This document shows positions 1 to 47,606 of a stretch of DNA of 47,606 nucleotides, piece after piece. The notes beneath the pieces are model-generated. The model had not been told where the DNA came from. It saw nothing but the letters and a program-made list of their open reading frames with translations, and ran no database searches. This DNA is from Prochlorothrix hollandica PCC 9006 = CALU 1027 (GTDB taxonomy: Bacteria; Cyanobacteriota; Cyanobacteriia; Prochlorotrichales; Prochlorotrichaceae), in NCBI RefSeq assembly GCF_000332315.1, contig NZ_KB235941.1, forward strand, positions 1,233,609-1,281,214, in the 5' to 3' direction. Within the stretch, counting starts at the first letter, position 1. Each line of letters opens with the position of its first letter. The position numbers and the translations under genes are program-made.

Positions 1-219
1 TTCACACAATGGCTTCTGAAAGCCCGGTCTGTATATGGTAAAGTTATAAAAACCATTCGTAATCACCTCGAAGGAATTTGTAACTACTTTATTAGTAGAA
101 CGACAAGCGGTACTATGGAAGGTATTAACAATCGAATTAAGTTAATTAAAAGGCAGGCTTACGGCTTTTTGAATTTTGAAAACTTCCGCTCCAGAACTCT
201 AGCTGCCTTCTCTCATTAG
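1..219 (+). CDS. ISL3-family transposase, C-terminal fragment (runs off left edge)
   Basis: The plus-strand frame open from base 1 to the TAG at 217-219 encodes 72 residues. They contain the hallmark C-terminal motif of ISL3 (DDE) transposases, MEGINNRIKLIKRQAYGF, followed by NFENFRSRTL. In this family the segment carries the last catalytic acidic residue, here the E of MEGIN. The rest of the gene lies to the left of the window. An inverted-repeat-like sequence follows directly, and then a truncated gene, as expected for the right end of an inserted element. Base composition is AT-rich compared with the flanking chromosome, which fits an acquired element. Whether the full transposase is intact cannot be judged. 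Confidence 0.88.
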   Translation, partial: FTQWLLKARSVYGKVIKTIRNHLEGICNYFISRTTSGTMEGINNRIKLIKRQAYGFLNFENFRSRTLAAFSH

Positions 220-250
220 ATAAACTTATCACCATAAGTTACGGAGAGCC
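220..250. repeat. Right terminal inverted repeat of the ISL3-type element
   Basis: Read on the minus strand from 250, this segment begins GGCTCTCCGTAACTTATGG. The GGCTCT start is typical of ISL3-family ends. It sits between the transposase stop (219) and the point where similarity to the interrupted host gene ends (about 251). The left end is outside the window, so the usual 8-bp target duplication cannot be checked; the right copy would be 251-258. Confidence 0.65.
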
Positions 251-618
251 GCTTCCACCAAGGTCAGCACCGGCGCTTGCACAAACAATTGTTCGGGGGA
301 GCGGCTGATGAGAAAATCACAGACTCCATTTAACCCCTGTTGGCTGTCTACGGTAAAATCAATGCCGGAAAAGAGGCTGATTTGCCCATCAAACTGCTGT
401 TTTACTTCCAATAAAACAGGGGCAATGATCAGCTCTGAACGGGCTTTCTCCGTATTGATGGACACCGCCAAATTCAGATTGCGCTGGAGCGTCAGACTCA
501 AGTGATCACTGGGAGCAACGGGCTGAATGGTACCAAAATAGTCTGGAGTTTCCTGGAGGGAAAGGGCAAAAATTTTGACCAATTCCTGAAGTTTGAAGTC
601 ACTGTAGGCCATGGGCAA
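229..618 (-). pseudogene. Conserved cyanobacterial hypothetical protein truncated by the ISL3 element
   Basis: The ORF encodes 129 aa. The segment with INTEKARSELIIAPVLLEV, then LFSGIDFTVD, GLNGVCDFLIS and LTLVEA, resembles a cyanobacterial family of roughly 200 aa whose function I do not know (family length from memory). After LVEA the reading frame enters the IS inverted repeat at 250 and ends with a foreign tail, ALRNLW, at a stop inside the element. The C-terminal third is therefore missing. The ExK-like 'LVEAK' context seen in relatives recalls a PD-(D/E)XK nuclease-like core, which would be broken here; this is a weak inference. The gene lies downstream of, and co-oriented with, the secreted protein at 960-1589. 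Confidence 0.7.
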
Positions 619-680
619 GGGGCAGAGGGGCTGAAGATTGAACGGCTGAAAATAGAAAGACCTAGGACTCTTTGCAGACT

Positions 681-963
681 GTAACTATTCAGGGGGGGAC
701 GAAGTGAGTAGGGTTTTAGCCTGACGATCGCCGGTCAGGACTGTCTCAAAGGGGTTCAGTTTACTGGGGAACCCTCGACCTCGGGTAGGGGTCGCGCCCC
801 CGTGCCGACCCTCTTCGCGACCCACAACCGGGGCAACCACGGGGGGATTGCCCCTACCAAAATCGGTGAACCCACCCCAGGGAAATGGACCCTCTCAAAT
901 CGCCTAAGGTCTGTTTTCTGAAGCATGAAACCCTCATTCTCCCGTGACCCCCTGAATAATTAC
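681..963. mobile_element. Family A non-autonomous element, copy A1 (283 bp)
   Basis: The ends are 16-bp imperfect inverted repeats, GTAACTATTCAGGGGG on the left and its near complement ending in CTGAATAATTAC on the right. Exact 9-bp direct repeats TTGCAGACT lie immediately outside (672-680 and 964-972), so this is a real transposition event with a 9-bp target duplication. The interior holds no gene; it is GC-rich with self-complementary blocks. The right end supplies the TAA stop of the neighbouring minus-strand gene. Confidence 0.85.
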
Positions 964-1589
964 TTGCAGACTTGTCGTTGTAACTGCTCCCTCACCAGTA
1001 CCTCTGCCACAAACTTAAGGGTGTTATTGGTATCAAAATAAAAGGTTTGGATCTGTTGGCTGTCCGTGCGGGACTGTTCATAGTCCACGATCGCAAACCA
1101 GGGACCAAGATTGATCGACACAACCCCATCCCGTCCAGGGTCCGCAAAATCAAAGCGGCGGATATAGTTTTTATCAGCCCAATACTGGATCAGCGTCCCC
1201 GGATCCCCCGTCAGCACCGCCGCCCCACTGATCAAGTCTTTCACCTCTGCGGTGGCAAACAAAACGGCTGGGGGCGCTTCCCCCGGCGCAGCCGGTTCCC
1301 CTACGGTGTAAATCGCCGACACCAATTGGGTATAGGGCGCTGTGTAACACACCGGTTTCTTTTTCTCCTTCGGTTCCGCCGTCGATGGAGTCGATGGATC
1401 TAAGGCGGCTGCATTCCCAGGGGGTTCCGTTGCTCCAGGGGGCTGGGAGGCTCGATCCGGTTTCGGCACGGCAGGGCTGGGGGGGGTCACTGGTTGACTG
1501 GGGCTACCCAGAGCAATGATGCTTTCGACGCGGGCGGCGGCAGGGGTGGCCCAGAGGAGGAGGGCGAGGGGAATGGCAAGGGATTTCAT
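960..1589 (-). CDS. Secreted proline-rich hypothetical protein
   Basis: The chosen ATG at 1589 opens with MKSLAIPLALLLWATPAAA, a clear Sec signal peptide with an AxA cleavage site. The longer reading frame to 1637 would bury this behind 16 unlikely residues. A Pro/Ala/Glu-rich linker (about residues 30-80) leads to a 130-residue domain starting KPVCYTAPYTQLVSAIY and ending with QRQVCK; the two cysteines may pair. I do not recognise the domain. Its charged/aromatic pattern (IQYWADKNYIRRFDF, WFAIVDYEQSR) looks like a compact alpha+beta fold. The stop codon comes from element A1. Removing A1 and one target copy restores two more codons (Glu, Ser) and a TAG at 662-664, so the insertion shortened the protein by only two residues. 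Confidence 0.7.
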   Translation of the reverse strand: MKSLAIPLALLLWATPAAARVESIIALGSPSQPVTPPSPAVPKPDRASQPPGATEPPGNAAALDPSTPSTAEPKEKKKPVCYTAPYTQLVSAIYTVGEPAAPGEAPPAVLFATAEVKDLISGAAVLTGDPGTLIQYWADKNYIRRFDFADPGRDGVVSINLGPWFAIVDYEQSRTDSQQIQTFYFDTNNTLKFVAEVLVREQLQRQVCK

Positions 1590-1927
1590 AGGATTACAGG
1601 CCAAGGGGGGCTGAGGGGTCAGGGAAAACCAGGACACAGGGGGGAAGGGGTTGCAGCGGCAGGCAGGGAAGGCGGGAGGGAAGGCGGGAGGGCAGGAAAA
1701 GAAATGGGGGCAAGGGCCGATCGAGGCTAACGATTAACCCAGCATCAGGGGAATAGTACGTTACATTTAGTTACAAACCCAGATTGTTCCAGATCGGCCC
1801 ACCCTCCCCCAACCCCAGGCAGTCGCCCCTCTCAACCAGTCGCCACTCTCAACCAGGCGAGACTCTCAACCGAGGGTCAGGCCCATCTTAGTTTTGCTCT
1901 TACTGTTTTAATCCCACCGATTCCCCT
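1590..1927. other. Intergenic region with short imperfect tandem repeats
   Basis: This is the divergent spacer between the secreted protein and the carotenoid oxygenase. It holds GGAAGGCGGGAG-type repeats near 1666-1695 and about three imperfect 17-bp CTCTCAACCAGTCGCCA-like units near 1830-1872. I see no gene. Promoters for both neighbours must lie here, but no strong -35/-10 pair stands out. Confidence 0.5.
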
Positions 1928-3448
1928 ATGCAAACCCTTGACCCCGCCTCCCATCAGTCGTCCAATCTGTCCTCCAACCTGTCCTACAGCCGCGAAGATT
2001 GGCGACGGGGCTACCAGTCCCAGCCCCAGGAATCCTCCTATTGGATCACCGAGATGGAGGGCACCCTGCCCCCGGATCTCCAGGGCACCCTTTTTCGTAA
2101 CGGACCCGGCTTAATGGATGTCAAGGGGCAGCGGATCCACCACCCCTTTGATGGAGACGGGTTAATTGCCCAAATTACCTTCGCGGAGGGTCGCGCCCAC
2201 TTCCGCAGTCGCTATGTGCGCACCGACGGCTATGTGGCGGAACAGAAGGCGGGGCGCATCCTCTATCGGGGGGTGTTTGGCACCCAGAAACCGGGGGGCT
2301 GGTTAGCCAATTTCCTGGATACTCGGTTTAAGAATATTGCTAATACTAATGTTATTTATTGGGGCGGTAAATTACTGGCCCTGTGGGAAGCGGCAGAACC
2401 CCATGGTCTCGATCCCCACACCTTGGAGACCCTGGGCCTCGATCGCCTCCAGGGAACCCTGCCCGCCGGTGCCGCCTTCTCCGCCCATCCCCGTGTGGAT
2501 CCCGGATCCCCCCACAGCGGCGGTGAACCGCGTTTGGTCAACTTTGGGGTCAAGGCGGGTCTCTCCAGCAGCATCACCCTCTATGAGTTCAACCCCCAGG
2601 GCGACCTGGTGCAACAGCAAACGCGGGATATCCCCGGTTTCGCCTTTCTCCATGACTTCGCCCTAACCCCCCACTATGCGGTTTTTTTCCAGAACCCCAT
2701 GCGCCTCAATCCCCTGCCCTTTGCCCTGGGGCTGAAGGGGGCGGGCCAGTGTCTGGAGTTCCAGGGCGATCGCCCCACCCAAGCCCTGATCATCCCACGG
2801 GATCCCCAGATGCCCATGCAGACCATCGATCTCCCGGCCTGCTTCGTTTTCCACCATGCCAATGCCTATGAGGAAACCGATGAGTCGGGGAACCGGACGG
2901 TGGTGGTGGATTCCATTTGCTATGACTTTTTCCCCACCGTGGAACCCGATGCGGACTTTCTGGAGGTGGACTTTGATCTCTATCCGCCGGGGAAGCTGTG
3001 GCGCTGTGAACTGGATCTGGCACGGAACACCGCCCAGCGCACTTGTTTGAGCGATCGCCCCTGCGAGTTCCCCAGCCAAAACCCCAGCACTGTAGGCCAA
3101 AAGACCCGCTATTATTACATCGCCACGGCCCACAACGTTGAAGGCAATTCCCCCCTCCAGGCGGTGATCAAGGTGGATTTAAGCACGGGAACGTCCCAGA
3201 TCCACAGTTTTGCCCCGCGCGGCTTCATGGGGGAACCCCTGTTTGTGCCCCGGCCCGGTGCCACGGCGGAGGATGACGGCTGGGTGCTGGTGTTGACCTA
3301 TCGGGCCGATCGCCACCAATCCGCCCTCGCCATCCTCCAGGGCCAAACCCTGGAACCGGTGGCCACCCTTTACCTCCAGGAACATATCCCCTACGGTCTC
3401 CACGGCACGTTTACCCCAGCGGTGTTGGGGCTACCGACAACGGCCTAA
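1928..3448 (+). CDS. Carotenoid cleavage oxygenase (RPE65/CCD family)
   Basis: The 506-aa protein matches the usual size (about 490 aa) of cyanobacterial apocarotenoid-15,15'-oxygenases. Family landmarks are LQGTLFRNGPGLMDV near the N terminus, DGDGLIAQITF, and four histidine contexts that form the Fe(II) site in this seven-bladed propeller family: FSAHPRVDP, FAFLHDFALT, CFVFHHANAYE and YGLHGTF at the C terminus. All four are present, so the enzyme should be active. Members cleave (apo)carotenoids to retinal-like products. Which bond and substrate are used here cannot be read from sequence; similarity to the Synechocystis Diox1 type is my best guess. The first 20 residues carry short Ser/Asn-rich repeats. 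The gene stands alone, followed by repetitive DNA. Confidence 0.92.
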   Translation: MQTLDPASHQSSNLSSNLSYSREDWRRGYQSQPQESSYWITEMEGTLPPDLQGTLFRNGPGLMDVKGQRIHHPFDGDGLIAQITFAEGRAHFRSRYVRTDGYVAEQKAGRILYRGVFGTQKPGGWLANFLDTRFKNIANTNVIYWGGKLLALWEAAEPHGLDPHTLETLGLDRLQGTLPAGAAFSAHPRVDPGSPHSGGEPRLVNFGVKAGLSSSITLYEFNPQGDLVQQQTRDIPGFAFLHDFALTPHYAVFFQNPMRLNPLPFALGLKGAGQCLEFQGDRPTQALIIPRDPQMPMQTIDLPACFVFHHANAYEETDESGNRTVVVDSICYDFFPTVEPDADFLEVDFDLYPPGKLWRCELDLARNTAQRTCLSDRPCEFPSQNPSTVGQKTRYYYIATAHNVEGNSPLQAVIKVDLSTGTSQIHSFAPRGFMGEPLFVPRPGATAEDDGWVLVLTYRADRHQSALAILQGQTLEPVATLYLQEHIPYGLHGTFTPAVLGLPTTA

Positions 3449-3492
3449 CCTGCCCATCTGTCTCAGATTCAGAGTCTCGGATCAGAGTCTCG

Positions 3493-3597
3493 GATCATAA
3501 GTACTGTGAGGTGGGACTTTCTCGAAGACCCTCACCCTAAATCCCTCTCCCTAAATCCCTTTCCCAGAACGGGAGAGGGACTTTGAAGGGTTTCAGA
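3493..3597. repeat. Repeat E, copy 1
   Basis: The sequence begins GGATCATAAGTACTGTGAGG, continues through CCTCACCCTAAATCCCTCTC, and ends with CGGGAGAGGGACTTTGAA. A second copy starts at about 3598 and is split by element A2. The CCCTAAATCCCTCTCCC block with its complementary GGGAGAGGG is a common type of cyanobacterial intergenic repeat and can fold as a hairpin. Confidence 0.7.
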
Positions 3598-3970
3598 TCA
3601 TAAGTACTGTGAGGTGGTAACTATTCAGGGGGGGACGAAGTTAGTAGGGTTTCAGCCATCAGTTCGAGGGTCAGGACTGTCTCAAAGGGGTTCAGTTTAC
3701 TGGGAAACCCTCGACCTCGGGTAGGGGTCGCGCCCCCGTGCCGACCCTCTTGGGGACTCACAACCGGGGCAACCACGGGGGGATTGCCCCTACCAAAATC
3801 GGGGAATCTGCCAAGGTGAAATAGACCCTCTCCAATCGCCTCAGGTCTGTTTTCTGAAGTCTGAAACCCTCATTCTCCCGTGACCCCCTGAATAATTACT
3901 GTGAGGTGGGACTTTCTCGAAGACCCTCACCCTAAATCCCTCTCCCAGAACGGGAGAGGGACTTTGAAAA
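3598..3970. repeat. Repeat E, copy 2, interrupted by element A2
   Basis: The left part (3598-3616, ATAAGTACTGTGAGGTG) and right part (3900-3970, starting TGTGAGGTGGGACTTTCTCG) join into a full repeat E when A2 and one copy of TGTGAGGTG are removed. Copy 1 at 3493-3597 is the uninterrupted reference a few bases away. Confidence 0.8.
3617..3899. mobile_element. Family A non-autonomous element, copy A2 (283 bp)
   Basis: It has the same length and orientation as A1, with ends GTAACTATTCAGGGGG and CCCCCTGAATAATTAC. It is flanked by exact 9-bp direct repeats TGTGAGGTG (3608-3616 and 3900-3908). It lies inside repeat E copy 2, with an empty reference copy just upstream. Confidence 0.88.
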
Positions 3971-4070
3971 ATTCTTGCTGCCCTGCTCCCGGTGGCTGAG
4001 GGAAGTCGAAGCCGGGAGAAGGGTTCGGGGGATGGGTTCGGGGCATGGGGGTTACCCATTGCGTAAGCCA

Positions 4071-4143
4071 TGGAGAATAGGGGAGTCGAACCCCTCACCT
4101 CTGCGGTGCGATCGCAGCACTCTACCAACTGAGCTAATTCCCC
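4071..4143 (-). tRNA. tRNA-Ala (anticodon CGC)
   Basis: The 73-nt minus-strand sequence starts GGGGAATTAGCTCAGTTGG and ends in CCCTATTCTCCA. Acceptor arms GGGGAAT/ATTCTCC pair with one G-U, the anticodon stem CTGCG/CGCAG encloses the loop ATCGCAC (anticodon CGC), and the T arm AGGGG/CCCCT encloses TTCGACT. The discriminator is A and the CCA tail is not encoded. It would decode GCG alanine codons. Confidence 0.95.
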
Positions 4144-4242
4144 GTCTCCGTTATCATAACCCAAGCCTTGGGCCGTGTTCCACCCCCCCGGGAAAATTTT
4201 ACCCAGAATCCCAGGGTCATCAGCCCGTGATCATTAAGCTAA

Positions 4243-7209
4243 CTAACTGGAGAGGGTGGCCGGAGTTTGGGCCGATCGCGGCGAGGCTGGATCAACCCAG
4301 GGTTCGTTCAAGCTAAAGCTGGGGGTGGTTTGGGGTCGCGCCCCTAGGGATCGGGCCGGGGAAGCGGTGGGGTTGGCGAGGCGATCGGGGAGATTGGGGC
4401 TAGGGCTACCCGTGGGCCAGGTGTCGAAGGCTGTCAACAGGCCCAGGGGTGTACCGTTGGCCAGTTCTGCGGGCACGATCGACTTTTGCAGCGAGACCTT
4501 ATGGCTTTCCCGCTGGGTGGTGGGTTCCACGGTCATGGCCTCCACCTGCACCTCTAAACACCCCTCCGGCACCGGTAGATCAAACCGAGCTTCCAGGAAA
4601 CCGGGCAGGGTGGGCAAGAAGCGGGTCACCCACAGGGGATCCCCCACCACCGTGCGGGACTGGCGATCCACCAACCACAGCCGCACACAAAGCTGGGCCA
4701 GGGTCTCCGGCAAAAACAAACTTACCGGCACCCGTTGACCCCCCACCCATTCCGCCATGGGTAGTTCCAACTTCGGCAAGGGTAAGGGCTGATCGGTGGG
4801 GAACGTTTCCACCGGGGCGGGAGGATTAAACAGCCAGTTTTGCTGGCCAAATTCCATGCGTTCATCCTCTACCACCAGTTCCGCCGTAATGGGAATCTGG
4901 GGCAGATCCAAGCGCAGATGGGGGGGGAGATCATCCAGGCCAGGGGCGATCGGCTCGTTGGCAGTTTGCTTAAAGACAGAGTTCTGATCCAGAACCCTAG
5001 CCCCAGGGATGGGGTTCTCCTCGGTTGCCCAATGGGGGGCTAGGTTAGCATCAGCGGCAGGGTCGGCGGTCTCTTCAGTCGGTTCTAAGGCTGGTTCTGC
5101 CAATTCTAAGGCTGGTTCTGCCGGTTCTATCGTCCAAGACTCCCCAAGGGGAAAATCATCCATGGTCCTGGGGAAGTCAGCGGGAAAAGCCTCTAGGGCG
5201 ATCGCCCCTGGATCGGCCACGGGATCATCCAGCCCCATGGCATCGCGATCGACTGCGATCGACGCACCTTCATTCAACTCACCCGCGATCGACGCACCCG
5301 CGATCGATGCACCCGCGATCGACTCATCCTCATTGGGTTCAACCCTCGAATCCCCTAGAGCGTCATCAGAGCTGTCAGCTTCTAACCACTGGGGATCCTG
5401 GTCTGTGGCTAAGGCCGTTAAGCGTTGGAAAAAACGAGACTCAAACCCAGTTTTTGGTGCTGTTTCCAGGTCTGTTTCCAGGTCTGTTTCCAGGTCTATG
5501 GCTGGGTTTATGTCCCGATCGTGATCTAGGTCTGTGTCGAAATCCTGAGCCTTGATCCTAGGGGAGGCGCTATCTGGGGCAGCGCTATCTGGGAGGGCGA
5601 TCGCAGCCCCCCCATCGGCTCCGGAGCTTTCCGATCCGGAGCTTTCCGACTCCGGCGACAACACCTCCAGGGCCAAGGACTGCACCAACGTCTCCACATC
5701 CGTACCGAGGCGGTTTCCCAGCAGTTGTAAAGCCAGGGCTTCCAGTTGCTCTGGGGTAATGACCGGGTTCAGCAATTCCTCGATCGGCGACTCCCCTGTT
5801 CCAGAAAACTCTAACCCCTCGTCTCCATGGGGGAAATGGGGCAGATCGAGGCGATCGCGGGGGGGGGAATCCGCCACATCCTTGGGCCAGCGGGAACCGA
5901 GGCGGGGCGGCAAGGCAGGGGAAACCACGGGTTGCCAGGTTTCAGGGCGATCGGCCTCAGTTCCAGCGGGGCGTTGGGCTAAGTGGAAAAAGTCTAAGTT
6001 CAGGGCGGGAGTCGTAACCACCGGATCAGCAGGGGGTTCCGGTTCAGCATCCTCCCCGCTGATCCCCGATTGATCCCCTAGGGCTAGGGGGTCTAGGGAC
6101 AGGTCTACCCCAGGGGCGGGACTGTCTGAAGTCAGGGCAGGGGGTTCAGGAGACTCTAGCTCATCAGGGGGGAGCGACTGCAACTGGCTGAGGATATCCG
6201 TGGGACTTGCCATGATCGTGAAGATTTGGTGGCCCACAGATCGCACCGTAGAGATCAGGGCCGAAGGCAGGGGGGACGAGATCCCAGGACTATGGATTCC
6301 CAGACTTTGGCACACCTGAATCTCCCCCAAAATCAAGGGGGTAGTGCAATCGGGCGGCAACATCAAATCCAGACGGAAGGGGGCGATCGTGGCGAAGGGG
6401 TTCAGGGTTTGTTGCAGGCGCACCACCGTCGTCAACGTTTCCGGATCCCGCAGTTCCAACCGCAGTAACAGCGCTGCCGTCCCATCCCAGTTACTGGGAT
6501 CCAGGGGCTGAACCGTACCCCGCAGGGCAATGGTGCTTCCCCGAGGCATCACCATCATTTCTTGGGCCAGGGCAATGTGTACCAGGGGTTCGATCGCGGG
6601 GGCAATCTCCTCCAGATGATCCTGATGGGAAGACTCTACAGCCACCGGCTGATCCCAGGGATCCCCCAGATCTTGCACTGATTCCACCACCAGTTGGGAC
6701 ATTTTGGCTGCTAATTCCTGCAACCGGACCGCAGCGGCTTCGCCATCGGTGAGATTAGCGGTGGGATCGGCGGCGATCGCCGGGGTGGACAGCGCGGCGG
6801 TGGGGCGATCGTCGTCATCGTCAAACACCGCCATCAGGTCATCAATAAAGGCGGATTCTTCCTGGGGTAGCACCTCCAGCCGCATGGTTTGAGTCCAACC
6901 TTCTCCCGTGATATCGGCCATGAAATCACTACTACACTGCACCTCCCACTGCCCCACCTTGAGATAGGTATAGGACAAAACCGCCATCAGTCCTTTGCCA
7001 TTGGTGCGCCGGGTTTGGTGCTTCAGGTTGCGCTGGGGGGGCACGTCGTCCAAGTCCAGATAGCTGATTTGCACCTGAATATCAGCATTAGGGCTACGGG
7101 TTCGCCCCAAGACCCGATATCGTCCCTCTAAAATTTCCACGGCAGGAGCATCCACTGGGATCCAGGTCGTATCGCCTTCGCGTTGCAGGAGGAATTCGCA
7201 AACCGTCAT
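4243..7209 (-). CDS. Large acidic repeat-containing hypothetical protein (988 aa)
   Basis: I do not recognise a named family. The N-terminal 115 residues look like a beta-rich domain (PNADIQVQISYLDLDD, LSYTYLKVGQWEVQCSSDFM). A long acidic, low-complexity centre follows, with in-frame tandem repeats (LETDLETDLETAP; IAGASIAGASIAG; ALELAEPALEPTEE). A second beta-rich, possibly Ig-like domain lies near residues 775-910 (QRVPVSLFLPETLAQL, LCVRLWLVDRQSRTVV, LEARFDLPVPEGCLEV). No signal peptide or membrane segment is visible, so it is probably cytoplasmic. The central repeats are coded by short DNA repeats, including HIP1-like GCGATCGACGCACCC units (about 5260-5335) and CAGGTCTGTTTC units (about 5459-5502). 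The start at 7209 is the only one upstream of the conserved N-terminal domain. Confidence 0.75.
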   Translation of the reverse strand: MTVCEFLLQREGDTTWIPVDAPAVEILEGRYRVLGRTRSPNADIQVQISYLDLDDVPPQRNLKHQTRRTNGKGLMAVLSYTYLKVGQWEVQCSSDFMADITGEGWTQTMRLEVLPQEESAFIDDLMAVFDDDDDRPTAALSTPAIAADPTANLTDGEAAAVRLQELAAKMSQLVVESVQDLGDPWDQPVAVESSHQDHLEEIAPAIEPLVHIALAQEMMVMPRGSTIALRGTVQPLDPSNWDGTAALLLRLELRDPETLTTVVRLQQTLNPFATIAPFRLDLMLPPDCTTPLILGEIQVCQSLGIHSPGISSPLPSALISTVRSVGHQIFTIMASPTDILSQLQSLPPDELESPEPPALTSDSPAPGVDLSLDPLALGDQSGISGEDAEPEPPADPVVTTPALNLDFFHLAQRPAGTEADRPETWQPVVSPALPPRLGSRWPKDVADSPPRDRLDLPHFPHGDEGLEFSGTGESPIEELLNPVITPEQLEALALQLLGNRLGTDVETLVQSLALEVLSPESESSGSESSGADGGAAIALPDSAAPDSASPRIKAQDFDTDLDHDRDINPAIDLETDLETDLETAPKTGFESRFFQRLTALATDQDPQWLEADSSDDALGDSRVEPNEDESIAGASIAGASIAGELNEGASIAVDRDAMGLDDPVADPGAIALEAFPADFPRTMDDFPLGESWTIEPAEPALELAEPALEPTEETADPAADANLAPHWATEENPIPGARVLDQNSVFKQTANEPIAPGLDDLPPHLRLDLPQIPITAELVVEDERMEFGQQNWLFNPPAPVETFPTDQPLPLPKLELPMAEWVGGQRVPVSLFLPETLAQLCVRLWLVDRQSRTVVGDPLWVTRFLPTLPGFLEARFDLPVPEGCLEVQVEAMTVEPTTQRESHKVSLQKSIVPAELANGTPLGLLTAFDTWPTGSPSPNLPDRLANPTASPARSLGARPQTTPSFSLNEPWVDPASPRSAQTPATLSS

Positions 7210-7389
7210 GGGTGAGGGGGGGCTAAGGGGCCAGAGTCAAGGATTGGAATGTGCCATTACAAACAGATTTAGGGCACTTTTGTCAAGGTTATGGCGAGTC
7301 GAGTTCGCTAAAGGGTTTCCAGAGGACGCAACCCGGTATGTTAAATTTTAGATATATTAACTTTTGTTAAGTATCGTTCCGTTCCTTGA

Positions 7390-7479
7390 TTTACGGCGCT
7401 GCGTTTACGGCGCTGCGTTTACGGCACTGCGTTTACGGCGCTGCATTTACGGCGCTGCGTTTACGGTACTGCGTTTACA
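7390..7479. repeat. 14-bp tandem repeat array (6 copies plus partial)
   Basis: The unit TTTACGGCGCTGCG repeats six times with single-base variants (7390-7403, 7404-7417 and so on to 7473), then a partial TTTACA. It lies in the leader upstream of the DUF1499 gene. An ATG upstream of the array is in frame, so a longer reading frame could translate it, but homology begins only at 7511. Confidence 0.85.
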
Positions 7480-7510
7480 TCACCCCACCTACAGCACTGC
7501 ACCTTTAACT

Positions 7511-7924
7511 ATGTTCCTCAAACTTTCAGGCCAACGCCCCACAAACCTCGGTGTTACAAAGGGTCAACTGGCCCCCTGCCCCTCCTCTCCCAATTGCGTC
7601 AGCAGTCAAGCTGATTCCAGTGATGCAGTCCACTATATTGCGCCCCTGGCCCTCAATGGCATCAAAGCCGGAGCCGCGATCGCCCAACTCCAGGCCATTA
7701 TCGCAGCCCTACCCCGCACCACGGTCATTGAAGCCTCCAAGACCTATCTCTATGTGGAATTCACCAGCCAACTGCTGGGCTATGTGGATGATGTGGAATT
7801 TTTTGTGGACAACAAGGCCAAGGCGGTCCAGGTTCGATCGGCCTCGCGCCTCGGTCAGTCTGATTTAGGGGTCAACCGCAAACGCATTGAAACCATCCGC
7901 CGCCAGTTTACCCCCGGTTCCTAG
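7511..7924 (+). CDS. DUF1499 family protein
   Basis: The 137-aa product starts MFLKLSGQRPTNLGV and contains the DUF1499 signatures CPSSPNCVSSQA, HYIAPL and YLYVEFTSQLLGYVDDVEF, ending with the typical SRLGQSDLGVNRKRIETIR. The start at 7511 is chosen because homology begins there; upstream in-frame sequence is the 14-bp tandem array. The family is widespread in cyanobacteria and plastids and has no established function. Its conserved Cys pair (CPSSPNC) may bind metal or form a disulfide, which is inference. It converges on gvpF, with 26 bp between their stops. Confidence 0.88.
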   Translation: MFLKLSGQRPTNLGVTKGQLAPCPSSPNCVSSQADSSDAVHYIAPLALNGIKAGAAIAQLQAIIAALPRTTVIEASKTYLYVEFTSQLLGYVDDVEFFVDNKAKAVQVRSASRLGQSDLGVNRKRIETIRRQFTPGS

Positions 7925-7950
7925 GGGATCGCAGGAATGACGGCACAAAC

Positions 7951-8637
7951 TCACTGCACAAAATGGTAAGGGGGCAGCGGTTCACTGAGGAGTAAGTCCC
8001 ACTGCGTTGCTTCCCCCTGCCACTGGTTCACCTGTTTCTGCAAATGGCTCGATCGCCGTTGCCCCACCAGCAGATAAAACCGCTCCTGGCCATCCTGGGC
8101 CTCTCCCTGGCGCATATCGGGATAGATCCGCTGGATTGTGGTTATCAGGGTTTGCAGTTGGGCCTGTTGCTGGTTTTGGCGATCGCCCAAACTTTGGTAT
8201 TGCTGCTTTTTCGCCCGGAAATAATCCCGCCCCTTGAGGGGTTGCTCCGGGGGGGGGCTGGGTTCTAGCACCGGCTCCAGGGGTTTGGGGCTACAGCGCA
8301 GAATATACTCCACTTTGCCCGCTAGAACTTGGAGGCGATCGCCGTAGGTCTGCCGCTGTTGCTGGAGGTGGTTCAACAAGCCCTCGGTGCTGTGGAACTG
8401 GGTCCCAAACTGGAGGGGCAACAGCACGCTTAGTTGAAACAGATCCTGGATGACGCGATCGTGGGCCACCACTGCCCCCACTAGGGCTTGATCATCGTTT
8501 TGGATGCTGTCTAACTTAAAGTCCGGCTCCACCACTGCCCCCAACTCCCCATCCCCCACCCAGGTCAAAGCGCCCTGAATGCCCTGGGGCAAGGACAATG
8601 GTTCCGGGGGGTGTGGCAAAAAGGCAAAGGTATACAT
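7951..8637 (-). CDS. gvpF: Gas vesicle protein GvpF/GvpL family
   Basis: The 228-aa protein begins MYTFAFLPHPPEPLSLPQG and ends with the family hallmark WDLLLSEPLPPYHFV. The middle contains the characteristic AVVAHDRVIQDLF and VLLPLQFGTQF segments. GvpF/L proteins are minor gas-vesicle assembly factors that interact with the GvpA shell protein. Size and motifs fit GvpF. No other gvp gene lies in the window, so this copy is separated from any main cluster. Its ATG is only 6 bp from the end of element A3, so the native promoter and leader have been replaced by, or start within, the element. An insert rich in Pro and Gln (residues about 115-165) lengthens the middle. Confidence 0.9.
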   Translation of the reverse strand: MYTFAFLPHPPEPLSLPQGIQGALTWVGDGELGAVVEPDFKLDSIQNDDQALVGAVVAHDRVIQDLFQLSVLLPLQFGTQFHSTEGLLNHLQQQRQTYGDRLQVLAGKVEYILRCSPKPLEPVLEPSPPPEQPLKGRDYFRAKKQQYQSLGDRQNQQQAQLQTLITTIQRIYPDMRQGEAQDGQERFYLLVGQRRSSHLQKQVNQWQGEATQWDLLLSEPLPPYHFVQ

Positions 8638-8643
8638 GGCAGG

Positions 8644-8886
8644 GTAACTATTCAGGGGGGGACGAAGTTAGTAGGGTTTCAGCTTACTGGGGAACCCTCG
8701 ACCTCGGGTAGGGGTCGCGCCCCCGTGCCGACCCTCTTGGGGACCCACAGCCGGGGCAACCACGGGGGGATTGCCCCTACCCAAATCGGGGAATCTGCCC
8801 AGGTGAAATAGACCCTCTCACATCGCCTCAGGTCTGTTTTCTGAAGCCTGAAACCCTCATTCTCCCGTGACCCCCTGAATAATTAC
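8644..8886. mobile_element. Family A element, copy A3 (243 bp, internal deletion)
   Basis: The ends GTAACTATTCAGGGGG and CCCCCTGAATAATTAC match A1 and A2, with about 40 bp missing internally (the segment after GGGTTTCAGC). The outer 9-mers CATGGCAGG and TTAAAACCC do not match, so no target duplication is visible. This suggests age or recombination between two copies. It sits exactly between the gvpF start and the parB-like stop. Confidence 0.8.
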
Positions 8887-9657
8887 TTAAAACCCTGACC
8901 AAGTATCAATAATTTTAAGCATTGTTTTGTCTCCCAATTTATCGGTACGGCTGACTACATCTGTAAAGGAATCAAAGGGAGATGTCTTACGGGCGTTGAT
9001 GATGTTCTTCGTCAGGTTCTCTAAGGTCTTACCTGGGATTCCAGCTTTCTTTAGGGCTTTAAAGAGATCTACCTCAGAAAGTTGATTAAACATATCTAAA
9101 GGCTTAAGCTTCGAGGACATATGACCTTCGATATTTGCCACCTTATTTTGTAGGTAATCAATATCTTTTTGGTAGGATACTTTGAGATCTCGGATATCTT
9201 GATCATGGCGAGTTTCTAAGTTAGAAATCCTTGCATTTAATAATTGTAAGACATCATTATTTATCGGTGCAGAATTTATCGGTGCAGAATCCGTAAGTGC
9301 AGAATCCGTAAGTGCAGAACCTGTCAGTGCAGAATCCGTCGGTGCCGAAGTCATTGAACCCGACATCAGACGGATTTGTGCGTTGGCAGCTTCAACTTTA
9401 TCTGCTTCAATGACAAACGCATCAACCATTTCAATCTCTGCATTAATTTCACTGGCTCGCATACCGGCATAGTAGCCTTCTTCCCCTGAAATAATCCTAT
9501 AGCTTTCAGGACCAGTAGCTTCCAAAACAAGAGGTTGTAGCAGGGATCCCGTTTCAATCAAGTTGTGAGCCAGATCATCAATACGCTGAACATTAAACTG
9601 AGATCTTGGAGTTGCGCATTCAATGCTTTCAAGATCAACTAGGTAAAATCTAGGCAT
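8887..9657 (-). CDS. ParB-like protein with HhH-like C terminus
   Basis: The 256-aa protein has an N-terminal ParB/Spo0J-type domain (LVDLESIECATPRSQF, LIETGSLLQPLVLEATG, YRIISGEEGYYAGMRA). The canonical GERR motif used for CTP binding in classical ParB reads GEEGYYAG here, so the CTPase function may be altered. Residues about 103-136 form a Ser/Ala-rich linker of five-residue repeats (ALTDS, APINS) coded by 15-bp DNA repeats (about 9263-9350). A coiled coil (about 137-185) and a C-terminal helical domain follow; IINARKTSPFDSFTDVV with LGDKTMLKIIDTW resembles a helix-hairpin-helix, a DNA-binding motif. The ATG overlaps the TAA of the upstream ParA fusion by one base (TAATG), implying translational coupling. 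Low GC and few HIP1 sites suggest transfer. Confidence 0.72.
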   Translation of the reverse strand: MPRFYLVDLESIECATPRSQFNVQRIDDLAHNLIETGSLLQPLVLEATGPESYRIISGEEGYYAGMRASEINAEIEMVDAFVIEADKVEAANAQIRLMSGSMTSAPTDSALTGSALTDSALTDSAPINSAPINNDVLQLLNARISNLETRHDQDIRDLKVSYQKDIDYLQNKVANIEGHMSSKLKPLDMFNQLSEVDLFKALKKAGIPGKTLENLTKNIINARKTSPFDSFTDVVSRTDKLGDKTMLKIIDTWSGF

Positions 9658-11252
9658 TACGAATCTCCAATTTTTTCTAAAACTTCCATAGCTAAATTTC
9701 TGAAATCCTGGGCTGATTTGGATGTTCCATTCTTGTACTTAAAGACCGACTGAGGCTCTGGAATTTGGAGATTTCCAAAAATCTGAATCTCATTGAGACA
9801 ATTAGACAATTCGGAGAGTTCGGAAATGATAGTCTCCATGACGGGCAACTCATAGTTTTCAATGACCCTATCAACTTGACGAGGAAATGTATGCTGTCGG
9901 TATTTGGAGTTGCCAAGAATCTTTGATGGCAAAACTCCTAAGATTTTGATATCACTCTTTCCGATCTCGTTACGCACTGGGTTTATTTCATTATTAATGA
10001 AATCTTTGACATTTTTAAGACCTTGATTAGCAAATGGCTTCATATCAGACGGAATAATTAAGTAGTCCGCAGAAATGAGAGCAACCTCTGCATAAATATC
10101 ACGGGAAGGAGGAGCATCAATGATAACAATATCATAGAGATCACTAACAGCCTCTAGCTTCCTCAGGAGACGAAAGCGACTGGTGGCAAATTTCGTCAAC
10201 TTTTCCTGTTTCTCAATTAAAGTAATATGGGATGGAATCACATCAATTTCTGGCAAGTTAAATCCATCTGATTGACGAACTACATCAGGAATAAAATGAG
10301 TTTTTGACTTTTCCAATAAATGATAAATATTATTGTTGACAAGATTGTCATCTTCTTCAAATTGAAACTTGATCAGTCCTACGGCAAAGGTGGAGTTAGC
10401 CTGGGCATCAACATCCACGAGTAAAACCCGGCGACCCTGGTTAGCGAAGGCCGCTGCTAGGTTTGTGGAAACCGTGGTTTTGCCCACACCCCCTTTGTTG
10501 TGATAAATGGTAATAACTTTCATAGACGGGGAAACGATCTCCTGGTGAGATATTGCTGAAGACACTGGACTAATAACCGTAGTTTTAGGAGCTACGATCG
10601 GCTCCGGATCTAGAAGTCCATCGGACCCAGCCTCAGGTACCTCTACGATCGTTGGCTCCGTTGACTCCGCAGCCTTGGCAGCATCTGGGGAGACCATAGC
10701 AGACAAGGGAGCACCTGCGTTATCTACGGCAGAACTTGATGCAAGCTTTGAGTCTGAGGTCAGGGGGTTGGGTGCCCAGCCCAACCGTTGCCGCATGTGA
10801 TCTCGGCCTATGATCGATCGCAATTCTTCGATGCGATCCTTCACCTCATGACCCGTACAGGAAAACACCAAACGGGTTTGCTGATCACGTCGTTCATAGA
10901 CCCGCACCTCTCGACCATTGGTGAGCAACCCATAGGGTACCCGTAAATTGGCTAGGTACTGGTGCTGTATTTTCGATGCGTGGCGATCGAGACCTTGGTG
11001 GGGAGCCTTAGCCTCAATCACTAAACCGAGGGGTTCCTGATTGCCTAGGGTTCGGGGCAAGACTCGCGCTGCAAAAGCCAGGAAATCTAGCCGAATCTGT
11101 CCACCGATCGCCACTTCCTGATACCACGACCAGCGATCGTACCCCAAAGCAGGCAAGAGGTAACCTACAATAAATTTACTCTCCACCTCGGCCTCATTAC
11201 GACAGAGGGCTGGATCAAAATCTGAAGTTGGCAGAGGGTTCATCAATATCAT
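9657..11252 (-). CDS. HsdR-N-type nuclease domain fused to ParA-like ATPase
   Basis: Residues 10-155 match the type I restriction HsdR N-terminal (PD-(D/E)XK) domain: [20 protein letters not shown], then RLDFLAF with D56 and [10 protein letters not shown] with E80 and K82, all catalytic positions retained, followed by [16 protein letters not shown] Ser/Pro/Ala linker (about 165-242) leads to a ParA/MinD ATPase. It shows the deviant Walker A KGGVGKTT (253-260), [12 protein letters not shown], and the Walker B-like [11 protein letters not shown]. At 531 aa it is about twice a normal ParA. In ParA proteins ATP-dependent DNA binding drives cargo partition; the nuclease-fold domain could cut or bind DNA. 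It is coupled to the ParB-like gene by a one-base overlap. The N-terminal part is GC-richer than the ATPase part (by eye), as if two sources were joined. No SD-like sequence decides between ATGs at 11252 and 11243. Confidence 0.85.
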
Positions 11253-11294
11253 TCAGCATAAATTCAGCTAGCCTTTCAGACAGTTTAACGCCAA

Positions 11295-11578
11295 TACAGC
11301 AACTCTAAATCAGTTGTAAGGATCTCGATCGCCGAAAGCCCTGGTGTGGTCTATGCCCAGAGAGCACACCCCCCACGACCGGGCGCATGTCAGGGTTGGG
11401 GGGGTGCATCGTAGGGGCGAAGCATGGGCGCAGGTATTCTCTGGGTGATCGCCCCAAGTTTTGCCGCCCATGCTTCGCCCGTACCCAAAATGGGGGCGTT
11501 GACCTCCCCTGATTTCAATCCGATCCTGCCCCCCCAATGACGAGATGCGCCCCCCAGGACCCATTGCGGACTGCTGTA
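11295..11578. repeat. Family B repeat, copy B1, interrupted by element C1
   Basis: The left end TACAGCAACTCTAAATCAGT (from 11295) and right end GGACCCATTGCGGACTGCTGTA (to 11578) are the two halves of a diverged family B repeat. About 170 bp of family C sequence separates them. B1 lies between the nuclease-ParA gene and the five-TIR gene. Confidence 0.7.
11381..11552. mobile_element. Family C element, copy C1, inserted in B1
   Basis: The ends GGGCGCATGTC and GAGATGCGCCC are inverted. The flanks CCCACGACC (11372-11380) and CCCAGGACC (11553-11561) match at 8 of 9 positions, consistent with a 9-bp target duplication. Inside, perfect 16-bp arms GGGCGAAGCATGGGCG / CGCCCATGCTTCGCCC (11415-11430, 11465-11480) enclose a 34-bp loop. 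In copy C2 that loop is in the opposite orientation. Confidence 0.7.
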
Positions 11579-11614
11579 GAGCCAGGGCGAAAGCAGAGTT
11601 CAGAGGGTGTAGCC

Positions 11615-14600
11615 CTAGGGGTTCCGGAGGCGCTGGGTGAGTCCGGCCACCCCCAGCCCAGCCAACCCCATCGCCAGCAAAGGCGGCACCCACGGCAACC
11701 AGCCGCCACTGGCCACCAACACCCCATAGCACAGCGCCGTTAGCCCTAGCCCCAATGCCACACCCCCCAACAACCGCTGCCCCAGGGGAGACACCGCCCA
11801 GACCCAGACAGCGGCAAGGCTAGCCCAGAACCCGATCCAGAGACTTTCCCAGCCCCAGTTCCACCACCAGATCAGGGGACGATCGTCCAGCACCGCACTA
11901 ATCAATTGACTCGCTAATTGGCCCTGGACATAAACCCCCGGCAGTTCCCCCAGGGGAGTGGACCAAAAATCACTGGTGGGATCGGCCCGATCGCTGAAGC
12001 CAATCAAGACCAAGCGATCGCGGAATAACGAGTCTAACTGCGCTGCTGTTAGTTCTCCCGTCAAAACTGCCTTGAAGGAAACACGGGGGGCAAAATGGAG
12101 GGGTGCCGAGGGCAGACGGCTATTATCCAGGGAAGGGGACGATCGGAAATTGACCATCATCTGATAACCCTGGAGCAAGTTCATGTCCCGATAACCGCCC
12201 CCCCACACCCACAGAGCAGGCAGCGATCGCGGACCCAGGGTCATGATTTTGGCCAAATAGACCTCTCCCCCCTCCTCGACATAGGGAGACCCATAGCCCT
12301 GGCCCTCAGCTACCAGAAAACGCTGAGCTAACACCAGACTAAAAGCTTGATCCACAGGGCAAAATTGCTCATCAGGCAGCTTCAGCAGATAGTGACGGCG
12401 GATCATCTTTTCCCCATCTTCCGAGAAATCGGAAAAGCCCACCCGCTGAGCCACCGCCACCGCCGGGACTTCTGGGGGGGGACTATAGCCCTCCACCGGT
12501 AACCCCTGCTCGTCAACGGTGCTGCCCTTACAGAGCATGACCAAGTTATCCATGGTTTTGAGGCGATCGGCCACCACAGACTGGGCTTGGAAATCCCGGT
12601 AAAAGTCCAAAGCGAGAACCCTGGGTTCGTGACGGGCCACAGTGTCCAGTAAATCCGCCAAGGCTGCATCGGGAATGGTGCCTAAGCCCGGTTGATAGCG
12701 TCCTGCAATTAACTGACTGCGGAGCCAGCGGGTACTGGCGGCATCCACCTCCACCACCACTAGCCGCTGATCCGGGGGTTCCGAGGGTCGCCACTGCATC
12801 AAGGTATCATAGGCCCGCAACTCAGCCCCCTGGGTCGCCCCCAGTAGTCGGGCCACGATCACCACCACCGTGGCCACCACCGTTGTGCCCACCAGGGATT
12901 TCAGGCTTAAGCGACGATGGGGCAACCGACGACTAGCCGTCAGGTAGGCTTCCTGTAGGGCCGTTGCCTTGGGGCTGCGTTTCTGGGTCTCCTGCAACCA
13001 CTGTAGGGCTTGGCTTAAGTCCTTACCCCGCAGAAGAAAGCCATCATCCCGCCCCGACTGTTCCCATTCATTGGCTTTGACCAGCAAACGGGTATGATTT
13101 TGGATGTAGAGGGGATCACTGGCTAAGAACCGTACTAATTCCCCGAAATTGGAGAGAAAGTCGCTGCCACGACGACGGAAGTCAATCCATTGCACCGTGG
13201 CAATGGCGGGGTGGAGGGATGAGGGGGGAGCCTCCCGATGGAGCACTGCCACAAACCGTTTATTAAGCTGGCTAGCATATTCAATTTCAGCGCTGGCATA
13301 GGGAGATGAGACGGAACTAGGGGAAATTATAAAAAGAAAGTTTTCAGAATTTTCAATCCCTTTATAAATCTCCGTCTGAAAGTCCTTGCCCGTATCAATA
13401 TTTTCCTGATCAAACCAGGTAAACATGCCCTGGATTTGTAGGTTTTCATTTAATTTACGGGCAAAGTCAGCATCCGCACGGGAATAGGAGATGAAAACAT
13501 TAAAGGTTTGGTGGGGGGGTTGTTTGCGGCTTTCGTCCAGAAATTCGGCTTGGGCAGCTACTAAGGAATAGACAGTATTTTGCTTAGCGATCTGATACCA
13601 GCTTTCCATTTGGCGAAGACCATAGCCCCGCAGTAAAATGCTAGGGTTCCGCTGTTGCCGTTGCCACTTTAGGGCTTGGGTCAAGAGCATCTTATGTTGG
13701 TAATGGTAAGGAGCGTTATTCTGAACTTCTTTAATCAGTTTATTGATAGCGATGTCATAACTAGTGCCATTCTCCCATTGACTAAAATCAATGAATTGCA
13801 AAGCCCGAATATCTTCGGGAATATAGGTGAGATCGGTGGAGCTAATTAAAAGGGGAATAATACGTTTTTTGAGGGAATAACCATAGGCCACGACCTGTTG
13901 ACAGTGGGGGGAAGCTACGGCTTGGGGGGAGATCAGAACCACGATGTTATCGGCTTCCTCAATGCCCCGATCGATCTGATTTTGGAACTCTGTGCCCCCT
14001 GCCAAATCGGTTCGGTTGATCCAGACCGTAATGCCTTCCCGCATTAAGCTACAGTGAATTTTCTCCCGGAGATCGCGATCGGTCTCTGCGTAGGCAATAA
14101 AGACCTGGGTCATCAGGTTATTGGCATTTTTCAGACTTTCGCAAATAAATTCACACTGGAGACTCGTTGGCAGGCAGGGGGGTTGGCGATCGGTAAATTG
14201 GGTCTTCAGCCAGCTTTCAGCGGTTTTGAGCTGATCCCCCGTTAATAAATAGCGGGTCTGGCACTGGTGGCGTTGCCAATCCATGGCCCGACAGAGTAAT
14301 TCGGTGTGGTCATGAACATAGTCGCGATCGCGGTCCAGCAGGGCCAGCAACCCCCCAAAGGAAGCCTGATCATCATCCATACCGGGGCGAAAATAAATCC
14401 AGTTAACTTTGCCAATGCTCACCGGCATCTGGGGGAAAACAGAGTGTTTACCGGCGGCGGTGTAGGCCAGCCAATCCTCTGGGGTGCCCTGGGGGTGGCG
14501 CTGTTGCCAAGTGTCATGGCTAATTTCCTCCACATGTAAGAGGGGAATGATGCGCTTATTCCGCGCCACGGCCAACTCAATTTCTTTGGCACAGTAGGGG

Positions 14601-16126
14601 GAATTGACGGAGTGGGGGGAAATAATATAAATAAAGTTGTCGGATTTGTCTAATCCATCATTAATCTGATCCTGAAAATCGACACCGAGGGGGATATCAT
14701 TTTGATCAAACCAAACCCGATAGCCCGCTTGACTGAGGCGATCGTGGAGATCAAAGGCAAAATCTTTACTGTCAGCGCGACCATAGGAAATAAAGGCATC
14801 GAAAAATTTGTTTTTCTCCCGACTCCCCGCCACATAATCATCCTGGGTTAGGATCAGGGGCAATAGATCGGGGGCATGATCAGCAGGTTGCTGCTGTTGG
14901 AGCTGGATCCAATGCTCAGCCACAGCCAACTCATCGGCCCGCAATAATAAACCCTTGGGCCGTTCCCGTTGATCCCAGTGCAGGGCTTTGACTAGGAGGG
15001 TTTTGTGCCAGTAATCATAATCCTGGTGGCGTTTGAGGGTTTGGAGTAAAGTATCCAGAGCTATGGCGTAACTTGCTGGGTCGCTAAAGTTTTGATTGTT
15101 AATAAATTGCAGCGATCGCTGATCCTGGGGAATCTGTTCCAGGGGTACATCAGCCATCAGCATGGGAATAATGCGCTTGTTTAATTGGCGGCCATAGGCC
15201 AGTTCCTGTTGACAGTAGGGGGAGGCCAGGGAATGGGCGGAGAGTAGATACACCAGGGTATCGGCCCGTTCAATGCCTCGGCTAATCTCCTGTTGAAAAT
15301 CAGCCCCGGTGCGAATATTAGCCCGGTTTGTCCAGACGGGCATCCCTTCCCGCAGCAAACTCCAACGTAGCGTCTCGGTAATGTCTATATCCTGTTCGGA
15401 GTGGCAGAGGAAAACACGGGTTGCCCCTCCCTGGGCTTCTGATAAACTGGTGCAAATATACTCGCTGTGGCGATCCGTTGGCTGACAGGGGGCTTGTTCC
15501 GCCGTAAACCGCCGCCCTAGCCATTGCTGGGCTTGGTGTAATGCCTCTCCCTGCAACAGATCACTGGGCTGCTTCTGGTGTTGTGCCCAGTGGTTAGCCT
15601 GCACGAGGAGTTGGGTATGCTGTTGCACATAGTCCCGTTGACGCTCTAAGGTTTGGCTAATGGTGACCAAACTGGACTCGAAATCATCGATGCCCTCCCG
15701 ACAGTTCACCCAGTTAATTTTACCGAGGGCTGGGTGTAAATGAGCCAAGCTCGTGTGCCGCCCTGCTTGACGGTACTGGTGCCAGTCTTGATCCGTCCCC
15801 TCTGGATTACGGGCTTGCCAGGTCTCGCGGCTTATCTCTTCCACATGCATCAGGGGAATAATGCGTTTTTTCAACTGTAATGCCAACTCTAGCTCTAAGG
15901 TGCAATAGGGAGAGTTGACGGAGTGGGGGGAAATAATATAAATGAAATTGTGGGCGGCGGTAATTCCCTGATCAATTTGCTGTTGGTAATCAACCCCTGG
16001 GGGAATATCTTCAAAATCAAACCAAAGACTATAGCCTTGATCCGTCAGGCGATCGTGGATGTGTTGAGCAAATTGCCGACTGTCAGCACGTCCATAGGAA
16101 ATAAAGGCATCCTGCAATGGGTTCAT
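11615..16126 (-). CDS. Five-TIR-domain protein with C-terminal CHASE2 and membrane segments
   Basis: The 1503-aa protein has five TIR domains at about residues 5-125, 235-350, 445-565, 675-790 and 875-990. Domains 1 and 3 share DAFISYGRADS and FIYIISPHSVNSPYC. Domains 2 and 4 share a different type (SLLREGMPVW, SLMREGITVW), so two A-B modules are duplicated before a fifth domain (VFISYSRADADF). The NADase-type glutamate follows SPYC in domains 1, 2 and 3 and is kept in domain 5 (SPYASAEIE). In domain 4 it is valine (SPHCQQVVAYG). Each TIR is followed by a helical linker (HTxLLxxAxxW...LLxG). A membrane helix at about 1080 precedes a CHASE2 domain (AYDTLMQWRPSEPPDQRLVV), probably extracytoplasmic, and the C terminus has two or three more helices (IWWWNWGWESLWIGFW). 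ATG 16126 is preferred over TTG 16177 because homology starts there. Signalling across the membrane to NAD-cleaving TIRs is inference. Confidence 0.9.
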   Translation of the reverse strand: MNPLQDAFISYGRADSRQFAQHIHDRLTDQGYSLWFDFEDIPPGVDYQQQIDQGITAAHNFIYIISPHSVNSPYCTLELELALQLKKRIIPLMHVEEISRETWQARNPEGTDQDWHQYRQAGRHTSLAHLHPALGKINWVNCREGIDDFESSLVTISQTLERQRDYVQQHTQLLVQANHWAQHQKQPSDLLQGEALHQAQQWLGRRFTAEQAPCQPTDRHSEYICTSLSEAQGGATRVFLCHSEQDIDITETLRWSLLREGMPVWTNRANIRTGADFQQEISRGIERADTLVYLLSAHSLASPYCQQELAYGRQLNKRIIPMLMADVPLEQIPQDQRSLQFINNQNFSDPASYAIALDTLLQTLKRHQDYDYWHKTLLVKALHWDQRERPKGLLLRADELAVAEHWIQLQQQQPADHAPDLLPLILTQDDYVAGSREKNKFFDAFISYGRADSKDFAFDLHDRLSQAGYRVWFDQNDIPLGVDFQDQINDGLDKSDNFIYIISPHSVNSPYCAKEIELAVARNKRIIPLLHVEEISHDTWQQRHPQGTPEDWLAYTAAGKHSVFPQMPVSIGKVNWIYFRPGMDDDQASFGGLLALLDRDRDYVHDHTELLCRAMDWQRHQCQTRYLLTGDQLKTAESWLKTQFTDRQPPCLPTSLQCEFICESLKNANNLMTQVFIAYAETDRDLREKIHCSLMREGITVWINRTDLAGGTEFQNQIDRGIEEADNIVVLISPQAVASPHCQQVVAYGYSLKKRIIPLLISSTDLTYIPEDIRALQFIDFSQWENGTSYDIAINKLIKEVQNNAPYHYQHKMLLTQALKWQRQQRNPSILLRGYGLRQMESWYQIAKQNTVYSLVAAQAEFLDESRKQPPHQTFNVFISYSRADADFARKLNENLQIQGMFTWFDQENIDTGKDFQTEIYKGIENSENFLFIISPSSVSSPYASAEIEYASQLNKRFVAVLHREAPPSSLHPAIATVQWIDFRRRGSDFLSNFGELVRFLASDPLYIQNHTRLLVKANEWEQSGRDDGFLLRGKDLSQALQWLQETQKRSPKATALQEAYLTASRRLPHRRLSLKSLVGTTVVATVVVIVARLLGATQGAELRAYDTLMQWRPSEPPDQRLVVVEVDAASTRWLRSQLIAGRYQPGLGTIPDAALADLLDTVARHEPRVLALDFYRDFQAQSVVADRLKTMDNLVMLCKGSTVDEQGLPVEGYSPPPEVPAVAVAQRVGFSDFSEDGEKMIRRHYLLKLPDEQFCPVDQAFSLVLAQRFLVAEGQGYGSPYVEEGGEVYLAKIMTLGPRSLPALWVWGGGYRDMNLLQGYQMMVNFRSSPSLDNSRLPSAPLHFAPRVSFKAVLTGELTAAQLDSLFRDRLVLIGFSDRADPTSDFWSTPLGELPGVYVQGQLASQLISAVLDDRPLIWWWNWGWESLWIGFWASLAAVWVWAVSPLGQRLLGGVALGLGLTALCYGVLVASGGWLPWVPPLLAMGLAGLGVAGLTQRLRNP

Positions 16127-16130
16127 GGCG

Positions 16131-16166
16131 AAGTTCCGAAGCAAAGTTCCGAAGCAAAGTTCCGAA
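16131..16166. repeat. 13-bp direct repeats at the start of the five-TIR gene
   Basis: The unit AAGTTCCGAAGCA occurs at 16131-16143 and 16144-16156, with a partial copy at 16157-16166. It lies just upstream of the chosen ATG on the minus strand. If the TTG at 16177 is used, the repeats are translated. Confidence 0.75.
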
Positions 16167-16970
16167 AGGAGTGACAAACCTAACGCCAGGAGCCAGCGTC
16201 AGGTTACCTCTAGGATACGTTAGTGGGAGGACAGAGGATGGACATATTACGAGGATTTAAGATTCTCTGGGATCATCGGCCAAACCTGAGGCGGGACAAC
16301 TAGGACACCAGGGCGCAAGTTAGCCTATTCTTCAAAATTCCAGCGTATCGCAGGATCGATCGGTCAAAAGAGTGGCCCAAAAAGAAAGGGGGACGACAGG
16401 AGGTTAACCCAAGCCAACCCCCTCGACGACGGGGTGTGAGGAGTTTTAAGCGGTGGCAAGCCAGACCGAGAACAGATTCTGGTAGGTTGGCTAGCAGGTT
16501 GGCCAGCAGGTTGGCTAGACGATCGCAGCCCATCAGTAGCCCTAGGCTAACTCTCCCTGGAACAGGATCAATTGCCCAGCCATAGATCGATCGGGCTAGC
16601 AGAGTCGGATCGGGGAAAAGCAGAATCAGAGCAGCGTATTCAGAACACTGTATTCAGAACGAAAGCGAGGGATTCCCCGACCCAGGGCAAGACCCATATC
16701 GCTGAGTTGACTAGCCTACTGGGTTGACTTTGGCGGTTGACTTTGGCGGTTGACTTTGGCGGTTGACTTTGGCAGTTAGTGTGAGCAGTGACTGTGAGCG
16801 GTTAATGAGAGGATCGGTTAATGGGAGCGGTTAGTGTGAGCAGTGACTGTGAGCGGTTAATGGGAGGATCGGTTAATGGGAGCGGTTAATGAGAGGATCG
16901 GTTAATGGGAGCGGTTAGTGTGAGCAGTGACTGTGAGCGGTTAATGGGAGGATCGGTTAATGGGACCCGT
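16167..16970. other. Intergenic region with several tandem arrays, no clear gene
   Basis: It holds three 12-bp AGGTTGGCTAGC units (16484-16519), then the arrays listed at 16724-16968. A 77-aa minus-strand frame at 16300-16533 is low-complexity over the 12-bp repeat and is not supported. The region should contain the promoter of the five-TIR gene, but no clear -10/-35 stands out. Confidence 0.55.
16724..16968. repeat. Compound tandem array (13-bp units, then about 55-bp higher-order units)
   Basis: Four copies of TTGACTTTGGCGG (from 16724) pass into a higher-order array of about 55 bp. That array is built from GCGGTTAATGGGA, GATCGGTTAATGGGA and GTGTGAGCAGTGACTGTGA blocks and repeats to 16968. 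The motif GGTTAATGGGA recurs at short regular spacing. The array ends a few bases before the stop of the 93-aa gene. Confidence 0.85.
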
Positions 16971-17252
16971 CTAATCGACTCGCTCCAGTTGCCAGAGAAT
17001 CTGATTACCTTCCCGACGAACCCTAGACACCACCCAATTCCGCCAGACCCAGTGATCGCCTCGGCTCGTGACTGCACTGGCATTGACATCCATCAAGTCA
17101 GCCAGTTCGGAACTGCTGATCAAATAGCCCTTGCTGGCGATCTCATCAGCCATGTGCAGCGTATCCACCAGGTTGCGGATTTGCTCCACCCGCACCTCAC
17201 GGCCCAGCCCGTGACTGCCATTGTCCAGTTCGGTCAAGGTTGCACTTTCCAT
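16971..17252 (-). CDS. Small conserved protein, possible winged-helix-like DNA-binding fold
   Basis: The 93-aa product contains RVEQIRNLVDTLHMADEIA, then LISSSELADLMDVNASAVTS, and ends WRNWVVSRVRREGNQILWQL. SSSELADLMDVNASAVTSRG reads like a helix-turn-helix segment, and VSRVRREGNQILWQLE like a wing hairpin. I recall near-identical short proteins in other cyanobacteria, but no function. No partner gene is close by; the five-TIR gene is downstream on the same strand about 845 bp away, beyond the tandem array. Its ATG at 17252 lies 31 bp from repeat B2, so promoter elements may overlap the repeat. Confidence 0.72.
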   Translation of the reverse strand: MESATLTELDNGSHGLGREVRVEQIRNLVDTLHMADEIASKGYLISSSELADLMDVNASAVTSRGDHWVWRNWVVSRVRREGNQILWQLERVD

Positions 17253-17283
17253 AGCTCTAAACCCCTTACAGTTAGATAAGTCC

Positions 17284-17386
17284 TACAGCAACCCTAAATC
17301 AGTTGTAGGCATCTCGATGGCTGAAACCCTTGGTGTGGTGTGCCCCCTCCGGGGGCACACCACACGACCCATTTAGGACTGCTGTA
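17284..17386. repeat. Family B repeat, copy B2
   Basis: It is full length (103 bp), from TACAGCAACCCTAAATCAGT to ATTTAGGACTGCTGTA, with the central palindrome GTGTGCCCCCTCCGGGGGCAC. No target duplication is visible. Confidence 0.85.
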
Positions 17387-17910
17387 TAATTGTATCTTTT
17401 TGTAAACTACATCGCTGTGATTGCTTTGACAAAGTTAAGGATTTATCAACATTTCTGATCCTTATGCCCTGACTACCTGCCAGAGAGATCCACTCTAGTC
17501 CGGCCTATAACTGCCTTGGGATCAGGATTGCAGAGACGCTATTCAACTTAAACCGATCGCCAACCTGGGGGCAGACGGATCTAAATTCCCCGCCCTGGGC
17601 GATCGCGGTCTGTCTTGAGCGATCGCAGTGCTTGGGCATAATGGGGATAATAATTCCTCCCCAGATTACGGTTAGCGCCACGGTTATCAGCTTTTCGGTC
17701 TCCCTCGTCTCTAGGCTTGGGTTTTTCGAGGAATGGTAGCGGTGAATGGTGGCCATAAATGGTGGCCATAAATGGTGGCGAGTAGCTTCGCCGTTCGCCA
17801 CAACCCTGATCCTGGCGTGGATATTTCTCCCATCATTTGCATGATTCGAGGGATCCGCTTGGTGGTGAATCCTCTCGTTATGTCTGAGTCCTATCGTTAT
17901 CCTTCCTCCT
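17387..17910. other. Intergenic region, no supported gene
   Basis: It contains HIP1-type sites, a short tandem GTGGCCATAAATG (17747-17780) and an AT-rich stretch after B2. The 98-aa minus-strand frame at 17505-17801 shows no recognisable domain and spans the repeat, so I do not call it. Confidence 0.5.
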
Positions 17911-18906
17911 ATGGCTGATCCCTCAACCCCTGACTGCCTGGTGATTGGTGCCGGTTTATCTGGCTTGATCCTCGCGAAGCAACTCCAACAGCAGGGCCAT
18001 GGGGTGCTGGTGTTGGATAAGGGCCGTGGCCTAGGGGGACGGTTGGCGACCCGTCGTCTGCCCTACCCCCAAGTTGGCGAAGGAGCTTTGGACTATGGTG
18101 CCCAGTATTTCCAGGCCCAAACCCAACCGTTCCAAACCCTGGTGGCTCGGTGGATGATCCAAGGGGTGGTGACTCCCTGGTTCCATGAGGGGGAGGTGCC
18201 CCGCTATCGAGGAACCCCCAATAATCGGGCGATCGCCAAGTTCCTAGCCCAGGGGTTACGGGTGCAGACCCAAACCCAAGTAACAGGTCTGCGGCGGCTA
18301 GATAAAGGTTGGCAGGTGGAAACGGCCCAGGGCGATCGCGTCAGTGCCCCGTTTCTGGCCCTGACGGCTCCGGTTCCCCAAGCCCTGCAACTGTTGGCCA
18401 CGGGCGATTGGACCCTCCCTGTCCCCCTCCAACAATCCTTGGAACAGGTCAGCTACCATGCTTGTATTGCGGTATTGGCCCTGTTGTCCCAACCCAGCCA
18501 AATTCCGGCACCGGGGGGGCTGCGGTGTCCCCATGAGTCCCTCGCCTGGATTGCCTGTAACCAACAAAAAGGCGTATCTCCCCAGGTGCCTGCGGTGACG
18601 CTCCATAGCAGCCCTGCCTTCAGTCAGGCCCATTGGGATTTGCCCGATCCGGAGGTGACCGCGTTGCTCCTGGATGCGGCATCTCCCTGGTTAGGTGCCC
18701 CCGTCGTCTCCTCCCAGGTCCACCGTTGGCGCTATAGTCTGCCCCATCAGGTGTATGGGGATCTGTGGGCTGGCGATCGCGATTTGGGCCTAATCTTGGC
18801 GGGGGATGGGTTCCAAACGGAGACTATGGCCGAAACCCTATCACCGATGGAAGGTGCAGCCCTATCGGCGATCGCGGCAGCAGAAACCCTATTAAGTTGG
18901 CTTTAG
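17911..18906 (+). CDS. FAD-dependent oxidoreductase (renalase / amine-oxidase-like)
   Basis: The 331-aa protein opens with a Rossmann dinucleotide site VIGAGLSGLILAKQL and a second FAD motif DKGRGLGGRLATRR, followed by GALDYGAQYFQAQT. Near the C terminus LILAGDGFQTETM is the usual FAD-contacting 'GD' segment of this superfamily. Architecture and length match bacterial renalase-like NAD(P)/FAD proteins. The substrate cannot be inferred. No membrane segment or signal is visible, so it is cytosolic. It stands alone. No strong SD precedes the ATG (upstream CCTTCCTCCT is the anti-sense type), but homology starts at this residue. Confidence 0.9.
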   Translation: MADPSTPDCLVIGAGLSGLILAKQLQQQGHGVLVLDKGRGLGGRLATRRLPYPQVGEGALDYGAQYFQAQTQPFQTLVARWMIQGVVTPWFHEGEVPRYRGTPNNRAIAKFLAQGLRVQTQTQVTGLRRLDKGWQVETAQGDRVSAPFLALTAPVPQALQLLATGDWTLPVPLQQSLEQVSYHACIAVLALLSQPSQIPAPGGLRCPHESLAWIACNQQKGVSPQVPAVTLHSSPAFSQAHWDLPDPEVTALLLDAASPWLGAPVVSSQVHRWRYSLPHQVYGDLWAGDRDLGLILAGDGFQTETMAETLSPMEGAALSAIAAAETLLSWL

Positions 18907-19050
18907 TCGGTTTCCCAGGATACGCTAAATTAAGCTGTATGACTTAATTCACCATCTGATATTGCTAATATTTAGACTATATTCAGTCCACTGACCCAAG
19001 ATATTTAAAGGGAATCTGCCAGTATAATCTACCGTTGAAATCTGTTCAGC
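18907..19050. other. AT-rich spacer before repeat B3
   Basis: This is an AT-rich spacer after the oxidoreductase with no ORF or clear terminator. Similar unfeatured sequence lies between B3 and the SRP RNA promoter (19152-19300). Confidence 0.4.
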
Positions 19051-19151
19051 TACAGCAGTCCGACATGGGTTTTGTGGTTCGCGCCCGGAGGGCGCACTAC
19101 CCAAGGGGTTTCAGCGATCGAGGTCCTGACAACTGATTTAGGGTTGCTGTA
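19051..19151. repeat. Family B repeat, copy B3
   Basis: It runs from TACAGCAGTCCGACATGGG to GATTTAGGGTTGCTGTA (101 bp) with the centre GCGCCCGGAGGGCGC. The flanking 9-mers differ. Confidence 0.85.
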
Positions 19152-19304
19152 AGACCTGAGTAGGTTAGGTAGAGGAACGAAACCCAACGCCCCCAGGGGT
19201 TACGCGATCGCTAACCCATCCTCCATTTGATGCTGCGTACCGACTTAGCCAAAATTTCTAGTGCTTATTGTAGATCTTTGTGTAACGGGGTGCAGCAGCT
19301 ATGG

Positions 19305-19310
19305 TATAGT
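19305..19310 (+). promoter_or_regulatory. Likely -10 element of the SRP RNA gene
   Basis: TATAGT lies 3 bp before the inferred RNA start (about 19314). No -35 at ideal spacing is convincing; TGTAAC at 19281-19286 gives an 18-bp spacer. Confidence 0.45.
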
Positions 19311-19313
19311 AAA

Positions 19314-19414
19314 GGCTGACTCGGGCCCATGCAATTTCGACGCCCAAATCTTGTCAGGACCGGAAGGTAGCAGCAATACGGGATGCTTGAAATAGGCGTG
19401 GAATCCGGGTCTCC
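19314..19414 (+). ncRNA. ffs: Signal recognition particle RNA (4.5S type)
   Basis: The sequence contains the diagnostic apical domain TGTCAGGACCGGAAGGTAGC followed by AGCAA, the conserved Ffh-binding asymmetric loop and GNRA-like tip of bacterial small SRP RNAs. The ends pair: GACTCGG near the 5' end with CCGGGTC near the 3' end (one G-U), plus terminal GG/CC. The length is about 101 nt, normal for the short bacterial form. It binds Ffh for co-translational membrane targeting. A run of eight T directly after 19414 acts as the terminator tract. Confidence 0.93.
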
Positions 19415-19724
19415 TTTTTTTTGCCTCTTGTTTGGCCTCTTGTTTGGCCTTGCTTGTAACCCCTGCCCACTGGGTTTGGGTCATGATCCCAACAAACGGA
19501 GTGAAGCCGTCACGGTACGGTAAGGCTTACGGCCTGTCTTTTCACTGCCTCAACAGCACGACCTAAGTTTTAAGTTAGTAGCCTGCCTACTTTCCGCCCC
19601 ATAGACCTTAAACCCGCGCCACAAAGGGATTTGAGCTAAAGGCTTAGGCTGCATGAACGGGGGGATAGGCGGTTAACCGACATTTTCATTACTGCTAAAC
19701 ATTGTTAAAACCTTGCGGGCTGAC
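19415..19724. other. Spacer between SRP RNA and element A4
   Basis: It begins with a T-run and CTTGTTTGGCCT direct repeats (about 19427-19450). It then holds CGTCACGGTACGGTAAGGCT, which looks like decayed mobile-element sequence that I cannot assign. No ORF is supported. Confidence 0.4.
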
Positions 19725-20099
19725 GTAATTATTCAGGGGACCATAGGAGAATGAGGGTTTCAGGATCTCAACAACAGACCTTAGGCAATGTGAGAGGGTT
19801 CATTTCACTGGGCTGGGTTCACCGATTTTGGTAGGGGCAATCCCCCCGTGGTTGCCCCGGTTGTGGGTTCCTAAGAGGGTAAGGGCAATCCCCCCGTGGT
19901 TGCCCCGGCTGTGGGTTCCTAAGAGGGTAGGGGCAATCCCCCCGTGGTTGCCCCGGTTGGGGGTCCCTAAGAGGGTCGGCACGGGGCCGAGAACCCTACC
20001 CGATGTCGATGGTTCCCAGGTGAAATGCATCCGGTTGATCCGGCTCTGACCGGCGATCGTGGGGCTGAAACCCTACTCACTTTCCCCCTGAATAGTTAC
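19725..20099. mobile_element. Family A element, copy A4 (375 bp, inverted, internally expanded)
   Basis: It is in the opposite orientation to A1-A3: it starts GTAATTATTCAGGGG and ends CCCCTGAATAGTTAC. A 48-bp internal unit starting TAGGGGCAATCCCCCCGTGG is repeated three times (19832-19879, 19880-19927, 19928-19975), which explains the extra length. No 9-bp target duplication is visible (CGGGCTGAC versus CGAAAATCT). The TnpB element begins a few bases later. Confidence 0.82.
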
Positions 20100-20128
20100 C
20101 GAAAATCTGGGTCTAAAGCCCCGTCCTT

Positions 20129-20269
20129 CTAGGACGGCTTTTCTTCCTGCAACCGATCTATCCAGTCTTCCACAAGCTGGGTCATCGTCTTCTCTCTCTG
20201 CTCCGCAATCCGCCTAAGCTTTGCCAACCTAGCGCCGGACACCCTTAAACTGAGACTGTCTTTCGCCAT
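20129..20269 (-). CDS. Ribbon-helix-helix protein, 46 aa, of the tnpB element
   Basis: A short minus-strand frame (ATG at 20267-20269, stop TAG at 20129-20131) encodes MAKDSLSLRVSGARLAKLRR, then IAEQREKTMTQLVEDWIDRL. The pattern beta-strand (SLSLRV), helix, turn, helix (TMTQLVEDWI) is a ribbon-helix-helix DNA-binding fold, as in CopG-like repressors. It is transcribed divergently from tnpB across a 34-43 bp gap and its end overlaps the left-end hairpin. It is plausibly the regulator of tnpB expression; that role is inference. It is too short for a standard ORF scan. Confidence 0.75.
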   Translation of the reverse strand: MAKDSLSLRVSGARLAKLRRIAEQREKTMTQLVEDWIDRLQEEKPS

Positions 20270-20312
20270 TGCGCCTACCCATCGTCTATCCATTTATGCT
20301 ATCATGGTTAGC

Positions 20313-21524
20313 ATGAAAGTACGATACCAGTATCGAATTTATCCGACACCGCAACAGGTCAAAGGGCTGAATCAGCTTTTTGGGTGTTGCCGAGTTGTGT
20401 ACAACGATGCCCTGGCGATTGTGCGGTCAGTGCCGCAGGGCGAGAAATGGCCCAGCAATGCTGAACTGCAAAAGCTGGTGATCACTCAGGCCAAAAAGAC
20501 GGCTGAACGGAAATGGTTGGCCGATGTGTCAGTCGTGCCCTTGCAGCAGTCGGTTCAGGATTTAGGTGTTGCCTTCAAGAACTTTTTCGAGAGCCGTAGC
20601 GGTAAACGAAAAGGGCCAAAGGTGGGCTTCCCTCGGTTCAAAAAGAAGCTGAACCAACAGTCGGCACGGTTTGTTCGGACGGGATTCTCCCTCAAGGGCA
20701 ATAAGCTTGAACTGGCCAAGTTAGGCCGCTTCAAGGTGAAGTGGTCAAGGCCACTGCCCTCTGAACCTAGCTCTGTGACCATTATCCGTAACACGGCTGG
20801 ACAATACCATGCCAGCTTTGTCGTGGAGATTGGATCCATCAACATTGAGCCACTACGGCCCTCAATTGGGGTAGATCTAGGCATCAAAACCTTTGCCTTT
20901 CTCAGCACAGGTGATCGGGTAGAATCCCCTGGATATAATCGATTAGACCGCAAGACGCGACGGTTTCAGCGCAAGCTGGCCCGCCAAGTTAAAGGGTCTA
21001 AGCGTCGCGAAAAGACTAGGCTGCGCCTTGCAAAGCTGAAGCTAAAAACGGCCAATATCCGAAAAGACTTTCTGCACAAGACCACGACCCAGCTCATCCA
21101 CGAAAATCAAGTGGTGGTGTTGGAGGATCTGGCGGTGAAGAATATGCTTGGTAATCGGAAGTTGGCACGGGCTATCAGTCAGCAGGGTTGGGGCACCGCA
21201 CGAACTATGTGTGAGGCCAAGGCCAACAGGGTTAATGATCGAGAGGTCAGGATCATCAGTCGGTGGGAGCCAACCAGTCAGATCTGTTCTGATTGTGGCT
21301 TTCGTTGGGGCAAGGTTGCTCTATCGGTTCGTTCCATCCTCTGTGTGAGTTGCGGCACCGAACATGATAGAGATGGTAATGCCGCCAAAAATATCGAAAA
21401 GTCTGGGTTGGGGCTAACCCAAGACTCTAAATGGACAAGGAACGGGCGTAAGACCAGGATGTCTGGCAATCCGACTGCTTTGTCTAGCCAGCCGTACAGC
21501 GAACAGCTTGGACTATTCGCCTAG
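20313..21524 (+). CDS. tnpB: TnpB RNA-guided nuclease (IS605/IS1341 family)
   Basis: The 403-aa protein (from MKVRYQYRIYPTPQQVKGLN; a further ATG lies at 20304) is full length for TnpB. The N-terminal HTH region, the RuvC segment IGVDLGIKTFAFLSTGD (first Asp), VVVLEDLAVKNML (Glu) and the C-terminal CSDCG...CVSCG zinc ribbon followed by EHDRDGNAAKNI (last Asp) are all intact. It therefore should be a functional RNA-guided DNA endonuclease, the ancestor type of Cas12. In such elements the guide (omega) RNA is made from the right end overlapping the tnpB 3' part and reads into the flanking DNA after about 21562. Few frame-breaking changes suggest recent acquisition. Confidence 0.95.
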   Translation: MKVRYQYRIYPTPQQVKGLNQLFGCCRVVYNDALAIVRSVPQGEKWPSNAELQKLVITQAKKTAERKWLADVSVVPLQQSVQDLGVAFKNFFESRSGKRKGPKVGFPRFKKKLNQQSARFVRTGFSLKGNKLELAKLGRFKVKWSRPLPSEPSSVTIIRNTAGQYHASFVVEIGSINIEPLRPSIGVDLGIKTFAFLSTGDRVESPGYNRLDRKTRRFQRKLARQVKGSKRREKTRLRLAKLKLKTANIRKDFLHKTTTQLIHENQVVVLEDLAVKNMLGNRKLARAISQQGWGTARTMCEAKANRVNDREVRIISRWEPTSQICSDCGFRWGKVALSVRSILCVSCGTEHDRDGNAAKNIEKSGLGLTQDSKWTRNGRKTRMSGNPTALSSQPYSEQLGLFA

Positions 21525-21652
21525 CCGGAGAATCCCCGCACCTTTAGGTCGGGGAGCATGTCAAGACTGCTGTTTATGACCCCTGCCCACCGCCACGGTT
21601 TACGATCGCTGCCGCTGCCCACGTTCACGACGACACAGGATTAGGGTCTAGG

Positions 21653-24600
21653 ATGACTCAACTGACTGCCACCTCCTCCCCTTCGATCTCCCCTTCGATC
21701 GCGCCGCCTTCCTTGGCCCAATGGTTTTATCGTGCCTTGGGTCGCACGGATTGGTCGATCAAAACCCAGCAACGGGGTAATACCCTCCATGTGATGGTTG
21801 AAGCGGACACCAGTCCCCCGGCCCAGGCGGTGCTGCAACCCATGGTGGAGATTTTGCTGGATCAGGATTTGGCAACGGTGGTGTCGGATCAACAGCCGGT
21901 CTATATGGTGATGATCTATGGGCGCAGTTTGAACCAACGGAAGCCCCGCTGGAAAATTCCCCTCTACCTCAACCAACTGCCCCACTACCACAGTCTGCTG
22001 CTCCAGCAAAAGGCTGTACGGGAGGCGAATCAAGCCCTGGGGGGTGGCAATGGTAATGGGATGTCTCTGTCTGGTGCTGGGGGTTTGGCGGTGGGGGGCG
22101 GGGCGATCGCGGTCCCTCTGCTCCCTTCGGATCCGGAGGGGGGGTTGCCGGATCATCTGGTGTTGGATCCGGAGCCAGGGACGATCGAACCCGATTCTTC
22201 CAACCTTGCGTCCCACCTTTCCTCCAATCTTGTTTCCAATTTTGTTTCCAATCTTGATCCTCACCCTCCCTCCAACCTTTCCTTATCCCCCGCTATTCCC
22301 CAGGCAGCTACTCAACCTGTTGCCCAGCCTGTTACCCAGCCTACTGCCCAACCTGTCACCCAGCCTGTTACCCAACCTGTTGCCCAACCTGTTGCCCAGC
22401 CTACCGCCCAGCCTACCGCCCAGCCTACTGCCCAACCCGGCCCATCGGGTCAGCAACCGGCATCATCTGACCCGCCCCTCTCCATTGCCCTCGCCTATCT
22501 GCCCGATGTGGATCATCCAGATCTGGACAATGCTGATCTGATCCAGTCCAATCGTCAACGGGCCAGGGAGGGAGATCTCACCGCCATTGCCTACTACCTC
22601 AGCGAAACCCTCAGCGCCCTAGGGGTCTCGGTGCAGGTGGGGGCTAAAACCGTCATCCACCGCAGCGCCACCACCCTCAGCGAAAGCCTCAACCGGGTTC
22701 AGCACCTTTACATTGTCTGTCAGTCTTCCTATACCCTGAATCCTGCTGTGGTGGCGGAACCGATCGCCCAGCGCCTCCGTGCCCTGAAGTTAGAGGGGTT
22801 CCAGGATGCCGCTGTGGTGAGCCAGGTTCAGGGGGAAGCCCAAGCGGATTGGGTGCTGCGGGTAGACTTAACCCCCCCCAGTACTATCCTCAGGAGTCTG
22901 GCCCGTTGGGGCGATTTACCGGCTTTGCGGTCTGTATTGGGGGATCTGCTGGCTCCCCAGGGTTTGGCGGTAGACCTGGAACTGAAGGACAAAACTTTTC
23001 ATGTCTTTTGTCAACTGCAAACGCCCCAGACTCCGCCCCTGCCCAAGGCCACCCTCTTGGGGCTATTGACCCCCCTGTTCCAGGAACTGGCCCCCCAGGG
23101 GATCCATGCGGCCATGGTCTATGCCCTGCCCTATAGCCCCAAAACCAGCGGTGACAGCGGCAAGGCGGCTCCCCTATGGGTGGATTGGTTGGCCTTGCCG
23201 GGATCCCAACACCCCGATTTGCTACCGACGGCGCGGGAACTGGCGGCAACGGGGGATTTGGCGGCTATTTTGTACCTGCTCGATCGCCTCCTGAACCCCG
23301 ACCTGGATTTGCAACTGGCCACGGGGGGAGTGCGGGTGCAACTGCGCCAGCGGGGGGATTTGCTCCATGTGATGTGTGATGCTCCCACCTGTCCCCGGCA
23401 AACGGAGGTGGGCAGTTTGGTGGCCAAGCATATTCAACAACTGCGGCTGCCCCAGGTGGCAGGGGTGCGCATCTATGGCCGTCGGGCAGGGCAAAAGCGG
23501 CCCCTGTGGACCTATGGGCTGGATTTTGTGCCCCGTCAGCGCCATGTCAGCGAAGCAACCCCCGACTTTTCGGCTTCCGCCCAGCATCTGGATGATTTGT
23601 TGCGGGTGCCCGGTCTTAATGATCCGGTGGAAACGGAGGACTTGGAATTAACGGAGGATAGCGGCTTTTCCCTGGGGGAGCTGGTGGAAGTAGGGCGGCA
23701 AGCCTTAATCCGCAGTGATTTGTTTTTGCCGACGGAGGAACCCAGTACCCAGGTGCTGACCAATGAGCCGTTGCCAGCGGTGGCCCGATCGCTGCCGAAT
23801 TTCAAACAGCGGCTGTGGGTTGCGGCCATTTGGGGATCCCTGGGGGTTCTCGGTACCCTGAAGGCCGATTGGACTCTGGGCACTGTCCTCAGCCAGAATC
23901 AGCCCCAGGATCCGCTCCAGGCGCGATCGGAGGCCATTGCGGCCCAACTGGCTCCCCCCCAATTGGAAGCCTCTCTGCCTAAGGTGCCGGACTCCTGGGA
24001 TAGCCAGGATTGGGGTGGGACTCTGAACCCGTCCACCCCGGAACGGTTTCCCCCTGATGCTGCCGTGAATGAGTCATTTTTGACCGATGAGGATGGTTTT
24101 ACCCAGGTTTCGTCTAGTTTAGGGCTACAGGCTACGGCACTGGCTGATTTCCCCCTGGCCTTGAGCAACCCGGACACCGGCTTAACGGCGACCCTGGACT
24201 ATCCCCCCTTTAATAACGCTTTGTTGGATCAGAAGCTGGCGTTTTACCAGCATTATTTGGTCAATGGCAAAGTGCCCGATATTTTGATTGTAGGCAGTTC
24301 CCGCGCCCTGCGGGGGGTAGATCCGGCGGTATTGTCCCAACAATTGGCGAATTTGGGCTATCCTGGTTTGCGAATCTTTAACTTTGCCATTAATGGCTCC
24401 ACGGCCCAGGTGGTGGATGTGCAACTGCGGCAAATTTTGGAGGCGGAACAGTTGCCCCAACTGATTCTTTGGGCCGATGGGGCACGGGCGTTTAATAGTG
24501 GGCGCACCGATGTGACCTATAACGCCATGGCTGTCTCCGAGGGCTTTAAGCAGGTTCAGGCCAATACCTTGCCTCCCCTGGTGCAGCCTATGGAGCGATC

Positions 24601-25387
24601 GGAGGAGGAAACGGCGGCGGAGGAACCCTCCACACCCTCGTTGTCCCTAGCGTTAATGGCCCAAGGTTGGGATCAATGGGTGGATCAACGGGTTACCAGC
24701 CTGTCTACGGTCTATGGCCAACGCGATCGCCTCAAAACCTTAATGACCACCGCCCTGGGCAAAACCCTCCCCACTACGCCGCCCTGGATCGCTCAGGCTG
24801 GGATTGCCCCCGATCGCTCCCCCCCAGACAACAATGATGTGCTGGGATCGGGGGATCCGCTGGATCCGGAGTTTAGCCGCTTACCCGATGCGCCCGAAGG
24901 GGAAGGGGACATTCAATTAGATGGTTTCTTGCCCCTATCCCTGCGGTTTAACCCCGCCACCTATTACCAAAAATATGCCCGCGTCATGGGGGAATATGAC
25001 AGCGATTACCAAGGGTTCCGCCTCAGTGGCAAGCAGCAGGAGGCTCTGGAACGGTTGCTGGACTATGCCCAGATCCAATCAGTGCCGGTGGTGTTTGTCA
25101 ACTTGCCCCTCACGGAGGATTATTTAGATCCGGTGCGCTGGGACTATGAAAGTGAATTTCAGGCCATGATGTATGATCTTATGGGGCAACAGCGGCTGAT
25201 TTTCCGGGATTTGTCGGATCTGTGGCCTCTAGAGCTTGAGAATTTCTCGGATCCCAGCCATTTGAACCGCTATGGCGCTGGGGAAGTGTCCATGCACCTG
25301 GCGGAAGATCCCCTGATTCCCTGGCCCCGATCCAAAGATGGGACGGCAGATGTGACAGACCCAACCCCCAGCGATCCGCCCCTCTAG
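21653..25387 (+). CDS. Large membrane-associated protein with repeated domain and DUF1574/SGNH-like C terminus
   Basis: The 1244-aa protein has three parts. First, a repeated domain of about 90-130 aa occurs about four times (residues about 18-105, 280-400, 400-515, 520-640), with shared patterns such as RGNTLHVMVEADTSPP, RGDLLHVMCDAPTCP and VYMVMIYGRSL / VAGVRIYGRR. Second, a Gln-Pro-Val/Thr linker (about 216-262) lies between copies 1 and 2. Third, a membrane helix (LWVAAIWGSLGVLGTL, about 719-740) precedes a DUF1574-type domain with ILIVGSSRALRGVDP (about 880) and DPSHLNRYGAGEV (about 1200). These read as the Ser and Asp-His of an SGNH esterase-like fold (as in AlgX/AlgJ). The topology suggests a cytosolic repeat region and a periplasmic esterase-like domain acting on cell-surface glycans; this is inference. 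cofG follows after 18 bp and may be co-transcribed. Confidence 0.8.
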   Translation: MTQLTATSSPSISPSIAPPSLAQWFYRALGRTDWSIKTQQRGNTLHVMVEADTSPPAQAVLQPMVEILLDQDLATVVSDQQPVYMVMIYGRSLNQRKPRWKIPLYLNQLPHYHSLLLQQKAVREANQALGGGNGNGMSLSGAGGLAVGGGAIAVPLLPSDPEGGLPDHLVLDPEPGTIEPDSSNLASHLSSNLVSNFVSNLDPHPPSNLSLSPAIPQAATQPVAQPVTQPTAQPVTQPVTQPVAQPVAQPTAQPTAQPTAQPGPSGQQPASSDPPLSIALAYLPDVDHPDLDNADLIQSNRQRAREGDLTAIAYYLSETLSALGVSVQVGAKTVIHRSATTLSESLNRVQHLYIVCQSSYTLNPAVVAEPIAQRLRALKLEGFQDAAVVSQVQGEAQADWVLRVDLTPPSTILRSLARWGDLPALRSVLGDLLAPQGLAVDLELKDKTFHVFCQLQTPQTPPLPKATLLGLLTPLFQELAPQGIHAAMVYALPYSPKTSGDSGKAAPLWVDWLALPGSQHPDLLPTARELAATGDLAAILYLLDRLLNPDLDLQLATGGVRVQLRQRGDLLHVMCDAPTCPRQTEVGSLVAKHIQQLRLPQVAGVRIYGRRAGQKRPLWTYGLDFVPRQRHVSEATPDFSASAQHLDDLLRVPGLNDPVETEDLELTEDSGFSLGELVEVGRQALIRSDLFLPTEEPSTQVLTNEPLPAVARSLPNFKQRLWVAAIWGSLGVLGTLKADWTLGTVLSQNQPQDPLQARSEAIAAQLAPPQLEASLPKVPDSWDSQDWGGTLNPSTPERFPPDAAVNESFLTDEDGFTQVSSSLGLQATALADFPLALSNPDTGLTATLDYPPFNNALLDQKLAFYQHYLVNGKVPDILIVGSSRALRGVDPAVLSQQLANLGYPGLRIFNFAINGSTAQVVDVQLRQILEAEQLPQLILWADGARAFNSGRTDVTYNAMAVSEGFKQVQANTLPPLVQPMERSEEETAAEEPSTPSLSLALMAQGWDQWVDQRVTSLSTVYGQRDRLKTLMTTALGKTLPTTPPWIAQAGIAPDRSPPDNNDVLGSGDPLDPEFSRLPDAPEGEGDIQLDGFLPLSLRFNPATYYQKYARVMGEYDSDYQGFRLSGKQQEALERLLDYAQIQSVPVVFVNLPLTEDYLDPVRWDYESEFQAMMYDLMGQQRLIFRDLSDLWPLELENFSDPSHLNRYGAGEVSMHLAEDPLIPWPRSKDGTADVTDPTPSDPPL

Positions 25388-25405
25388 TGATTCCGTTGCT
25401 CCACC

Positions 25406-26404
25406 ATGGCTCCTGTCCCTGCCAACTTAGGTTCCACACCAGCGCTGATGCGGGGCGATCGCGTCATCACCTATAGCCCCGCCTATACCCTGGTGCCCAC
25501 CTATGGCTGTTTCAACCGCTGTAGCTATTGCAATTTTCGTCAGGATCTGGGCCAAAGCCCCCCCTTAAGTCTGGAGCAGGCTGGCCAAATGCTGCGATCG
25601 CTCCAGCCTACCCCCGTCACCGAAATTTTGATTCTGAGTGGGGAAGTCCATCCCCACAGCCCCGATCGCCCTGCCTGGTTTCAGCGCCTCTATGATCTGG
25701 CGGCCCTCGCCCTCGATCGGGGGTTTCTGCCCCACACCAACGCCGGACCCCTCAGTTTTGAGGAAATGGAGCAGTTAAAGGCGGTCAATGTGTCCCTGGG
25801 GCTGATGGTGGAGCAGATCAGTCCCCGATTGCAGCACACGGTCCACCGCCATGCCCCCAGCAAACAGCCGGAGGTGCGCCTCGAACAATTGAGGTGGGCT
25901 GGACAGTTGCAGATTCCTTTCACCACGGGGTTGCTGTTGGGCTTGGGGGAAAGTTGGGACGATCGTTGTCAAAGTTTGGCGGCGATCGCGGTGATTCACC
26001 AGCAGTGGAACCATATCCAAGAGGTGATTTTGCAGCCCTATGTCCCCGGTTCCCAGGAGGACTGGGGCAACACCCCCTTTGCCCCGGCTGATTTAGTGAC
26101 CCTGGTGACCCTGGCGAGGGAGATTCTGCCCGCAACGATCGCCCTGCAAATTCCCCCTAACCTGGTGTCCTCTGCAACCCTTTTGGCCTGTTTAGGGGCT
26201 GGAGCGCGGGATTTAGGGGGCATTGGTCCCAAGGATGAGGTTAACCCTGATTATTCCCATGGCACTTTAAACCATTTACGGCAGTTGCTGCTGTCCGACG
26301 GATGGGAATTGGTTCCCCGATTGCCGGTCTATCCCGCCTACCTCTCCTGGCTCTCTCCCCAACTTCAAGACCAGATCGATGCCAACTCCCGATCGCGTCA
26401 ATAG
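25406..26404 (+). CDS. cofG: FO synthase subunit CofG (radical SAM)
   Basis: The 332-aa protein carries the radical SAM cluster motif CFNRCSYC (CxxxCxxC) in the context LVPTYGCFNRCSYCNFR, followed by EILILSGEVHP, LPHTNAGPLSFEEM and MVEQISPRLQ. These are typical of CofG, which with CofH makes 8-hydroxy-5-deazaflavin (FO) from a flavin precursor and tyrosine. In cyanobacteria FO serves as the antenna cofactor of DNA photolyase. LGGIGPKDEVNPDY near the C terminus is also family-typical. Length is normal. cofH is not in the window. The start lacks a good SD, and an internal ATG at 25448 is an alternative. Confidence 0.93.
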   Translation: MAPVPANLGSTPALMRGDRVITYSPAYTLVPTYGCFNRCSYCNFRQDLGQSPPLSLEQAGQMLRSLQPTPVTEILILSGEVHPHSPDRPAWFQRLYDLAALALDRGFLPHTNAGPLSFEEMEQLKAVNVSLGLMVEQISPRLQHTVHRHAPSKQPEVRLEQLRWAGQLQIPFTTGLLLGLGESWDDRCQSLAAIAVIHQQWNHIQEVILQPYVPGSQEDWGNTPFAPADLVTLVTLAREILPATIALQIPPNLVSSATLLACLGAGARDLGGIGPKDEVNPDYSHGTLNHLRQLLLSDGWELVPRLPVYPAYLSWLSPQLQDQIDANSRSRQ

Positions 26405-26414
26405 GGGTATCAAC

Positions 26415-26478
26415 TGAAGCCGGGACAGGGGGGTGATCTGCGCCCCCCTGCCCCGTTAATCTTGTCCCGCTTAAAGTG
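26415..26478. repeat. Repeat D, copy 1 (hairpin-forming)
   Basis: GAAGCCGGGACAGGGGGGTG...CGCCCCCCTGCCCCGTTAATC is followed by TTGTCCCGCTTAAAGT. A G/C hairpin is nested in an outer GCGGGACA/TGTCCCGC pairing. It matches 36763-36825 and follows the cofG stop, where it could act as a terminator-like structure. Confidence 0.65.
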
Positions 26479-26525
26479 GGAAGCCGTCAATAGCTGCCTG
26501 GAGACTTCCCCAGTGTCCTGGGTTC

Positions 26526-26627
26526 TACAGCAGTCCTAAATGGGTCATTTGGTGTTCCCCCTCCGGGGGCACACGCACCAAGGATTTCAGCCATCAAGAT
26601 GCCGACAACTGACTTAGGGTTGCTGTA
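26526..26627. repeat. Family B repeat, copy B4
   Basis: It runs from TACAGCAGTCCTAAATGGG to GACTTAGGGTTGCTGTA, with the centre CCCCCTCCGGGGG. There is no target duplication. Confidence 0.85.
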
Positions 26628-26695
26628 CATCGCATCTAAAAGTAGTCTGCACCTTTAAGGGTCTTGCGAGAAATTCAGAGTGGCCCACGATCGCC

Positions 26696-27319
26696 CTATC
26701 GACTTAACCAGGCGATCGACTCCCGGATCCAATCCTCCGCAGCGGCTCCCTTGGCCAAGGCTGTCGTTTCCCCCACGGCTTGGAGTGCCTGGATAATTTC
26801 CCCCTCACTGTAGCCCAAGGCTAATAGGGTCATTTCCACATCTTCCTGAATATCCCCTTGGGGGAGGGCCGTGGGGGCGGTGCTGAGACCGGCGGATTCT
26901 CGCCACTGGGCCAATTTTGTTTTGAGTTCCAGGACAATGCGATCGGCGGTTTTTTTACCCACCCCTGGGGCGCGGGTTAGGGCACGGCTGTTATTGCCCA
27001 CAATGGCCTGCACCAGTGCCCCCAGTTCCAGGGTATCCAGCAAAGCCATCCCCATTTGGGCACCAATGCCACTGACGCTGATTAATTGCCGAAACAGATC
27101 CCGCTCGGCACTGCTGCCAAAGCCATAGAGGGTCCATTGGTCGTCCCGCACTTGGAGATGGCTGAACAGTTGGGTGGGTTCCCCCAGGGCTGGAAGTTGC
27201 TGGTGTAGGCGGGAATGAATTTGCACCTCATAGGCTAAGTTATTAACCTCCAGCACCACCACCACCCGGTTATTGATTTTTTGGATTTGGACGATCGTGC
27301 CTTTCAGATAACTGAGCAT
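26696..27319 (-). CDS. ruvA: Holliday junction branch migration protein RuvA
   Basis: The 207-aa product from the ATG at 27319 (MLSYLKGTIVQIQKINNRVV) has the three RuvA parts. These are an N-terminal OB-fold (GTIVQIQK ... LYGFGSSAERDLFRQLISV), two helix-hairpin-helix motifs (SVSGIGAQMGMALL and APGVGKKTADRIVLELK), and a short C-terminal RuvB-binding domain (EMTLLALGYSEGEIIQAL). The longer reading frame to 27412 adds 31 residues outside the family and is rejected. RuvA tetramers bind four-way junctions and load RuvB. No ruvB or ruvC is adjacent, as is usual in cyanobacteria. Confidence 0.95.
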   Translation of the reverse strand: MLSYLKGTIVQIQKINNRVVVVLEVNNLAYEVQIHSRLHQQLPALGEPTQLFSHLQVRDDQWTLYGFGSSAERDLFRQLISVSGIGAQMGMALLDTLELGALVQAIVGNNSRALTRAPGVGKKTADRIVLELKTKLAQWRESAGLSTAPTALPQGDIQEDVEMTLLALGYSEGEIIQALQAVGETTALAKGAAAEDWIRESIAWLSR

Positions 27320-27461
27320 AGGGAGATACAGAAATTTCAATAGGGTTTCGGACAGGTAGCGCCCCCGCCGCAGGCGTTCCTTATATTGTCCGCCATGAAG
27401 TACGAAAGCCAACGCCCCCAGGGCTGACGCGATCGCTCACCGATCCTATCTTTGGTTCTGC

Positions 27462-27526
27462 TTTGGTAGGGGCAATCCCCCCGTGGTTGCCCCGGTTGTG
27501 GGTTGCCTTTCCCCCTGAATAGTTAC
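27462..27526. mobile_element. Family A fragment A5 (3' part only)
   Basis: TTTGGTAGGGGCAATCCCCC...CCCCGGTTGTGGGTTGCC is followed by CCCCCTGAATAGTTAC. Only the right terminal part of a family A element remains. Confidence 0.7.
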
Positions 27527-27528
27527 CC

Positions 27529-27573
27529 AGCACCAGTGTTTTTAGCACCAGTGTTTTTAGCACCAGCGTTTTC
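27529..27573. repeat. 15-bp tandem repeat (3 copies)
   Basis: The unit AGCACCAGTGTTTTT occurs at 27529-27543 and 27544-27558, with a variant to 27573, directly abutting the end of A5. Confidence 0.8.
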
Positions 27574-27632
27574 AGTACCCTGGCTAGGATGGCTGGGCAT
27601 TGGAGCGATCGCGGTGTCAGCCTTTGCCAGGG

Positions 27633-27793
27633 AGCATCGTAGGGGCGAAGCATGGGCGGCAAAACTTGGGGCGATCACCGAGAGAATACCTGCGCCCATG
27701 CTTCGCCCGTACCCTTCGCCCGTACCCAAAATGGGGGCATTGACCTCCCCTGATTTCAATCCGATCCTGCCCCCCCAATGACGAGATGCGCCC
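27633..27793. mobile_element. Family C element, copy C2
   Basis: It is flanked by the exact 10-bp direct repeats TTTGCCAGGG (27623-27632 and 27794-27803). The internal 16-bp inverted arms at 27643-27658 and 27693-27708 match C1 exactly, but the 34-bp loop (27659-27692) is reverse-complemented relative to C1, with one mismatch. The flanking segment after the arms (AATGGGGGCATTGACCTCCC) is in the same orientation as in C1. Confidence 0.8.
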
Positions 27794-27800
27794 TTTGCCA

Positions 27801-27920
27801 GGGTTCAGAATCACAGGGTTTAGAATCAGGGTTTAGAATCAGGGTTTAGAATCAGGGTTTAGAATCAGGGTTTAGAATCAGAGTTCAGAATCAGGGTTTA
27901 GAATCAGGGTTCAAATCAGG
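27801..27920. repeat. 13-bp tandem array overlapping the ABC transporter 3' end
   Basis: The unit GGGTTTAGAATCA repeats about nine times with variants (GGGTTCAGAATCA, GAGTTCAGAATCA). The last two units are translated on the minus strand as the C-terminal residues DLNPDSKP and stop of the ABC exporter. Confidence 0.85.
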
Positions 27921-29756
27921 TCTATAGGTGGACGACTGGACCTTAAACATGTGGGCATAGAGACCATTGTGATCCATGAGTTCTTGGTGGCTACCCATTT
28001 CGCAGATAGACCCTTGATCCAGCACCACAATGCGATCGGCCATGCGCACCGTGGAAAAGCGGTGACTGACCAGAAACGTCATCTTGCCCTTCGCTAGCTG
28101 ACGAAAGCGTTGGAAGAGTTCATATTCGGCGATCGCGTCCAAAGCTGCCGTAGGTTCATCCAAGATTAAAATCTGTGCTGGACTCATAAACGCACGGGCC
28201 AAACCAATTTTTTGCCACTGTCCCCCAGATAGCTCATGGCCCCCCGGAAACATCTTACCCAGCATGGTCTGATAACCATGGTCTAATTGTTCAATGAATT
28301 CACTGGCTCCGGCATCGATCGCAGCTTGGCGAATCAGATCAAAATTTTTATATTCATCTAAGTTGCCAAAACTAATATTATCACTAACGCTCAAGTTGTA
28401 ACGGGCAAAATCCTGAAAAACAACTCCAATATTGCGCCGTAAATCTACTAAATCAAACTTAGAAATAGGAATTCCATCAAAGGTGATTTGTCCTGAGTTG
28501 ACATCATAGAATCGAGCAATCAATTTCAGTAACGTAGTTTTCCCAGCCCCATTGGTTCCCACCAATGCAATATTCTCCCCCGGCTGTACCGATAAATTAA
28601 TGTGATGGAGGCTCGGCCTTAGGGAACCAGGATAGGTAAAGCTCACATTATCTAAAACTAGTCCCGACTGTAAAAATGTCGGAAAACACAGCGGATTGAT
28701 AGGATTCTTAATCTTGGGAGTTAGTTCTAAAAACTCGAAAAATTGCTGAATATATAAATTTGTTTCATACAGCTTAACAATACTTTCGAGAATTTTCTGC
28801 ATGGCACCCTGAGATTGCCGGAATGCCCCCGCATACATCGACAAATCCCCAATGGTAATCTGGCTTTGTAAGGCCTTGAGAATTACCCAAGCATAGGCCA
28901 TATAAAATCCAGTCTTAGAAAAGATAATGGCGAGAACATTAACCCTGGCATGTTTTTTGGCTAAGTTTTCAATTTCCTGATTAAACTGAAGGCGAATGGT
29001 TCGCCATTGTCCCATTAAATGATTTTCCAGATTAAAAAGTCTGACTTCTTTGACAAAGTTGTTATTGGTCATGATACTTTGCAAATAGTCAGCAAAACGA
29101 CCGCTCTGGGTTTGTTTTTTTAGCATCTTAAATCGTTTCTCTGAAAATCCGACCCCAATACTAAAGGTTGGAATAGAGGTGAACAGGAGGAACAGAGAAA
29201 TTAAGGGATTGAAATTGATCAGTAAACCGACTAAAGTGATAAGTTTAATAATTTGTCCTAGTAATATAGTTGCAGTTTCTAATGCTAATACCGGGTAACT
29301 ACTGCCGCTCTGTTGTGCGCGTTTTAACAAATCATAAAACTCTGGTAATTCATAATGGGCTAAGTCTAAGTGAACCGCCTGCTTTAATAAAATCTCATTG
29401 GCATGAAGGGTGAAGCGATCCTTCATGATCTGGCTAAAATAGGTCAATAGTTCTTGGAGACTGTCCTGGGCAATGGCTAAGCCAAAGGAGATGATCACAA
29501 AGATAAAGACAGGATTCCAGGGAATTTCAGGGGTTTTCAGGGTAAGAATGACTTGATCAATAATTAGCTTATTAACATAGAGTTGAGTCGCAGGTAATAG
29601 GGAATTTATCAGGTTAATGATTGTCGTCAGGAGTAGGAGGTAGGGACTTGCACTCCAAACGAATTTCATGAGTCTGGGAATATGGGATAAAGCAGATGGT
29701 GTTAATCGTTTAAGCAGTCTTGACCAGAAGAAATTTGATCTGTTTGAATGACCCAT
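27891..29756 (-). CDS. ABC exporter, fused permease and ATPase (type 1 half transporter)
   Basis: The 621-aa protein from the ATG at 29756 (MGHSNRSNFFWSRLLKRL) has an N-terminal six-helix permease (YLLLLTTIINLINSLLPA; VFIFVIISFGLAIA; LVGLLINFNPLISLFLLF). The C-terminal ATPase has Walker A ALVGTNGAGKTTLLKL, the Q-loop in VVFQDFARY, signature LSGGQWQKIGLARA, Walker B ILILDEPTAALD and H-loop FLVSHRFST, all intact. It should work as a homodimer or heterodimer; the substrate is unknown. Coding sequence is AT-richer than neighbouring genes, which suggests transfer. The longer frame to 29885 has no homology-like sequence. The last residues are coded by a 13-bp tandem array, so the C terminus may vary between strains. 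Confidence 0.9.
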   Translation of the reverse strand: MGHSNRSNFFWSRLLKRLTPSALSHIPRLMKFVWSASPYLLLLTTIINLINSLLPATQLYVNKLIIDQVILTLKTPEIPWNPVFIFVIISFGLAIAQDSLQELLTYFSQIMKDRFTLHANEILLKQAVHLDLAHYELPEFYDLLKRAQQSGSSYPVLALETATILLGQIIKLITLVGLLINFNPLISLFLLFTSIPTFSIGVGFSEKRFKMLKKQTQSGRFADYLQSIMTNNNFVKEVRLFNLENHLMGQWRTIRLQFNQEIENLAKKHARVNVLAIIFSKTGFYMAYAWVILKALQSQITIGDLSMYAGAFRQSQGAMQKILESIVKLYETNLYIQQFFEFLELTPKIKNPINPLCFPTFLQSGLVLDNVSFTYPGSLRPSLHHINLSVQPGENIALVGTNGAGKTTLLKLIARFYDVNSGQITFDGIPISKFDLVDLRRNIGVVFQDFARYNLSVSDNISFGNLDEYKNFDLIRQAAIDAGASEFIEQLDHGYQTMLGKMFPGGHELSGGQWQKIGLARAFMSPAQILILDEPTAALDAIAEYELFQRFRQLAKGKMTFLVSHRFSTVRMADRIVVLDQGSICEMGSHQELMDHNGLYAHMFKVQSSTYRPDLNPDSKP

Positions 29757-29896
29757 AGACCTGAAATAACGCAACAAAGTAGTTGGAATAATAGCAAGGC
29801 ATAGCCTACAACGCCTTAGTATGATGACGATCACCCCGCTTCCGAAGGGGCAATGGGCAGCTTCTCTAGTGCTAGACCCACACAACTGTTAGCGGC

Positions 29897-29975
29897 TACA
29901 GCAGTCCGAAATGGGTCATGTCACACCAAGGGTTTCAGCGATCGAGATCCTTACAACTGATTTAGGAGTGCTGTA
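29897..29975. repeat. Family B repeat, copy B5 (79 bp, centre deleted)
   Basis: It runs from TACAGCAGTCCGAAATGGG to GATTTAGGAGTGCTGTA but lacks the GC-rich palindromic centre (GTCATGTCACACCAAGG). Confidence 0.8.
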
Positions 29976-30328
29976 TATTGAGGATTCATCGAGCTTGGAT
30001 GTGACCATCGATCAGGATACTAAGGAGCATAAATCGATCAAAAGCTAGTTGTTTTATAGTCAGGGATTTAGCTCTATTTTACTCAATTTAGTATTCCAGT
30101 TTACCAGACTTTAACAACATTTATATTGCCTTTGTCAACCTCCTCTACTCGATTCTTTCCACCCTGGCTATCACCTTAATTTGGAACAGTGGGGCGCGGC
30201 CCATATCACTACTATTCTGTGAATCTTGTCACGCTGTAAGCGACACGCTGATGATAGGATTGATGGCCAAGTCTGTGTCCATGTTCGTTAGTATCGAGTT
30301 GATTCATTCCCCAGAGAGCATCTACCAA
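29976..30328. other. AT-rich intergenic region without a supported gene
   Basis: It contains a partial repeat-D-like string (GGAACAGTGGGGCGCGGCCC, about 30183-30202). Otherwise it holds AT-rich sequence that may carry the divergent promoter of the ABC exporter. The 65-aa plus-strand frame at 30251 runs into repeat B6 and is rejected. Confidence 0.45.
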
Positions 30329-30431
30329 TACAGCAACCCTAAATCAGTTGTAAGGCTCTCGATCGCTGAAACCCTTGGTGTGGTGTTCGCCCTCCGGGCA
30401 CACACCATACAACCTATCTCCGACTGCTATA
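30329..30431. repeat. Family B repeat, copy B6
   Basis: It runs from TACAGCAACCCTAAATCAGT to GACTGCTATA. It ends immediately before the AGAGGA ribosome site of the next gene, so this gene's leader is made of the repeat. Confidence 0.82.
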
Positions 30432-30440
30432 GAGGATTTT

Positions 30441-31010
30441 ATGGTTAAGAACCTGCGAAAATTTCATCGTCAAGTGGCTCCATTTCTGTTTCTTCCCCTA
30501 CTGCTTACTGCTGTGACCGGGGTGGGCTATCGCATTGGTCGCAGTTGGTTCAACTTGCCCAGTGATGCAGCGGAATTTTTTCTAGTGCTCCATGAAGGTC
30601 GATTTTTAGGCCAGCCTTTGGTACCCATTTATGTCCTCTGGATTGGCCTAAGCTTGTTGGCCATGCTGGTCACGGGTTGGGTGATGGTCAGCCAACGTAA
30701 ACCCTTGATTGCGCTACCCAAGAAAGATTGGCGCAGTGTCCATCGTTTTGTGGCCCCGATCGCCCTGCTACCCCTAGGGGTCAGTGCCATAACCGGCATT
30801 GCTTACCGCCTGGGAAAGGCTTGGTTTAACCTCCCCCCAGAACAAACTTCATTCCTCTTGCGCCTCCATCAGGGCACCTACCTCGGTTCCAGCCTCAGGC
30901 CATTTTATGTCTTATTGGTAGGGTCCGGTTTGGTAGGGCTGTTGATCACAGGGATTCAGCTCACCCCGCTGTTCCGGAAGCGCAAAGTTCCTGCCCCCCC
31001 CGGATCCTAG
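30441..31010 (+). CDS. PepSY-type membrane protein made of two tandem copies
   Basis: The 189-aa product starts MVKNLRKFHRQVAPFLFLP at an ATG preceded by AGAGGATTTT. It consists of two similar halves. FHRQVAPFLFLPLLLTAVTG ... YRIGRSWFNLP ... LHEGRFLG matches VHRFVAPIALLPLGVSAITG ... YRLGKAWFNLP ... LHQGTYLG. Each half contributes two membrane helices (four in total), and the conserved His (FHR/VHR and LHE/LHQ) recall the PepSY_TM family, whose members are often linked to iron/heme reduction. This is a family-level guess. The C terminus (FRKRKVPAPPGS) is basic and likely cytosolic. Confidence 0.82.
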   Translation: MVKNLRKFHRQVAPFLFLPLLLTAVTGVGYRIGRSWFNLPSDAAEFFLVLHEGRFLGQPLVPIYVLWIGLSLLAMLVTGWVMVSQRKPLIALPKKDWRSVHRFVAPIALLPLGVSAITGIAYRLGKAWFNLPPEQTSFLLRLHQGTYLGSSLRPFYVLLVGSGLVGLLITGIQLTPLFRKRKVPAPPGS

Positions 31011-31138
31011 GACTTGCCTTATCGCCGTAGGCCAGTGGCCCAAGTCACCCAGGGGGGAGCCTAGCCCCATGCCCCGATCTCCTATCCTGAAGATCTCTGA
31101 TGCTGACGGCAGCGTTTTCTGCTGTTGTATCTAGGTTG

Positions 31139-31241
31139 TACAGCAGTCCGAAATGGGTCGTGTGGTGTGCCCCCGGAGGGGGCACACCACACCAAGGGTT
31201 TCAGCGATCGAGATCCTTACAACTGATTTAGGATTGCTGTA
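31139..31241. repeat. Family B repeat, copy B7, with 9-bp target duplication
   Basis: It is a complete 103-bp copy from TACAGCAGTCCGAAATGGG to GGATTGCTGTA. Exact direct repeats TCTAGGTTG flank it (31130-31138 and 31242-31250), the clearest evidence in the window that family B transposes. The centre is the perfect palindrome GTGTGCCCCC/GGGGGCACAC. Confidence 0.9.
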
Positions 31242-31274
31242 TCTAGGTTGCGTCTAGGTTGCGTCTAGGTTGCG
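31242..31274. repeat. 11-bp tandem repeat (3 copies)
   Basis: TCTAGGTTGCG is repeated at 31242, 31253 and 31264. A partial unit lies left of B7 (31130-31138), so B7 either inserted into an existing array or the array grew from the target duplication. Confidence 0.8.
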
Positions 31275-31307
31275 TCAGCTTCGATATTCCCTTGCGGCTG
31301 TTCCCCC

Positions 31308-32765
31308 ATGAACTCTATTCACCAGTATCAACCGCCCCTGGCCTTTATTCCCCCTGCCTTTAATCCCCTGGTGTTACGGGTGGTGCAGGCTCTCATTCCC
31401 CAGATTTTACGATCGACCGCCCAGGTCCAATCGGTGCAGGTGGAGCATCTGGATCGCCTAGTTCACCACTATCAGCAGTTTCAGCAGGGTAAGAGTCGTT
31501 TGCTGCTGGCCTTTCGCCACCCCAGCATTGATGATCCCGCCGTGTTGTTCCACCTCATGGCCCATTTGCTGCCCCAACAGGCCAAGGGCCAAGGGCAACC
31601 CTTCAAAACCCCAACCCATTGCCATTTTCTCTACGATCGCGGCATTCCCCTCTGGGTTGGCTCCTGGATTGGCTGGCTCTACTCCCGCCTGGGGGGGGTG
31701 CCCATCCACCGGGGTAAATTAGACATGCAGGGACTGCGCACGGCCCGTCACCTGTTGGGTCAGGGTCAGTTTCCCTTTGCCATTGCCCCCGAAGGAGCCA
31801 CCAATGGCCACAACGACATCATCAGCCCCCTGGAGCCGGGGGTGGCCCAGTTGGGGTTTTGGGCCGCAGAGGATTTACAGAAGGCCGGCAAAGCTAACTC
31901 GGTGGTGATTCTGCCCATTAGTCTGCGCTATAGCTATGTCAGACCTCCCTGGACAGCCCTCGATCGCCTGCTGACTGAACTCGAACAGGACTGCGGTCTG
32001 CCTCCCCTCACGGCGTTGGATCCCGATCTGCCCTGTCCCACCCCGGATCCGGCGCATCAGGACGGCGCTGTGGAGGACGGGGCTGCGGGGAACTCCACCG
32101 ACCCCCTCAGGTATCAACGCCTTTATCGTCTCGGTCTCCAGTTGCTAGATCAGTTGGAGGGTTTTTACAGCCGCTTCTATCATCAGGATTTTAGTGACCT
32201 AGGGGCACTACAGACCCCCCCCGGCATGGCTACCGATCCCCTGCCCCAACGGTTACAACGATTATTGAATACGGCGTTGGCTGCTGCCGAAGCCCATTTC
32301 GGCCTCAAACCCAAGGGCGATATCATTGCCCGCTGTCGGCGCTTGGAGCAGGCGGGCTGGGATTGGATTTATCGGGAAGACTTGGAGAACCGGAACCGGC
32401 TCAGTCCTCTGGAGTGCGGCTTGGCCGATCGGGTGGCGGAGGAAGCCGCTCTGCGGCTGTGGCACATGCGCATTGTCGAAAGCTTTGTGGCGGTGACTGG
32501 CTCCTATGTGCGGCAAGACCCCAGCGCCGATCGCTATGGGGAAACCACCCTTTTGGTTTGGGACCTGATCACCCGGCTGAAGGGGGGCAATCCCCTGAAA
32601 CGACCTAATTTAGGGGCAAAGGCGGTAAAGATCTCCATTGGGGAACCGCTGCTGGTGGATTCCTATTGGAGCCAATACCAGGAAAATCGCCGTGGGGCAC
32701 GGCAGGCGGTCGCTGACTTAACCCAGGATTTACAAACAGCTTTGGAACAGTTGATGCGTCCCTAG
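31308..32765 (+). CDS. PlsC-like 1-acylglycerol-3-phosphate acyltransferase family protein
   Basis: The 485-aa protein has the acyltransferase block near residues 65-200: FRHPSIDDP (the HxxxxD catalytic motif), GGVPIHRGKLD (acceptor-binding block) and FAIAPEGATNGHND (the EGxx motif). VVILPISLRYSYV follows, as in the PlsC/GPAT superfamily. The second half (about 280-485) is an all-helical extension (RLEQAGWDWIYREDL, ECGLADRVAEEAAL) that I recall in long cyanobacterial members but cannot name. It probably acylates a lysophospholipid or similar acceptor at the membrane; the substrate is not defined by sequence. It stands alone after repeat B7. Confidence 0.87.
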   Translation: MNSIHQYQPPLAFIPPAFNPLVLRVVQALIPQILRSTAQVQSVQVEHLDRLVHHYQQFQQGKSRLLLAFRHPSIDDPAVLFHLMAHLLPQQAKGQGQPFKTPTHCHFLYDRGIPLWVGSWIGWLYSRLGGVPIHRGKLDMQGLRTARHLLGQGQFPFAIAPEGATNGHNDIISPLEPGVAQLGFWAAEDLQKAGKANSVVILPISLRYSYVRPPWTALDRLLTELEQDCGLPPLTALDPDLPCPTPDPAHQDGAVEDGAAGNSTDPLRYQRLYRLGLQLLDQLEGFYSRFYHQDFSDLGALQTPPGMATDPLPQRLQRLLNTALAAAEAHFGLKPKGDIIARCRRLEQAGWDWIYREDLENRNRLSPLECGLADRVAEEAALRLWHMRIVESFVAVTGSYVRQDPSADRYGETTLLVWDLITRLKGGNPLKRPNLGAKAVKISIGEPLLVDSYWSQYQENRRGARQAVADLTQDLQTALEQLMRP

Positions 32766-32836
32766 CCGGGTCGGGACACCGGATCTCTACACCGAACCCC
32801 TACACCGAACCCCTACACCGGCCAAAAAAACCGAGC

Positions 32837-32867
32837 AAAAAAAAACCGATTCCCCCTGGGGAATCGG
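32837..32867 (-). terminator. Rho-independent terminator, minus strand
   Basis: On the minus strand the stem CCGATTCCCC / GGGGAATCGG is followed by nine T (the A-run at 32837-32845), then a second T-run. On the plus strand there is no U tract, so it serves transcripts arriving from the right, ending either the small frame at 32925-33119 or a long 3' UTR of the MFS gene. Confidence 0.75.
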
Positions 32868-32924
32868 CTTAAGGGTATAGTTCACAAACAAAATGGACAC
32901 CCTAGGGCAGCGATCGCGTCAGCC

Positions 32925-33119
32925 TTAAGCCCACACCGATCGCTGGCTCAGCTTCGGACAAGGAATACTGGGAATAGCGGGATTCCCAAGGACATAGGTT
33001 ACAGCGATCTCCTGGCTAGGGGCGTGGCAGTATTCCAAGCCTCGATAGGTACTAACACTGGGGGTTGGGGGGTTAGGGAAGGGGGCTGGATGGGACTGGC
33101 TACGATCAAGCAGGTGCAT
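32925..33119 (-). CDS. Possible small protein (64 aa), uncertain
   Basis: The frame starts MHLLDRSQSHPAPFPNPPTP and contains STYRGLEYC, then SQEIAVTYVLGNPAIPSIPC. TYRGLEY faintly recalls the YRG motif of the small cyanobacterial DUF4278 proteins, but I would not assign it. The main support is the strong minus-strand terminator 58 bp after its stop, with no other gene near enough to explain it. There is no clear ribosome site. It could equally be non-coding transcript. Confidence 0.35.
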   Translation of the reverse strand: MHLLDRSQSHPAPFPNPPTPSVSTYRGLEYCHAPSQEIAVTYVLGNPAIPSIPCPKLSQRSVWA

Positions 33120-33579
33120 ACTCTCAGGTGCATACTCTAAAATCCTTGGGAAGCAGGACGGGAGACCAACGATCGCCCCGGCCCTGGGTTGCTGTCCTGG
33201 TGATACTGTGATAATCCCGTGTTTTCCGGAAAGTCGCCGTGAGTCAGGTGGAAAAAATCCGTGATATTACAGGCATTGATTTGTGACGATCACCTAGGGC
33301 TGTGATAAACCTCACAAGTCTACCGCCATTAGCCAGTACACCCCCGTTAGCTCTACCGTGTACCCATAACTCGAAGTATTGCTAACCCTCTGCTGCGATC
33401 GCAAGGTTTAACCCACCCCTAGCCCCTCCACCTAGCCCCTCTACAGGAGAGGAACAAGATTGCCTTTCCCCCAGCATTGGGGGCATCGGGGGGCCAAGAT
33501 CAGGACTTCGAGGGTTAGATCGATTGGTGGGTACACGGTAGCCGTTAGCTAGCACCGGATCCCCATCCAGGTATGGGGT
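33120..33579. other. Intergenic region, nothing recognised
   Basis: It includes AT-rich and CCCCTAGCCCCTCCACCTAG-type sequence. GTACACGGTA (33531-33540) is complementary to TACCGTGTAC (33354-33363), a distant inverted pair about 170 bp apart. No ORF or RNA gene is supported. Confidence 0.4.
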
Positions 33580-34953
33580 TTAGTGGACGGTCAAGGGGGG
33601 AACTGCCGCCACGGGATCCTGTACCCGCTGCATGACGATCGCCGCTATCAGCAAAAAGCCCCCTCCCAACACCACCGCCCCCAGGCGACTGTCCCCCAGC
33701 CAGTGGTTCACCACCCAGCCCAGCCCCAGGGAGGCTATCACCTCTGGCACCACAATGAAAAAGTTAAACAGCCCCATGTAAATGCCGGTTTTATTGTCGG
33801 GGAGAGATCCCACCAAAATGGCATAGGGCATCGACAACATACTGCACCAGGCCACCCCAATGCCCACCATGGACAACAGCGCCCACTGGGGACTGGGCAC
33901 CAACGCCAAGGAAGCCAACCCCGCCGCCCCGGCCAACAAACAGACGGTATGGGTCAGCTTACGGCTGGTGCGGGCCGCGAACCTGGGCAAGACAAAGGCC
34001 ACCCCCAGACAGATCAGGTTATAAAAAGCAATGCAAACCCCAGCCCACTCAATGCCTTCTCCATAGAGGGGACTACTTTGATCCGGTGCCCCAAATAGAT
34101 CGCGAGCCATGGCGGGGGGAAAATAGAGAAACAGACAAAACAGACCCAACCAGCTAAAGCACTGGACCCAGGCCAATTGCTTCATCACGGGGGGCATCCC
34201 CGTCCAGGCATCCCTGATTTCCTCCACGACTCCCCAGCCCTGGGCCAAGGGATTGCGCTGCGATCGCTGCCGTTGCTGGGCTTGAAACGCCTCTAAATCG
34301 TCCGGCGGATACTCCGTCGTCGAGATAACAGTCCAGCCCACAGCCCCTAAAAAGACCGCCGCCCCGATGTAAAACGACCACTTCACCGCTGGGGGAATGG
34401 TGCCAGCCTCTGCCAGGTCTGCCGAACTCACCGACACCGCCAGCCCCCCCCAGTGGGTGAGGAGCCAGGGCATGGCTGCGGCGGCCACAGACCCCAGGCC
34501 GATGAATAAACTCTGTAACGTAAAGCCTTGGGTGCGCTGTTCTTCGGGCAGTAAATCGCCCACAAAGGCCCGAAACGGCTCCATGCTGACATTGACGGAA
34601 GAATCCAGAATCCACAGCAGCCCTGCCGCCATCCAGAGGGCCGACACATTGGGCATGGCCAGTAAGGCGAGGGACGCAAAAATGGCACCCCCCAAAAAGT
34701 AGGGTCGTCGCCGCCCCAAGGGTCCCCAGGTATTATCACTGAGGCTGCCAATAATGGGCTGGATCAATAGCCCTGTCATGGGCGCTGCCAGCCAAAGGAT
34801 GGGCACTTGATCGGCTTCGGCCCCTAAGTACTCAAAAATGGCGCTCATATTGGCCATCTGGAGTCCCCAACCAAATTGGATACCCAGAAAGCCGAAATTC
34901 ATGTTCCAAAGCTGCCAAAATTTAAGGGGCGGTTTTTCCAGCATTATTGCCAT
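33580..34953 (-). CDS. MFS transporter, GPH/sucrose-transporter-like
   Basis: The protein has about 12 membrane helices and starts MAIMLEKPPLKFWQLWNMNF. Diagnostic segments are GFLGIQFGWGLQMANMSAIF in helix 1, PIIGSLSDNTWGPLGRRRPY (the MFS loop 2-3 signature, here SDxxxGPxGRRRPY) and LLPEEQRTQGFTLQSLFIG. These place it with the GPH/SLC45-type sugar-cation symporters. Substrate and direction are unknown. Start choice is uncertain among 34989, 34953 and 34944, as none has a clear SD. Repeat B8 lies 50 bp upstream of 34953. Confidence 0.87.
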   Translation of the reverse strand: MAIMLEKPPLKFWQLWNMNFGFLGIQFGWGLQMANMSAIFEYLGAEADQVPILWLAAPMTGLLIQPIIGSLSDNTWGPLGRRRPYFLGGAIFASLALLAMPNVSALWMAAGLLWILDSSVNVSMEPFRAFVGDLLPEEQRTQGFTLQSLFIGLGSVAAAAMPWLLTHWGGLAVSVSSADLAEAGTIPPAVKWSFYIGAAVFLGAVGWTVISTTEYPPDDLEAFQAQQRQRSQRNPLAQGWGVVEEIRDAWTGMPPVMKQLAWVQCFSWLGLFCLFLYFPPAMARDLFGAPDQSSPLYGEGIEWAGVCIAFYNLICLGVAFVLPRFAARTSRKLTHTVCLLAGAAGLASLALVPSPQWALLSMVGIGVAWCSMLSMPYAILVGSLPDNKTGIYMGLFNFFIVVPEVIASLGLGWVVNHWLGDSRLGAVVLGGGFLLIAAIVMQRVQDPVAAVPPLTVH

Positions 34954-35002
34954 ACCAAGGGGGAACAGGATCGATACAACCCCAGCCAAATCGCATCTTA
35001 AC

Positions 35003-35105
35003 TACAGCAGTCCTAAATGGGTCATGTGGTGTGCGCCCTCCGGGGGCACACTACACCAAGGGTTTCAGCCATCGAGATGCCTACAACTGATTTAGGGTTG
35101 CTGTA
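35003..35105. repeat. Family B repeat, copy B8, overlapping a gene end
   Basis: It runs from TACAGCAGTCCTAAATGGG to GATTTAGGGTTGCTGTA. Its right 25 bp encode the last residues (TATLNQL) and stop of the bilin lyase gene on the minus strand. Confidence 0.85.
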
Positions 35106-35725
35106 AGGCGAGTTTCCACATACTGACCAATGACCTGTTCAGTGTTATTGCGGCTAATGATGGTTTGGCGGGTGCGATAGTGGCTGCCAATGAGTTTACA
35201 CTCCTCGGAAAAACTGGAGCCATCATAGGCGGTTGCAATCAATAGGGTGCGATCGCTCAGGCTATACCCCGACACCACCGGATCAGGGGTGGCAAACCCG
35301 CGATCGCGGTAGAGAAAATTCCCCCGCACCCCAAAAATACTGGATCCACCACTGGTTTTGCCGTGGCCCTTCTGGAGCGAGGCGGAAGCATCAACAGACG
35401 GGGGCGACGGGTCAGATTGGGGGGACGGGGTAGCCTGGGGCGAACCACTCACATCATCCACATACTGACTTTCCCAACTAATGCGAACCCCCGCCACAAA
35501 TGCCTGATCCGGACGTAAGTTGTGGCGGTGTGCTAAGTGCAACAGATCAGAACTCTGGGCCTCCAAAAACTCAATCTCCATGGTGCAGATGACATCTTGG
35601 GTGAGTCCCGACTTCAGGGTGTGATACCGTCGCTTCGAGTGCCAGCGCCCCACACAGTCACGGAAAAATTGAGTGGTTTCCTGTTCTAAGGGGGAGTGAA
35701 GAACGGGAGCAGAGGCTAAAATCAT
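35081..35725 (-). CDS. CpcS/CpeS-type phycobiliprotein chromophore lyase family
   Basis: The 214-aa protein shows the CpeS-like lipocalin pattern: TQFFRDCVGRWHSKRRYHTL at the N terminus (FF...G.W.SxRxxH), CTMEIEFLEA, GVRISWESQY, and the C-terminal YSLSDRTLLIATAYDGSSFS with EECKLIGSHYRTRQTII. CpcS/CpeS proteins attach phycocyanobilin or related bilins to phycobiliprotein cysteines. A Pro/Ser-rich insert (about 95-125) interrupts the domain and is unusual. The last seven residues and stop derive from repeat B8, so the native C terminus was altered. The ATG is preceded by GAGGATTT. Position upstream of the hypothetical/DUF3177 pair may be coincidental. Confidence 0.8.
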   Translation of the reverse strand: MILASAPVLHSPLEQETTQFFRDCVGRWHSKRRYHTLKSGLTQDVICTMEIEFLEAQSSDLLHLAHRHNLRPDQAFVAGVRISWESQYVDDVSGSPQATPSPQSDPSPPSVDASASLQKGHGKTSGGSSIFGVRGNFLYRDRGFATPDPVVSGYSLSDRTLLIATAYDGSSFSEECKLIGSHYRTRQTIISRNNTEQVIGQYVETRLTATLNQL

Positions 35726-35777
35726 GCCGAGAAATCCTCATGGGGACAGCATTAGGGCACAGAGAACTGGTGCGGCC

Positions 35778-36074
35778 CTAACAACCGGCAGCAGTCAGCA
35801 AAGTTTCCACCGCATCGGGGGTTAAGCCTTGGGCCAGATACTGGGGCTGTTGGGGCGTGTAGGGGCTGCGGAGACGATCGAGGCTGACCAAGACAGCAGC
35901 ATCCGGTAAGACCGGCACATCCGGATCAAAGGCCGTCGCCCCCAGCAGGAGGCTGGAGATGCCTTTGAAAATCATAACTTGCTCTTGCTGATCTCCCACC
36001 TGGGCTTCTAGTACCAGCACTTCCTGGGGGAAGCGGCGACTGTACTGTTCCAGGCGACCCAGTACTTCCACCAT
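35778..36074 (-). CDS. Conserved cyanobacterial hypothetical protein (98 aa)
   Basis: From the ATG at 36074 (MVEVLGRLEQYSRRFPQEVL), preceded by GAGGGG at good spacing, the product runs through VLEAQVGDQQEQVMIFKGIS and SSLLLGATAFDPDVPVLP and ends TPDAVETLLTAAGC. An earlier ATG at 36095 overlaps the upstream stop (TAATG) and adds seven residues. I recognise it as a small conserved cyanobacterial/plastid-type family without known function. It is very likely in one operon with the DUF3177 gene just upstream. Confidence 0.75.
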   Translation of the reverse strand: MVEVLGRLEQYSRRFPQEVLVLEAQVGDQQEQVMIFKGISSLLLGATAFDPDVPVLPDAAVLVSLDRLRSPYTPQQPQYLAQGLTPDAVETLLTAAGC

Positions 36075-36094
36075 AACACCCCTCGATCGAGCCA

Positions 36095-36697
36095 TTACCG
36101 TATTGCCGATCGCCCTTGGCGACCCAGGCGTATCACCAGGAAATAAACCAAATAGGCCGTGTAAATCAGCAGCCCAAAGGCTCCGAGAAACCCAACAAAA
36201 TCAGGGGTTTGACCCGCCATAAAATAATCCCGAAACCCCCAAGGCGGCTCTAGCCACAGGCGGCAGCTCGTGTCTTCGGTCAGCAACACGTCCTGGCTGA
36301 ACCCAGCACAGCGCACAAAGCCCAAACTCAGCAGGGATCCCAACACGCTGTAGACCGTCACTCCCCATCGCCAACTGTTGAAGGCAATTTTAAGGGGCCG
36401 TTGGGGTAACATATCGTGGATATCTTCGTTCAGATCGACCCAAAACCAAAGGCTAATGGGAATCAACAGCCGTGCTAGCCATCCTGTCACAAACCCTAGG
36501 GGAATTGCGGCAATAAATAAAAACACCGTGATGGCTAATAAACTGGAGACTTTCCAGTAAATTTCCAAAAGCCGCTGAATCGCATCCATTTTGCTAATAA
36601 ATGCCCAAATCAGAAGCAGAAGGGGTAGGGAAACCGTAAACAGGACGGCGAGGCGGTAATCAGCCCACACCAAGGCGCTAAGGGCAAAGTCAGTCAT
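36095..36697 (-). CDS. DUF3177 family membrane protein
   Basis: The 200-aa protein has four or five hydrophobic helices: YRLAVLFTVSLPLLLLIWAF, LLAITVFLFIAAIPLGFVTG, VTVYSVLGSLLSLGFVRCAG and GFLGAFGLLIYTAYLVYFLV. MLPQRPLKIAFNSWRWGVTV lies between helices, and the loop has CRLWLEPPWGFRDYFMAG. I recognise it as DUF3177, a family found in cyanobacteria with no assigned function. Its stop touches the start region of the downstream 98-aa gene, implying a two-gene operon. Confidence 0.85.
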   Translation of the reverse strand: MTDFALSALVWADYRLAVLFTVSLPLLLLIWAFISKMDAIQRLLEIYWKVSSLLAITVFLFIAAIPLGFVTGWLARLLIPISLWFWVDLNEDIHDMLPQRPLKIAFNSWRWGVTVYSVLGSLLSLGFVRCAGFSQDVLLTEDTSCRLWLEPPWGFRDYFMAGQTPDFVGFLGAFGLLIYTAYLVYFLVIRLGRQGRSAIR

Positions 36698-36704
36698 GGA
36701 AAAT

Positions 36705-36755
36705 GTAAGTCACGGAAAACGTAAAGTACGGAAAACGTAAAGTACGGGAAACGGG
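36705..36755. repeat. Short imperfect tandem repeat upstream of the DUF3177 gene
   Basis: AAAGTACGGAAAACGT-type units of 16-17 bp occur about three times, starting 8 bp upstream of the DUF3177 ATG. Confidence 0.6.
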
Positions 36756-36762
36756 CTATCAA

Positions 36763-36825
36763 TTTAAGCTGGGACAGTGGGGCACTCCGCGCCCCACTGT
36801 CCCGTTAATTTTGTCCCGCTTTAAG
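36763..36825. repeat. Repeat D, copy 2 (nested hairpins)
   Basis: TTAAGCTGGGACAGTGGGGC ... GCCCCACTGTCCCGTTAATT is followed by TTGTCCCGCTTTAAG. A perfect inner stem GGGACAGTGGGGC/GCCCCACTGTCCC competes with an outer TTAAGC(T)GGGACA/TGTCCCGCTTTAA pairing. It matches 26415-26478. Confidence 0.75.
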
Positions 36826-37077
36826 CAGAAACCCGAAAACGTAAATTACGCAGTGGCAGCCATAATAAACCCCCAGGTTCCCTTCTCCTAAAAGCCGCTG
36901 TAAGAACCTACAGGTGAGGCCAAGGGACGAGAGCACTGAGGGGCTTAGATTTGGTTTCCAGTCAGCTTAATCATCAACAACCACGTTCCTAGGGAGTGGG
37001 GGATCTTCTAGATCCCCAGGGCAGCCATGACGGGGGTTGGGGGGAAAACTAAACCGGCATCAACGAGACTGGAACCA
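36826..37077. other. Spacer downstream of the CP12 gene with a short hairpin
   Basis: The stem GGGGGATCT/AGATCCCC at about 36998-37018 lies about 60 bp after the CP12 stop on the minus strand. It lacks a T-run, so it may be only a weak terminator or processing structure. Nothing else is recognised. Confidence 0.4.
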
Positions 37078-37302
37078 TTAGTCTTCGTATAAACGGCATT
37101 CATCCGCATCGGGATTGTCAGCACAATACTGTTCAAAGGAACTTTTCTTTGGCTCTTCGCGCTGGTGAGACGCTTCAGCCTGGAGTTCCTCCACAGCATC
37201 CCAAGCCGCAGCACACTCAGGGGAGTTACTACCGCTCACATCACAGGTGGCACGAGCTTGTTCTAGCTCTTTTGTAATCTGTTCCTTAAGATTGTCGCTC
37301 AT
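37078..37302 (-). CDS. cp12: CP12, Calvin-cycle regulatory protein
   Basis: The 74-aa product from the ATG at 37302 (MSDNLKEQITKELEQARATC) has both redox cysteine pairs, CDVSGSNSPEC near the N terminus and CADNPDADEC at the C terminus. The conserved AAAWDAVEELQAEASHQ core and the acidic tail ECRLYED are also present. CP12 is a largely disordered protein that binds GAPDH and phosphoribulokinase into an inactive complex when oxidised in the dark and is released by thioredoxin in the light. All residues needed for this are present. The longer frame to 37338 adds non-homologous sequence. It is transcribed alone. Confidence 0.96.
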   Translation of the reverse strand: MSDNLKEQITKELEQARATCDVSGSNSPECAAAWDAVEELQAEASHQREEPKKSSFEQYCADNPDADECRLYED

Positions 37303-38187
37303 AGATCCTATCTGTTCGTGGACTGGGTCATACCCCAATAGACTAACCTAATCAACAGGGTGCTGGCATAGGTGGGCTGCGCCGATGACCCTCGGAAAGA
37401 TTACGCTACGATCACTCGAATGTGCTGTAGCGATCCACCCCGAAAGGCTAATGGGCACCTCGATTAATTGGGTTGGGCGGCTTCGCCGCCCGCCACACCC
37501 CCTATTCTTGCGTTGCTACAGGGGCGAGAATTTGGATTGTTCGAGGTGCCCTAATAGTCGTTCTAGGGGTTCTAAAACGGTTCTCAGCTTCCACCGATAC
37601 AACCAGGTTGTACCTGAAGGCATACGTCATAGACTTGAGGCAGACGTTGACTTGAGCCAGACGTTATAGCGTTGAGTCCCGCAATAGATCTCCGAGGACG
37701 GCCCGACGATCACCTGGATTATACGACTTCCAGAGGGGTTTGAAACCCGCTCTTTGGAGGTACGGTTTAGGCTTTTGGAGTAGGGGTGAGGTGGAACGAT
37801 CAGGAGTAACCTAGCCTTCATCCAGACTAACCCAGAAATCCCGACCTCGTTGGGATTAGATCCTACCGTTGGCCGTATTTCTAGGATTATTCTAGGGATT
37901 GCGTAGGGATTTACCCGTTACAAACCTAACATAGGCCACCTCTTTACCCCCTGGAAAACCAACAAATTTAACAGCCGATGAAGGTTTGACGAGTAACCCT
38001 TGCCCTTGGGTCAACCGCCTCTGGGGTAAATCGCCTCTAAAGCGGGTAACCCTGGGCAGTGGTGCTGTCAATCGCTGGCAAGGACGGGCGCTGGCAAGGG
38101 CGGGCCTTAGGGAACCAGAGGCTGCGGGGGACTCCGGGAACCAGAGGCAATGTCTGTTATATTTTGAACACTAAGATAGGGGGAGCC
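37303..38187. other. Long intergenic region (about 880 bp), no supported gene
   Basis: It contains a hairpin GGGCGGCTTCGCCGCCC (about 37475-37491), GCAGACGTTGACTTGAGCC-type short repeats (37625-37670) and GGGAACCAGAGGC direct repeats (38110-38145). A probable promoter with TATATT (about 38158) lies just before the FIST gene. Frames at 37385-37821 show no domain. Confidence 0.5.
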
Positions 38188-39417
38188 ATGGCTCAAGTTA
38201 TGCAATGGACTAGCGCACTCTCAACCCGTCCATCCCTAGAGGCAGCGATTACAGAGGTGGTCGATCGCGCCAACGGTGCCCTCCACGGGAAAGCGGATCT
38301 GGGTTTGGTGTTCGTGTCCTCTGTTTTTGCCAGTGAGTATCCCCGCGTCATGGCCCTCGTCGCGGAAAAACTGTCCATACCCTATGTCATTGGCTGTGGG
38401 GGCGGTGGCATTGTGGGCTGTGATGATGGTGCAGCGGTACAGGAAATTGAAGAAAACCCAGCCCTAAGCCTCTGTTTAGCCCATTTGCCAGGGGTAGATA
38501 TTGATACATTCTGGGTTTTGGATGAAGACTTGCCAGATCTGGACAGTCCGCCCCAGGCGTGGATTGACTGTATTGGTGTGGAACCTCAGGATAATCTCTA
38601 TTTCATTTTGTTATCGGATCCCTACTCGTCCCGTGTTGATGAACTGCTCCAAGGCTTAGATTTCGCCTACCCCAGTGCTGTGAAGCTGGGGGGGTTGGCC
38701 AGTGGTCGTCCCCAACGGCGGGAGGGGGGACTCTTTTTCCAAAATCGCTATTGCAGCGAAGGCACGGTGGGATTGGCCCTGCGGGGCAATATTTGCTTAA
38801 AAACCATTGTGGCCCAGGGCTGTCGGCCCATTGGTTCCGTGCTGCGGGTGACAGAATCAGAACGGAATATTTTGATGCAGGTGGAGAGTGAGGACGAAGG
38901 CAAACCCAGCACCACCACGCCCCTAGAAGCGCTCCAGAGCATTGTCCAAACCCTAGATCCTGACGATCGCCAGTTGGTGCAAAATTCCCTGTTCATGGGC
39001 ATTGCCTGTAACCCTTTCCAACTGGAACTGAAACCAGGGGATTTTCTAGTGCGTAATTTGTTGGGGGTGGATCCCCGCACGGGGGCGATCGCCGTGGGCG
39101 ATCGGGTGCGCCCTGGTCAACGGATTCAGTTCCATCTCCGCGATGCCCACACCTCAGCCGAGGACCTGGAATTATTGCTGCAACGCTACCAACAGGAATC
39201 TGGGGATTTAAGCCCTGTGGGGGCGGTCATGTTTTCCTGTTTGGGGCGGGGCCAACACCTCTATGACCAAGCTAATTTCGATTCCGAACTTTTCCGCCGC
39301 TACTTGGGGGAGATACCCCTAGGGGGCTTTTTCTGCAATGGTGAGATTGGACCGATCGGCAGCAATACCTATCTCCACGGTTACACCTCGGTCTTTGGCA
39401 TTTTCTGTCAGCCCTGA
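38188..39417 (+). CDS. FIST domain sensory protein
   Basis: The 409-aa product from the ATG at 38188 (preceded by AGGGGGAGCC) shows the FIST-N pattern LGLVFVSSVFASEYPRVMAL with VIGCGGGGIVG. It also has DELLQGLDFAYPSAVKLGGL and the FIST-C region NLLGVDPRTGAIAVGDRV, AVMFSCLGRGQHLY and GFFCNGEIGPIGSNTYLHG. FIST domains are predicted ligand sensors (possibly for amino acids) usually fused to signalling outputs; stand-alone copies are common in cyanobacteria. The longer upstream frame from 38059 runs through intergenic repeats and is rejected. No signal peptide or membrane helix is present. Ligand and partner are unknown. Confidence 0.92.
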   Translation: MAQVMQWTSALSTRPSLEAAITEVVDRANGALHGKADLGLVFVSSVFASEYPRVMALVAEKLSIPYVIGCGGGGIVGCDDGAAVQEIEENPALSLCLAHLPGVDIDTFWVLDEDLPDLDSPPQAWIDCIGVEPQDNLYFILLSDPYSSRVDELLQGLDFAYPSAVKLGGLASGRPQRREGGLFFQNRYCSEGTVGLALRGNICLKTIVAQGCRPIGSVLRVTESERNILMQVESEDEGKPSTTTPLEALQSIVQTLDPDDRQLVQNSLFMGIACNPFQLELKPGDFLVRNLLGVDPRTGAIAVGDRVRPGQRIQFHLRDAHTSAEDLELLLQRYQQESGDLSPVGAVMFSCLGRGQHLYDQANFDSELFRRYLGEIPLGGFFCNGEIGPIGSNTYLHGYTSVFGIFCQP

Positions 39418-39418
39418 A

Positions 39419-39541
39419 TGACTGACAAAACTGGCCAGAACCCCACACCACCAGCAGGTTCAGGAAACCTGACCCCTCCATCGACCAAAACCTGTTAGGA
39501 GCGGGGAAACCCCACTCCATGCGGAATCTTTTGTCAGTCAA
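39419..39541. repeat. Long inverted pair flanking a structured spacer
   Basis: TGACTGACAAAA (39419-39430) is the exact complement of TTTTGTCAGTCA (39529-39540). Between them are further stems (CAGGTTCAGGAAACCTG; GGGGAAACCCC). It lies directly after the FIST stop and before repeat B9, and could be a structured 3' UTR, a small RNA or a decayed mobile element. Confidence 0.5.
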
Positions 39542-39549
39542 CTAGGCTG

Positions 39550-39652
39550 TACAGCAGTCCTAAATGGGTCGTGTGGTGTGCCCCCGGAGGGGGCACACCA
39601 CACCAAGGGTTTCAGCCATCGAGATCCTTACAACTGATTTAGGGTTGCTGTA
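39550..39652. repeat. Family B repeat, copy B9
   Basis: It is a complete copy from TACAGCAGTCCTAAATGGG to GATTTAGGGTTGCTGTA with the perfect central palindrome GTGTGCCCCCGGAGGGGGCA. It has no target duplication and lies 43 bp upstream of the ExoD-family gene. Confidence 0.87.
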
Positions 39653-39695
39653 GCATTAGTTAACGTCATCTTTTCCCCCCATTACTGAAATCCCT

Positions 39696-40316
39696 ATGGC
39701 CAAACTATCCACGGACTTAAATCAGTTTTTTTTTGACCAGGATCGCGGGGAAATGGTCACCTTGGCTGATCTCCTGGAGTTTTCTGGGGAGCGAGCCTTT
39801 GGGGTGTTGTTTGTTTTAACGTCCTTTCCCTCAGCCTTGCCTCTCCCCGCTCCCGGCTACTCCACCCCCTTTGGTCTTCTCATCTTTTTGTTGGCAGGAC
39901 AGATGATTTTGGGCCGGGATACCCCTTGGTTTCCCTCGAAATGGCTGCAATGGTCGGTGCCCCTTGCTATGACCCAAAAGGTTCTGAAGCTGGGCCTGCC
40001 CTGGCTCAGTAAACTGGAAACCATCACCCGCCCTCGCTTTACCTTCCTTTGCACCCATGCCACCGCCAAAGTTGTGATTGGCTGCGCCCTGGCCCTCATG
40101 GGCATCTCCATGATGATTACCATCCCTGGTACCAACACCTTGCCTGCCATGGGGGTTTTTGTCACTGGATTTAGTCTGATTGAAGATGATGGAGCCGTTA
40201 CCCTAGCGGGATTAACCCTCTGTTTAATGGGGTTTATCTTAAGTACAGGAATTATTATTGCCCTAGTCTTTTTTGGCAGTAATTTTGTTGATGTCATTAA
40301 GGGCTGGTTAGGATAA
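39696..40316 (+). CDS. ExoD family membrane protein
   Basis: The 206-aa protein has the ExoD pattern: VTLADLLEFSGERAFGVLFV, TSFPSALPLPAPGYSTPFGL, FLLAGQMILGRDTPWFPSKW and the central LETITRPRF. It ends with hydrophobic helices (ALALMGISMMITIPGTNTLP, GLTLCLMGFILSTGIIIALV). ExoD was named for exopolysaccharide effects in rhizobia; the biochemical role is unknown. Four to five membrane helices are likely. It is a single gene. No good SD precedes it (AATCCCTATGG), but the start fits the family. Confidence 0.88.
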   Translation: MAKLSTDLNQFFFDQDRGEMVTLADLLEFSGERAFGVLFVLTSFPSALPLPAPGYSTPFGLLIFLLAGQMILGRDTPWFPSKWLQWSVPLAMTQKVLKLGLPWLSKLETITRPRFTFLCTHATAKVVIGCALALMGISMMITIPGTNTLPAMGVFVTGFSLIEDDGAVTLAGLTLCLMGFILSTGIIIALVFFGSNFVDVIKGWLG

Positions 40317-40357
40317 GTCTAGGATCTGGTTGACTGGCAGAAGATTCTGCTTTGGGA

Positions 40358-40661
40358 GTCATTATTCAGGAGTCCACAGGAGAATGAGGGTTTCAGGCTC
40401 TAGACAACAGACCTTAGGCGATTGGAGAGGGTCTATTTCACTTGGGGGGGTCACCGATTTTGGTAGGGGCAATCCCCCCGTGGTTGCCCCGGCTGTGGGT
40501 CGCCAAGAGGGTCGGCACGGGGGCGAGAACCCTTTCACCTTGGCAGATTCCTCGATTTTGGTAGGGGCAATCCCCCCGTGGTTGCCCCGGCTTTGAGACG
40601 GTCCTGACCCTCGAACTGAGGGCTGAAACCCTACTAACTTCGTCCGCCCCTGAATAGTTAC
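40358..40661. mobile_element. Family A element, copy A6 (about 304 bp, inverted)
   Basis: It starts GTCATTATTCAGGAGTCC (diverged end) and ends CCCCTGAATAGTTAC. The GTAGGGGCAATCCCCCCGTG block occurs twice. The flanking 9-mers GCTTTGGGA and CCGATCGAG differ, so no target duplication remains. Confidence 0.8.
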
Positions 40662-40779
40662 CCGATCGAGGTTGGTAGCGAACGAGTTTAAAGAGTTTCA
40701 GCTATTTCAGGCTGAAACGATCAATCTTCGTGAAATGCCTGGGACGGTTACAAGTTGGTAGCCCCGGAGGATGATGATT

Positions 40780-41115
40780 ATGGTGATTGAATGGCTGAAA
40801 TTTTGGGTGGAACCCCAGTATCACCAACGCTTTCTGCACTGGGATGCAGCCCTGTGGACAGCGGCCTTGGCCACCTGTCCCGGTTACCACAGCAAAGAGA
40901 TCTGGCAAGACCCCGCCGATCCCTGTAGCTTGATTGTGGTGATTCGGTGGCACGATCGCCAACAGTGGAAGGCGATCGATCCTCAATTTCTGGCTCAGGT
41001 GGAGCAAGCTTTTACGGAGGCCATGGGGAACCACTATCAGTTACAGGAAATGCGGGAGTTTGATCCTGTCCTGGACCCATCACTTAGCTCTGACCCTGCC
41101 CGGTCTAGGGGATAG
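40780..41115 (+). CDS. TIGR03792 family protein (ABM-like ferredoxin fold)
   Basis: The 111-aa product from the ATG at 40780 (nine bases after GGAGG) starts MVIEWLKFWVEPQYHQRFLH. It continues WDAALWTAALATCPGYHSKE, with SLIVVIRWHDRQQWKAID and HYQLQEMREFDPVL. This is the TIGR03792 pattern, a cyanobacterial family with the dimeric alpha/beta barrel fold of antibiotic-biosynthesis-monooxygenase proteins. Function is unknown. Two ATGs at 40771 and 40774 lie too close to the SD. The C terminus after VLDPS is a weakly conserved tail. Confidence 0.82.
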   Translation: MVIEWLKFWVEPQYHQRFLHWDAALWTAALATCPGYHSKEIWQDPADPCSLIVVIRWHDRQQWKAIDPQFLAQVEQAFTEAMGNHYQLQEMREFDPVLDPSLSSDPARSRG

Positions 41116-41240
41116 TCTCTCCGTCCATGGCCAAAATAAAGGTGGCATATTCCTGTTGGAAACTGCTGGGTTGCGATCGACCTTTCACCAGGTTTAGATC
41201 TTCTGTATTGGGGGCTTCTCCATTCTCGGACGGGAGTTCG

Positions 41241-41353
41241 TCAGTCCGAAATGGGTTAGGTGGTGTGCGCCCTCCGGGCGCACGCCACACCAAGGGTTTC
41301 AGCCATCGAGATTATTACAACTGATTTAGGATTACTGATTTAGGATTGCTGTA
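41241..41353. repeat. Family B repeat, copy B10 (diverged ends, small duplication)
   Basis: The left end lacks the canonical TACAGC (GTTCGTCAGTCCGAAATGGG). The right end has an extra copy of GATTTAGGATTACT before GATTTAGGATTGCTGTA. The centre is GTGCGCCCTCCGGGCGCAC. Confidence 0.8.
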
Positions 41354-41515
41354 GCTTTAGCCTTAAGGGATAACCCTCGCCTCCAGGGGAGCAATTCTCT
41401 TGTTAGCGGCCCTTGTTGCGAAAAAATTTAGTGAAAAGCACCACCTCCTCCAAGACTAGGGGTGGAAGAAGCAGTGCCTTGCTAGGGAAATATTATCCTT
41501 TAATCGAGGTGCCCC

Positions 41516-42865
41516 TTAGTTTTGCACCACGCCGGCCTTAGCTGCCCCTTCCACCGGTCTCTCGCTCAGTTGGTTACTGCGGCCCGTGGGCTGAGCTAAC
41601 AGGCTGCTTTCCAGGAACATGACGGCTCGGCTGTAGTGGGGGTCGGCCATGGTGCCAATGGTGGCGGGGTTCTGGGCGAGTTGCTGCTGTTCCCGCCGAC
41701 TCAGGCGCACCTCCACATCGGGGATAACCCCTTTCTTGCTGATGTCAGTGCCGTTGGGGGTGTAGTAGTGGGCAATGGTTACCGCAATGCCAGAGCCATC
41801 GGACAGGGGATGGAGGGACTGAACCAGGGCTTTGCCAAAGGTTTGGGTGCCAATGATGGTGGCGCGGTGGTTATCCTGTAAGGCACCGGCCAGAATCTCA
41901 CTGGAACTGGCGGAGTTATTGTCCACCAACACCACTAGGGGCAAATGGGTTAGGGAGGTGTGGTTCGCTAAGAGTTCTTCATTGTGGCTATCGCGATCGA
42001 CGGTTTTGACGATCGTCCCCGTATCCAACCACATGCGGGCAATGTCAATGCTGGAATAGAGCAGACCACCGGGGTTGCCCCGCAGATCCAGGACAAACGC
42101 ATCCACATTCTCTTGGTTCAAGGTGCGAATGGCATCCCGCATTTCCCGGGCTGCATGGGATGTGAACTGGCTGAGGTGGATGTAGCCAATCTCGTTGCCG
42201 CCTTCTTCCTTGACGCTGTAGTTGACACTGGGCACCTCGATGCGGGCGCGGCGCAGGGTCACATCAAATTGCTTGCCGTCCCGCGATAGGGTCAGGGCCA
42301 CATCGGTTCCCACTTCCCCCCGGATCAGGTTCGCTGCTTGGTTGACCTCCATGCCCAAGGTCTGGGCACCATCAATGGCCAGGACGCGATCGCCGCTCTT
42401 AACCCCTGCCGCCATGGCGGGGGAGTTGGCAATGGGTTCTTCAATCAGTAAGAGACCGGTGACCGCATCGGCCTTCAAGCGGATCCCCACCCCAGAGAGT
42501 TCGCCACTGGTTTGATTGGTTAAAGCCTGGTATTGCTCGGGATCCATAAAGCGGGTATAGGGATCCTCTAACTTAGCAAGGGCTTCGCGCAATGCCCCAT
42601 AGGTGGCTTCTGTGGAACTATAGTCCTTCTCCAGCAGTTCTTCCCGCAGGGCCATCCAGTTGGTTTGATTAAAAGACGGATCCACATAGTCTCGATAGAC
42701 AATCTGCCACGCCTCATCCAGCACCGCCTTAGGGCTATCTTCCCAGGCCGCACGGACGGAGGAACTGAACGCAGGCAAAAAGAGGGAGGCCGAAACGGAA
42801 CTGAGAAATACGCCACCACAGAGAGCAAGGCGGGCAAGGTTCGGGAACTTGGGCGATCTTGTCAT
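41516..42865 (-). CDS. Carboxyl-terminal processing protease (S41 family, Ctp)
   Basis: The 449-aa protein has an N-terminal signal peptide (LALCGGVFLSSVSASLFLPA, cleavage near VRAAW), so it acts in the periplasm or thylakoid lumen. A helical N-terminal region with YTRFMDPEQYQAL leads to a PDZ domain (SGVGIRLKADAVTGLLLIEE; GVKSGDRVLAIDGAQTLG). The S41 catalytic domain has FVLDLRGNPGGLL, VLVDNNSASSSEILAGAL (nucleophile Ser) and IIGTQTFGKALVQSL (general-base Lys). Cyanobacteria carry several paralogues; CtpA matures the D1 protein of photosystem II. Sequence by eye does not decide between CtpA, CtpB and CtpC, so no symbol is given. Confidence 0.93.
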   Translation of the reverse strand: MTRSPKFPNLARLALCGGVFLSSVSASLFLPAFSSSVRAAWEDSPKAVLDEAWQIVYRDYVDPSFNQTNWMALREELLEKDYSSTEATYGALREALAKLEDPYTRFMDPEQYQALTNQTSGELSGVGIRLKADAVTGLLLIEEPIANSPAMAAGVKSGDRVLAIDGAQTLGMEVNQAANLIRGEVGTDVALTLSRDGKQFDVTLRRARIEVPSVNYSVKEEGGNEIGYIHLSQFTSHAAREMRDAIRTLNQENVDAFVLDLRGNPGGLLYSSIDIARMWLDTGTIVKTVDRDSHNEELLANHTSLTHLPLVVLVDNNSASSSEILAGALQDNHRATIIGTQTFGKALVQSLHPLSDGSGIAVTIAHYYTPNGTDISKKGVIPDVEVRLSRREQQQLAQNPATIGTMADPHYSRAVMFLESSLLAQPTGRSNQLSERPVEGAAKAGVVQN

Positions 42866-43122
42866 GGGCGATTGGTGTCAGCGGGGTGACTAGTGGGGAA
42901 GGGAGGTTAACGCAGGAGAACAGACTAGGGGAGCAGGGTCAGAGGCAAGACGGGGAAACCGTGGGTCAGTGGGTCAATTTTATGGATCCATTCTTATGAA
43001 TCAAGCCCATGAATTAACCGCCGTCGGATCGGGTTAAACCCTCTCCCAACCTTAGCCTGGGCTGTCATCACAGTATGGGTGATGGGCTGCAACCTGGGGG
43101 GGGAGCACTATGCCAGTTGCGT
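42866..43122. other. Spacer upstream of the Ctp gene
   Basis: This is GC-rich DNA giving way to CCATTCTTATGAATCAAGCC (about 42986-43005), which may hold the Ctp promoter. No ORF is supported. Confidence 0.4.
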
Positions 43123-43196
43123 CAGTGTCCAGCAGAGTCGGTGTTTAGGAGAGCCAGTGTCCAGCAGAGCCAGTGTCCAGCAGAGCCAGTGTCCAG
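43123..43196. repeat. 16-bp tandem repeat (about 4.5 copies)
   Basis: The unit CAGTGTCCAGCAGAGC starts at 43123, 43139 (diverged), 43155, 43171 and 43187 (partial). The rest of the spacer to B11 (43197-43321) shows nothing further. Confidence 0.85.
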
Positions 43197-43321
43197 ACCA
43201 TTGAGCGGTACTGATCTGTTTTCTCCGTTATAGACTTTTGTTCTGTACCCGTTTTATTGATCCCAGTTTCAAGGGCTAGGGCAGACTGATGAGAGGGCAG
43301 CTTACCTGATTTCCCTGGAAA

Positions 43322-43425
43322 TACAGCAGTCCTAAATGGGTCGTGTGGTGTGCCCCCGGAGGGGGCACACCACACCAAGGGTTTCAGCCATCGAGATGCC
43401 TACAACTGAATTTAGGGTTGCTGTA
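43322..43425. repeat. Family B repeat, copy B11
   Basis: It runs from TACAGCAGTCCTAAATGGG to GAATTTAGGGTTGCTGTA (one extra A) with the perfect GTGTGCCCCC/GGGGGCACAC centre. No target duplication is visible. Confidence 0.87.
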
Positions 43426-43558
43426 ATCCTTAAGATAAACCTTAAACTGAGAAAAACTAAGAAAAATTGGACAATCACCCTAGGATACAACGGCTTTGGC
43501 AGGCTAAACCGAGCTTATCTAATTGTGCCATAGGCTCATAAAATCTGGGGACTTTTTC

Positions 43559-43578
43559 GGGAGTTCTTCAGAACTCCC
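43559..43578 (-). terminator. Hairpin after the ureohydrolase gene
   Basis: The stem GGGAGTTCT/AGAACTCCC with a 2-nt loop lies 11 bp after the stop. There is no clear T-run on the minus strand, so it may be a weak terminator or mRNA stabiliser. Confidence 0.45.
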
Positions 43579-43588
43579 CAGGGTTACC

Positions 43589-44677
43589 TCACCGAGGGGC
43601 TGGCGATCGGGAAGCCAGCAACGCTAGTTGGTATAAGACCCGTGCCCCCACATTGCCATCCCAGGGTGCATTGCCCACTTCGCAGAGATCAAAACCGATG
43701 ATCTGGCGATCGCTGTCCCCCAGAACTTGCAGCAAAAACAGGGTCTGATCCCAACTTAATCCCCCCGGCACCGGCGTTCCTGTTTCCGGGCAAAGCTGGG
43801 GATCCAGGCCATCAATGTCAAAACTGATGTAAACCTGGGGGGGCAGGTCGGCAATGATGCGCTGACAGAGGGTCTCCCAGGTGTGCCCCTGGTAGAGAGC
43901 TTGTTTGAGGCGGCGATCGTAGTGGGTCACAATGCGCTGGGGCTGGGCGGCAATGGTGTCGGCTTCCGCCTGACAGAGATCCCGGATGCCCACCTGCACC
44001 AGTTTGGAGATGGGGGGGAGTTGTAGGGCATTGTCCATGATCGAGGCATGGGAAAAGGTGAAGCCCTCATAGCAGTGGCGTAAGTCGGCATGGGCATCGA
44101 TGTGCAAAATGCCAAAGTCCGGGTAGCGATCGGCCAGCGCCTGCAAGTAGCCCAGGGGGACGCTGTGATCCCCCCCTAAAATACCGACGGTTTTGCCGCG
44201 ATCGAGGGCATCGGTACAAAACCCATAAACCCACTGGTTAAGGTGGGCGCAGCTTTCGTTGATAGTAGCCAAATCCCCCAGTAAGTCGGGGCTATGGGCC
44301 AAGGAGTGACCCTGCTCCAAGTGCTGAATGATGCCATCCGCCAGGGTCCGTAACTGCCGATTGCGATCGAGCCAGGACTGACTAATGGGGGGCATAAAAA
44401 TACCGCGCCGCCAGCCTTGGGGATCGGTCAAATCAAAAAAGTCCAGTTGGGGGGAAGCCTCCAGCACGGCCTGGGGTCCGGCGGCAGTGCCCGGTCGGTA
44501 GGAGGTGGTGACATCCCAGGGGACGGGCAGGATCCAGGTTTGGGCCGAGTCTTCGGTGAAGGGGAACCCAAACAGGTTGCCATTGTCTAAGCCCACCCCA
44601 TTGGGATCATAGGTGCTTAGGCGATCGTCGGTGTTTGGGCGATCGTCAGAACTCAGCGCATTAGAACTACTCACCAT
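43589..44677 (-). CDS. Ureohydrolase (agmatinase/arginase family)
   Basis: The 362-aa protein has all the binuclear metal motifs: VGILGGDHSVPLGY (His), FGILHIDAHADLRHCYEG (Asp, His, Asp) and YISFDIDGLDPQLCPETG (two Asp). YRPGTAAGPQAVLEAS near the N terminus is typical of agmatinase-like members. The family hydrolyses guanidino compounds (agmatine, arginine, guanidinobutyrate, or guanidine in the cyanobacterial GdmH type). A 30-residue N-terminal extension with short repeats (DDRPNTDDRLSTYD) is unusual for a classic SpeB. No linked polyamine, nickel or guanidine genes or riboswitch are seen to decide the substrate. Confidence 0.88.
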   Translation of the reverse strand: MVSSSNALSSDDRPNTDDRLSTYDPNGVGLDNGNLFGFPFTEDSAQTWILPVPWDVTTSYRPGTAAGPQAVLEASPQLDFFDLTDPQGWRRGIFMPPISQSWLDRNRQLRTLADGIIQHLEQGHSLAHSPDLLGDLATINESCAHLNQWVYGFCTDALDRGKTVGILGGDHSVPLGYLQALADRYPDFGILHIDAHADLRHCYEGFTFSHASIMDNALQLPPISKLVQVGIRDLCQAEADTIAAQPQRIVTHYDRRLKQALYQGHTWETLCQRIIADLPPQVYISFDIDGLDPQLCPETGTPVPGGLSWDQTLFLLQVLGDSDRQIIGFDLCEVGNAPWDGNVGARVLYQLALLASRSPAPR

Positions 44678-44797
44678 TTAGAACTACTCCCAATAACAAG
44701 GGTCCCTAGGGCATCAACAACAGGACATTACAGGGCTTTTCAGCCTCGTTGCTTTTCAGCCTCGTTTTCCCATGACAGCAATCCATCGATCAAAATC

Positions 44798-44900
44798 TAC
44801 AGCAACCCTAAATCAGTTGTAAGGATCTCGATGGCTGAAACCCTTGGTGTGGTGTGCGCCCTCCGGGCGCACACCACTCGACCCATTTAGGACTGCTGTA
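44798..44900. repeat. Family B repeat, copy B12
   Basis: It runs from TACAGCAACCCTAAATCAGT to ATTTAGGACTGCTGTA with the centre GTGCGCCCTCCGGGCGCAC. No target duplication is visible. It lies between the divergent ureohydrolase and ndhD genes. Confidence 0.87.
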
Positions 44901-45060
44901 TCGACAGGAACGAATTTAAGATTAGCTTAAAGAATATTGCGGTTCTTTAATAAAATGAAGGCTGGAACCGTGGCAATCCGGCCTTCAGTCCCTAGCTTTT
45001 GGGGGTTGTCTAGGGGGATCCAGGGTTGTTTGGGCCTGTTGTGACAAGGAAGGAGTCGGA
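44901..45060 (+). promoter_or_regulatory. Leader of ndhD with strong ribosome binding site
   Basis: An AT-rich stretch (AAGATTAGCTTAAAGAATATTGC; TTTAATAAAATGAAG) follows B12 and likely holds the promoter. AAGGAAGGAG at 45046-45055 is a strong SD at correct spacing to the ATG at 45061. Confidence 0.5.
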
Positions 45061-46674
45061 ATGCTAAGCGCACTTATCTGGATACCCGTTGGCGCAGCGA
45101 TCGTCATTGGATTGCTACCCAACACCACCAGCGCTGGATTGATCCGATCGGGGGCAGGCTTTGTGTCCATGGCCACCTTAGCCGTTGCTATCCTCCTCCT
45201 GTTCCAGTTCAACCCCCAGGATCCTGGGTTCCAATTTCAGGAAAACCTGTCCTGGTTGGAAGCCCTGGGGTTACGGTATTCCCTGGGGGTTGATGGCATT
45301 GCCCTGCCCTTGGTGATGCTCAATGTTTTTCTGATTGCCCTGGTGATCTATTGCACTAGTGCCACGGTGCAGCGACCCAAACTCTATTACAGCCTCTTGC
45401 TCCTGATCAGTGGCGGGGTGACGGGAGCCTTTTTAGCCCAGGACTTCATTCTCTTTTTCCTGTTCTATGAGGTGGAACTGGTCCCCCTTTATTTACTGAT
45501 TGCCATTTGGGGGGGGCTGCGGCGGGGCTATGCAGCCACCAAGTTTTTGATTTATACCGCCCTGTCGGGGGTGTTGTTATTGCTGGCCTTTTTAGGACTT
45601 AATGCCCTCACCTCCGCCACGTCCTTTGCCTATGATCCCGCCCTGTCCCAACTCTTGCCCCTTGGTCCCCAGGTGATTCTGCTGTTGCTGGTGATCGCAG
45701 CCTTTGCCATTAAAGTACCCCTCTTTCCCTTCCACACCTGGCTTCCCGATGCCCACGTCGAAGCGTCCACCCCTGTCTCGATGCTCCTGGCGGGGGTTTT
45801 GCTGAAACTGGGCACCTATGGGCTGCTGCGGTTTGGGGTGGTGCTGTTTCCCGATGGATGGCATCTGCTAGGTCCGGGTCTGGCCATTTGGGCGGTGGTC
45901 AGTACCCTCTATGGATCCTTGAATGCCATTGTCCAAAAGGATATGAAAAAAATGGTGGCCTACAGTTCCATTGGCCACATGGGTTATATTCTCCTGGCTT
46001 TAGCCGCTGCTACTCCCATTAGCTTGATGGGGGCGGTGATGCAGATGATCAGCCATGGACTCATTTCAGCGCTGTTGTTCCTGTTGGTGGGCTTTGTTTA
46101 TAGCCGCACGGGGACGCGGGATCTCTCGGTTCTACGGGGTTTGCTCAACCCAGAACGGGGCTTGCCTTTGGTGGGTTCCTTGATGATTGTGGGAGCGATG
46201 GCCAGCAGCGGCCTGCCGGGGTTGATGGGGTTTGTGGCTGAATTTATGATTTTCAGGGGCAGTTTTCCGGTCTTCCCCGTGGCAACGCTCCTCTGTCTCA
46301 TTGGCACTGGCTTAACGTCGGTCTATTTCCTGTTGTTGATTAACCGGGCTTTCTTTGGTCGCCTCACCGAGCAGTTTGCCCAGTTGCCCCGTGTGGAGTT
46401 GGTGGAGCATCTTCCCGGCTTGGTGTTGTCCCTGCTGATTGTGGTGTTTGGGATCCAACCCCAATGGTTGGTGAACTGGAGCGCGGCTTCAACCCTGAGC
46501 CTCAGCGCCTCGGTGGCGAGAACGTCAGGGGTAAATCCAGCACCAGAGTCGGCATCCCCGGCGGCGATCGCGTCCCTCTCTCTCCCGTCTGGGTTGGATT
46601 CTGCTGTTGCACTAATCTCATCGTCTACGGTTTCTACGGCGATCGGGGCTAACCCCAACGTCCCTGGCTCCTAA
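45061..46674 (+). CDS. ndhD: NAD(P)H-quinone oxidoreductase subunit 4 (NdhD)
   Basis: The 537-aa protein has about 14 membrane helices and the NdhD/NuoM proton-channel residues. These are the Glu in FLFYEVELVPLYLLIAIWG, the Lys in AFAIKVPLFPFHTWLPDAHV, and VAYSSIGHMGYILLAL with MQMISHGLISALLFLLVGFV. It is an antiporter-like proton-pumping subunit of thylakoid NDH-1. Cyanobacteria have several NdhD paralogues (D1/D2 respiratory, D3/D4 for CO2 uptake, others). The start MLSALIWIPVGAAIVIGLLP looks closer to the D3/D4-like group than to D1, but this is a memory-based impression. There is no ndhF neighbour. About 50 low-complexity Ser/Ala residues extend the C terminus beyond the family end, and are coded partly by HIP1-containing DNA. 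Confidence 0.93.
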   Translation: MLSALIWIPVGAAIVIGLLPNTTSAGLIRSGAGFVSMATLAVAILLLFQFNPQDPGFQFQENLSWLEALGLRYSLGVDGIALPLVMLNVFLIALVIYCTSATVQRPKLYYSLLLLISGGVTGAFLAQDFILFFLFYEVELVPLYLLIAIWGGLRRGYAATKFLIYTALSGVLLLLAFLGLNALTSATSFAYDPALSQLLPLGPQVILLLLVIAAFAIKVPLFPFHTWLPDAHVEASTPVSMLLAGVLLKLGTYGLLRFGVVLFPDGWHLLGPGLAIWAVVSTLYGSLNAIVQKDMKKMVAYSSIGHMGYILLALAAATPISLMGAVMQMISHGLISALLFLLVGFVYSRTGTRDLSVLRGLLNPERGLPLVGSLMIVGAMASSGLPGLMGFVAEFMIFRGSFPVFPVATLLCLIGTGLTSVYFLLLINRAFFGRLTEQFAQLPRVELVEHLPGLVLSLLIVVFGIQPQWLVNWSAASTLSLSASVARTSGVNPAPESASPAAIASLSLPSGLDSAVALISSSTVSTAIGANPNVPGS

Positions 46675-46691
46675 ACCCCTTCAGTCCAACT

Positions 46692-47393
46692 ATGAAGCTG
46701 AGTATTATTGTCCCTTGCTTTAATGAAGTGCAGACCATTGCACAAGTCATCAAAGCCATTAAACAATCTCCAGTCGAGCATCAGGAGATTATCATCGTCG
46801 ATGACTATTCCAGCGATGGCACGCGGGAGCTATTGCGATCGGGATTGGCGGATGAAGTGGATCAGGTGATTTATCACTCCAAAAATATGGGTAAAGGGGC
46901 AGCTTTGCGCACAGGGTTTGGGGTTGCCCAGGGTGATATTGTCATTGTCCAAGATGCCGATCTGGAATACGATCCCCAGGATTATTTGGCCATGATTCAG
47001 CCCATTTTAGATGGCAAGGCAGATGTGGTTTTTGGTTCCCGTTTTGCAGGTAGCAAGCCCCATCGGGTGGTTTATTACTGGCACATGGTCGGGAACCAGT
47101 TTTTAACAACCCTATCTAATATGCTCACCAATATTAATTTAACGGATATGGAAACCTGCTATAAAGCCTTTCGGCGGGAGGTAATTCAATCCATTAAAAT
47201 CCAAGAAAATCGCTTTGGGTTTGAACCGGAGATTACGGCTAAGGTCTCTAAGATGAACTGCCGTATTTATGAGGTGGGCATTTCCTATTATGGTCGTACC
47301 TATGAGGAGGGCAAGAAAATTGGCTGGCGTGATGGGTTTCAGGCGATTTTCTGTATTTTGAAATATAATCTCTGGGCTGAGCATCGGAAGTAA
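46692..47393 (+). CDS. Family 2 glycosyltransferase (polyprenyl-phosphate sugar transferase-like)
   Basis: The 233-aa protein starts MKLSIIVPCFNEVQTIAQVI and shows the GT2 donor-binding motifs IIIVDDYSSDGTREL and VIVQDADLEYDPQDYLAM (DxD-like DAD). It also has DVVFGSRFAGSKPHRVVYYW, DMETCYKAFRRE and FGFEPEITAKVSK. This pattern is that of DPM1/GtrB-like enzymes that transfer sugar from a nucleotide donor to polyprenyl phosphate, but the C-terminal membrane helices of GtrB are absent, as in soluble DPM1 types. It follows ndhD by 17 bp on the same strand and may be co-transcribed, though no functional link is obvious. Confidence 0.92.
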   Translation: MKLSIIVPCFNEVQTIAQVIKAIKQSPVEHQEIIIVDDYSSDGTRELLRSGLADEVDQVIYHSKNMGKGAALRTGFGVAQGDIVIVQDADLEYDPQDYLAMIQPILDGKADVVFGSRFAGSKPHRVVYYWHMVGNQFLTTLSNMLTNINLTDMETCYKAFRREVIQSIKIQENRFGFEPEITAKVSKMNCRIYEVGISYYGRTYEEGKKIGWRDGFQAIFCILKYNLWAEHRK

Positions 47394-47437
47394 CTGGAGT
47401 TCGGTACCAACCAGAGGCGGAGAAAGGCAGATCTTAT

Positions 47438-47606
47438 GTAATTATTCAGGGGGTCACGGGAGAATGAGGGTTTCAGGCTTCAGAAAACAGACCTGAGGCG
47501 ATGGGAGAGGGTCTATTTCACCTTGGCAGATTCCCCGATTTTGGTAGGGGCAATCCCCCCGTGGTTGCCCCGGTTGGGGGTCGCCAAGAGGGTCGGCACG
47601 GGGGCG
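47438..47606. mobile_element. Family A element, copy A7 (runs off right edge)
   Basis: It starts GTAATTATTCAGGGGGTCAC in the A4/A6 orientation and continues through GTAGGGGCAATCCCCCCGTG to the end of the window. The second end and any target duplication (left 9-mer GATCTTAT plus neighbour) cannot be checked. Confidence 0.8.

Follow-up and report, generated by a model that had tools for sequence, protein, structure and literature searches.

A predicted nuclease fused to ParA and encoded with a ParB-like partner in Prochlorothrix hollandica and other cyanobacteria

The operon in Prochlorothrix hollandica

The stretch of DNA analysed here, called the window in what follows, comprises 47,606 nt and lies within a 1.36-Mb contig of the 5.6-Mb genome of Prochlorothrix hollandica. 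It contains, on the minus strand, a two-gene operon in which the gene for a fusion of a predicted nuclease with ParA (of the type designated A) comes first and the gene for a ParB-like protein next; the two overlap by 1 nt in a TAATG motif. Direct reading of the junction (...gga gat tcg TAATG cct...) bears out the stop/start overlap noted in a preliminary description of this DNA, which had also given the coordinates, lengths and strands of both open reading frames correctly. The parts of the operon are listed here with the evidence for each.

9657..11252 (-): nuclease-ParA fusion, 531 aa, type A (open reading frame; HSDR_N_2 and AAA_31)
10758..11252 (-): predicted HSDR_N-type PD-(D/E)XK domain, aa 1-165 (HSDR_N_2 matches in homologues, residue conservation, AlphaFold core)
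11085-11087 (-): codon of D56
11013-11015 (-): codon of E80
11007-11009 (-): codon of K82
10527..10757 (-): disordered linker, aa 166-242 (pLDDT ~30)
9660..10526 (-): complete ParA ATPase with KGGVGKTT Walker A motif, aa 243-531 (AAA_31, E 4e-51; Soj/ParA fold)
9655..9659 (-): TAATG stop/start overlap (sequence reading)
8887..9657 (-): ParB-like partner, 256 aa (ParB_N, 29.8 bits; ParB/Noc/Srx fold)
9355..9657 (-): ParB-like N-domain, aa 1-101, with GEEGYYAG replacing GERR (profile, alignment; pLDDT >85 over most of it)
9252..9364 (-): 15-bp tandem repeats coding for a (TDSAL)n linker (repeat search; absent from aligned relatives)
9118..9258 (-): long coiled-coil helix, aa 134-180 (AlphaFold)
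8893..9102 (-): predicted helical HhH-like DNA-binding end, aa 186-255 (family profiles, AlphaFold)

No terminator was found for the operon in a sequence scan of the window. Intergenic inverted repeats flank it at 8644-8886 (39-nt arms, 74% complementary) and 11411-11484 (20-nt arms, 95% complementary); these may be MITE-like elements or terminators. Directly downstream of the ParB-like gene lies a GvpL/GvpF gas-vesicle gene (7951-8637, minus strand), and directly upstream of the operon a gene (11615-16177, minus strand) whose 1520-aa product combines five TIR domains with a CHASE2 domain and is matched by PADLOC TIR models. An IS605 OrfB/TnpB-type transposase with a Cas12f1-like domain is encoded at 20304-21521 on the plus strand.

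Domains of the two proteins

The assignment of the N-terminal region of the fusion to the PD-(D/E)XK nucleases, judged by profiles and conservation, is above chance. When taken in isolation, the domain from the window matches Pfam HSDR_N_2 with 25.7 bits (E 1.3e-5; cut-off 25), and within the full 531-aa protein it scores 22.9 bits, which is under the cut-off; among 28 homologous nuclease domains HSDR_N_2 is matched by all, HSDR_N by 27 and Cas4 by 9. A failure of this region to match PD-(D/E)XK profiles, which the preliminary description had named as evidence against its reading, thus did not occur, and its view of the open reading frame as an HSDR_N-type domain joined to a complete ParA agrees with the Pfam matches. 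In an alignment of type-A homologues the residues D56, E80 and K82, said earlier to be retained, are each invariant (48/48); so are E20, E22 and K26 (likewise 48/48), as well as N19. The core modelled by AlphaFold has the order helix-strand-strand-helix-strand (residues 20-35, 60-63, 75-81, 89-103 and 107-111), with low confidence for the loop around D56. A sequence search of the PDB with the nuclease profile gave no meaningful match, and in a fold search with the whole fusion protein the matches are dominated by the ParA part.

The same architecture, an HSDR_N-like nuclease joined to ParA and followed by a ParB-like gene, occurs in at least four divergent types (A to D). The D...ExK residues are kept in 48/48 proteins of type A, 25/25 of type B, 19-20/20 of type C and 3/3 of type D; since similarity between the families is hardly recognisable, this conservation favours an active nuclease over a vestige.

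The ParA part consists of the C-terminal 289 residues and is complete, as had been proposed: it matches AAA_31 with an E-value of 4e-51, its deviant Walker A motif KGGVGKTT is conserved in homologues, and its best Foldseek matches are ParA/Soj proteins (TM 0.88), with McdA also among the fold matches.

The partner exceeds the Pfam cut-off for ParB_N (29.8 bits; cut-off 26.3), as do all 50 family members compared, and in fold searches ParB/Noc proteins come out on top (E ~2e-3, probability ~1.0), accompanied by sulfiredoxin-like proteins. Where ParB has GERR it reads GEEGYYAG, and the loss of that motif, already described for this protein, extends to its family: the P-motif arginine is present in 0/50 homologues with a readable motif, GxxE is present in 44/50, and the consensus is GxxEYYAA. 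In the ParB-fold proteins examined by Kaljevic et al. (2025, PMC12704722), nucleotides were no longer bound once this arginine had been replaced with alanine; canonical CTP gating of the partner is, by analogy, unlikely. Neither Pfam nor the structure model revealed an HTH in the partner, and the C-terminal dimer domain of ParB is missing as well; instead, AlphaFold places a 47-residue coiled coil before a helical end of DNA-binding type. The HhH-like character claimed for this end is supported at the level of the family (HHH_6 in 27 of 50 partners; best E-value for HHH_3, 1e-12). In other relatives the HhH end is exchanged for Rho_N, SAP or HeH, and such replacement of one nucleic-acid-binding module with another suggests that the end simply holds DNA. 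The repeat linker noted before does exist, as a microsatellite-like 15-bp array at 9252-9364, but it is peculiar to this genome, unseen in aligned relatives and not a feature of the family.

Distribution, nuclease loss and exchange

Type A was found in about 57 of 386 sampled cyanobacterial genomes (~15%; 58 matches at E<=1e-30, one of which, G185, turned out to be type B), with the partner gene nearly always following it. The best 80 loci from 84,980 genomes are all cyanobacterial, and 71 of them have the fused gene and the partner. The type is chromosomal, many matches lying on single 4-7-Mb contigs, and no fused type A was present on 72,556 plasmid (PLSDB) or 50,697 phage (INPHARED) records. 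Type-A neighbours vary between lineages and are alike within families, which points to long residence, and the locus is common to several families; types A and B, seen on chromosomes only, look partly vertically inherited. Homologues confined to plasmids beside parS arrays, the other finding named beforehand as contrary to the preliminary description, are therefore not what is seen.

In about 20 of about 84 type-A ParAs the nuclease is absent, the open frames being too short, and the ParB-like partner is retained. In a tree of type-A ParAs the unfused proteins are nested among the fused ones, which requires at least six changes (support is weak in places); the neighbours of the ParA from the window are two unfused proteins. 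That the pair has outlived the nuclease several times implies that ParA and ParB serve some purpose of their own. Borrowing of a nuclease from type B or C by genomes with unfused type A was considered and dropped, as the genome of the window and the g29 genomes have a fused type A plus type C. In one genome (G121) a DNA2-like helicase is split over two frames: its C-terminal half is fused to the type-A ParA, and its N-terminal half, encoded just upstream, has a weak match to MTES_1575/DUF559-type nucleases; here the type-A nuclease may have been replaced by a nuclease-helicase, or, the helicase being interrupted, the copy may be broken or mis-sequenced. In another genome a fused type-A gene has a second, unfused type-A ParA directly upstream (L081:8060-11443, minus strand), perhaps a duplication.

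Type B proteins comprise ~500 aa and type C proteins ~450-470 aa, and their ParB-like proteins often end in a Rho_N/SAP-like motif; by counts from match lists they occur in ~16 and ~36 of 301 genomes, respectively. The genome of P. hollandica also has a type-C pair, on the same contig 0.38 Mb away (L459:4757-6816, plus strand). Chromosomes carry types A, B and C, plasmids types C and D, the latter in Pseudanabaena, Leptolyngbya and Nostoc. Nostoc sp. UHCC 0870 (apparently G042, with which it agrees in the contig coordinates of the type-C matches) has type A on the chromosome, type C on two plasmids, each with a ParM/StbA gene besides, and type D on another plasmid next to a canonical ParA/ParB pair; the module is thus not the only partition system of these three plasmids. 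A complete type-C nuclease-ParA with its partner is also encoded on a 58-kb IMG/VR contig (L311:6004-8027, plus strand), which could be a phage, a phage-plasmid or a plasmid.

In Nostocaceae, type A or type B is often flanked on one side by the gene for a core cyanobacterial ParA, which adjoins ileS, and on the other by a shared gene set; in relatives with neither type the site is empty and the locus otherwise similar. Within one genus, a type-A locus (G167/L085) and a type-B locus (G488/L214) have flanks that are 91-96% identical, whereas the operons between them are unmatched at the DNA level; the same pattern, with flanks weaker on one side, is seen within another genus (G471/L222 with type A, G480/L206 with type B). 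Among 145 Nostocaceae, 64 have type A, 12 type B and 1 has both, as compared to 5.3 expected (P 0.007, uncorrected for relatedness). Whole modules that replace one another as alleles at a fixed site are well known among restriction loci and other loci of conflict, a parallel that falls short of proof. Beside the Nostocaceae locus there is, apparently, a multi-nuclease FtsK cluster (L227:9938-15642, minus strand), encoding a ~870-900-aa 3'-5' exonuclease/PDDEXK_1/FtsK fusion, an AAA_16 ATPase and a ~280-aa protein; it was considered as a third allele of the module and dismissed, as it can stand next to A or B.

With the window protein and the nuclease and partner profiles as queries, no type-A nuclease-ParA was found on viral contigs, and one ORF with the ParB domain was. 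This 101-aa ORF (L205:7983-8288, plus strand), the single case of a lone type-A ParB-like domain among the IMG/VR contigs, is 73% identical to the host version in L105 (G251) and is flanked by copies of a 146-nt repeat that contains a TTGACA/TATACT-like promoter; the contig, probably that of a cyanophage, also has genes for head morphogenesis, endolysin and thymidylate synthase (ThyX). A type-A-like ParB domain (E 8e-10), without the arginine, is further present in ORF27 of Anabaena phage A-4L (L460:4975-10128; PDB 9k3a), a 1717-aa "tail protein" whose gene adjoins that for an "internal protein"; proteins of this kind may be injected. The two cases would both fit ParB-like domains acting as decoys; phage ParB-like domains can also have functions of their own (PMC5512222).

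Relation to known systems and possible function

ParA/ParB pairs are textbook DNA-segregation machines. The module resembles ParABS systems (Soj/Spo0J, SopAB) in its complete Walker-type ParA and in the overlapping downstream gene for a partner with ParB_N fold; it differs by the nuclease on ParA and by a partner without the GxxR arginine, the HTH and the C-terminal dimer domain. In addition, no canonical parS was seen within 3 mismatches in the 47.6-kb window (the scan covered the canonical motif), and plasmid copies coexist with another partition system. With HsdR of type I restriction-modification it shares the N-terminal PD-(D/E)XK family (HSDR_N_2, HSDR_N), but ParA stands in place of the SF2 helicase motor, there being no motor domain in the 531-aa ORF, and the conserved unit is two genes without HsdM or HsdS. 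As defining features of both ParABS and type I restriction are missing, it is assigned to neither; by its sequence, the module is best described as a nuclease-armed relative of ParAB modules. McdAB, which positions carboxysomes, likewise pairs a cyanobacterial ParA-type ATPase with a dedicated partner, but McdB is not ParB-like and McdAB is without a nuclease. The likeness to Wadjet/MksBEFG (JetABCD), a known plasmid-restriction system (PMC10586767, PMC10123090), lies in the working principle only, an ATPase that sits on DNA and is linked to a nuclease; Pfam and PADLOC revealed no homology to SMC, kleisin or JetD in the two proteins. ParB-CTPase-fold fusions (PMC12704722) and GmrSD (PMC4619093) likewise exemplify reuse of the ParB/Srx fold outside partition, sometimes with nucleases; in the survey of the former by Kaljevic et al. 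(2025) only DUF3850 fusions lie consistently beside parA (PMC12704722), whereas in the present module it is ParA that bears the nuclease, and the ParB fold is without the nucleotide arginine. PADLOC-DB 2.0 yielded generic P-loop matches and no listed system. No description of the module was found in the open-access literature searched, and it is apparently undescribed there.

Judged by its domains and distribution, the module seems better suited to guarding against foreign DNA by cutting it than to segregating chromosomes, and we give a role in DNA restriction or competition between replicons an even chance. The sequence shows a PD-(D/E)XK domain with conserved catalytic residues that is tethered by a flexible linker to ParA, and a ParB-like partner that is translationally coupled. 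In such a scheme, ATP-bound ParA dimers would sit on DNA, and the ParB-like protein, kept there by a DNA-binding end without sequence specificity, would meet ParA via its N-domain and switch the ATPase; this encounter would license the tethered nuclease, which would probably be a dimer, to cleave whatever DNA is perceived as foreign, be it plasmid DNA, phage DNA or a rival replicon. As chromosomes and plasmids both carry versions of it, the module may serve host defence as well as inter-replicon competition. A role in conflict is favoured because A and B cassettes are swapped, the four types are divergent and a probable phage encodes a ParB-domain fragment; the swaps, the presence of types C or D beside ParM or ParAB and the possible phage decoy speak for it over partition. 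The conserved active-site D, E and K, the exchange of DNA-binding ends between HhH and Rho_N/SAP and the nuclease-helicase in G121 also count in its favour. The anti-plasmid or anti-phage device suggested in the preliminary description gains from these points; against it, and against restriction in general, count that PADLOC lists no such system, that PADLOC families are not clearly more frequent among type-A neighbours at <2.5 kb than among those at >5 kb (with kinases, the FtsK gene and a TnpB-like transposase inflating the near list), that about 20 of about 84 ParAs are without the nuclease, and that the chromosomal loci are syntenic. More doubtful is the further-reaching view that the module is a DNA-restriction machine of a class of its own, with a tethered nuclease gated by a ParA ATPase cycle that a CTP-blind adaptor sets off, at least four exchangeable types and phage decoys that are expressed or injected.

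It is conceivable, if rather unlikely, that the operon is a segregation or nucleoid-organisation module whose ParA gained a nuclease for resolving DNA tangles or concatemers, with the ParB-like protein as its non-specific DNA adaptor. A complete ParA encoded with a ParB-like protein would suit such a role, as would the chromosomal location and synteny of type A within families, the persistence of the pair where the nuclease has repeatedly gone missing, the core ParA and FtsK-nuclease genes adjoining the Nostocaceae operon, and the plasmid location of types C and D. However, type A is found in only ~15% of genomes and is missing from close relatives, the partner is without HTH, no canonical parS was seen in the window, and the P-motif arginine is gone in every homologue read; three plasmids with type C or D have ParM or ParAB in any case, and A/B swapping would be unexpected for a housekeeping function. 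A positioning role of McdAB type, with a protein or organelle as cargo and the PD-(D/E)XK domain serving as a tether to DNA instead of cutting it, is improbable: the positioning of carboxysomes by ParA-type ATPases in cyanobacteria (PMC6328274), the McdA fold match and the gas-vesicle gene next to the operon are in keeping with it, but a mere tether would not need the catalytic D, E and K kept in four divergent families, the partner has DNA-binding ends, and the GvpL/GvpF gene belongs to no conserved neighbour cluster at other type-A loci. That the operon goes back to integrated plasmids, as a partition locus that passed to the chromosome and is now drifting, is most improbable in spite of types C and D on plasmids, as type A is never found fused on PLSDB plasmids, its locus is common to several families and its residues are strongly conserved over divergent lineages.

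A nuclease conserved in the ParA of four families, together with a partner that appears to make no use of a canonical CTP pocket, points to a ParA switch rebuilt for another task. If that task is restriction or replicon competition, the module would extend the range of DNA-cutting systems and might account in part for barriers to plasmid uptake in cyanobacteria; nature provides unfused, fused, A/B-swapped and empty-site relatives as well as a possible phage decoy, which make the question testable.

Follow-up and report, generated by a model that had tools for sequence, protein, structure and literature searches.

The 47,606-nucleotide stretch of Prochlorothrix hollandica DNA analysed here (the window) carries on its minus strand, at 11615-16126, a single open reading frame encoding a protein of 1503 residues, with its ATG at 16126 and a stop codon ending at 11615. 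An in-frame TTG at 16177 is a possible alternative start that would add 17 residues. The protein consists of five TIR_2 domains, each followed by a helical linker, then one transmembrane (TM) helix, a CHASE2 domain and three further TM helices. Pfam searches returned five TIR_2 stretches (total E 6.4e-132, 433.9 bits against a curated cut-off of 28) and one CHASE2 match at residues 1085-1439 (E 8.6e-48, 163.6 bits against a curated cut-off of 26.3). The claim of five TIR domains on a CHASE2 protein, made in the earlier note without naming the strand, was thus borne out, both families scoring far above their cut-offs.

The array begins with TIR1 (subtype A, residues 1-155, 15662-16126) and helical linker 1 (residues 165-232, 15431-15634), followed by TIR2 (subtype B, residues 234-366, 15029-15427) with linker 2 (residues 370-434, 14825-15019), TIR3 (subtype A, residues 441-598, 14333-14806) with linker 3 (residues 601-668, 14123-14326), TIR4 (subtype B, residues 673-802, 13721-14110) with linker 4 (residues 805-867, 13526-13714) and TIR5 (subtype A', residues 875-1001, 13124-13504) with linker 5 (residues 1005-1067, 12926-13114), which runs into the first TM helix. 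Alignment of the five units revealed the motif HTxLLvxAxxWxxxxxxxxLLrGxxLxxaxxWL...P behind every TIR, as expected from the shared linker proposed beforehand, and linkers 3 and 4 are helical in an AF2 model of TIR3-4-5. TM1 (about residues 1075-1094, 12845-12904) is preceded by the basic stretch SRRLPHRRLS; the CHASE2 domain (11810-12874) and TM2-4 (about residues 1424-1501, 11624-11857) complete the chain, which ends in a short basic C-terminus right behind TM4, with no output domain after TM2-4. Hydropathy and AF2 agree on one TM helix before CHASE2 and three after it, and basic residues lie before TM1 and at the C-terminus. The TIRs are accordingly modelled as cytoplasmic and CHASE2 as extracytoplasmic, a topology that we treat as predicted.

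The structure prediction suggested by the earlier note was run on TIR3-4-5 (AF2, 89 sequences) and gave a mean pLDDT of 90.3 and a pTM of 0.89, so the placing of the three TIRs and their linkers relative to each other is predicted confidently. A second model, from TIR5 to the C-terminus, places a single long helix ahead of CHASE2 and three behind it (pLDDT 85.7, pTM 0.68). The modelled TIRs match the structures of SARM1, SPARTA TIR-APAZ and AbTir with Z scores of 17-19, and their structural neighbours also include TIRs with a scaffold role, among them MyD88 and TLRs. By sequence, the best PDB matches of TIR3 are BtTir and AbTIR. Among the matches listed by a profile search, none was a solved structure related to the CHASE2 part, and Foldseek matches were dominated by the TIR part.

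Alignment of the five TIRs placed E78 (15893-15895), E308 (15203-15205), E515 (14582-14584), V745 (13892-13894) and E947 (13286-13288) in the catalytic-Glu column, exactly the pattern noted before (Glu in domains 1, 2, 3 and 5, Val in domain 4). In TIR1, 2, 3 and 5 this Glu lies in the helix behind an SxxxxSxYC motif. E515 of TIR3 aligns with the NADase Glu of AbTIR and is preceded, four residues earlier, by a Tyr where AbTIR has a Trp. The Asp of the WFD motif is absent from the B-type TIRs.

Comparison with relatives alters the reading of this pattern. Among 126 distinct proteins with a triple TIR block of subtypes A, B and A', the Glu is present in 126/126 A, 120/126 B and 100/126 A' domains. 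Among the 11 five-TIR proteins described below it is kept in TIR1 of 10, TIR2 of 10, TIR3 of all 11, TIR4 of 9 and TIR5 of 4, and it is thus lost from the last TIR in 7/11. Val745 was therefore rejected as a conserved feature, a Val in TIR4 being private to the window protein among its relatives. The division into NADase and structural copies suggested in the earlier note holds in so far as conserved and decaying sites both exist, but it had been drawn in the wrong place: as judged from the alignments, constraint is strongest on the A site and the copy that normally decays is the last TIR. In the 126 blocks the A' Glu is kept in 28/51 CHASE2 proteins versus 72/75 others (Fisher p 2e-8). We nevertheless rejected CHASE2 as the cause of this loss: with no more than four changes of CHASE2 on the tree, the excess cannot be separated from shared ancestry, and independent pairs give no support. 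The missing WFD Asp of the B copies, together with A' Glu loss in 23/51 CHASE2 proteins, means that several copies may serve as scaffold only.

The subtype labels are well founded. TIR1 and TIR3 are 52% identical and TIR2 and TIR4 41%; TIR5 shares 40-41% with TIR1 and TIR3, and A and B domains share 28-32%. A quick-search tree built from 117 TIR domains (SH-aLRT supports) puts TIR1 and TIR3 into clade A (99*), TIR2 and TIR4 into clade B (99*) and TIR5 into clade A' (92). The arrangement A-B-A-B-A' is therefore the correct description, in agreement with the pairing of domains 1 with 3 and 2 with 4 proposed in the earlier note. The duplication of a two-TIR module, also proposed there, stands as the addition of an A-B unit to an A-B-A' core, but not as a recent local event: all 11 five-TIR proteins have TIR2 copies that group together (SH-aLRT 84, unstarred), outside the grouping of B with TIR4, so that the extra A-B pair looks old and of one likely origin. 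It probably arose once, long ago. A fourth clade (99*) of the same tree holds the TIRs of single-TIR CHASE2 proteins, so that the joining of TIR to CHASE2 probably happened more than a single time; five such proteins (L069-L073) share the DUF928/TPS neighbourhood of the multi-TIR genes despite their own TIR clade, and probably represent an independent TIR-CHASE2 fusion.

The conserved unit of the family is the triple block A-B-A', and the 126 distinct proteins that carry it are nearly all cyanobacterial. The block leads into a hydrophobic helix, which is followed by CHASE2 or a WD40 propeller and, in a single case, by a dCache-like domain; as the C-termini are exchanged while the TIR block stays, they behave as inputs. 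The window genome has a single copy of a multi-TIR gene, and many relatives turned up when 390 genomes from its class were searched. The full block occurs in about 10/292 genomes of an evenly drawn sample of the phylum. Scanning a contig collection with patterns from one protein sequence gave no match, and a scan with the triple-block alignment succeeded, recovering 79 loci, all cyanobacterial as judged by title (Nostoc, Anabaena, Calothrix, Symploca, Okeania, Leptolyngbya, Microcystis and others). The five-TIR form is the longest of the family and comprises 11 proteins including that of the window, with members in other genera; CHASE2 is visible in 10/11, the remaining one being cut by a contig end.

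A phage origin was rejected, as the number of viral contigs encoding a relative was zero, and so was a plasmid origin, for which only Kovacikia, Bernardetia and Tolypothrix, among the matches listed, matched beyond the CHASE2 part. On a 602 kb replicon of Bernardetia (Bacteroidota) a triple-TIR protein (L173:8995-11502) ends in a C-terminus of about 200 residues without a Pfam match; transposase genes lie upstream of its gene, and a transfer between phyla is possible.

CHASE2 usually stands before its output domain, although not universally. This usual order, with CHASE2 before GGDEF-EAL, cyclase or kinase domains, is found in the same genome (L002-L004, from sequence reading and established family knowledge), whereas in the window protein the output is N-terminal. 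The earlier note had considered this placement unusual, a view that did not survive comparison with the CHASE2-only matches sampled from the class search. All 12 of these (L191-L202, for instance L191:5849-9099) have the effector first and an adjoining DUF928 gene, and CHAT precedes CHASE2 in 4/4 of those scanned with Pfam; CHAT-CHASE2 proteins thus share both the order and the neighbours. A DUF1822 gene precedes the effector-CHASE2 genes in the scanned loci, joined in L191 by a sigma-70-like gene, and TPS and CHAT genes lie near several. Loci of this type look like a conserved cyanobacterial surface-system locus. As effector-CHASE2, DUF928 and TPS recur together, a TIR array can evidently stand where CHAT stands.

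The neighbourhoods of the TIR genes, with identities set by Pfam (DUF928, TPS, CHAT, LSDAT, DUF4231/SLATT_3), differ with the sensor. With short-flank genes counted only when a match was present, which inflates the rates somewhat, DUF928 lies within 5 kb of 37/41 CHASE2-TIR genes versus 2/36 non-CHASE2 TIR genes and within 500 bp of 36/45 CHASE2-TIR genes, a TPS-cluster gene is near 34/41 versus 7/39, and a TpsB transporter is near 20/37 CHASE2-TIR genes. CHAT near CHASE2-TIR genes is either fused to a TPS protein or carried by a separate TPR-CHAT protein. LSDAT_prok (SLOG) and DUF4231/SLATT_3 genes occur near triple-TIR genes with both sensor types (LSDAT within 5 kb in 5/31 and 9/39), a linkage confined to a minority, roughly one locus in five at a distance of 5 kb or less. 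LSDAT genes are rare, about 41 in 30 genomes or one to two per genome, and by hand count 10 of them have a multi-TIR gene no more than 10 kb away (G050, G072, G168, G161, G351, G357, G337, G144, G249 and G209). DUF4231/SLATT_3 genes also recur beside WD40-type members, some of which have RyR and TPR-S genes or patatin genes next to them. RyR and TPR-S genes, identified in the L171 copy (L171:1850-4174), lie close to triple-TIR WD40 genes in L122, L134, L137 and L140 as well. In L086:8620-10935, L075:9629-11827 and L041:13232-14761, two-TM DUF4231/SLATT_3 proteins encoded beside LSDAT and triple-TIR genes carry a fused C39-like peptidase domain, a glycoside hydrolase 19-like domain or both.

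The local neighbourhood of the window gene is of another kind. Annotation revealed no DUF928, TPS, LSDAT/SLOG or SLATT gene adjoining it; it is followed, in its own orientation, by a gene joining HSDR_N to a ParA-like domain, a ParB_N gene and a GvpL/F-like gene, and an amine oxidase gene is also among the neighbours. CHASE2 follows the effector as in the effector-CHASE2 family, but the adjoining DUF928 of that family is missing; the five DUF928 genes and one LSDAT gene of the genome are all on other contigs. The nearest TPS and TPR-CHAT genes begin about 17.6 kb downstream, past purD-like and RPE65-like genes. With this pair so distant and 11 TPS genes in the genome, a DUF928/TPS linkage of the window gene was rejected, and the pair's position may be due to chance. 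The HSDR_N-like part (a weak match) and the ParA-type ATPase are encoded at 9657-11252 (minus), overlapping the ParB_N gene at 8887-9657 (minus), and form an unusual partition-like pair on a 1.36 Mb contig. On the plus strand, an IS605 OrfB/TnpB-type gene with a Cas12f-like TNB domain (20304-21524) matches PADLOC Cas12f models.

We propose that the protein is a membrane receptor in which an extracytoplasmic CHASE2 sensor gates a pre-linked TIR NADase array, a plausible reading about which our belief and doubt are evenly balanced. In this reading the NADase activity, its product, the topology, the direction of signalling, the sensed cue and the step from CHASE2 to the TIRs are inferred. Known TIR NADases require at least two TIRs in proximity (PMC9153377). 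Here rigid helical linkers keep the TIR partners together in a single chain, so the likely switch would be a movement or clustering of entire arrays that CHASE2 drives through TM1, not the recruitment of single TIRs, and with proximity built in, the receptor would have to restrain the array for as long as the state of CHASE2 is unchanged. Because the chain stops directly behind TM4, any output would have to return through TM1 to the TIRs. After switching, NAD+ would be cleaved by the TIRs that carry the Glu, chiefly the A copies, and would either be drained or give an ADP-ribose-type signal; a signal is favoured by the LSDAT/SLOG and SLATT-like two-TM genes that recur close to array genes in relatives. 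In TIR systems SLOG is a predicted sensor of ADP-ribose derivatives and SLATT a predicted membrane effector (PMC9503650). For CHASE2 members, the tight DUF928/TPS/CHAT linkage suggests that the cue is the state of the TPS/CHAT surface system. A more detailed version, which we offer tentatively and regard as doubtful, is that A-B-A' constitutes a pre-assembled single-chain enzyme with composite A/B active sites and serves as transmitter in a modular family of cyanobacterial transmembrane receptors, which would convert an outside cue (linked in CHASE2 members to a TPS-CHAT surface system) into an NAD+-derived messenger read by LSDAT/SLOG proteins and SLATT-like pores. If true, the pathway would resemble Thoeris but be gated by a membrane receptor, and its design would make it a bacterial counterpart of Toll-like receptors.

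Two rivals concern what the TIRs do. They might be a non-enzymatic scaffold that only binds other TIR proteins by homotypic assembly and relays the CHASE2 signal, for which the Val of TIR4, the B copies without WFD, the A' Glu lost in many CHASE2 members and the MyD88 and TLR neighbours in structure comparison all speak; yet the Glu retained in every A and nearly every B domain is hardly expected of a pure scaffold, and TIR3 is closest in sequence to BtTir and AbTIR, so we consider this account unlikely. Alternatively, the array could only deplete NAD+, killing or arresting the cell with no second messenger, the SLOG and SLATT neighbours being incidental. Many prokaryotic TIR effectors bring about NAD+ depletion, and the lack of SLOG and SLATT neighbours at the window locus fits. 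SpbK is an NADase acting through abortive infection (PMC12847820). Pure depletion seems improbable to us all the same, given the share of the rare LSDAT genes that lie close to multi-TIR genes and the DUF4231/SLATT and RyR/TPR-S genes recurring beside WD40-type members.

The remaining rival, that the gene is a decaying paralogue, an orphan of the DUF928/TPS system without an active role in the window genome, draws on its single copy away from the usual neighbours, the Val at the catalytic position of TIR4 and a long terminal branch in the triple-block tree. We regard it as very unlikely: the 1503-residue frame is open without a stop, four of five Glu residues are kept, every domain scores far above its cut-off and the five-TIR form is retained in other genera.

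Each domain is already known, and TIR and CHASE2 occur separately in many systems. In the open-licence literature searched, outside which most subscription journals lie, we did not find three TIRs in one bacterial protein or a TIR-CHASE2 protein, nor the fixed A-B-A' block with swappable sensors, the five-TIR form, or the linkage to DUF928/TPS/CHAT and LSDAT/SLATT. Three to five ordered TIRs in one membrane-held chain with swappable sensors allow transmembrane allosteric gating of a TIR array, and active-site sharing between unequal TIRs, to be tested, with natural variants at hand in the A-type Glu that never changes, in the A' site that decays and in the exchange of CHASE2, WD40 and dCache. 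The family also bears on whether filamentous cyanobacteria employ TIR chemistry for cell-surface surveillance, and its receptors may convert an outside signal into an NAD+-derived alarm.

Among known systems, CHAT-CHASE2 proteins (for example L191, L192, L196 and L201) resemble the window protein in having the effector first and CHASE2 last, with DUF928 adjoining and TPS/CHAT often near; they differ in that their output is a CHAT protease-like domain and not a TIR array, and the window gene has no DUF928 gene beside it. Triple-TIR WD40 proteins share the A-B-A' block, the linker and the TM helix, but have three TIRs, a WD40 propeller in place of CHASE2 and a last TIR that nearly always keeps its Glu. 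In Thoeris, the ThsB TIR makes a signal that a SLOG-bearing effector reads. The likeness lies in the TIR domains, the Glu motif and the LSDAT/SLOG genes near relatives of the window protein, whereas in the window gene a membrane sensor is fused to the TIRs, and no ThsA-type partner was found among its adjoining genes (ParA, ParB, GvpL/F and amine oxidase). The NCBIfam ThcB4 equivalog model scored 159.7 bits, below its cut-off of 220, and the model for TIR antiphage retrons, which have a fused reverse transcriptase, 142.8 bits over the TIR part only, below its cut-off of 600. One CHASE2-DUF928-WD40 gene cluster has been noted in Nostoc (PMC5587647). With the NADases SARM1 and AbTir the window protein shares the TIR fold and the catalytic Glu with an aromatic residue four positions before it; it lacks the ARM/SAM or coiled-coil parts and places five TIRs in one chain where those enzymes assemble separate chains. 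More generally, most prokaryotic TIR effectors known so far reside in the cytoplasm and are switched when separate chains oligomerise. Mollusc Tolls likewise are membrane receptors with TIRs in tandem (PMC4929906), but they have two TIRs on an animal Toll receptor with an unrelated sensor.
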